Source: Flavobacteriales bacterium | GTDB lineage: Bacteria > Bacteroidota > Bacteroidia > Flavobacteriales > Flavobacteriaceae | Direction: 5' to 3' | Length of the DNA stretch: 38,573 bases | NCBI GenBank assembly: GCA_004214185.1 | Contig: SGZG01000012.1 | Location: forward strand, 1-38,573 | Shown: positions 1 to 38,573 of the stretch, one piece after another | Layout of the letters: each line of letters begins with the position of its first letter | Numbering within the stretch: the first letter of the stretch is position 1 | Position numbers and translations under genes: made by a program | The notes under the pieces: model-generated | What the model was told of the DNA's origin: nothing | Databases searched by the model: none | What the model saw: the letters and a program-made list of their open reading frames with translations, nothing else

Positions 1-3741
<3,741 letters not shown>

Positions 3742-3742
<1 letters not shown>

Positions 3743-4488
3743 TATTTTCTCATAATTCTGTTATCAAGTTTAGCTTCAATAATCTTTTTTTCTTTTATGT
3801 ATTCAATTAAAAGATCTCTTAAGTTTAAATTCAAAGAATAAAGCTCGATTGGATTTTCAAAAAAAACCATTTTATCTCCACCTTCTTGTAAAAAATTTGA
3901 TGTTAAAACATAATAGTCTTTTTTAATATCAAAGTCTTTGTTGTTAATTTTTATTCTACTTATTGTTTTTTTATCAAAAACTATGTTGATTCGAGAACTA
4001 GGATGAGCTAAATTCTCATTGTTTATATAATCAATCAATTCTTTAACTTTTTTACCCTTTATCTTTACTATAGTAGCCGTATTTTTCCATGGCATAATAG
4101 TAAACATATCATGTTGTGTTACTTCTCCTTTGTTAAGAGTTCCTCTAATCCCTCCAAAATTGAATAAAGCAAAGTCTAATCCAATCGGATTAATTTTTTT
4201 GAATTCAATATCACATTTTTTAAATAAAACATCAGCAATTAAATTTCCTAACGTGGATTCTAATTCAGAATCTCTAATACTATAAGATTCTTTACTGAAC
4301 CCAATAACTTTAGCAAGGGATTTGATTTTATTTCTATATGGAATGATCAAAGATTCCAGTTCTTCATTATTAACAGAATCTTTGATTTTGATGTTTTTTT
4401 CAATAAATATTTCTGTAAGAATTAAATTTTCACTGGAGCAAGAACTTACAAATAATGTTATAATTAAAACAATAAGTTTTAATTTCAT
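3742..4488 (-). CDS. Lipoprotein with 5'-nucleotidase C-terminal domain
   Basis: Resembles the C-terminal substrate-binding domain of 5'-nucleotidases (Pfam 5_nucleotid_C): features include the segment LGNLIADVL, FALFNFGGIRG, an N-terminal-half MPWKNT and a late YVLTSNFLQEGGD. I chose the ATG at 4488 rather than the TTG at 4515. It gives a clean lipoprotein signal (MKLKLIVLIITLF, lipobox VSSC, C17) and leaves room for the upstream promoter. The product is 248 residues. It has no metallophosphatase domain of its own and precedes the separate catalytic gene, with a 1-base overlap. The two likely act as one enzyme in trans in the periplasm or at a membrane surface. Confidence 0.85.
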
Positions 4489-4527
4489 TTTATTATTGTA
4501 AAATATAGTATTCAATTCTTAAATATG

Positions 4528-4535
4528 TAATTTTG
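4528..4535 (+). promoter_or_regulatory. Candidate Bacteroidota -7 promoter element for the DUF6913-dapA unit
   Basis: TAATTTTG matches TAnnTTTG, the -7 element of the Bacteroidota housekeeping sigma factor, and lies 16 bases before the ATG at 4551. No TTG sits at the usual spacing upstream, so support is only partial. The in-frame TTG at 4533 falls inside this element and is therefore an unlikely start codon. Confidence 0.4.
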
Positions 4536-4550
4536 CAGAACTTTAAAGAT

Positions 4551-5066
4551 ATGATATTTAAATCACTACATGAAAGTCTACTAAAAAAAAAGATTAAAAA
4601 ATCTTTAATCTTGTTAGATACTCAAAGTAGAGTTAAACCAAATCCTATAAAGTCTATGGGTTGTATCGTAGATCCATTGTTTCCTGTTGATGTTAATAGT
4701 TTTATTAAACTTGCGAAAAAAATTGGTTTAAAGGACAAGGATTTAAAAATAATTACATTTCAAGAAAATGAAAATGGTTTTAATATTTTTTCAAATATGA
4801 ATATAACACCTGATTCAATTTCTTTTTACGGAAATCTAAAAGGAAATGATTCTTTAGAGTTCATTTCATATGAATTCGATCTATTGATTAATTTTTTTAA
4901 TTCAAATGATGTTCTCACTTTGTTATCCTCTAAAGTAAATGCCAAGTTTAGAATTGGTTTTGATTCTGTTGATCCTAAGCTTAATGATTTAATTTTTTCT
5001 AGTAAAATAAAAAAGTATTTAGATTTTGAAAATGAGCTTGTTAAATATTTAAAACTCATCATATGA
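4551..5066 (+). CDS. DUF6913-like conserved protein encoded upstream of dapA
   Basis: A 171-residue soluble protein with no signal peptide or membrane segment. It has a basic N-terminus (LLKKKIKKSL) and resembles the flavobacterial family DUF6913, which commonly precedes dapA. Recognition is from recalled family character and context, not from a catalytic motif. Visible features are a VKPNPIKSMGCIVD stretch, a KDLKIITFQENENG segment and a hydrophobic LINFFNSNDVLTLLSSK helix near the C-terminus. I chose the ATG at 4551 because the TTG at 4533 lies inside a promoter-like element. The stop overlaps the dapA start (ATGA), suggesting co-expression. Function unknown. Confidence 0.75.
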   Translation: MIFKSLHESLLKKKIKKSLILLDTQSRVKPNPIKSMGCIVDPLFPVDVNSFIKLAKKIGLKDKDLKIITFQENENGFNIFSNMNITPDSISFYGNLKGNDSLEFISYEFDLLINFFNSNDVLTLLSSKVNAKFRIGFDSVDPKLNDLIFSSKIKKYLDFENELVKYLKLII

Positions 5067-5959
5067 TTATGATGTCAGAAAAATTAAGAGGAACAGGTGT
5101 TGCAATAATAACTCCATTTAAAAATGATCTATCCATTGATATTAATGCCATTGAAAAATTAGTTAACTTTTTAATTGAAAATGGAGTCAATTATTTAGTT
5201 GTTCAAGGAACAACTGGTGAAACATCAACTTTAACTTATGATGAAAAAATTATATCCAGAAAAGCTTTTGTTAAAGCTAATAATGGCAGAGTTCCTCTCG
5301 TTCTAGGTATAGGTTCTAATAACACATCAGAGATAGTTCATGATTTAAAAAATTCAGATTATTCAGATTTTTGTGCAATTCTATCTGTAACACCTTATTA
5401 CAACAAACCTTCTCAGGAAGGATTGTATAATCATTATTCATTAATTTCAAAGTCAACTAATCTACCTATAATTCTGTATAATGTTCCATCGAGAACAGGT
5501 GTAAACTTATTGCCTGAAACAACAATTAATCTTGCTAATAATCATGAAAATATAATTGGTATTAAAGAAGCTTCCGGAGATCTAAATCAAATAAAAAAAC
5601 TAATAAATAATAGACCAGAAAATTTTTTAATTATTTCAGGAGATGATGATACTGCTCCTCAAACTGCTTTGCTCGGGGGTGATGGTGTAATTTCAGTAAC
5701 TGCTGGATGTATTCCAAAAAAGTTCGTAAGAATAATTAAATCAGCAATGTCTAACAATGAAAAACTTTGTTTAGAAGAATTTAATCAAATTAAAGGTTTA
5801 ATATCATTACTTTTTCAGGAGGGTAATCCATCTGGAATAAAATCTGCATTAAATGCTATTGGTTTGTGTGATAATAATTTAAGATTACCATTAACTAAAG
5901 TTTCTCGAGAACTAGAATTAAAAATTAAAAGTTTAGTTTTTGATATTAATAAAAAATAA
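5063..5959 (+). CDS. dapA: 4-hydroxy-tetrahydrodipicolinate synthase DapA
   Basis: Condenses pyruvate with aspartate semialdehyde, the first committed step to diaminopimelate and lysine. TIM-barrel signatures are complete: TGVAIITPF near the start, VVQGTTGETSTL, ILYNVPSRTG (catalytic Tyr139 and Arg144, counted from the first ATG) and the Schiff-base lysine in IGIKEASGD (Lys168). The length of 298 is normal. Three in-frame ATGs lie at 5063, 5069 and 5072. The first overlaps the upstream stop as ATGA and is used here, but homologues usually begin about eight residues before the TGV motif, which fits 5072 equally well or better. Confidence 0.96.
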   Translation: MIMMSEKLRGTGVAIITPFKNDLSIDINAIEKLVNFLIENGVNYLVVQGTTGETSTLTYDEKIISRKAFVKANNGRVPLVLGIGSNNTSEIVHDLKNSDYSDFCAILSVTPYYNKPSQEGLYNHYSLISKSTNLPIILYNVPSRTGVNLLPETTINLANNHENIIGIKEASGDLNQIKKLINNRPENFLIISGDDDTAPQTALLGGDGVISVTAGCIPKKFVRIIKSAMSNNEKLCLEEFNQIKGLISLLFQEGNPSGIKSALNAIGLCDNNLRLPLTKVSRELELKIKSLVFDINKK

Positions 5960-5978
5960 TAAATATTAAATTTACACC

Positions 5979-6785
5979 ATGTTTTCAAAAAATAATATAA
6001 TTTTAATTTTTATTCTTCTAGTATTAAATTCCTGTAATGAATTTCAGAGAGTTCTAAAAAATGAGGATATTAAAATAAAGTACGAAGCTGCAGAAAAATA
6101 TTATGATAGTCAAGATTTTAGAAGAGCTGCAAGATTATTTGAACAAATATTGCCTAAATATAGGGGAAAACCTCAAGCAGAAAGAGTTACATTTTTTTAT
6201 GCTAACTCTTTACTTAATACCAATAAATATATAGATGCTGGTTTTCAATTTGAAACTTTTTTGAAAGCATATCCCATGAGTCAAAAAGCTGATGAGGCTG
6301 CTTTTTTAGGAGCTTATTCTTACTATAAAACATCTCCTGATTACAGTTTAGACCAGGAAGAAACAATAACTGCAATTGAAAAATTGCAAGATTTTATCAA
6401 TAATTATCCAAGTTCTGAAAAAATGTCAGAAGCAAATGATTTAGTTCAGGAGTTAAGGTTAAAACTTGAATTTAAAGCATTTAACATAGCAAAACAGTAC
6501 AATACCATTAGAGACTACAAATCTGCACTGATTGTTTTAGATGATTTTATTTCTGATTACCCTGGAACTCCCTACAGAGAGGATGCTTTATTTTATTTGT
6601 TAGATTCCTCATATGAACTAGCAGTTAATAGTGTAGAAACTAAAAAATTAGAGAGACTTAAAAATGCTAAAAAAATTCATGACGAACTGGTTAGAACTTA
6701 TCCTGAAACCAAGTACTTAGATAAATCTTATGAAATGATTAATGTTATAGATAAAGAAATTAGTACATTTGCAAAAAATAATTAA
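5979..6785 (+). CDS. bamD: Outer membrane assembly lipoprotein BamD
   Basis: Essential lipoprotein of the BAM complex that inserts beta-barrels into the outer membrane. The N-terminus is a lipoprotein signal ending LNSC (C19). After it come TPR-like helical repeats (YYDSQDFRRAARLFEQILPKY, then similar repeats around FETFLKAYPMS, FINNYPSS and FISDYPGTPY). The 268 residues and repeat layout are typical of Bacteroidota BamD. It is the first gene of a five-gene + strand run with rpoZ, coaBC, the PorD-like gene and recN. Confidence 0.93.
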   Translation: MFSKNNIILIFILLVLNSCNEFQRVLKNEDIKIKYEAAEKYYDSQDFRRAARLFEQILPKYRGKPQAERVTFFYANSLLNTNKYIDAGFQFETFLKAYPMSQKADEAAFLGAYSYYKTSPDYSLDQEETITAIEKLQDFINNYPSSEKMSEANDLVQELRLKLEFKAFNIAKQYNTIRDYKSALIVLDDFISDYPGTPYREDALFYLLDSSYELAVNSVETKKLERLKNAKKIHDELVRTYPETKYLDKSYEMINVIDKEISTFAKNN

Positions 6786-6789
6786 GAAC

Positions 6790-7113
6790 ATGGACTTTAA
6801 AAAAACAAATGCTCCTTTAGAAACAATTACCTATGATAGAAATTTAATTGATGCTCAAACTGATAATATATATGAAGCTATCTCAATTATTTCTAAAAGA
6901 ACTATTCAGATTAATGAATCTATAAAAAAGGAATTATTAGACAAATTAGAAGAATTTGCTAGTCCAACTGAGAGTTTAGATGAAATTTTTGAAAACAAAG
7001 AGCAGATAGAAGTTTCTAAATTTTATGAAAAACTTCCTAAGGCCCATGCAATGGCAATTGAGAATTGGTTAATGGAAAAAATTTATTACAGAAATACTGA
7101 AATTAAGGAATAG
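6790..7113 (+). CDS. rpoZ: RNA polymerase omega-like subunit (Bacteroidota RpoZ family)
   Basis: A 107-residue soluble protein matching the small Bacteroidota family annotated as RNA polymerase subunit omega: MDFKKTNAPLETITYDRN, then NIYEAISIISKRTIQIN (the conserved omega helix region) and a C-terminal EQIEVSKFYEKLPK. The ATG at 6790 matches the family start MDxKKTNAP; the longer TTG start at 6769 would overlap bamD and add an unrelated leader. It sits 4 bases past bamD and 2 bases before coaBC, which is the usual order in flavobacteria. Sequence similarity to proteobacterial omega is low, so the assignment relies on the Bacteroidota family. Confidence 0.88.
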   Translation: MDFKKTNAPLETITYDRNLIDAQTDNIYEAISIISKRTIQINESIKKELLDKLEEFASPTESLDEIFENKEQIEVSKFYEKLPKAHAMAIENWLMEKIYYRNTEIKE

Positions 7114-7115
7114 AA

Positions 7116-8339
7116 ATGTCTATTCTAAGTGGCAAAAATATTCTATTAGGAATTTGTGGTGGAATAGCTGCTTATAAATCAATTTTTTTACTCAGACTTT
7201 TAATTAAAAAGGGTGCTAACGTTCAAGTTTTGATGACACCATCCTCTAAAGACTTCGTAACACCTTTAACTTTATCAACTCTTTCAAAAAGACCTGTTCT
7301 CTCAGATTTTTTTGATAAGAAAAATAAAAATGAAATCTGGAACAATCATGTAGATCTTGGATTGTGGGCTGATTTTTTTATTATAGCTCCAGCCACATCA
7401 AATACAATTTCTAAAATGTCTTCTGCAAGAGCAGATAATTTATTATTGGCCACTTATTTATCAGCTAAATGTCCAGTTTATTTTGCACCAGCAATGGATT
7501 TAGATATGCATAAAAATTTAGCAAACCAAGAAAATATTAATAAACTAATAAAACATGGTTGTATTCACATTCCTGCTAAATCAGGTTCTTTAGCTAGCGG
7601 ATTAGAAGGGGAGGGTAGAATGAGTGAACCACAAGACATTGTTGATTTAATTTGTAATGATATAATCAAAGATTTAAAATACTATAAAAAAAAATTTTTG
7701 ATCACTGCTGGACCTACTTATGAACCGATTGATGCAGTTAGGTTTATTGGTAATTTTTCAAGTGGAAAAATGGGTTTTTCTTTAGCTAAATGTGTATTAA
7801 AATTTGGTGGTAATGTCACTTTAATAACTGGACCAACGAGCTTAGATTTATCACACGAAAATTTAAAGATTATTAGTGTTGTTACAGCTGATCAAATGTT
7901 AAATGAAACTTTGAAACATTTTGAAAATTCAGATATAACAATTATGTCTGCAGCTGTTTCTGACTATAAACCTAAAACAAAACTATCTTACAAAATAAAA
8001 AAACAAAATGATGAACCTTTATCTCTCGATTTGGTTCAGAACTCCGATATTTTGAAATTATTAGGTAATAAAAAGAAAAAAAATCAAATTTTGATTGGCT
8101 TTGCTTTGGAAACTGATAATGAAATTCAAAACGCTAATAATAAAATAAAGTCCAAAAATCTAGATGCTATTGTATTAAATTCTTTAAATGATAAGGGTGC
8201 TGGTTTTGGATATGATACAAACAAGGTAACTTATATTAATAATAAAGGAATTGTTAAAAATTTCAAATTAAAATCTAAAGATGAGGTTTCAATTGATATT
8301 TTAGATCAATTAATTACTGATTTCCATGAGAAGATTTAG
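7116..8339 (+). CDS. coaBC: Bifunctional phosphopantothenoylcysteine decarboxylase/synthetase CoaBC
   Basis: Two steps of CoA synthesis: ligation of cysteine to phosphopantothenate (CoaB, C-terminal half) and FMN-dependent decarboxylation (CoaC, N-terminal half). Visible: GICGGIAAYKS, the catalytic His78 in HVDLGLWAD, PAMDLDMH (about 126-132), then the CoaB nucleotide motif TAGPTYEPIDAVRF and NFSSGKMG. Length 407 is normal. Around residue 161, where E. coli has the CoaC cysteine (LACGxxGxGRM), this protein reads LASGLEGEGRM, with Ser instead. From memory this is common in Bacteroidota. Another CoA gene (coaE) and panB are elsewhere in this window. Confidence 0.96.
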   Translation: MSILSGKNILLGICGGIAAYKSIFLLRLLIKKGANVQVLMTPSSKDFVTPLTLSTLSKRPVLSDFFDKKNKNEIWNNHVDLGLWADFFIIAPATSNTISKMSSARADNLLLATYLSAKCPVYFAPAMDLDMHKNLANQENINKLIKHGCIHIPAKSGSLASGLEGEGRMSEPQDIVDLICNDIIKDLKYYKKKFLITAGPTYEPIDAVRFIGNFSSGKMGFSLAKCVLKFGGNVTLITGPTSLDLSHENLKIISVVTADQMLNETLKHFENSDITIMSAAVSDYKPKTKLSYKIKKQNDEPLSLDLVQNSDILKLLGNKKKKNQILIGFALETDNEIQNANNKIKSKNLDAIVLNSLNDKGAGFGYDTNKVTYINNKGIVKNFKLKSKDEVSIDILDQLITDFHEKI

Positions 8340-9213
8340 TTTTTTACTTATTTGTCTGGTTTGCCAATTTTCTATTTCTCAACAATTTAGTAGTAAAGTT
8401 ATTGTTAATTCTGAGTCCTTAAACCAAACAAATAATTCTGTTTTTAAAAATTTAGAACAATCCATAATTTTTTTTGTGGATAAAAACCAATGGTCCAACG
8501 ATAATTTAAAAGATTTTGAAAAAATTAAGTTGAATATTTTAATAACCATTAATAAGTATGAAGATGGTTTTTTTAATGCTGATTTCGAATTCCAAGCTTT
8601 CAGGCCAGTTTTAAACTCAACTTATTTAACTACAATTTTTAAATATGTGGATAAAAATATTCAATTCAGTTTTAATGAGTTTGATCAAATATTATTTAGT
8701 GAAAATCAATTTCAATCTAATTTATCGTCTTTACTAGCATTTTATTTAAATATTGTAATCGGAATTGATAAAGACTCGTATGTTTATAATTCAGGTGAAT
8801 TTTATTTCAATAAATCTAAAAATATTTTAAATCTTGCAAATCAAAATAATAACTCTGGCTGGAGTTCATCATCTTCTGGTGGCGTCTTAAATAAATTTTG
8901 GTTAATTGACAATTTATCATCACCAAACTCCAAAGAATTTAAAGATTTCATATTCAACTACCATTCTAATGGTCTGGACCTTATGCATAATAATCTGAAA
9001 GAAGCAAAAAATAATATAATTACCTATCTGTCTTATTTAAAACCATTGAAAAGAAGAAGTCCCAATTCTATTTTGCTAAAAATATTATTTGATGCTAAAT
9101 CTGATGAAATTAATGAAATATTCTTGGGCGGTCCAGAGATTAATACAGAAGAATTAGTTAATGATTTAAATTATTTATCACCTTTTTTTTCAAATAAATG
9201 GAATAGTCTTTAG
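8326..9213 (+). CDS. porD: DUF4835 family secreted protein, probable type IX secretion protein PorD
   Basis: A 295-residue protein with a Sec-type signal (MRRFSFLLICLVCQFSISQ) and no later membrane segment, so probably periplasmic or envelope-associated. Features are KVIVNSESLNQTN, LITINKYEDG, FEFQAFRPVLNSTY, a serine/glycine-rich WSSSSSGGVLNKF and a late SPNSILLKILFDAKSDE. This matches the Bacteroidota family DUF4835, which recent annotation calls type IX secretion system protein PorD; the name is recalled, and its role is less well defined than that of core T9SS parts. It overlaps coaBC by 14 bases and precedes recN, as in other flavobacteria. Confidence 0.8.
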   Translation: MRRFSFLLICLVCQFSISQQFSSKVIVNSESLNQTNNSVFKNLEQSIIFFVDKNQWSNDNLKDFEKIKLNILITINKYEDGFFNADFEFQAFRPVLNSTYLTTIFKYVDKNIQFSFNEFDQILFSENQFQSNLSSLLAFYLNIVIGIDKDSYVYNSGEFYFNKSKNILNLANQNNNSGWSSSSSGGVLNKFWLIDNLSSPNSKEFKDFIFNYHSNGLDLMHNNLKEAKNNIITYLSYLKPLKRRSPNSILLKILFDAKSDEINEIFLGGPEINTEELVNDLNYLSPFFSNKWNSL

Positions 9214-9247
9214 ATAATTTATAAATTTAAATAACCAATTATTTTCA

Positions 9248-10900
9248 GTGCTTACAAAAATTTTTATTAAAAACTTCACACTTATTGATAAAGTTGAGTT
9301 AGACTTATTTTCTGGTTTTACAACTGTTACTGGTGATACTGGATCTGGAAAGTCAATATTATTAAATGCTCTTTCTTTGGTTATTGGTAAGAGAGGATCT
9401 CAGAATCTTCTGAAAAACCCTGATATTAAATGTGTTATTGAAGCAGAGTTCAACTTATCAAACTATAATATCAAAAAATTTTTTGATGATAACAATCTTG
9501 ATTATTTTAATCAAACTATCATAAGACGAGAAATTCTTCCCAACGGTAAATCTAGATCTTTTGTAAATGACACACCAGTTAATTTAGATATTTTAAAAAA
9601 GATAGGTGAATCATTAATAGACATTCATACACAGCATCAATCTCTATTTAATTCAAATAATTCTTTTTTCTTTAATCTGATAGATAGTCTGGCCGAGCAA
9701 CAAAAAATTGTAATTAATTTTAATTATGAACTGAATAAGTATAAAGAACTTCAAATTCAGTTAGAAAAATTAAAAAGATTAAATACAAGTCTAAATAACG
9801 ACAGTGATTATTTTTCTTTCTTATTCAATGAATTAGAAGATGCTAATTTAGTTCCGGGTGAACAAGATGATTTAGAAAGTAAACTAAAACTCTATAAAAA
9901 TTCTGAACAGATTAAATCATATAATTCTCAAATTGAACATATTCTGTATTCTTCCGATGGCAGTTTAGAAGAGAAAGTTTTTTCTTTAAATTCTATACTA
10001 AATGATTTGTCAAAAATTACAAATCAATATGATCCTTTAAAAAATAGATTAAATAGTATACTAATTGAACTCAATGATATTCAATCTGATTTAAATAATT
10101 CTAATTTTGATTTTTCTGATAATTCTTTTGAAATAAAAAATATTGAGGATAGAATAAATTTAATTTACTCATTGCAGAAGAAACATAACTTATCCTCTGT
10201 TGAAGATCTAATTGAAAAGAAAAAGAAGTTAAAAAATAAGCTTGATGATTCCAGTAATTTAGAAACAGATATTAAGGATTTTGAGCTTCAAATTGAAACC
10301 AAAAAATCTTTTCTTGAGGAACTATCTAAAAAAATTTCAATTTCAAGAAAAAAAATACTTCCACTTTTAAAATCTGATTTAGAATCTTTGTTAGGAAATC
10401 TTGGGATGAAAAACTCTTCTTTCAATTTTATATTATCAAAATCTAAAGAGTTTAATAGATTTGGATTTGATGATATTGAAGTATTGTTTTCAGCAAACAA
10501 AGGAATTACTCATTCTCCATTGTTTAAAGTCGCCTCAGGTGGAGAATTATCCAGAATTCTTTTATCAATTAAATACATTATGTCAAAAAACCTTAATTTA
10601 CCTACAATGATTTTTGATGAAATTGATACTGGAGTTTCTGGAGAAATGTCCAATGCCATGGCAAATATGATGTTAAAAATGTCTGATAAAATGCAAATAG
10701 TAGCCATCACTCACTTACCACAAGTTGCTGCTAAAGGAACTCAACAATTAAAAGTATACAAGACAAATTATTTAAACACTACTAACACTGACGTAAAACT
10801 TTTAAGTTCTGGTGAAAGAGTTGATGAGATTGCTAAAATGCTCTCTGGAGATGAGATCTCAGACTCTGCTCTAAACCATGCTAAAGAGTTACTTAATTAG
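9248..10900 (+). CDS. recN: DNA repair protein RecN
   Basis: SMC-like ATPase acting in double-strand break repair. The start is GTG, fixed by the family N-terminus MLTKIFIKNFTLID. Walker A is GDTGSGKS (29-36). The long middle region (about 150-360) is rich in Lys, Glu, Asn and Leu and is predicted coiled coil. The C-terminal half has the ABC signature ASGGELSRIL and Walker B MIFDEIDTGVSGEM, then the THLPQVAAKG motif. The 550-residue length is normal. It ends the bamD-to-recN run; fabI follows after 24 bases with its own candidate promoter. Confidence 0.96.
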   Translation: MLTKIFIKNFTLIDKVELDLFSGFTTVTGDTGSGKSILLNALSLVIGKRGSQNLLKNPDIKCVIEAEFNLSNYNIKKFFDDNNLDYFNQTIIRREILPNGKSRSFVNDTPVNLDILKKIGESLIDIHTQHQSLFNSNNSFFFNLIDSLAEQQKIVINFNYELNKYKELQIQLEKLKRLNTSLNNDSDYFSFLFNELEDANLVPGEQDDLESKLKLYKNSEQIKSYNSQIEHILYSSDGSLEEKVFSLNSILNDLSKITNQYDPLKNRLNSILIELNDIQSDLNNSNFDFSDNSFEIKNIEDRINLIYSLQKKHNLSSVEDLIEKKKKLKNKLDDSSNLETDIKDFELQIETKKSFLEELSKKISISRKKILPLLKSDLESLLGNLGMKNSSFNFILSKSKEFNRFGFDDIEVLFSANKGITHSPLFKVASGGELSRILLSIKYIMSKNLNLPTMIFDEIDTGVSGEMSNAMANMMLKMSDKMQIVAITHLPQVAAKGTQQLKVYKTNYLNTTNTDVKLLSSGERVDEIAKMLSGDEISDSALNHAKELLN

Positions 10901-10903
10901 TAT

Positions 10904-10911
10904 TATCTTTG
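10904..10911 (+). promoter_or_regulatory. Candidate -7 promoter element before fabI
   Basis: TATCTTTG is an exact match to TAnnTTTG and ends 13 bases before the fabI ATG, implying a very short leader. No good TTG is visible 19-21 bases upstream. fabI may thus be transcribed independently of recN. Confidence 0.4.
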
Positions 10912-10924
10912 TCAAAAAAATGTT

Positions 10925-11740
10925 ATGTCTTATAATCTCTTAAAAGGAAAGAAAGGAATAATTTTTGGTGCACTAGATGAAAACTCTATTGCATGGAAAA
11001 CAGCCGAAAGAGTTCACGAAGAAGGCGGTAAATTTGTTTTAACAAATGCTCCAATTGCACTTAGAATGGGGAATGTTGATGAGTTAGCAAAAAAAACAAA
11101 TTCATCGCTTATCCCTGCTGATGCAACTAAAATTGAGGATTTAGAAAGCTTAATTGACCAGACGATGAAATTATTCGATGGTAAAATAGATTTTGTTTTA
11201 CATTCAATTGGTATGTCTGTTAATGTTAGAAAAGGAAAGCATTACACTGATCTTAATCATGACTGGACTGCTAAGGGTTGGGACGTTTCTGCCGTTTCTT
11301 TTCATAAGCTTCTTCAGAGTCTTTATAAACTTGATGCAATGAATGAATGGTCTAGTATTGTAGCACTTTCTTATATGGCTGCTCAAAGAGTTTTTCCTAA
11401 TTATAATGATATGGCAGATAATAAAGCTTATTTAGAATCTATTGCCAGAAGTTTCGGATACTTCTTTGGCAAGGAAAAGAAAGTTAGAGTAAATACGATT
11501 TCGCAATCACCAACTCCAACAACTGCTGGTAAGGGAGTGACTGGATTTGATGGATTCATTTCATATGCAGAAAAAATGTCTCCCCTTGGTAACGCTACAG
11601 CTTTAGATTGTGCTAATTATACAGTCACATTGTTCTCTGATTTGACTAAAAGGGTTACCCTTCAAAATTTATATAATGATGGAGGTTTTTCTAATGTGGG
11701 AGTAAGTCAAGAAATTATTGATATAATTTCATCGAAGTAA
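10925..11740 (+). CDS. fabI: Enoyl-ACP reductase (NADH) FabI
   Basis: Reduces trans-2-enoyl-ACP in the last step of each fatty-acid elongation cycle. It is an atypical short-chain dehydrogenase: the dinucleotide-binding GIIFGALDENSIAW near the N-terminus, ADATKIEDL, LHSIGMS, and the catalytic pair Tyr160/Lys167 in NYNDMADNK, with Tyr150 in the first-tyrosine position (LSYMAAQR). SPTPTTAGKGVTGF matches the flexible substrate loop. The 271 residues are normal for FabI. A single-copy essential gene in most members of the group. Confidence 0.96.
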   Translation: MSYNLLKGKKGIIFGALDENSIAWKTAERVHEEGGKFVLTNAPIALRMGNVDELAKKTNSSLIPADATKIEDLESLIDQTMKLFDGKIDFVLHSIGMSVNVRKGKHYTDLNHDWTAKGWDVSAVSFHKLLQSLYKLDAMNEWSSIVALSYMAAQRVFPNYNDMADNKAYLESIARSFGYFFGKEKKVRVNTISQSPTPTTAGKGVTGFDGFISYAEKMSPLGNATALDCANYTVTLFSDLTKRVTLQNLYNDGGFSNVGVSQEIIDIISSK

Positions 11741-11779
11741 TAAAGATTTTTTTTATATAAAATATTTTAAAAAAATACT

Positions 11780-12367
11780 ATGAAAATAGTTGGTTTGACT
11801 GGGGGAATAGGATCAGGAAAAACTACTGTTTCTAAAGAATTCCAAAAATACTCCATCAAAGTTTATAATTCTGATTTAAGAGCTAAGTTTCTGATGAATA
11901 ATTCAACTGTTCTTAAAAAGAAACTCATTAATAACTTCGGAAAAGAATTTTATATTAATGATGAGTTGAATAAGTCATATATTTCTCAAATAATATTTAA
12001 TGATCCTATATCAATTAAACTAATTAATTCAATGGTACATCCTGAAGTATTTAATGATTTTAATGAATGGAGACATTCTCTCTCTGAAAAATTTATATTG
12101 TATGAATCAGCACTAATTTTTGAAACAGGTTCTTATAAATTAAATGATTTTAATATTTTAGTTACATGTGATCATGATTTACGTGTAAAAAGAATAATAA
12201 AAAGGGATGGAATAAATGAAGAAAAAATTAATTCAATAATTAACAATCAATGGGATGATGATAAAAAGATTCCTCTAGCTGATTATATTTTCTTTAATTC
12301 GACAAGCAAAGAAAATAAATTAAAAGTTAAGAATCTTGTAACATATTTTAATTCTATTTTTAAATAA
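11780..12367 (+). CDS. coaE: Dephospho-CoA kinase CoaE
   Basis: Final step of CoA synthesis: ATP-dependent phosphorylation of the ribose 3'-hydroxyl of dephospho-CoA. It has the P-loop GLTGGIGSGKTT at the N-terminus and the substrate region VYNSDLRAKF. NSMVHPEVF and a conserved LYESALIFETG region also match the family, followed by a C-terminal ADYIFFN. At 195 residues it is complete. It is followed 8 bases later by a sensor kinase and its regulator, an order common in flavobacteria. Confidence 0.95.
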   Translation: MKIVGLTGGIGSGKTTVSKEFQKYSIKVYNSDLRAKFLMNNSTVLKKKLINNFGKEFYINDELNKSYISQIIFNDPISIKLINSMVHPEVFNDFNEWRHSLSEKFILYESALIFETGSYKLNDFNILVTCDHDLRVKRIIKRDGINEEKINSIINNQWDDDKKIPLADYIFFNSTSKENKLKVKNLVTYFNSIFK

Positions 12368-12375
12368 AACCATCA

Positions 12376-13956
12376 ATGAACAAAAAAATATTTTTTCCAC
12401 TTATAACTGTTATGACATTAGCACTTGTAGGAATTATATTTGTTCAAGCATTTTGGATTAAAACAACTTTAGATAATAAAGAAAGACAATTTTCTTTAAA
12501 TGTTAATCAAGCATTAAAATCTGTTTCAGAACAGATACAAAGTAGAGAAATGAGAGATTATCTTGCTGTTTATCAAAAACTCATTGATAGTATTGGATCA
12601 CCCAAGGAATCTCAACTTACAGCTGTATTTAAATATGTAGATAGAAACGAAAACACTAATCAAACATATATATATTCACATGGTATACTTGAGGAAGATT
12701 ATAATGTATCTCCAAGTTTATTTAGTTCAGAATCTATCGACACCACTTCCATAAAAGATTACAAAGGAATTCAAACAACTACGATTATCGATGAGGCATT
12801 TGATAGAGAAATGCAAAATATGAGTTCAATAGAAAGACTGCAACGAGTTGAAAGATTATCTTTAATGGATAAAGCTAAATACGCATCTGTTTTCATGGAA
12901 CTAGCTTCACTAAAGCCTATACATAGAAGACTCACAAATCTTGAACTCGATTTTTTATTACAAAGAGAATTGGGCGACAGAGATATTGATATTCCTTTCC
13001 AGTATAGAGTTTTTAATGGAGATTTTGCAACAAAAATAGGATCTGATGATTATATCAATCTTGAAAAATTCAATAAATACCAATCGCCACTATTTGTGAA
13101 CGAAAATGGTGAAAGCGAATTTGAACTTGTAATAGTTTTTCCTGAAAGAAAATTATTTTTAAGATCATCATTGATAAATCTTATAATATTATCATTACTG
13201 TTCACAATAACAATCATAATTGCTTTTGTTACGACTATCAATCAAATCTTTAAACAGAAAAAAGTTTCAGAGATTAAGTCAGATTTTATAAATAACATGA
13301 CCCATGAATTTAAAACTCCGATAGCAACTATAAAACTAGCAATTGATGCCATTGAAAATGTCAATGTTCAAAATGATAAAAAAAAGACATCTCAATATTT
13401 AAAAATGATAAAAGATGAAAATGAAAGAATGAATATGCAAGTAGAAAACGTATTAAGAATCTCTCAACTAGAAAAAAAAGAAAATATTATTAATAAAATT
13501 GAATGTAATGCTCACGAAATTATAAATGAGTCATTGCTACATTTGGATTTACTACTTAAGAACAGTCAAGCTTTGATTGATGTTAAACTTGATTCAAAAA
13601 AATTTAATTTTAAAGCCTCATACGGTGATTTTGTAAATGTTTTTGTTAACATTCTTGAAAACTCCATTAAATATTCAAAGAATAGACCTGAAATTAAAAT
13701 TTTCACTTATGACGAAGATTCTTTTTTTGTAACTGAGATATCTGATAAAGGAATGGGAATGTCAAGTAGTGTAAAAGAAAAGATTTTTGACAAGTTTTTT
13801 AGAGAGACAACTGGAAATATTCATGATGTAAAAGGTCATGGACTTGGTTTATCTTACGTGAAAAAAATTATCGATTTACATGATGGTATGATTTATGTTG
13901 AAAGTAAATTAGGTAGAGGAACAACATTTACAATTAAAATACCAGTAAATTCTTAA
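12376..13956 (+). CDS. Two-component sensor histidine kinase (RprX-like)
   Basis: Membrane sensor with a first membrane segment at about residues 6-28, a periplasmic domain of roughly 235 residues with no recognised sensor fold, and a second segment at about 266-287. The dimerisation/phosphoacceptor box follows directly (THEFKTPIATIKL, His310) with no clear HAMP domain between. The ATPase domain has the N box NVFVNILENSIKYS, G1 DKGMGMS and G2 GHGLGLSYVKKI. The signal sensed is unknown. The 3-base gap to the response regulator makes them a pair. Similarity to Bacteroides RprX is suggested by context, not proved. Confidence 0.9.
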   Translation: MNKKIFFPLITVMTLALVGIIFVQAFWIKTTLDNKERQFSLNVNQALKSVSEQIQSREMRDYLAVYQKLIDSIGSPKESQLTAVFKYVDRNENTNQTYIYSHGILEEDYNVSPSLFSSESIDTTSIKDYKGIQTTTIIDEAFDREMQNMSSIERLQRVERLSLMDKAKYASVFMELASLKPIHRRLTNLELDFLLQRELGDRDIDIPFQYRVFNGDFATKIGSDDYINLEKFNKYQSPLFVNENGESEFELVIVFPERKLFLRSSLINLIILSLLFTITIIIAFVTTINQIFKQKKVSEIKSDFINNMTHEFKTPIATIKLAIDAIENVNVQNDKKKTSQYLKMIKDENERMNMQVENVLRISQLEKKENIINKIECNAHEIINESLLHLDLLLKNSQALIDVKLDSKKFNFKASYGDFVNVFVNILENSIKYSKNRPEIKIFTYDEDSFFVTEISDKGMGMSSSVKEKIFDKFFRETTGNIHDVKGHGLGLSYVKKIIDLHDGMIYVESKLGRGTTFTIKIPVNS

Positions 13957-13959
13957 TTT

Positions 13960-14664
13960 ATGAAAAATACTGAAAAAAATATTTTATTAGTCGAGGATGA
14001 CGTAAATTTTGGGGCAATTTTAAATGATTTTTTAAAATTACATTCTTATAATGTCACTCTAGCAAAAAATGGAATTGAAGGATTGGAAAAATTTAAAAAA
14101 AATAATTTTGGTTTGTGTATTCTTGATGTAATGCTTCCATTTAAGGACGGATTTACACTTGCTAAAGAGATTAGAGAATTAAATAAAGACGTTCCTTTGA
14201 TTTTTCTTACTGCAAAAACATTAAAAGATGATGTTTTGAAAGGATATAAAATAGGAGCAGATGATTACTTAACTAAACCATTTGACTCCGATATTTTATT
14301 ACTAAAAATTAAATCAATATTTAATAGAAAACAAGTTCCTGTAAGTGAAATTAACTCTCAATTTCTTTTTAATTTTGGAGACTTTCAATTTAATTCTAAA
14401 CTAAGAATTTTAAAATACAAAAATGATAGTCAAGTGAAATTATCTCCTAAGGAAAATGAGCTTCTTAAATTACTTTTAATCCATCTAAATGATTTAATGC
14501 CAAGAGAGCTAGCTTTAGTAAAAATTTGGAATGACGATAACTACTTTACATCCAGAAGTATGGATGTTTATATAGCCAAAATCAGAAAATATCTTCAAAA
14601 AGATTCTCGCTTAGAAATAGAGAATATACATGGAGAAGGTTTTAGATTAATTGAAAATAAATAA
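13960..14664 (+). CDS. OmpR/PhoB-type response regulator (RprY-like)
   Basis: DNA-binding partner of the upstream histidine kinase. The receiver domain shows the acidic pair in LLVEDDVNFG, the phosphoacceptor Asp56 in CILDVMLP, Thr84 in FLTAK and Lys106 in LTKPFD. A winged-helix domain follows (about 135-234), with the KLSPKENELLKLL recognition-domain start and a C-terminal IENIHGEGFRL, typical of the OmpR family. Length 234 is normal. It ends 1 base before the convergent xerD stop. Confidence 0.92.
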   Translation: MKNTEKNILLVEDDVNFGAILNDFLKLHSYNVTLAKNGIEGLEKFKKNNFGLCILDVMLPFKDGFTLAKEIRELNKDVPLIFLTAKTLKDDVLKGYKIGADDYLTKPFDSDILLLKIKSIFNRKQVPVSEINSQFLFNFGDFQFNSKLRILKYKNDSQVKLSPKENELLKLLLIHLNDLMPRELALVKIWNDDNYFTSRSMDVYIAKIRKYLQKDSRLEIENIHGEGFRLIENK

Positions 14665-14665
14665 T

Positions 14666-15565
14666 CTACATTTTATTTCTTGGATGGTATTTTGATATTG
14701 ACTCCACCAAGTGCTTTCTATTTACATGAAGATATCTTTCGGTTGTAATAATATTTTCGTGACCCATCATATTTTGTATTGTAATCAAGTCTGCACCATT
14801 TTCTAGTAAATGTGTTGCGAACGAGTGTCTTAAGGTGTGTGGACCAATTTTTTTTGAAATTCCTGCGAGATTTTTTAATTCATCTAATATTAAATAAATC
14901 ATAACCCTACTTAATCCACTACCTCTTTCGTTTAAAAACAATGTATCCTCACTACCTTTTTTTATTTTTTGAAGATTTCTTTTGTCATAAATATAATTAT
15001 TAACATATTTCATTGCCTCTTTACTAATTGGAACAAATCTTTCTTTATTTCCCTTTCCAGTAACTTTGATAACTGATTCATCGAAAAATAAATCCGAAAC
15101 TTTTAAAGTAATTAATTCAGAAACTCGTAAACCGCAACTGTACAAAACCTCAATTAATGCAGTATTTCGTAATTTATTTTTTGATTTTGTATTAATGTTT
15201 TTGATAATTAAATCGATTTCTTCAACTGAAAGTGTTTCCGGAAGTTTTCTTCCGATCTTAGGGGTCTCAATATTTTCTAATGGATTTTCTTCAATTAAAT
15301 TTTCCAGAATCAGGTATTCAAAAAATCTTTTTAGACCTGAAATCATTCGAGCTTGGGTAGAGGGTTGGACTTGTTTTGAGATATGGTATATGAATTCTTT
15401 TAAAGTTGATTTTTTAATCTTTAATGGATTTGTATCCATATTGTTTTTTGATAAAAAAAAATAAAATTTTTTTAAATCAAACAAATAGCTAGAAATAGTA
15501 TTATCAGATAAATTTCTTTCAATTTTTAAATAGTTTTTAAATTCCTGAACCAGTTTTTCCCACAT
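14666..15565 (-). CDS. xerD: Tyrosine recombinase XerD
   Basis: Site-specific recombinase resolving chromosome dimers. All catalytic residues are visible: Arg147 (GLRVSEL), Lys171 (TGKGNKER), His243 and Arg246 (HTLRHSFATH), His269 (MMGHEN) and Tyr278 (TERYLHV). An N-terminal SAM-like core-binding domain occupies about 1-105. The 299 residues fit XerC/XerD. I call it XerD because it is divergent to aroQ, the usual flavobacterial arrangement. XerC cannot be excluded without comparison. It is a housekeeping gene and I see no integration site or integron around it. Confidence 0.92.
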   Translation of the reverse strand: MWEKLVQEFKNYLKIERNLSDNTISSYLFDLKKFYFFLSKNNMDTNPLKIKKSTLKEFIYHISKQVQPSTQARMISGLKRFFEYLILENLIEENPLENIETPKIGRKLPETLSVEEIDLIIKNINTKSKNKLRNTALIEVLYSCGLRVSELITLKVSDLFFDESVIKVTGKGNKERFVPISKEAMKYVNNYIYDKRNLQKIKKGSEDTLFLNERGSGLSRVMIYLILDELKNLAGISKKIGPHTLRHSFATHLLENGADLITIQNMMGHENIITTERYLHVNRKHLVESISKYHPRNKM

Positions 15566-15619
15566 TGTTGAATTAATTAAAATATAAATTAAACCTTATA
15601 TTTAAACTTTATTTAATTT

Positions 15620-16033
15620 ATGAAAATACAAATTATAAATGGTCCTAATTTAAATCTTCTTGGCACCAGAGAAAAAAATATTTATGGAGATGAAAGTTTT
15701 GATAATTACTTTAAAAATTTAAAATCAAAATTTGATAAACTTGATTTATATTATTTTCAATCTAACATTGAAGGTGAAATAATTCAAAAAATCCAGGAAG
15801 TTGGTTTTGAGTTTGATGGCATAATCATTAATGCAGCCGCTTATACTCATACATCAGTTGGTATTGGAGATGCAATAAGATCTATTACCTGTCCTTGTGT
15901 TGAGGTTCATATTTCTAATACCTATTCAAGAGAGGAATTTAGACATAAATCTTACTTGAGTCCTTATGTAAAGGGAGTTGTGTTGGGTTTTGGACTAAAA
16001 AGTTATGATTTAGCACTCCAAAGTTTTCTTTAA
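15620..16033 (+). CDS. aroQ: Type II 3-dehydroquinate dehydratase AroQ
   Basis: Third step of the shikimate pathway. Dodecameric type II enzyme signatures: INGPNLNLLGTRE at the N-terminus, with the flexible-loop tyrosine in IYG. FQSNIEGEIIQKIQ, INAAAYTHTSVGI and VEVHISNTYSREEFRHKSY (catalytic His) follow, and a C-terminal GVVLGFGLKSY. 137 residues, complete. Divergent from xerD over a 54-base AT-rich spacer; its stop is 1 base from the convergent lpdA stop. Confidence 0.96.
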   Translation: MKIQIINGPNLNLLGTREKNIYGDESFDNYFKNLKSKFDKLDLYYFQSNIEGEIIQKIQEVGFEFDGIIINAAAYTHTSVGIGDAIRSITCPCVEVHISNTYSREEFRHKSYLSPYVKGVVLGFGLKSYDLALQSFL

Positions 16034-16034
16034 C

Positions 16035-17432
16035 TTATAAATGAATAACTTCATCGTAAGCTGCTGCAACAGCTTCCATAACTGCCTCACTCATAGTTGG
16101 GTGCGGATGGACTGCTTTTAGTATTTCATGCCCAGTTGTCTCTAACTTTCTGCCAACTACTGCTTCTGCAATCATATCTGTAACACCTTCTCCAATCATA
16201 TGGCATCCTAGCCATTCTCCATATTTAGCATCAAAAATGACTTTAACAAATCCATCACTTTTCCCTGAAGCTTGTGCTTTTCCTGATGCTGAAAATGGGA
16301 ATTTACCAACTTTAATTTCATATCCATTTTCGATTGCTTGTTCTTCCGTGTATCCAACAGAGGCAATTTCTGGACTACAATATGTACAACCAGGAATATT
16401 GTTATAATCCAATGGATTAACATCATGGCCAGCAATTTTTTCAACGCATAGTATTCCTTCTGCTGAGGCAACATGAGCTAGAGCTTGTCCTTTAACTACA
16501 TCTCCAATAGCGTAATAATCTTTCAAATTAGTCATGTAAAAATCATCAACAATGATTTTATCTTTTTCAGTCTTAATTCCTAAATCCTCTAAACCTATAT
16601 TTTCAATATTAGTTTTTATACCAACTGCACTTAAAACTATTTCAGAGTTTATAGTTTTTAATTCACCATTTTTAGATTCAATAACTATATCAACATTTCC
16701 ATCATCATTTACTGTTGCATTTTTAACCTCACTTGAAGTTAGTATTGAAATGCCCTTCTTTTTTAAACTTTTTTCGAGTTCCTTTGAGATTTCAATGTCC
16801 TCTACAGGAACAATTCTGTTCATATATTCAACCACTGTAACTTTAGTCCCCATAGAATTATAGAAAAAAGCAAACTCAATTCCAATTGCACCTGAACCAA
16901 CAATTATAATTTCTTTAGGTTGCTTTTCTAAAGTCATGGCTTCTCGGTATCCAATTATATTTTTTCCATCTTGCTTAAGATTAGGTAGTTCTCTTGACCT
17001 TGCTCCAGTTGCTATTATAATTTTATCACCATGGATTTTGTCTTCAGATCCATCCTCTTTTGTAATTGAAATACTTTTATTTTCAGAAAGTTTACCAAAA
17101 CCTTCAAAAACTTTGATTTTATTTTTTTTCATCAGGAAGTTTACTCCTTTGCTCATTGTTTTTGCGACATTTCTACTTCTGTTAACTACATCATCAAAAT
17201 TTTTATCAAAATTTTCAACCTTAATTCCGTAATCCGCAGAGTGTTTAATATATTCAAATACTTGGGCTGATTTTAATAATGCTTTGGTAGGGATACAACC
17301 CCAATTTAGACACACACCACCTAAGCTTTCTTTTTCAACAATTGCCGTTTTGAGTCCAAGCTGAGATGCTCTTATGGCAGTTACGTAACCACCAGGCCCA
17401 CTTCCCAAGACTATAATATCAAATTTTTCCAT
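16035..17432 (-). CDS. lpdA: Dihydrolipoyl dehydrogenase
   Basis: FAD-dependent E3 subunit that reoxidises dihydrolipoamide in 2-oxoacid dehydrogenase complexes. FAD-binding VLGSGPGGYVTAI, the redox-active disulfide C41/C46 in GGVCLNWGCIPTK, NAD-binding IIVGSGAIGIEF, the second FAD motif YAIGDV, and the C-terminal catalytic HPHPTMSE are present. 465 residues is standard. It is the last gene of a - strand unit, 5 bases after msrB. The link to two methionine-sulfoxide-reductase-like genes suggests a shared transcript, possibly one tied to oxidative conditions, but no regulatory site shows this. Confidence 0.96.
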   Translation of the reverse strand: MEKFDIIVLGSGPGGYVTAIRASQLGLKTAIVEKESLGGVCLNWGCIPTKALLKSAQVFEYIKHSADYGIKVENFDKNFDDVVNRSRNVAKTMSKGVNFLMKKNKIKVFEGFGKLSENKSISITKEDGSEDKIHGDKIIIATGARSRELPNLKQDGKNIIGYREAMTLEKQPKEIIIVGSGAIGIEFAFFYNSMGTKVTVVEYMNRIVPVEDIEISKELEKSLKKKGISILTSSEVKNATVNDDGNVDIVIESKNGELKTINSEIVLSAVGIKTNIENIGLEDLGIKTEKDKIIVDDFYMTNLKDYYAIGDVVKGQALAHVASAEGILCVEKIAGHDVNPLDYNNIPGCTYCSPEIASVGYTEEQAIENGYEIKVGKFPFSASGKAQASGKSDGFVKVIFDAKYGEWLGCHMIGEGVTDMIAEAVVGRKLETTGHEILKAVHPHPTMSEAVMEAVAAAYDEVIHL

Positions 17433-17437
17433 ATTTA

Positions 17438-17896
17438 TTATTTTTTAAATGATAATGCTGCAGAATTAATACAGTATCTTTTTCCAGTTGTTTCTTTTGG
17501 TCCATCGTCAAATACATGACCAAGATGTCCATCACATTTAGAACATTTAACTTCAATTCTAAACATGTTGTGAGAGTAATCTTTCACATAATTTATTGTA
17601 CCTGGAATTGCTTTATCAAAGCTTGGCCATCCACAATTACTGTCATACTTGTTGTTACTTTCAAATAGTTTTTGATCACAGCCCTTACAGCTGTAAGATC
17701 CTTTTTCAAAGTGAAGGTTATATTCACCAGTATAAGGTCTTTCAGTATAGGAATTTCTTAAAACTTGATAGCTCATTTCATCCAATGAAGCTCTCCATTC
17801 TTTATCTGTTTTTACCATTTTATCTTCTTTTTGAGATATGCCAAATAGTGGCATCATTAGTATTATGTAAATAATGACAAACTTTATTTTTATCAT
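17438..17896 (-). CDS. msrB: Exported peptide-methionine (R)-S-oxide reductase MsrB
   Basis: Reduces the R epimer of methionine sulfoxide in proteins. An N-terminal hydrophobic stretch (IKFVIIYIILMMPLFGIS) indicates export to the periplasm. Zinc-binding pairs C70/C73 (CKGC) and C118/C121 (CSKC), the substrate pocket CGWPSF (88-93), GHLGHVFDDGP and the catalytic Cys142 in RYCINSAAL are all present. 152 residues is normal for a leader plus the domain. It lies directly downstream of a degenerate relative (ATGA overlap) and 5 bases upstream of lpdA. Confidence 0.95.
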   Translation of the reverse strand: MIKIKFVIIYIILMMPLFGISQKEDKMVKTDKEWRASLDEMSYQVLRNSYTERPYTGEYNLHFEKGSYSCKGCDQKLFESNNKYDSNCGWPSFDKAIPGTINYVKDYSHNMFRIEVKCSKCDGHLGHVFDDGPKETTGKRYCINSAALSFKK

Positions 17897-18249
17897 TTCA
17901 TTATTTTTTTTAAAATTATTGAGTTTTTGTCTACACAGTGTCTTTCTTGATTAGTGGTTGAATCACCCTTAATAAAATTTCCTAATTTTTTATTACAAAT
18001 TTTACAGAACAATGGAGTTTTATTTTTTTTATCAAGTGAATTTAAATCGTATGTAACTTTTTCAGAGAAGGATATTTTAAAATCTTTACTGGATTCGTTT
18101 TCATAAAGAAAATCCTTTGAATTATATAGAAAAGATCCACATTTAGAGCAAGTGTATAATTCTTCATCAAACGAGTAATTTTTTTTGTTATCTACATTGT
18201 TACATCCACTACTTGAGAAAAATAAGACAAAAATTAATATTAGTTTCAT
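17893..18249 (-). CDS. Divergent MsrB-like lipoprotein
   Basis: A 118-residue lipoprotein (signal MKLILIFVLFFSSSGC, lipobox SSGC, C16). The rest is a diverged MsrB fold: C34/C37 (CSKC) and C82/C85 (CKIC) are separated by 45 residues exactly as in the neighbouring MsrB (C73 to C118), and C105 in ERHCVDKNSI sits where MsrB has its catalytic cysteine. The GWPSF substrate pocket is gone (the matching segment reads NESSKDFKISF) and the HVFDDGP loop is lost. It likely keeps a zinc site, but methionine-sulfoxide reduction is doubtful. It is the first gene of the msr-lpdA unit. Function unknown. Confidence 0.8.
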   Translation of the reverse strand: MKLILIFVLFFSSSGCNNVDNKKNYSFDEELYTCSKCGSFLYNSKDFLYENESSKDFKISFSEKVTYDLNSLDKKNKTPLFCKICNKKLGNFIKGDSTTNQERHCVDKNSIILKKIMK

Positions 18250-18264
18250 ATATTAAATTCATGG

Positions 18265-18296
18265 CAAAAATAATTATTATATTTAATAAAATACAA
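18265..18296 (-). promoter_or_regulatory. Candidate promoter of the MsrB-like/msrB/lpdA unit
   Basis: Read on the - strand, TTG (18296-18294) and TATTTTTG (18272-18265, an exact TAnnTTTG) are separated by 21 bases, close to the Bacteroidota promoter arrangement. The -7 element lies 15 bases before the ATG at 18249. Confidence 0.45.
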
Positions 18297-18338
18297 GTTT
18301 TATATTGGCTATATATTTTATAAAACATAAACTCTAAA

Positions 18339-19646
18339 ATGCCAAAAAAAAAATATAAAAAAGGTCATTCAAAACTGTTAAATGCTTGGGCATTTTATGA
18401 TTGGGCTAATTCTGTTTATCCATTAGTAATCAGCTCCGCAGTTTTTCCAATTTATTATGGTTCTTTGTTTGTTAGTGATTTATATGTCGAAGTCTTTGGT
18501 TTTAATTTTAAAAACACTGCATTAATTAGTTTTCTTACTGCATTTGCCTTTGTAATACTATCTTTTTTAACTCCTTTACTATCTGGTATTGCAGATTACA
18601 TGGGCAATAAAAAAAATTTTTTAAAACTATTTTGTTACATGGGATCTATTTCTTGCATGGGTCTATACTTTTTTGAATTAGAAAACATTTATGTTGGTTT
18701 ATTTTTTTATTTCATTGCATTAATTTCATTTTGGGCTAGTTTAGTTTTTTACAATTCATATCTTCCAGACATAGCTTTTAAGGAGCAACAGGATGCTATA
18801 AGTGCAAAGGGTTATGCTCTTGGTTATTTTGGAAGTGTTTTATTGTTAATCTTTAACCTAGCGATGGTTATGTCTCCTCAAACTTTTGGAATTTATGGTA
18901 ATAATCCTGAAATAATTGCTATGAAGTATTCATTTGTTAGTGTTGGCCTTTGGTGGATTATTTGTAGTCAATACACTTTTTATTTCCTACCAGAACCGTA
19001 TAAAAAGAAAAAGATTGTAAAAGATGTTATTCTGAATGGTTTCAGAGAACTATTATTTGTATGGAATGAATTAAAAAATATTCTTGTTATTAAAAAATAT
19101 TTGATTGCTTTTTTTATATATAGTTCTGCTCTTCAAACTGTTTTATTAATTGCTGCTTATTTTGGAGAACAAGAGATTAATTGGCCAAAAGATGAAAAAA
19201 CCATTGGTTTAATAGTTAGTATATTATTAATTCAATTAATAGCAATATTTGGAGCTATTTTAACCTCAAAACTTTCTGAAAAGTTTGGTAATATTTTTAC
19301 ATTAATTATTTTGAACATTTTTTGGGCATTTTTATGTATTGGAGCCTATTTTATTACTGAACCAAATGAATTTTACGTTGCTGCAGCACTAGTCGGTTTA
19401 GTAATGGGTGGTATTCAAGCACTATCAAGATCTACATTTTCAAAAATGATCCCCGATACTGAAAATACAACATCTTATTTCAGCTTTTATGATGTATCAC
19501 AAAAAGTAAGTATTGTTTTTGGGATGACACTGTTTGCATTTTTAGATCAACTAACAGGAAGTATGAGGACTTCTATTTTAGTATTTATTCTAATTTTTTT
19601 AATTGGAGCCTATCTTTTAAAAAGTATAAAAATTAAAAATTATTAG
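18339..19646 (+). CDS. UMF1-type major facilitator superfamily transporter
   Basis: Polytopic inner-membrane protein of 435 residues with about twelve hydrophobic segments. The N-terminus after a basic leader (MPKKKYKKGHSK) reads LNAWAFYDWANSVYPLVI, the hallmark of the UMF1/Atg22-like MFS family. Other matches are LSGIADYMGNKK in the first cytoplasmic loop and the GLVMGGIQALSRSTFSKMIP segment near helix 9-10. Substrate is unknown; relatives include vacuolar amino-acid effluxers, but that role should not be transferred. It stands alone between divergent promoters, with lon 127 bases downstream. Confidence 0.9.
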   Translation: MPKKKYKKGHSKLLNAWAFYDWANSVYPLVISSAVFPIYYGSLFVSDLYVEVFGFNFKNTALISFLTAFAFVILSFLTPLLSGIADYMGNKKNFLKLFCYMGSISCMGLYFFELENIYVGLFFYFIALISFWASLVFYNSYLPDIAFKEQQDAISAKGYALGYFGSVLLLIFNLAMVMSPQTFGIYGNNPEIIAMKYSFVSVGLWWIICSQYTFYFLPEPYKKKKIVKDVILNGFRELLFVWNELKNILVIKKYLIAFFIYSSALQTVLLIAAYFGEQEINWPKDEKTIGLIVSILLIQLIAIFGAILTSKLSEKFGNIFTLIILNIFWAFLCIGAYFITEPNEFYVAAALVGLVMGGIQALSRSTFSKMIPDTENTTSYFSFYDVSQKVSIVFGMTLFAFLDQLTGSMRTSILVFILIFLIGAYLLKSIKIKNY

Positions 19647-19678
19647 AGCTGTATGGCATGAAACTTGAATATTTATTA

Positions 19679-19710
19679 TATAGTTAAAATAGCTACAGTA
19701 TAGTTAAAAT
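19679..19710 (+). repeat. Two 12-base direct repeats upstream of lon
   Basis: TATAGTTAAAAT occurs at 19679-19690 and again at 19699-19710, with start-to-start spacing of 20 bases (about two helical turns). They lie about 64-95 bases before the lon start codon in a 127-base intergenic region. This layout suits a dimeric regulator on one face of the DNA, but the repeats are AT-only apart from one G, so chance is possible. Confidence 0.5.
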
Positions 19711-19773
19711 TTTTTCAGAGTAGATTACCCTTAATTATTTTGATTACCTGACATTTTGACTTAATTTATATTT

Positions 19774-22227
19774 ATGTCTAAAACTAAAATCTTAAATCTT
19801 GACATGATGTCATTGCAGAATATTGATGAAGATTCTGATTTAATTCCGTTAATGACCTCTGATGATGAAGAAGCAATTTCAAAAGAATCTCTTCCTGATA
19901 CCCTGCCAATCCTTCCTTTAAAGAATACTGTGATGTTTCCTGGAGTTGTAATTCCAATAACAGCATCAAGAGATAAGTCTATTAAATTAATAAAGGATTC
20001 TAACAAAAAAGATAAGTTAATTGGTGTGGTTTCTCAAATAGATTCTAAAGTTCAATCTCCAACACTAAGTGACATCCATCCTACAGGTACTGTTGCTAAA
20101 ATTTTAAGAGTTTTGAAAATGCCTGATGGAAATGTTACAGTTATAATTCAAGGCAAAAAAAGGTTTTCAATTGAGCAAATAACTTCTGAGGATCCATATA
20201 TTACTGCTAGAATAAAGGAAATTCAAGAATTAAAGCCTGAAAAAAATGATAAAGAATTCAGTGCTACTATTGAATCAATTAAAGACATTGCACTAAAAAT
20301 AATTGATGAAAACCCTAATATTCCTAGTGAAGCTTCTTTTGCTATAAAAAACATACAAAGTGACTCTTTTTTAGTCAACTTTGTATGTTCAAATATGAAT
20401 TTGAGTGTTGAGGAAAAATACAAAATTTTAAATACTAGTGATTTGAATAAAAGAGCTTTAATGTGTTTAAAGCAAATGAATGTTGAGCTTCAAAGACTTT
20501 CTTTAAAAAATGATATTCAGTCAAGAGTAAGGTCTGATTTAGATCAACAACAAAGAGAATATTTCTTACACCAACAATTAAAAACAATTCAAGAAGAACT
20601 TGGAGGTGTTTCTTATGATGAAGAAATCAGTGAAATGAGAGTTAAATCAAAAAAGAAAAAATGGTCAAAAGATATTGGTAATCACTTTAAAAAAGAATTA
20701 TCAAAATTACAAAGAATGAATCCTCAGGTTGCTGAATATTCTATACAAAGAAATTATTTAGATATCTATCTTGAATTACCATGGAATGAGTATTCTAAGG
20801 ACAATTTTGATTTAAAAAGAGCTCAAAGAGTATTGGATAGAGATCATTATGGTCTAAAAGATGTGAAAAAAAGGATTATTGAATATATAGCAGTTTTAAA
20901 ATTGAGAAATGACATGAAATCCCCAATTTTATGTTTAAATGGTCCACCTGGAGTTGGTAAAACCTCTTTAGGTAAATCTATAGCTGAAGCTTTGGGTAGG
21001 GAGTATGTTAGAGTTTCACTAGGTGGTTTAAGAGATGAATCTGAAATTAGAGGACATAGAAAAACTTATATTGGAGCGATGCCTGGAAGAATTATACAAA
21101 GTTTAAAGAAAGCGAAAACTTCAAACCCTGTATTTGTTTTGGATGAAATTGATAAATTATCAACTGGAAATCAAGGTGATCCATCATCTGCAATGTTAGA
21201 AGTTTTAGATCCTGAACAAAACACTTCGTTTTATGATAATTTCCTTGAATCAGGATTTGATCTTTCAAAAGTAATGTTCATTGCTACTTCAAATAATATT
21301 GCGAATGTACAACCTGCTTTAAGAGACAGAATGGAAATTGTTCAAGTTTCAGGATATACTGTTGAAGAAAAATATCAAATAGCAAAAAAACATTTGATTC
21401 CTAAGCAAATAAAAGACCATGGTTTGGAAAATAACATCATAAAAATTAATAAAAAATCAGTTGAAAAGATAGTTGAAGGATATACAAGAGAATCTGGAGT
21501 TAGAGGCTTGGAAAAACAAATATCAAAAATTGTGAGAAATACTGCTAAATCCATAGCAATGTATGAAGCTTATTCAAAAAACATATCTCTAGAAGATATA
21601 AATGAAATATTAGGTGTTTCAATAACTAAAGAAAAGTATGAAAATAATGACATAGCTGGTGTTGTTACGGGTCTTGCATGGACTCAATTTGGTGGTGATA
21701 TATTATTTATTGAATCTGCATTATCTAGAGGTAAAGGAAATTTATCAATTACTGGAAACTTAGGGAAAGTAATGAAAGAATCAGCCACTATAGCTTTGGA
21801 ATATATAAAGTCAAATGCAAATGAATTATCAATAGACGTTGATCTATTAACCAAACACAATATACACATTCATGTCCCTGAAGGTGCAACACCTAAGGAT
21901 GGACCTAGTGCTGGAATTACAATGCTTACATCTTTAGTTTCTTTGTTAACTCAGAAAAGAGTTAAGTCAAAATTAGCCATGACCGGTGAAATTACTCTTA
22001 GAGGAAAGGTCCTTCCAGTAGGAGGAATTAAAGAAAAAATATTAGCAGCAAAAAGAGCAAAGATTACCAGTATAATTTTATGTGAAGAAAATAGAAAAAA
22101 TATTGAAGAAATTGATCAAACTTATTTAAAAGGCTTAACTTTCCATTATGTATCATTTATGAAAGAAGTTTTAGAAATTGCAATCACTAATAAAAAAGTA
22201 AAGAATTTTAAAAAGTTGAATGTCTAA
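19774..22227 (+). CDS. lon: ATP-dependent endopeptidase La (Lon)
   Basis: Cytoplasmic AAA+ serine protease degrading misfolded and regulatory proteins. An N-terminal substrate-recognition (LAN) domain begins at [15 protein letters not shown] (about residue 45). The AAA+ module has Walker [12 protein letters not shown] and Walker [10 protein letters not shown]. The C-terminal protease domain shows the catalytic Ser in [11 protein letters not shown] and Lys in [12 protein letters not shown]. 817 residues is normal, with a short acidic N-terminal extension (about residues 12-40) that is common in Bacteroidota Lon. It overlaps cmk by 8 bases, so lon-cmk are co-transcribed. Upstream direct repeats may regulate it. 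Confidence 0.97.
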
Positions 22228-22915
22228 TAAGATAATAATAGCGATAGATGGTACTTCATCAACAGGTAAAAGTACTTTAGCTAAAAGACTTGCTAAAAAA
22301 CTTAATTACATTTATATAGATTCTGGGGCAATGTATAGAGCTTTAACACATTATGCTCTTGATAAAAAATATATTACAGAATCTGTATTTGATAGCCAAA
22401 AGTTAATAAAGGACATCAATAATATTAATATTGATTTTCAGCTCAATAAAGATAACGACAAGTATGAAATTCATTTAAACGATATCCCAGTTGAAAAACA
22501 TATTAGAACACTAACTGTTTCTAATTATGTTAGTCGAATTGCAACTATTGGTGAATTGAGAAAACATATGGTTAAAGTTCAACATTCATTAGGTGCAGGC
22601 AAAGGTATTATTATGGATGGGCGCGACATTGGAACAGTAGTATTTCCAAATGCTGAATTAAAATTTTATTTAGATGCTTCCACAGAACTAAGAGCTAAAA
22701 GAAGGTTTAAAGAATTAATCGATAATAGGCATGATATAACCTATGATGAAGTTCTTTCAAACATTAAGTTAAGAGATGAACAGGATATTAATAGAAAAAA
22801 TTCACCCTTAAAGGCAGCTTCTGACTCAATAATAATTAAAACAGATAAACTTAACTTATCTGAGCTTGAGGATGTTATGTTTTCCTACATAACCCCCTTG
22901 ATCTCAAATAAATAA
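22220..22915 (+). CDS. cmk: (d)CMP kinase Cmk
   Basis: Phosphorylates CMP and dCMP. The P-loop [17 protein letters not shown] is at the N-terminus, followed by [26 protein letters not shown] and a lid region RRFKELIDN; the C-terminal part has [16 protein letters not shown]. 231 residues is typical. The start lies inside the end of lon. rpsA follows 147 bases later, the widely conserved cmk-rpsA order. Confidence 0.96.
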
Positions 22916-22923
22916 TAGTTTTC

Positions 22924-22954
22924 TTGTATAATCTACAAATACAAACTATTTTCG
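22924..22954 (+). promoter_or_regulatory. Candidate rpsA promoter, followed by a leader of about 100 bases
   Basis: TTG (22924-22926) and TATTTTCG (22947-22954) are spaced by 20 bases; the second differs from TAnnTTTG at one position. If used, transcription would begin near 22961 and leave about 100 bases of leader before the rpsA ATG at 23063. The leader contains a 14-base AT-only palindrome at 22991-23004 and otherwise no obvious structure or ORF. Confidence 0.4.
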
Positions 22955-23062
22955 CATTCCTTTTGAGTGGATAATATAGATAATCAAAAGAATAATTAAT
23001 TATTAATCCTTCTAGTTTCTATCCTTAAATCTATTAAGAAATTAGAATACAAATTTTAAGGT

Positions 23063-25072
23063 ATGTCCGAAGAAAAAAAGGATAGCAAAGTAAAAAAAAC
23101 TGCTAAAAAAACTACCAAAACTGCAAAACCTAAAGCAGTAAAAAAATCAACAAAAGCAAAAACTGAATCAAAAGCTTCAAAAACTGTTAAAAAGCCTAAA
23201 GTAAAAAAGGAAGAAATAGTTGAAATTGAAAAACCAGTTTTAGCTGAAAAAGTTGAAGAAATTAAAGATCCTAAATCAGATGAATCACAAATTATTGTTT
23301 CTGAAAAAGATGATTCAAAAGATAATTTTTTAAATGATTTTGATTGGAATTTGTTTGAGCAAGGAATCGAAACAATTAAGGATGATAAACTTACTGAATT
23401 TGAAAAACTTGTTGAGGATAATTTCGTTGACACCTACAATGAAAGTGTGATTGAAGGTACGGTTATCAGTTTAACTGATAGAGAAGCTATTATTGATATA
23501 AATGCTAAATCTGAAGGAGTTATTTCATTAAATGAGTTTAGATATAATCCTGATTTAAAGGTTGGAGATAAAGTTGAAGTATTAGTTGATATTCAAGAAG
23601 ACAAAACTGGTCAACTAGTATTATCACACAGAAAAGCTAGAACTATAAAAGCTTGGGATAGAGTTAATGATGCACATGATAATTCAACTGTTGTTACTGG
23701 ATTTGTAAAATGTAGAACAAAAGGAGGTATGATTGTAGATGTATTTGGTTTAGAGGCCTTCTTGCCAGGTTCTCAAATTGATGTAAAACCTATACGTGAT
23801 TATGATCAATATGTAAACAAAAATATGGAATTTAAGGTTGTCAAAATCAATCATGAATTCAAAAATGTAGTTGTATCTCACAAAGCTTTAATTGAGGCAG
23901 ACATTGAGCTTCAAAAGAAGGAAATTATTGGTCAATTAGAAAAAGGTCAAGTACTTGAAGGTACAGTAAAAAATATTACTACTTATGGTGTATTTATTGA
24001 TTTAGGTGGTGTTGACGGTTTAATTCATATCACAGATTTATCATGGAATAGAATTAATCATCCAAGTGAAATATTAGAATTAGATCAAAAACTTAATGTT
24101 GTTATTTTAGATTTTGATGATGATAAATCTCGAATTCAATTAGGTGTAAAGCAATTAAGTGCACATCCATGGGAATCACTAGATGCTGATCTAAAAGAAG
24201 GTGATAAAATCAAAGGTAAAGTTTCTGTACTTGCTGACTACGGAGCTTTTATTGAGATTGTTGATGGAGTAGAAGGGTTAGTTCATGTTTCAGAAATGTC
24301 TTGGTCAACTCATTTACGTTCAGCTCAGGATTTTGTTAAAGTAGGGGATGAGGTTGAGACCGTAATCCTTTCTTTAGACAGAGAAGAACGAAAAATGTCA
24401 CTTGGTATAAAACAACTTACGTCAGATCCTTGGACTGATATTACAAAAAAATATCCTGTAGGCTCTAAACATTCTGGAATTGTTAGAAATTTTACCAATT
24501 TTGGAATTTTTGTAGAGCTTGAAGAGGGTATTGATGGTTTAGTATATATTTCTGATCTTTCATGGACAGTAAAGGTAAAACACCCATCTGAACTTTTTTC
24601 ATCAGGAGACAATATTGATGTTGTTGTATTAGAACTTGATTCTGAGGCTAGAAAATTGAGCTTAGGACATAAACAAACTAAGGAAAATCCATGGGATTCA
24701 TACGATAAATCATTTGCTGAAGGAACCTCTCATAATGCTACTATTTCAAATTCTAATGACAAGGGTGCTACTATTATTTTCAATGAAGATATTACAGCTT
24801 TCATACCTAATCGTCATTTAGTGAAAGAAGACGGAAGTAAATTAAAGAAAGGTGATACAGCTGATTTTAAAGTAATTGAGTACAACAAAGACTTTAAACG
24901 AGTTGTAATGTCACACACAGTTTTATTCAATGATCAGGAAAAGAAAAATGTTAAGGAATCATTGAAAAAGGTGAACAACGTTAAAGAATCTGATAAATCA
25001 ACTTTGGGTGATTTAGATGTTTTAGCCGATTTGAAAAAGAAAATGGTTGATAATGAAAAAAAGAAGAAATAA
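23063..25072 (+). CDS. rpsA: 30S ribosomal protein S1 with a lysine-rich N-terminal tail
   Basis: mRNA-binding ribosomal protein built of six S1 (OB-fold) domains: they start near VIEGTVISLTD, VVTGFVKCRTKGG, VLEGTVKNITTYG, IKGKVSVLADYG, HSGIVRNFTNFG and HNATISNSNDKG. The first about 50 residues are strikingly basic: 21 lysines and no arginine in the first 49, mixed with Ala, Thr, Ser and Pro (such as KKTAKKTTKTAKPKAVKK). An acidic linker follows, before the conserved start FDWNLFEQGI at about residue 93. 669 residues is longer than the usual 580-600 of the group (from memory), the difference being this tail. It ends before a strong terminator. Confidence 0.95.
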   Translation: MSEEKKDSKVKKTAKKTTKTAKPKAVKKSTKAKTESKASKTVKKPKVKKEEIVEIEKPVLAEKVEEIKDPKSDESQIIVSEKDDSKDNFLNDFDWNLFEQGIETIKDDKLTEFEKLVEDNFVDTYNESVIEGTVISLTDREAIIDINAKSEGVISLNEFRYNPDLKVGDKVEVLVDIQEDKTGQLVLSHRKARTIKAWDRVNDAHDNSTVVTGFVKCRTKGGMIVDVFGLEAFLPGSQIDVKPIRDYDQYVNKNMEFKVVKINHEFKNVVVSHKALIEADIELQKKEIIGQLEKGQVLEGTVKNITTYGVFIDLGGVDGLIHITDLSWNRINHPSEILELDQKLNVVILDFDDDKSRIQLGVKQLSAHPWESLDADLKEGDKIKGKVSVLADYGAFIEIVDGVEGLVHVSEMSWSTHLRSAQDFVKVGDEVETVILSLDREERKMSLGIKQLTSDPWTDITKKYPVGSKHSGIVRNFTNFGIFVELEEGIDGLVYISDLSWTVKVKHPSELFSSGDNIDVVVLELDSEARKLSLGHKQTKENPWDSYDKSFAEGTSHNATISNSNDKGATIIFNEDITAFIPNRHLVKEDGSKLKKGDTADFKVIEYNKDFKRVVMSHTVLFNDQEKKNVKESLKKVNNVKESDKSTLGDLDVLADLKKKMVDNEKKKK

Positions 25073-25090
25073 ATTTTCTTTTAATAAGTA

Positions 25091-25117
25091 AAAAAAGCAC
25101 CAATTGGTGCTTTTTTT
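25091..25117. terminator. Bidirectional intrinsic terminator between rpsA and leuB
   Basis: An inverted repeat with arms GCACC/GGTGC around AATT, flanked by A-runs on the left and T-runs on the right (arms 25091-25101 and 25106-25116). It forms a GC-containing hairpin followed by a U-tract on either strand, so it can end both the + strand lon-cmk-rpsA transcript and the - strand leu operon. Its right arm overlaps the leuB stop codon. Confidence 0.85.
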
Positions 25118-26180
25118 ATTTTAAAATTTCTTTAACAAGCCAATCACCAACCTCACTAGTTTTGTAGGCTTTTTGACCTTCAGATAAATCCTCTGTAACA
25201 ATAGATTGTTCTAATGATTTATTAACAACATCTCTAATCAACTTTGATTCCTCCTTTAAATTAAATGCATCTTCAAACATCATAGCTGAGGATAGAATTG
25301 TAGCAAGAGGATTTGCTATGTCTTTTCCAGCTGCCTGTGGATACGAACCATGAATTGGCTCATATAGGGATGTTTCTAAACCAATTGATGCAGATGGCAT
25401 TAATCCCATTGAACCCGATATCACAGAAGCTTCATCTGTTAATATGTCTCCAAAAAGATTTTCTGTTATTAAGACATCGTATGAGTTTGGCCATTGAACT
25501 AATCTCATAGCTACTGCATCAACAAATTCATAACTTACTTTAACTTCTGGGTATTTTTTTTCTAGTGACTGTACTGTTTCTCTCCAAAGTCTCGAGGATT
25601 CCAAAACATTGGCTTTATCAACACAACATAATTTCTTTGATCTTTTCATTGCAAGCTCAAAACCCTTGATTGCTAGTCTTTCAATTTCAAATCTTGTGTA
25701 AGTACAAGTGTCAAATGCAGTATTTCCATTATCTTTTCTTCCTCTTTCACCGAAATATATACCTCCTGTAAGTTCCCTAAGAAACACTAAGTCTGTTCCT
25801 TTAATTCTTTCCTTTTTAAGTGGAGATTTATCAATTAATGAAGGGAAGGTAAAAGTTGGTCTTACATTGGCAAAAAGGCCAAGTTTTTTTCTCATTCTCA
25901 ATAATCCTTGTTCAGGTCTAATCTTAGCAGATGGATCATTATCAAATTTAGGATGACCAATAGCTCCAAATAATATAGCATCAGATTTTAAACAAATTTC
26001 GTGAGTTTCTTTGGGGTAAGGATCTCCAACAGCATCAATAGCAGCAGCACCAGTTAATGCAGGCATCCAATTAATAGTATGACTAAACTTTTTAGCGACA
26101 GCGTCAGATACTTTGACTGCCTGTTCAATTACTTCAGGTCCGATTCCATCTCCAGCTAACAGAGCAATATTTAATTTCAT
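25116..26180 (-). CDS. leuB: 3-isopropylmalate dehydrogenase LeuB
   Basis: NAD-dependent oxidative decarboxylation of 3-isopropylmalate, and in organisms with a citramalate route also of 3-methylmalate. LLAGDGIGPEV at the N-terminus, the arginine-rich RPEQGLLRMRKKL substrate segment, FLRELTGGIYFGERG, the metal site in ITENLFGDILTDEA and the nucleotide-binding EPIHGSYPQAAGKDIANP are intact. 354 residues. It is the last of five genes, 2 bases after the CimA-like gene. Confidence 0.97.
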   Translation of the reverse strand: MKLNIALLAGDGIGPEVIEQAVKVSDAVAKKFSHTINWMPALTGAAAIDAVGDPYPKETHEICLKSDAILFGAIGHPKFDNDPSAKIRPEQGLLRMRKKLGLFANVRPTFTFPSLIDKSPLKKERIKGTDLVFLRELTGGIYFGERGRKDNGNTAFDTCTYTRFEIERLAIKGFELAMKRSKKLCCVDKANVLESSRLWRETVQSLEKKYPEVKVSYEFVDAVAMRLVQWPNSYDVLITENLFGDILTDEASVISGSMGLMPSASIGLETSLYEPIHGSYPQAAGKDIANPLATILSSAMMFEDAFNLKEESKLIRDVVNKSLEQSIVTEDLSEGQKAYKTSEVGDWLVKEILK

Positions 26181-26182
26181 TT

Positions 26183-27709
26183 TTAATTACTAATAATATT
26201 TAACATTTTTTCAGTAGATTTTATAGCAGATACCGTTTGATCCGAGTCCAAACCTCTTGTAACAAATTCTTTCTCTTCTGTTTTCCAAGTTATAAAGGTC
26301 TCACACAATGCATCAGAGTTACTACCCGGAGGTATTGTAACAGAATAATCTATAAGTTTTGGTAATTCTAATTTGTTTTTAGAATATATTTTTCTAATTG
26401 CATTTATAAAAGCATCAAATTGGCCATCGCCTGTTCCTGTTTGATTATAAATTTTTCCATTTATTTTTATATCGACTTCAGCAGAGGGATTTTCACCCTT
26501 TTTATGATTAAGTAAATACGATTCGATAATCACTTTGTTTTTAAAACTTTCACTATTAATAACATCAGAAATTATGTAAGGAAGATCTTCAGCTGTTACT
26601 TTTTCTTTTTTATCCCCTAGTTCAATTATTCTATTGGTTACTTTTTTTAAATTTTCATCATTTAATGTAAGGCCTAGGTCTTGTAAATTCTTTTTTATAT
26701 TTGCTTTTCCTGATGTCTTTCCTAATGCATACTTTCTCTTTCTTCCAAATCTTTCAGGAAGTAGGTCGTTAAAATATAAGTTATTTTTACTATCTCCATC
26801 AGCATGAACACCAGCTGTTTGAGTAAATACGTTATCTCCAACAATAGGTTTGTTAATAGGTATTCTAAATCCTGTAAAAGTAGAAACAAGTTTACTTACT
26901 TTGTAAAGTGATTTTTCTTTTAGGTTAATTTCAATTTCTGGAAGAAAATCTCTTATCACAGCTGTAACGCTTGCCATTGGAGCATTACCAGCTCTTTCAC
27001 CCATTCCATTAATAGTTAAATGTAATCCATGACATCCTGCTTTTAAACCTTCAATAACATTTGAGACACTTAAATCATAGTCATTATGAGCATGAAAATC
27101 AAAATGAATATTAGGATATTTTTTAACCACAAATGAAATATATTCAAAAGTTTCTTTTGGGCTAAGTATTCCAAGTGTATCAGGAAGTAAAACTCTTTCT
27201 ACTGGTAATTCAGATAATATGTCTAGGTAATCAATAACATATTGTTTTGAATTTCTCATTCCATTACTCCAATCTTCTAGATAAACATTGGAACTTATTC
27301 CTAATTTAAGAGCATTTTCAATGCATTCTTTTACAAGATTAAAGTATTCTTTAGGTTTTTTTTTAATCTGGTATTTAAGGTGATTTAATGACCCTTTTGT
27401 TAATAAGTTTTGAACTTTTGCACCAGATTTATCTAACCAATTAAGAGATATGTTATTATCCAAAAATGTTAGAATTTCAATTTTTTCTAAATAATTATTT
27501 TCTTTGGCCCAATCAGTTATTTTTTTTACTGCTTCAAATTCACCATCAGAAACTCTAGCTGAAGCAATTTCGATTCTGTCGACTTTTAGTTCTTCTATTA
27601 ATAATTTAGAAATTGCTAACTTTTCAGAGGATGAAAATGACATTCCCGATGTTTGTTCACCATCTCTTAATGTGGTGTCCATTATTTCAACCTTCCTTTT
27701 AATAATCAT
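26183..27709 (-). CDS. cimA: Citramalate synthase-like 2-isopropylmalate synthase paralogue with regulatory domain
   Basis: HMGL-type TIM barrel ([13 protein letters not shown], metal-binding FDFHAHNDYDLS, INGMGERAGN) plus a C-terminal LeuA-dimer regulatory domain (about 385-505, with PKLIDYSVTIPPGSN). It is much closer to Leptospira interrogans CimA, as I recall that sequence, than to LeuA: shared blocks include NLLTKGSL, NVYLEDWSNG, LPERFGRKR, YALGK and VTAEDLP. The pyruvate-pocket residues Leu81, Leu104 and Tyr144 of Leptospira CimA map to Leu80, Leu103 and Tyr143. The likely reaction is pyruvate plus acetyl-CoA to (R)-citramalate, feeding isoleucine through LeuCD and LeuB. A second isopropylmalate synthase is the alternative. 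The operon position between leuD and leuB supports a shared pathway. Confidence 0.75.
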   Translation of the reverse strand: MIIKRKVEIMDTTLRDGEQTSGMSFSSSEKLAISKLLIEELKVDRIEIASARVSDGEFEAVKKITDWAKENNYLEKIEILTFLDNNISLNWLDKSGAKVQNLLTKGSLNHLKYQIKKKPKEYFNLVKECIENALKLGISSNVYLEDWSNGMRNSKQYVIDYLDILSELPVERVLLPDTLGILSPKETFEYISFVVKKYPNIHFDFHAHNDYDLSVSNVIEGLKAGCHGLHLTINGMGERAGNAPMASVTAVIRDFLPEIEINLKEKSLYKVSKLVSTFTGFRIPINKPIVGDNVFTQTAGVHADGDSKNNLYFNDLLPERFGRKRKYALGKTSGKANIKKNLQDLGLTLNDENLKKVTNRIIELGDKKEKVTAEDLPYIISDVINSESFKNKVIIESYLLNHKKGENPSAEVDIKINGKIYNQTGTGDGQFDAFINAIRKIYSKNKLELPKLIDYSVTIPPGSNSDALCETFITWKTEEKEFVTRGLDSDQTVSAIKSTEKMLNIISN

Positions 27710-27718
27710 TTTATTTAA

Positions 27719-28315
27719 CTAAAGTGGAGTACTTTTTGAAAATTCCTTTATTGAATCTTTAATATTCATTAAATAATCTATATCATCATAACCGTTTAAC
27801 ATATTTTCTTTTTTATATGAATTGATTTCAAATCTTTCGGAAATTTTTTGTTCAGTTATACTTACTTTTTGAGTAGTTAAATCTACTTCGATTTCAGTTT
27901 CGGGATTTTCATAAATCTGATTGAATAATTTTTCTAGGAATTCAGGTGAAACCTGAACAGGTAATACACCAATATTTAAACAATTTGCTCTAAATATATC
28001 AGCAAAAAAACTTGATATAACACATCTAAAACCATAATCATAAATTGCCCAGGCTGCATGTTCTCTTGATGATCCTGATCCAAAATTTTTTCCACCAACA
28101 AGGATTTTTCCTTTATACTTTTTATTATTTAATACAAAATCTTCTTTTGGACTATTGTCTGAATTAAATCTCCAATCTCTAAATAAATTTTCTCCAAAGC
28201 CTACTCTTTCTGTAGCCTTTAAGAACCTAGCAGGGATTATTTGATCCGTATCTACGTTTTCTATTGGAAGAGGAACGCAGCTACTTTTTAATATATTAAA
28301 CTTGTCGTATGCCAT
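27719..28315 (-). CDS. leuD: 3-isopropylmalate dehydratase small subunit LeuD
   Basis: Swivel-domain subunit of the isomerase converting 2- to 3-isopropylmalate; it also acts on citramalate in organisms with that pathway. Signatures: PIENVDTDQIIPARFLK, GGKNFGSGSSREHAAWAI and FADIFRANCLNIGVLPV. 198 residues. Two bases downstream of leuC and 9 bases upstream of the CimA-like gene. Confidence 0.96.
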   Translation of the reverse strand: MAYDKFNILKSSCVPLPIENVDTDQIIPARFLKATERVGFGENLFRDWRFNSDNSPKEDFVLNNKKYKGKILVGGKNFGSGSSREHAAWAIYDYGFRCVISSFFADIFRANCLNIGVLPVQVSPEFLEKLFNQIYENPETEIEVDLTTQKVSITEQKISERFEINSYKKENMLNGYDDIDYLMNIKDSIKEFSKSTPL

Positions 28316-28317
28316 AT

Positions 28318-29712
28318 TTAAATTAATGTTCTTGGGTCAGTTATTTTTCCTGTTATTGCTGCAGCTGCAGCTACTAGGGGGCTAGCAAGTAAAGTTCTAG
28401 ATCCAGGACCTTGTCTTCCTTCAAAATTTCTATTTGATGTACTTACAGCATATTTTCCAGCTGGAATTTTATCATCATTCATTGCTAAACAAGCTGAACA
28501 TCCAGGTTCCCTAAGTTCAAATCCTGAATCATTAAGAATTTTTAAAAGTCCTTCATCTTTTATAGCTTTTTCAACTTTGTGAGAACCTGGGACTAACCAT
28601 GCAGTTACATTGGATGCTTTTTGTTTTCCTTTTACAATTCTAGTGAACTCTCTAAAATCTTCAATCCTACCATTTGTACAACTTCCTAAAAATACAAAAT
28701 CAATATTTTTTCCAATCATGCTATCACCTTCCTCAAAGTTCATGTAGTTAAGAGATTTTTTGTATGTATGAACACCTCCATCTTGAGATTCAGCCTTAGG
28801 AATTTCATTTGAAATACCTATACCCATTCCAGGATTTGTTCCAAAAGTAATCATTGGGTTTATTTTAGTACCATCAAACTCAATTTCTTTATCAAATATT
28901 GCATTTTCATCTGATTTTAATGTTGACCAATATTCCATTGCCCTTTCCCAATTCTTTCCTTTGGGTGTAAATTCTTTCCCTTTTATATAATCAAATGTTT
29001 TTTCGTCAGGTGCAATCATTCCACCTCTAGCACCCATTTCAATACTTAGATTACAAACCGTCATTCTTCCCTCCATAGACATATTCGAAAAAACCGTCCC
29101 AGAATATTCAACAAAATATCCAGTAGCACCAGAGGTTGAAAGTTTTGAAATTATAAAAAGAGCAACATCTTTTGGTGTCACTCCTTTATTTAAACTTCCT
29201 TTTACAGTTATGCGCATTTTTTTTGGTTTAGGTTGCATAATACATTGAGTTGAAAGAACCATTTCAACTTCAGAGGTTCCAATTCCAAAAGCAATTGCAC
29301 CAAAAGCTCCATGGGTTGAAGTGTGTGAATCGCCACAAACTATTGTTGCTCCAGGTTGTGTTATTCCGTATTCAGGACCAACTACATGCACAATTCCATT
29401 TTTTTCATGCCCTAATCCCCAATACGAAATACCATGTTCTTTGGAATTTTCCTCTAATGCTTTAAGTTGGTTTGCTGATAATGGATCTTGAACAGGGAGG
29501 TGCTGATTAATTGTTGGAGTGTTATGATCTGCAGTTGCAAAAGTTTTATTTGGAAACAAAACTTTAACTCCTCTTTTTTTTAGTCCAAGAAAAGCAACTG
29601 GACTTGTTACTTCATGAACCATATGTCTATCTATAAATAATACGTCAGGTCCATCTTTTATTTTTTGAACTACGTGAGAGTCCCAAACTTTGTCAAATAA
29701 AGTATTGCTCAT
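28318..29712 (-). CDS. leuC: 3-isopropylmalate dehydratase large subunit LeuC
   Basis: Aconitase-family iron-sulfur subunit partnered with Leu[15 protein letters not shown], the cluster cysteines in [11 protein letters not shown] and [11 protein letters not shown], and the C-terminal [20 protein letters not shown] are all intact. 464 residues is normal. It follows leuA by 3 bases. Confidence 0.97.
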
Positions 29713-29715
29713 TAA

Positions 29716-30867
29716 TTAAATTGAATTTTTTATAATTTTTGGTATATCTTCGTCAGTGACTTCTTTCTTAATATCAGCAAATTTCAAAAATTCAGGATAA
29801 ACTAAATCTAACTCATTCTTTGATAGATTGTATCCAATTTTTTTTGCTTTATAAGCAAGAGCAGCTCTACCACTTCTCGCTGTTAATATTATTGCAGATT
29901 CATTAACTCCAACGTCTGTAGGATTAATAATCTCGTAAGTTTCTCTATTTTTAATAACACCATCTTGATGAATACCAGAGCTGTGTGCAAAAGCATTCGC
30001 TCCAACAATAGCTTTATTTGGTTGAACAGGCATTCCCATGCCTTCAGAAACTAAATTACTTGTGTCAAATAAAAGCTTTGAATTAATATTGGTATCCAAA
30101 TTTAGTGCTGGGTGTTGTCTCATGATCATCACAACTTCTTCTAGAGATGTGTTACCAGCTCTTTCTCCAATTCCATTTATTGTACATTCAATTTGTCTTG
30201 CTCCGTTAATAATACCTGCAATCGAATTTGCGGTGGCTAGACCTAAATCATTGTGACAATGACAAGAAATTACAGCTTTATCGATGTTTTTAACATTATC
30301 AATTAAATATTTAATTTTTTCTCCATATTCTTCAGGTAAACAATATCCAGTGGTATCTGGAATATTTAATACGGTAGCTCCAGCCTCGATCATTTTTTCA
30401 CAAACTCTTGCCAAAAATTCATTTTCTGTTCTTCCAGCATCTTCTGCATAAAACTCAACATCTCTAACAAATGTTTTAGCATATTTAACAGCATCAAAAC
30501 CTATTTCAATAATTTTTTCTCTAGAGGATTTAAATTTATGGGTTATGTGTGAGTCAGATGTTCCAATTCCAGTATGTATTCTTGGTTTTTTGGCATATTT
30601 TAAAGCCTCAGCTGCAACTTTAATGTCATTTTTAACAGCTCTAGATAAACCACAAACTGAAGCATTTTTGACAATTTTAGAAATTTCTACAACTGAATTA
30701 AAGTCTCCAGGACTAGATACAGGAAATCCAGCCTCGATTACATCAACTCCAAGTTCATCGAGTCTTGTTGCAATTACAAGTTTTTGTTTTGTATTCAATT
30801 TGCATCCAGGAACTTGCTCTCCATCTCTGAGAGTAGTATCAAATATTTTTACAAAGTCTTTAGCCAT
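29716..30867 (-). CDS. leuA: 2-isopropylmalate synthase LeuA, short form without regulatory domain
   Basis: First committed step of leucine synthesis: acetyl-CoA plus 2-oxoisovalerate. The catalytic barrel is complete ([52 protein letters not shown]). The protein ends at 383 residues, so the LeuA-dimer domain that carries leucine feedback binding in the usual 500-plus residue enzyme is missing. The C-terminus ends cleanly at a stop, with no remnant before leuC, so this looks like the native short form and not a frameshift. It is the first gene of the operon. The spacer upstream (30868-30945) holds no exact promoter match. Confidence 0.93.
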
Positions 30868-30945
30868 TTATGTTGTATGATTAAATCAAAAAAGCATAAG
30901 ATGTAAAAGTAATAAAATTGGATAAAAAAATAATTAATTTTCTTA

Positions 30946-31635
30946 CTATTTAACACATAGATTCCAAATGGTATCTTTAGGTGGACAAGCAATTAAACAA
31001 ATTTTGTTCTTTGTAACTGGGTGAGTGAATTCTATTTTTCTAGAATGCAGATGAATACTTCCATCATTATTAGGTCTTTTAAATCCATATTTTAAATCTC
31101 CTTTTATTGGATATCCATAATTAGATAGTTGTGCTCTAATTTGGTGATGTCTTCCTGTTTCTAATGATATTTCTAGAAGAGAATACTTGTCAAGGGATTT
31201 TATTTTTTTAAAATTTAAAATTGATTTTTTACCATTTTTAATATCTGTAGTAACAAATGATTTATTTTGTTTTTCGTTTTTTTTAAGAAAATTTTCTAGT
31301 CTAATAATTTTATTGCTGTCTATTTTTTTTGTTATTGCCCAGTATGTTTTTTTAACTTTTTTTTCCTTGAACATATTATTAACTCTTGTTAAGGATTTAG
31401 AAGTTTTACAGAATATGATTATCCCACTTGTTGGCCTATCTAATCTATGTGTTATTCCCAAATATACATTTCCAGGCTTATTGTATTTGTTTTTTAGATA
31501 ATATTTTATTGAATCCGCGAGAGTAGTATGACCTGTCCTGTCACCTTGGGATAATTCACCTGGATTCTTATTTACTATAATTAGATGATTGTCTTCAAAT
31601 AAAATTCTTTCAAATCTAAATTTAGTATTGTTCAT
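30946..31635 (-). CDS. RluA-family RNA pseudouridine synthase
   Basis: Converts uridine to pseudouridine in rRNA or tRNA. The catalytic aspartate is D66 in [36 protein letters not shown] is the conserved C-terminal motif (residues RHHQIRAQL). At 229 residues it is a compact single-domain member with no N-terminal S4 domain. The target site cannot be inferred. It overlaps panB by 14 bases and is probably co-transcribed from the panB promoter. Confidence 0.9.
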
Positions 31636-32434
31636 TTTCGTTTGGAAAATCTAAATTTTTTACATCTTTAATGTAATTTTTGATTGCTTGAGTCATTATT
31701 TCATTTAGGTCAACGTATCTTCTTAAAAATCTCGGATTAAATTCAGTACTTAAACCAACTAAGTCATGTGTAACCAAAACTTGACCATCAACATCTGGTC
31801 CAGCTCCAATACCAATAACTGGGCAAGAAACACAAGAGGTAACAATTTTTGAAATTTTTGCCGGAATCTTTTCAAGAACAATACCGAAACAACCTAACTT
31901 ATCCAAAAGTTTAGCATCTTCAATCAGTCTTTCAGCTTCTTCTTCTTCCTTTGCCCTTACTGTGTACGTTCCAAACTTATATATTGACTGAGGAGTTAAT
32001 CCTAAGTGTCCCATAACAGGAATTCCAGCATTTAAAATTCTAACTATAGATTCTTTTATTTCTGAGCCGCCTTCCATTTTAACTGCATGAGCTCCAGATT
32101 CTTTCATAATTCTAATTGCAGATCGTAGTGCTTCTCCGGAATTTGATTGATAGCTCCCAAATGGTAGATCTACAACGACTAATGCCCTTTCAACACCCCT
32201 AACAACTGAGGATGCATGATATATTATTTGATCTAAAGTTATAGGTAATGTGGTTTCATGTCCAGCCATAACATTTGATGCTGAATCACCAACAAGAATA
32301 ATGTCTATTCCAGAGTTATCTATAATTTTAGCCATCGAATAGTCGTATCCAGTTAACATTGAAATTTTCTCTTGACGAGTTTTCATTTCCTTCAACGTGT
32401 GAGTTGTAATCCTTTTATATTCTTTATTTGACAT
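31622..32434 (-). CDS. panB: 3-methyl-2-oxobutanoate hydroxymethyltransferase PanB
   Basis: First step of pantothenate synthesis, adding a hydroxymethyl group from methylene-THF to 2-oxoisovalerate, which is also the LeuA substrate. [32 protein letters not shown], the VKMEGG segment, [20 protein letters not shown] and a catalytic Glu in LEKIPAKIS are present, then [18 protein letters not shown]. 270 residues. Divergent from dnaK. Confidence 0.96.
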
Positions 32435-32449
32435 TATGTTATTTTTTTA

Positions 32450-32457
32450 CAAATGTA
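32450..32457 (-). promoter_or_regulatory. Candidate -7 promoter element for panB
   Basis: On the - strand the sequence reads TACATTTG, an exact TAnnTTTG, 15 bases before the panB ATG. No clear TTG at the ideal upstream distance. It shares a 116-base divergent spacer with the dnaK promoter. Confidence 0.45.
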
Positions 32458-32480
32458 AATTTATTTTCAAACTAATATAC

Positions 32481-32520
32481 TGACACACTGTCATATGTAT
32501 AAGATTGGCATAATCATTGA
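32481..32520 (+). promoter_or_regulatory. dnaK promoter region: dyad plus sigma-54-like element
   Basis: A perfect 13-base dyad TGACA-CAC-TGTCA lies at 32481-32493. Downstream, TTGGCAT (32505-32511) and TTGA (32517-32520) resemble a -24/-12 sigma-54 promoter: GG is followed after ten bases by GA instead of GC. If used, the start would be near 32532, giving a leader of about 20 bases before the dnaK ATG. No TAnnTTTG element is visible on this strand and no CIRCE element is present. The assignment is an inference. Confidence 0.45.
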
Positions 32521-32550
32521 AAAAACATAAATAATTATAAATTAAAAATA

Positions 32551-34467
32551 ATGAGTAAAATAATTGGTATAGATTTAGGAACAACAAATTCTTGTGTTTC
32601 TGTTATGGAAGGTAATGAACCTGTTGTAATTCCAAACGCGGAGGGTAAAAGAACAACCCCTTCTGTTATTGCTTTCGTTGAGGGCGGTGAGATAAAAGTA
32701 GGTGATCCAGCAAAAAGACAAGCAGTTACAAATCCAACAAAAACTATTGCATCTGTAAAAAGATTCATGGGAAATAAATTCAGTGAATCTAAAAAAGATG
32801 CAGAAAGATCTGCTTACAAGGTAGTTAAAGGTGACAATGATACTGCTCGTGTTGACATAGATGGAAGGCTATATACTCCTCAAGAATTGTCTGCAATGGT
32901 ACTTCAAAAAATGAAAAAAACTGCTGAAGATTATTTGGGTACAACTGTAAGTGAGGCAGTTATTACTGTACCTGCGTATTTTAATGATGCTCAAAGACAA
33001 GCAACTAAAGAGGCAGGAGAGATTTCTGGTCTTAAAGTTCAAAGAATAATAAATGAGCCAACTGCTGCTGCACTTGCCTATGGTCTCGACAAGTCTGGAA
33101 AAGATCAAAAAATTGCTGTTTATGATTTAGGAGGAGGAACATTTGATATTTCTATCTTAGAGCTTGGTGACGGTGTTTTTGAAGTTTTATCAACTAACGG
33201 TGATACAAGATTAGGGGGTGACGATTTTGATGAAGAAATCATAAGTTTTTTAGCTGATGATTTTAAAAAGAAAGAAGATATTGATTTAAGAAAAGACCCA
33301 ATGGCTCTTCAGAGACTAAAAGAAGCAGCTGAAAAGGCTAAAATCGAACTTTCTTCTTCTACACAGACAGAAATTAATTTACCATATATAACTGCAACCG
33401 CTTCAGGTCCAAAGCATCTTGTTTTGACCCTGACCAGATCAAAATTTGAACAATTAACAAGTGATTTAGTAAAAAGATCTATGGAGCCAGTAAAAAAGGC
33501 AATTGATGATGCTGGATTAAGCATCAAAGAAATTGATGAAGTTATTCTAGTTGGTGGTTCAACAAGAATTCCTATCATTCAAGATAAAGTCGAAAAGTTT
33601 TTTGGAAAAAAACCTTCAAAGGGTGTAAATCCTGATGAAGTAGTAGCGATCGGAGCTGCTATACAAGGTGGTGTTTTGACTGGAGATGTTAAAGATGTTT
33701 TACTTTTGGATGTTACTCCATTATCACTAGGAATTGAAACTATGGGTAGTGTCATGACTAAATTGATTGATGCAAACACAACAATTCCAACAAAAAAATC
33801 TCAAGTTTTTTCAACTGCAGCCGACAATCAACCTTCCGTTGAAATTCATGTTTTACAAGGTGAAAGACCAATGGCTAAGGATAATAATACTATTGGAAGA
33901 TTTCATCTTGATGGAATTCCACCCGCTCCAAGAGGAACTCCTCAAATTGAAGTGACTTTTGATATAGATGCTAACGGTTTAATACATGTCACAGCAGCTG
34001 ATAAGGCAACTGGAAAGACTCAAGATATTAGAATTGAAGCTTCATCTGGACTTTCTGAAGAAGAAATTGAAAAAATGAAAAAAGAGGCTGAAGCAAATGC
34101 TGAATCAGATAAAAAAGCGAAAGAAGAAGTAGATACATTAAATAGCGCTGATGCTATGATTTTTCAAACGGAAAGTCAACTTAAGGAATATGGAGACAAA
34201 ATATCAGATGACAAGAAAAAAGCTATTGAAGATGCACTTGGTGTTCTGAAAAAAGCTCATGAAGGTAAAGATATTGAAGCTGTCAAAACTGCTTTAGATG
34301 GAATCAATGAAGCATGGAAAAATGCTTCAGAAGAACTTTATAAAGCTCAAGCAGAAGCTCAACAAGCAAGTGGAGCAGCTGGTGGATCAGCAGAACCTGA
34401 AGCAAGTCAAAAATCCAAAGACAATTCTGATGATGTTCAGGATGTAGATTTTGAAGAAGTCAAATAG
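32551..34467 (+). CDS. dnaK: Molecular chaperone DnaK (Hsp70)
   Basis: ATP-dependent chaperone. The nucleotide-binding domain has [36 protein letters not shown] and [11 protein letters not shown]. The hydrophobic linker [13 protein letters not shown] leads into the substrate-binding domain, with a helical lid ending in a glycine/alanine-rich tail and the conserved acidic C-terminus [11 protein letters not shown]. 638 residues is normal. No dnaJ or grpE is adjacent. Monocistronic between its own promoter region and a strong terminator. Confidence 0.98.
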
Positions 34468-34490
34468 ACTAAAGGTTTTTTAAATAAATA

Positions 34491-34522
34491 AAACGCATTA
34501 GTACTCTAGTGCGTTTTTTTTT
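34491..34522 (+). terminator. Intrinsic terminator after dnaK
   Basis: An 11-base stem (left arm 34491-34501, right arm 34506-34516, containing one G-U pair, loop TACT) with ACGCA/TGCGT at its base is followed directly by a run of nine T. It lies 24 bases past the dnaK stop. Confidence 0.85.
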
Positions 34523-34535
34523 ATATTTATGAGAT

Positions 34536-34955
34536 ATGGATAAAAAAAATATATTAGAAAAAATCAACTCAGCAAATAAAAACACCTTAATGGAAACTTT
34601 AGACATTGAGTTTGTTGATATTGGTAAAGATTTTTTGGTAGCTAAAATGCCAGTCACATCTAAAGTGTATCAGCCTGATGGTGTTTTACATGGTGGTGCT
34701 ACTGTTGCACTTGCAGAATCAGTTGGTAGTGCAGTATCTTATATGTCAGTTGATTATATGAATCAAACCATAAGAGGAATTATTATTTCTGCAAATCATT
34801 TAAAAAGTGTTAAAGAAGGATATGTATACGCAAGGGCCACACCAATTCACAAGGGGAGATCAACACAACTTTGGGAGATAAAAATTACTGATGATAATAA
34901 CAATTTAGTTTCTCACTGTAAGCTATCTACCATGGTTTTAAATAAAAATAATTAA
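34536..34955 (+). CDS. PaaI-family hotdog-fold acyl-CoA thioesterase
   Basis: A 139-residue single hotdog domain of the PaaI/MenI/EntH group. The motif YQPDGVLHGGATVALAESVGS contains the HGG turn and the LAE glutamate expected to act as catalytic base. RGIIISANHLKSVKEG and HKGRSTQLWEIKI follow. Relatives hydrolyse aromatic or 1,4-dihydroxy-2-naphthoyl-CoA (menaquinone pathway), but no men gene is adjacent, so the substrate stays open. Followed 2 bases later by the CPBP gene. Confidence 0.87.
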   Translation: MDKKNILEKINSANKNTLMETLDIEFVDIGKDFLVAKMPVTSKVYQPDGVLHGGATVALAESVGSAVSYMSVDYMNQTIRGIIISANHLKSVKEGYVYARATPIHKGRSTQLWEIKITDDNNNLVSHCKLSTMVLNKNN

Positions 34956-34957
34956 AT

Positions 34958-35872
34958 ATGTTTATAAAAAATGCTCTTAATATTAAGAATAGCATATTGA
35001 GGTATGCATTAGGAATCTTTGTAATATTCATTTTCACTCAAATTGGGGCGATTCCCTTTATTGTAGCAATTTTTAATAAAGTTGGAGTTGAAGGGGCTGC
35101 AAAATTAGATCCTTCAAATATGATGACAATATTAGAAAATAGTAATCTTACATTTTTTTATACCCTACTTTCTTTTTTTGTTGGTTTTATTGGATTTTTA
35201 TTTGTTATTAAGTTTTTACATAATCAATCTTTTTTATCAGTAACTACATCTCGAAAATCGATTGATTATAAAAGAATTTTAACATCATTTTCTGCTATTT
35301 CCACTTTTATAATTTTAAGTACAACTATTTCTTTTTTTACAAGTCCAGAAGAATATATTTTACAGTTTAATTTAAATGATTTTTTAATTTTAGTTTTAAT
35401 AGCCATTATATTTATTCCAATTCAAACTAGTCTAGAAGAATATGTATTCAGGGGCTATTTAATGCAGGGTTTAGGTGTTTTATTTAATAATAAATTCCTT
35501 CCTCTAATTTTGACTTCTTTGTCTTTTGGATTTTTACATTTTTATAATCCTGAAATTATGAAGCTTGGGTCAGTATTATTGGTACATTACGTTGCTACCG
35601 GTTTATTTCTTGGAATAATAACTTTAATGGATGAAGGTATAGAGCTTGCTTTAGGTTTTCACGCTGGAAATAATTTACTAATTGCATTAATTGTGACTGC
35701 TGATTGGACTGTTTTTCAAACAACGTCTATATTTAAATATATTGGTGAACCTGATCTAATCAATCAATCTTTCTTTACTATGATTGTTGTTTATCCAATT
35801 TTACTTTTATATTTTTCAAGGAAATATAAATGGGGAAGCTGGAAAAACAAACTCACTGGAAAAGTTAATTAA
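34958..35872 (+). CDS. CPBP-family intramembrane glutamic endopeptidase homologue
   Basis: Membrane protein with about seven to eight hydrophobic segments and the CPBP/Abi signature motifs: EE in TSLEEYVFRGYLMQG (motif 1, EExxxR), the conserved His in FGFLHFYNPE, and GFHAGNNLL (motif 3/4, HxxxN). The catalytic residues appear intact, so proteolysis within the membrane is plausible. The substrate is unknown, and members of this family range from CAAX processing to bacteriocin self-immunity. I see no bacteriocin gene nearby. 304 residues. Confidence 0.88.
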   Translation: MFIKNALNIKNSILRYALGIFVIFIFTQIGAIPFIVAIFNKVGVEGAAKLDPSNMMTILENSNLTFFYTLLSFFVGFIGFLFVIKFLHNQSFLSVTTSRKSIDYKRILTSFSAISTFIILSTTISFFTSPEEYILQFNLNDFLILVLIAIIFIPIQTSLEEYVFRGYLMQGLGVLFNNKFLPLILTSLSFGFLHFYNPEIMKLGSVLLVHYVATGLFLGIITLMDEGIELALGFHAGNNLLIALIVTADWTVFQTTSIFKYIGEPDLINQSFFTMIVVYPILLLYFSRKYKWGSWKNKLTGKVN

Positions 35873-35929
35873 TTTTATGTTTTTTTTAACACTAATAACT
35901 AATAATTATCTTAATATTGAAAATCATTT

Positions 35930-36109
35930 ATGCCTTTAAATAAAAACGGAATATTTAGTATAGCTTCTTTAATTTTAACAATTATTGGAATAATTATTAT
36001 CCTGCTTGGTGTACTTAAATATACTGATTATGCCATTGGATTTAGTTTTGTTGGAATTGGATTTATTTGTGTCGGATGGGCATTTACAGCTCTGAAGGGA
36101 AGAGTTTAA
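35930..36109 (+). CDS. Small two-helix membrane protein (CAL67264-like)
   Basis: A 59-residue protein beginning [10 protein letters not shown], with two hydrophobic segments ([17 protein letters not shown] and [17 protein letters not shown]) joined by KYTDYA and ending TALKGRV. This pattern matches the small flavobacterial family named CAL67264 membrane protein as I recall it. The conserved KYTDYAIGF and terminal LKGRV support a real gene. It overlaps the fumC stop by 4 bases and follows the CPBP gene by 57 bases. Function unknown. Confidence 0.75.
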
Positions 36110-37497
36110 TTGCCAATCATTTTTTTAGGATCAACCCATTTATCAAACTCTTTTGAATTAGCATAATTTAGTTTAATAGCTGCTTCTTTTAATGTTATAC
36201 CTTTTTCATGTGCTAAATTCGCAATTTCTGCAGATTTGTAATATCCAATCTTGCTATTGAGCGCAGTTACTAGCATCAAAGAATTATTTAATAATTCTTT
36301 AATTTTCTTTTTATTAGGTTTAATTCCCATTAAACAATTTTCATTAAAACTTTTAACGCTATCTGAAATAAGTGTAATTGATTCTAGAACATTTGATACT
36401 ATTACAGGTTTAAATACATTAAGTTCATAATGACCTTGCATTCCGCTTACTGTAACTGTAACATCATTACCCATTACTTGGGCACAAACCATAGAAAGTG
36501 CTTCACATTGTGTTGGATTGACTTTACCTGGCATAATTGAACTTCCAGGTTCATTTGAAGGAATTATTATTTCACCGATTCCCGACCTAGGACCACTTGC
36601 CATCATTCTAATATCATTTGCGATCTTATTTAAAGAACACGCTATAAGTTTTAGAGCTCCGTGAGTCTCTACCATTGCATCGTGACTTGCTATTGACTCA
36701 AACTTGTTTGGAGCTGTTACAAAATTAATTTTTGTGAATTTTGAAATGTATTTTGCAACTAAAACATCATATCCATTTGGAGAATTTAAGCCAGTTCCAA
36801 CAGCTGTAGCTCCCAAAGCAAGCTCTGATAAATGATCCAAAGAGTTTTTTAATGATTTTAAACCATGATCAATCTGAGAATAATATCCTGAAAATTCTTG
36901 ACCAAGTGTAATAGGAGTTGCATCCATAAGATGTGTCCTGCCTATTTTAATAATATCTTCAAATTCTTTAGATTTTTTTAATAGAGATTCTTTAAAATTT
37001 TCAAGATTTGGAATAGCATTTTCTAAAAGTTTTTTATAGGTAGCAATATGCATTGCTGTTGGAAATGTGTCATTAGATGATTGAGACATATTAACATCAT
37101 CATTAGGAGCTAAAGTTTTTTCTTCTTTCCCTATTTTTTTTCCTTCAATTATATGTGCTCTATTGGAAATTACTTCATTAACATTCATATTAGTTTGTGT
37201 TCCTGAACCTGTTTGCCATATTACCAGAGGAAATTGATCATTGTGTTTATTTTCAATGATTTCATCACAAACTTGACTAATCAAATTCATTTTTTGTTTG
37301 CTCAATACGCCCAAATCAAAATTTGCATGAGCAGCAGCTTTTTTTAGAACTGCAAAAGCATGAATAACTTCAATTGGCATTGAGGATTTGGGGCCAATTT
37401 TAAAATTATTTATTGAACGTTGGGTTTGTGGACCCCAAAGGGAATCTTTTGAAACCTTAACTTCTCCAATAGTATCTTTCTCAATTCTAAATTCCAT
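36106..37497 (-). CDS. fumC: Class II fumarate hydratase FumC
   Basis: Reversible hydration of fumarate to malate in the TCA cycle, oxygen-stable class. The family signature [16 protein letters not shown] is present, together with [18 protein letters not shown], the active-site His region [17 protein letters not shown], and NDTFPTAMH. 463 residues is standard. A nearly exact promoter element lies just upstream on the - strand. The 3' end overlaps the small membrane protein gene by 4 bases. Confidence 0.97.
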
Positions 37498-37513
37498 ATC
37501 AAATATTATTATA

Positions 37514-37521
37514 CAAATTTA
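37514..37521 (-). promoter_or_regulatory. Candidate -7 promoter element for fumC
   Basis: On the - strand this reads TAAATTTG, an exact TAnnTTTG, 16 bases before the fumC ATG at 37497. An upstream TTG at the ideal spacing is not seen. Confidence 0.45.
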
Positions 37522-37591
37522 GTAATTCTGATTAACATAAATTTTTATTAGCATTTGTTAACAAAAATTTTTCAAGATCACTTCTTTGAAT

Positions 37592-37599
37592 TATATTTG
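37592..37599 (+). promoter_or_regulatory. Candidate -7 promoter element for the 53-residue membrane protein gene
   Basis: TATATTTG exactly matches TAnnTTTG and ends 18 bases before the ATG at 37618. It supports expression of the small gene, although the companion TTG box is not evident. Confidence 0.4.
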
Positions 37600-37617
37600 T
37601 TGTTCAATTTTTGAATT

Positions 37618-37779
37618 ATGTTTGAATTTGATCAATATTTAGGTTTTATTCTTTTTTTAACAATCCTAACCATGGGTTTTTGGTTGATGATTTTGTTGTT
37701 AACCTTTATTATACCTTATTGGGTTAGTGGAGCTTTGATTGAAAGACTTAAAGAGATCAGAGACAAAATAAAAAAATAA
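37618..37779 (+). CDS. Small single-pass membrane protein, unknown function
   Basis: A 53-residue frame: a short N-terminus MFEFDQYLG, a long hydrophobic stretch (FILFLTILTMGFWLMILLLTFIIPYWV, about residues 10-36, given here only as its span and composition) and a charged tail GALIERLKEIRDKIKK that should be cytoplasmic and helical. An exact TAnnTTTG promoter element sits just upstream. I do not recognise a family. The start-to-stop frame and the transmembrane-plus-basic-tail design argue that it is real, but it is not proved. Confidence 0.6.
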   Translation: MFEFDQYLGFILFLTILTMGFWLMILLLTFIIPYWVSGALIERLKEIRDKIKK

Positions 37780-37781
37780 AA

Positions 37782-38573
37782 TTAAGCTCCCCCAAAATCT
37801 CCACCCTCATAATCATTGTAACTTGGAGTTCTTCTTCTATCATTTTTCTTTTGGTTAAATCTGTAAATTAGGTTTAGTTCAAAACTTCTTCCGCCTCTCC
37901 AGCTACTTTCGCTATAGCTTTTGTAATTTTCATTAAAAGACTCTATTCTCCATTTTTGAGTTTCAAAGATGTCATTAATTTTGAATGTCATCGTTACTTT
38001 ATCTTTTAATAAATCTTTACTAAATGCGGTATTTGAATATACAGTGGATCTTCTTTTTGAAACTGCAGTTTTCTGAGGAGCTCGGTATCTAACACTAGTT
38101 TGCCAATCGATTCCCGAGAAAATATTTAAATAATTGTTTAAACCACCAGACCAAGATATATTTTTTGAGTCGTAAACAATGTCATTGTATTTTCCTTTTA
38201 AGTTTGATTCAAAAAAGTTAACGTTTCCTCTTATTCTCCAGGACTTAGATTGATTATAGTTAAGACTAAATTCAACTCCAATTTGGGTGTTACTAGCTAA
38301 ATTAATTGGAGTTCTTCTGATAACGGGAACTTCAGCATTATTTACTAAAACATAGTCACCTGTGTTTTCAGTAATAAAGGTAAATTCTCCAGTTGATTTT
38401 CTTAAGTAGACTGAGCCATTTAAGGTTGTTTTACTATATCTTTTTAAATATCCTAAATCAATTCCATTGGAATAAGTTGGATCTATATTCGGATTACCTT
38501 GAAATATATTTGTAACACTAGATCTTGATGGGAAGGGATTTATAAAATAAGATCTGGCTCTTCTTATTCTTCT
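37782..38573 (-). CDS. TonB-dependent-receptor-like outer membrane beta-barrel, C-terminal part (runs off the right edge)
   Basis: The frame is open from the stop at 37782 to the last base, giving 263 visible residues; the N-terminus is outside the window. The sequence resembles the C-terminal barrel of Pfam family PF14905 (OMP_b-brl_3): NPFPSRSSVTNIFQGNPNID, then alternating strands such as YLKRYSKTTLNGSVYLRK, GVEFSLNYNQSKSWRI and NDIFETQKWRIESF, with a last strand SFELNLIYRF. After it comes a basic-then-acidic, glycine-rich tail (KKNDRRRTPS, YEGGDFGGA). Such proteins are probably outer-membrane receptors, often with an N-terminal plug. The ligand is unknown. Confidence 0.85.
   Translation of the reverse strand, partial: RRIRRARSYFINPFPSRSSVTNIFQGNPNIDPTYSNGIDLGYLKRYSKTTLNGSVYLRKSTGEFTFITENTGDYVLVNNAEVPVIRRTPINLASNTQIGVEFSLNYNQSKSWRIRGNVNFFESNLKGKYNDIVYDSKNISWSGGLNNYLNIFSGIDWQTSVRYRAPQKTAVSKRRSTVYSNTAFSKDLLKDKVTMTFKINDIFETQKWRIESFNENYKSYSESSWRGGRSFELNLIYRFNQKKNDRRRTPSYNDYEGGDFGGA

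What the first reader, a model, noticed from the sequence alone, without database searches (positions are those of the whole stretch)
32480..32520. Dyad and sigma-54-like promoter in front of dnaK
A perfect TGACA-N3-TGTCA dyad sits about 20 bases upstream of TTGGCAT-N5-TTGA, which is one base off the GG-N10-GC sigma-54 pattern. The Bacteroidota do not use the proteobacterial sigma-32 system and no CIRCE element is seen here, so this could be the heat-shock control region. I recall similar arrangements before chaperone genes in flavobacteria, but cannot verify them here.
Basis: partly seen in the sequence, partly recalled or inferred. Interest (0 to 1): 0.5.

Follow-up and report, generated by a model that had tools for sequence, protein, structure and literature searches.

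The report
Sigma-54 heat-shock promoter before dnaK
The DNA in front of the dnaK chaperone gene looks like a sigma-54 promoter with a nearby activator-binding site, and the same two-part signal sits before several other chaperone genes in flavobacteria and some relatives, which points to a shared stress switch whose activator has not been proven.

Summary
TGACA-N3-TGTCA (32481-32493) lies 12 nt before TGGCAT-N5-TTG (32506-32519). Of 81 dnaK upstream regions, 81 keep TGGCAY-N5-TTG and 71 a TGNCA-N3-TGNCA dyad 10-14 nt above it. A generalised 39-bp pattern has 74 exact matches in 296 phylum genomes, 0 reversed, before grpE (32), htpG (18), dnaK (16), hsp20 (2), thioredoxin (5); one is unassigned. 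Displaced dyads (gaps 23, 33, 43, 54, 64) follow a 10.5-bp helical repeat in register with gap 12, suggesting an activator facing RNA polymerase.

The genome has rpoN and two strong sigma-54 activator candidates; only the groES-linked one has an HTH, so it is the likely binder (inferred).

Sigma-54 starts at dnaK, groES, grpE, htpG and lon are in print for Flavobacterium psychrophilum (PMC9723704). I saw no mention of the dyad, phasing or its activator; supplements were not read. A 345-kb endosymbiont-like genome keeps rpoN, this activator type and sigma-54-like chaperone promoters. Binding and heat induction are untested.

The parts
32481..32493 (.). Dyad TGACA-CAC-TGTCA, proposed activator site, centred near -45; general form TGNCA-N3-TGNCA (each half is itself TG.CA)
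   Evidence: TGACA-N3-TGTCA with at most 1 mismatch in 71 of 81 dnaK upstream regions, 64 of these at gap 12
32506..32519 (+). Sigma-54-type -24/-12 element TGGCAT-AATCA-TTG (GG at 32507-32508, G of -12 at 32519; the next base is A, not C)
   Evidence: TGGCAY-N5-TTG in 81 of 81 dnaK upstream regions
32532..32532 (+). Predicted transcription start (inferred by setting G32519 = -13); leader about 19 nt
   Evidence: inference from the -24/-12 geometry; not mapped in this organism
32551..34467 (+). dnaK (Hsp70, 638 aa), the gene controlled
   Evidence: PF00012, E 1.7e-263
31622..32434 (-). panB, divergent neighbour; not thought to be the target
   Evidence: PF02548, E 5e-111; panB is next to dnaK in 19 of 80 loci, while 51 loci without it next door have the dyad at gap 10-14
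19654..19667 (+). Sigma-54-type element TGGCATGAAACTTG before lon
   Evidence: TGGYA-N7-TG in 30 of 30 lon upstream regions, 0.66 expected in shuffles
19749..19761 (.). Dyad-like TGACATTTTGACT in the lon leader, downstream of the promoter element and 25 nt before the ATG
   Evidence: such a motif within 70 nt of the ATG in 21 of 30 lon regions; 0.015 expected in shuffles
19774..22227 (+). lon protease gene (817 aa), likely co-regulated
   Evidence: PF05362, PF02190

Best explanation
The element is a sigma-54 (RpoN) promoter with a promoter-proximal, helically phased activator site. It belongs to a protein-quality regulon of Flavobacteriales and, partly, the wider class: dnaK, grpE-dnaJ, groES-groEL, htpG, hsp20, probably lon, and thioredoxin in some lineages. 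RpoN-RNA polymerase would sit closed on TGGCAT-N5-TTG. A dimer or hexamer of an AAA+ activator would bind TGNCA-N3-TGNCA on the same face of the helix, usually centred near -45 and otherwise one or more whole turns further up, and open the promoter by ATP hydrolysis. The best candidate is the receiver-less sigma-54 activator encoded between miaB and lptE-secG-groES-groEL. Shown by computation: the element, its conservation, phasing and gene specificity; presence of rpoN; and that the groES-linked protein is the only strong activator candidate with an HTH match in this assembly. Inferred: that this protein binds the dyad, and that it is freed or made when unfolded protein occupies chaperones, as PspF is freed from PspA (recalled).
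For: 81/81 dnaK regions with TGGCAY-N5-TTG; dyad with at most 1 mismatch in 71/81, gap 12 in 64 of those. Strict pattern in 27 genomes (26 chosen among the dnaK loci plus this one): 20 have exactly one match, 7 none, reversed control 0; all 20 matches are the dnaK ones. Looser pattern with at most 1 mismatch in 40 genomes: 93 matches, reversed control 2; of 63 exact ones, dnaK 19, htpG 19, grpE 18 and hsp20 3 by tblastn, plus grpE 1 and thioredoxin 1 by reading, 2 undetermined. Phylum sample of 296: 74 exact matches, control 0, genes as in the summary. Hsp20 and thioredoxin were not looked for and came out of the pattern; both confirmed by Pfam on examples. Phasing: 17 gene-by-lineage displaced gaps, V = 0.91 at 10.5 bp, 0 of 1,000,000 random sets as good; the period scan peaks at 10.5. 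rpoN in 39 of 40 genomes, this one included. A strong PF00158 match lies 1.5-3.4 kb from groES in 34 of 39 genomes with groES; in 6 copies aligned the HTH is nearly identical, one from the 345-kb genome. Published start mapping in F. psychrophilum (PMC9723704, passages).
Against: The base after the -12 G is A or T in most dnaK promoters; TTGC in only 5 of 81; grpE does better, C in 19 of 30. A site centred at -45 is much closer than usual enhancers of this class (recalled: about -80 to -150). The dyad is not universal before dnaK: in a second set of 21 genomes, 19 have -24/-12 but 6 the gap-10-14 dyad (3 of 3 same genus, 2 of 3 same family, 1 of 15 other families of the order), and 11 of 21 a dyad anywhere in 250 nt. 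groES 0 of 27 and lon 0 of 30 have it at gap 10-14. Only 17 of 37 genomes of the class outside the order, and 2 of 223 outside the class, have an exact match. The lon dyad keeps its distance to the ATG, not to the promoter. No strong activator match is listed near groES in 5 of 39 genomes (G005, G028, G032, G035, G036). No binding or heat experiment; in F. psychrophilum the reported induction is by blood agar, osmolarity, plasma and freshwater.
Confidence: 0.75

Rival explanations
1. Same sigma-54 promoter, but the dyad is bound by a different, unidentified activator, possibly together with the receiver-AAA+ protein beside grpE-dnaJ.
For: No binding data. The second strong PF00158 protein (L164 3380-4543) lies beside grpE-dnaJ in this genome and near grpE in others of the genus. 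The assembly is only 82.8% complete.
Against: The second activator has no HTH match and ends after the AAA+ lid, and its sigma-54 contact loop reads GAFTSA. The 345-kb genome has only one strong PF00158 match, the groES-linked one, yet keeps dyads before groES and grpE.
Confidence: 0.15
2. The dyad is the operator of a heat-shock repressor (HrcA-like logic) placed over an ordinary or sigma-54 promoter.
For: Palindromic site next to the promoter in front of chaperone genes, the usual picture for HrcA, CtsR or HspR (recalled).
Against: No CIRCE in the window with up to 3 mismatches. Sites as far as 64-76 nt above the promoter keep helical phase, which a blocking repressor does not need. HrcA itself was not searched.
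Confidence: 0.06
3. TGGCAT-N5-TTG is a variant of the primary-sigma promoter (TAnnTTTG) and the dyad is incidental.
For: The TA...TTG letters overlap loosely with the -7 box.
Against: GG and its spacing to TTG are invariant in 81 of 81. In F. psychrophilum the dnaK, groES, grpE, htpG and lon starts were assigned to the -24/-12 motif and not to the TAnnTTTG motifs (PMC9723704, passages).
Confidence: 0.03

Closest known systems
Sigma-54 (SM4) regulon of Flavobacterium psychrophilum (PMC9723704; passages read)
   Same: Mapped starts with a -24/-12 motif at groES-groEL, lon, dnaK, grpE-dnaJ and htpG, in one co-expression cluster (B254)
   Different: In the passages read there is no dyad, phasing or assigned activator; it says the three PF00158 proteins might be distinct activators. 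Here: other species, the dyad, its phasing and a candidate activator
Genome-wide sigma-54 promoter prediction (PMC12316311; passages and part 2 of 3 of the reference list read)
   Same: Predicts DnaK, DnaJ, GrpE, GroES and GroEL as enriched sigma-54 targets, strongest in Flavobacteriia, and cites sigma-54 dependence of grpE and groES
   Different: The words 'palindrom' and 'upstream activat' occur 0 times; no site or activator is assigned in the passages read
PspF-type receiver-less bacterial enhancer-binding proteins (recalled; NCBIfam PspF models match below cut-off)
   Same: AAA+ domain with GAFTGA loop and C-terminal Fis-type HTH, no receiver match
   Different: Linked to groES-groEL, longer linker with a conserved LYKxLFxMxxDLNxLK stretch, target sites close to the promoter
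HrcA/CIRCE and sigma-32 heat-shock control (recalled)
   Same: Control the same chaperone genes
   Different: No CIRCE here; activation by sigma-54 instead of repression or a sigma-70-family factor

Membership tests
Sigma-54 (-24/-12) promoter | GG-N10-G at -24/-12 with fixed spacing | tested here: met
   81 of 81 dnaK upstream regions
Sigma-54 (-24/-12) promoter | C after the G of the -12 element | tested here: not met
   Window has TTGA; TTGC in 5 of 81 dnaK promoters. In grpE promoters C in 19 of 30, A 5, T 4, no element 2
Sigma-54 (-24/-12) promoter | RpoN encoded in the genome | tested here: met
   PF04552, G000:C56:37251-37727, E 1.5e-49; 39 of 40 genomes searched
Sigma-54 (-24/-12) promoter | Start site mapped about 12 nt below the -12 element; transcription lost without rpoN | not testable with these tools
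   Only indirect: mapped dnaK start with this motif class in F. psychrophilum (PMC9723704)
Activator (enhancer) site of a sigma-54 activator | Dyad upstream, position constrained by helical face | tested here: met
   10.5-bp phasing of 17 displaced gaps in register with gap 12
Activator (enhancer) site of a sigma-54 activator | Location roughly 80-150 bp upstream (recalled) | tested here: not met
   Centre near -45 at dnaK; about -77 at groES of this genus (computed from gaps)
Activator (enhancer) site of a sigma-54 activator | Cognate activator with AAA+, GAFTGA and HTH present | tested here: met
   L163 4171-5415: PF00158 and HTH_8, GAFTGA. That it is the cognate one is inferred
Activator (enhancer) site of a sigma-54 activator | Activator binds the dyad | not testable with these tools
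   no binding data
HrcA/CIRCE | TTAGCACTC-N9-GAGTGCTAA before chaperone genes | tested here: not met
   0 matches with up to 3 mismatches in the window, which of the heat-shock genes named here holds dnaK and lon
HrcA/CIRCE | hrcA gene present | not tested
Sigma-32 (RpoH) heat-shock control | rpoH gene and its promoter type | not tested
   not searched

The most novel reading that the evidence does not exclude
Flavobacteriales and part of the wider class run their core chaperone genes through a dedicated sigma-54 heat-shock circuit. A receiver-less AAA+ activator encoded next to groES-groEL is held inactive by free chaperone, or by another partner, through its conserved linker. When unfolded protein accumulates it binds TGNCA-N3-TGNCA a few helical turns from the promoter. 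This circuit, and not nitrogen control, is why rpoN persists in tiny flavobacterial endosymbiont genomes.
Probability: 0.45. Interest if true: 0.78.

Novelty: new variant of a known kind. Interest (0 to 1): 0.64.

Why it matters
How this group controls its heat-shock genes is, in the papers I saw, only partly described (a sigma-54 motif without an activator). Here a cis element, its geometry and one candidate activator make it directly testable: delete the groES-linked activator or shift the dyad by half a turn. The evidence also reframes the retention of rpoN in flavobacterial insect endosymbionts, described as unusual and tentatively linked to nitrogen (PMC3971599, passages). In the 345-kb relative, groES, lon and dnaK keep recognisable -24/-12-like elements, grpE a degenerate one, and groES and grpE keep the dyad.

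Tried and rejected
Rejected: CIRCE; a sigma-70-type promoter (9 found in 32300-34700, 8.6 expected by shuffling; none on the + strand in the dnaK upstream region); panB as the target (51 of 80 loci have the dyad at gap 10-14 without panB within 500 nt). The strict pattern alone suggested a dnaK-only element. Allowing any letter in the middle of each half (TGNCA) showed htpG, grpE, hsp20 and thioredoxin.

Led nowhere: start mapping in B. thetaiotaomicron (PMC7366714, passages): 'rpon' and 'dnak' occur 0 times. One exact match (L363) has no recognisable gene. The source cited for sigma-54-dependent grpE and groES (Sabree 2009) is not held. Not searched: hrcA, rpoH, clpB upstream regions as a set.

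Rows dropped before counts. groES: 27 of 30 loci parsed by the script. htpG: 28 of 30 loci entered, 1 of these without a start, 27 counted. Phasing: the 19 groES values of one genus were entered once, one of two equal Flavobacterium dnaK values was left out, only upstream sites were used (lon excluded), and the gap-6 pairing in L143 was left out of the main test and included in a second one with the same result, 0 of 1,000,000. The choice of independent values was made by hand. In the 93-match list the Pfam check covered one hsp20, one secA, one lemA and one thioredoxin; the second secA and the clpC were named by reading. Of the five thioredoxins of the phylum sample two were checked by Pfam, three read. 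Match rows and linkage coordinates were copied by hand from tool outputs; the tallies by kinship were counted by hand. The match list is cut at weak matches.

Full report
OBSERVATION. The gap from the end of the dyad to TGG is 12 nt. Setting the G at 32519 to -13 puts GG at -25/-24, the start near 32532 and the dyad centre at -45 (inference). The perfect dyad is found at two places in the 1.38-Mb, 82.8%-complete genome, control 0. The 39-bp combination occurs once in the window with up to 2 mismatches, 0.03 expected.

CONSERVATION BEFORE dnaK. One scan gave 80 dnaK loci, whose record titles name flavobacteria or other Bacteroidetes (the best 80 of 569 were kept by the tool). With the window, 81 of 81 upstream regions have TGGCAY-N5-TTG. 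TGACA-N3-TGTCA with at most one mismatch is in 71, at gap 12 in 64, 13 in 5, 11 in 1 and 33 in 1. With the looser dyad TGNCA-N3-TGNCA, 71 of 81 have it at gap 10-14, and 77 of 81 keep at least one half-site there; block shuffles gave 0.000 for the combination. These loci are related and not independent; panB is the upstream neighbour in 19 of 80, and 51 loci without it have the dyad at gap 10-14. Against this, in a second set of 21 genomes 19 have -24/-12 but only 6 the gap-10-14 dyad: 3 of 3 of the genus, 2 of 3 of the family, 1 of 15 other families of the order. So the exact gap-12 dyad before dnaK is mainly a feature of the family, while the promoter element is broader.

OTHER GENES. In this genome the arrangement precedes htpG and hsp20 (gap 12; hsp20 by Pfam), grpE (TGACATTTTGGCA, gap 13) and groES (TGTCAGACTGTCA at gap 44 plus TGTCA at the gap-12 place). 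Over the genomes sampled: grpE 24 of 30 and htpG 19 of 27 at gap 10-14; groES 0 of 27 there, but 20 of 27 with a half-site there and 19 of 27 with a dyad at gap 42-45. lon has -24/-12 in 30 of 30 and no dyad at gap 10-14; 21 of 30 have a dyad-like motif in the leader, downstream of the promoter element, about 25 nt from the ATG in most of the 21. That constant distance to the ATG is not explained by my reading.

GENOME-WIDE SPECIFICITY. The pattern TGNCA-N3-TGNCA-N12-TGGYA-N6-TTG with at most 1 mismatch in 40 genomes gives 93 matches; the reversed pattern gives 2. Of 63 exact ones, tblastn places 19 before dnaK, 19 before htpG, 18 before grpE and 3 before hsp20. By reading, one more is grpE cut by a contig end and one is thioredoxin (Pfam); two are undetermined, one with 36 nt left before a contig end and one not fetched. 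Of 30 with one mismatch, 18 are before hsp20 (11), grpE (3), groES (2) and htpG (2), 2 more lie at grpE by coordinates, 4 precede secA (2), clpC and lemA, and 6 look like chance. In a sample of 296 genomes of the phylum, exact matches occur in 54 genomes, control 0: own genome 1 of 1, same family 28 of 29, same order 6 of 6 (all one family), same class 17 of 37, other classes 2 of 223 (tallied by hand). All 74 matches were examined: grpE 32, htpG 18, dnaK 16, hsp20 2, thioredoxin 5, unassigned 1 (69; 5 already known). Thioredoxin and hsp20 were not looked for; they came out of the pattern.

HELICAL PHASING. Where the dyad is not at gap 10-14, the upstream gaps are 23, 33, 34, 42-45, 54, 63, 64 and 76, plus one ambiguous 6. 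Entered once per gene and lineage (17 values, chosen by hand), they agree with a 10.5-bp repeat in register with gap 12: V = 0.91, none of 1,000,000 random sets as good, and a period scan peaks at 10.5. Adding the gap-6 pairing leaves 0 of 1,000,000. This fits a protein that must face RNA polymerase, hence an activator, better than a blocking repressor.

ACTIVATOR. rpoN is present in 39 of 40 genomes including this one. The genome has two strong PF00158 matches among 6. One, 387 aa beside grpE-dnaJ, has a receiver and AAA+ domain, no HTH match and GAFTSA in place of GAFTGA. The other, 414 aa, has no receiver match, has GAFTGA and a Fis-type HTH, and lies in the order miaB (named by reading; radical-SAM and TRAM domains), activator, lptE, unnamed ORF, secG, groES, groEL. 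A strong PF00158 match lies 1.5-3.4 kb from groES in 34 of the 39 genomes with groES, and none is listed there in G005, G028, G032, G035 and G036; only six of the linked proteins were read in full. In those six the HTH is nearly identical, and a linker stretch (LYKxLFxMxxDLNxLK) is kept too. It is therefore the best candidate for the dyad-binding activator. That it senses chaperone availability is a guess from its build (no sensor domain found, like PspF) and its linkage.

A TINY RELATIVE. G039 (one contig, 344,793 bases, same order, unnamed, endosymbiont-like by size) keeps rpoN and one strong PF00158 match, the groES-linked type. groES has TGACATTATGTCA at gap 23 (in phase) before TGGCATATTTTTGG. 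grpE has TGTCAAAATGACA before a degenerate TTGCATAAATTTTGC, and lon has TGGCATAACTATTGTG. dnaK has GGGCATGATGATTG without a dyad. The 39-bp pattern itself has no match in G039. PMC3971599 (passages) calls retention of RpoN in such symbionts unusual and suggests a nitrogen role; chaperone control is an alternative.

WHAT IS KNOWN. PMC9723704 (passages) mapped starts with a -24/-12 motif at groES-groEL, lon, dnaK, grpE-dnaJ and htpG in F. psychrophilum, and left the activators open. It also lists a start for a probable sigma-54-dependent regulator and lptE, 3.3 kb from the groES start. PMC12316311 (passages) predicts the same chaperone targets by weight matrix, strongest in Flavobacteriia. In searches of the held library (listings seen) and the passages read, I saw no description of this dyad, its phasing or its activator. 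Supplements, most subscription papers and preprints were not available, so it may be described there.

VERDICT. The sigma-54 part is known in a relative. The phased dyad, the chaperone and thioredoxin set, the candidate activator and the endosymbiont link are what this work adds, all by computation.

Noticed in passing
window 19654-19812: lon: -24/-12 element at 19654-19667, dyad-like TGACATTTTGACT at 19749-19761 in the leader, and a perfect dyad TGACATGATGTCA inside the coding start at 19800-19812. The leader motif keeps about 25 nt to the ATG in most relatives that have it, while its distance to the promoter varies from 73 to 120 nt.
   Followed up: partly
L164:3380-4543 (G000:C2): A receiver plus sigma-54 AAA+ protein beside grpE-dnaJ has no HTH match and a GAFTSA loop in place of GAFTGA; the G015 copy (L112) also reads GAFTSA and ends the same way. 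Role unknown.
   Followed up: partly
L353; L423-L427: Thioredoxin genes carry the same dyad plus -24/-12 arrangement in one genome of this genus and in five of the phylum sample.
   Followed up: partly
L363: One exact 39-bp match with no recognisable gene downstream.
   Followed up: no
window 32429-32441: One-mismatch dyad TGACATTATGTTA overlapping the panB start codon, 39 nt from the dnaK dyad.
   Followed up: no
window 34490-34517: Terminator-like hairpin with a T run just after dnaK.
   Followed up: no
G001:C21:4485-4952: A second, weaker rpoN-like match in a relative (E 4.0e-40), possibly contamination (listed 4%) or a paralogue.
   Followed up: no
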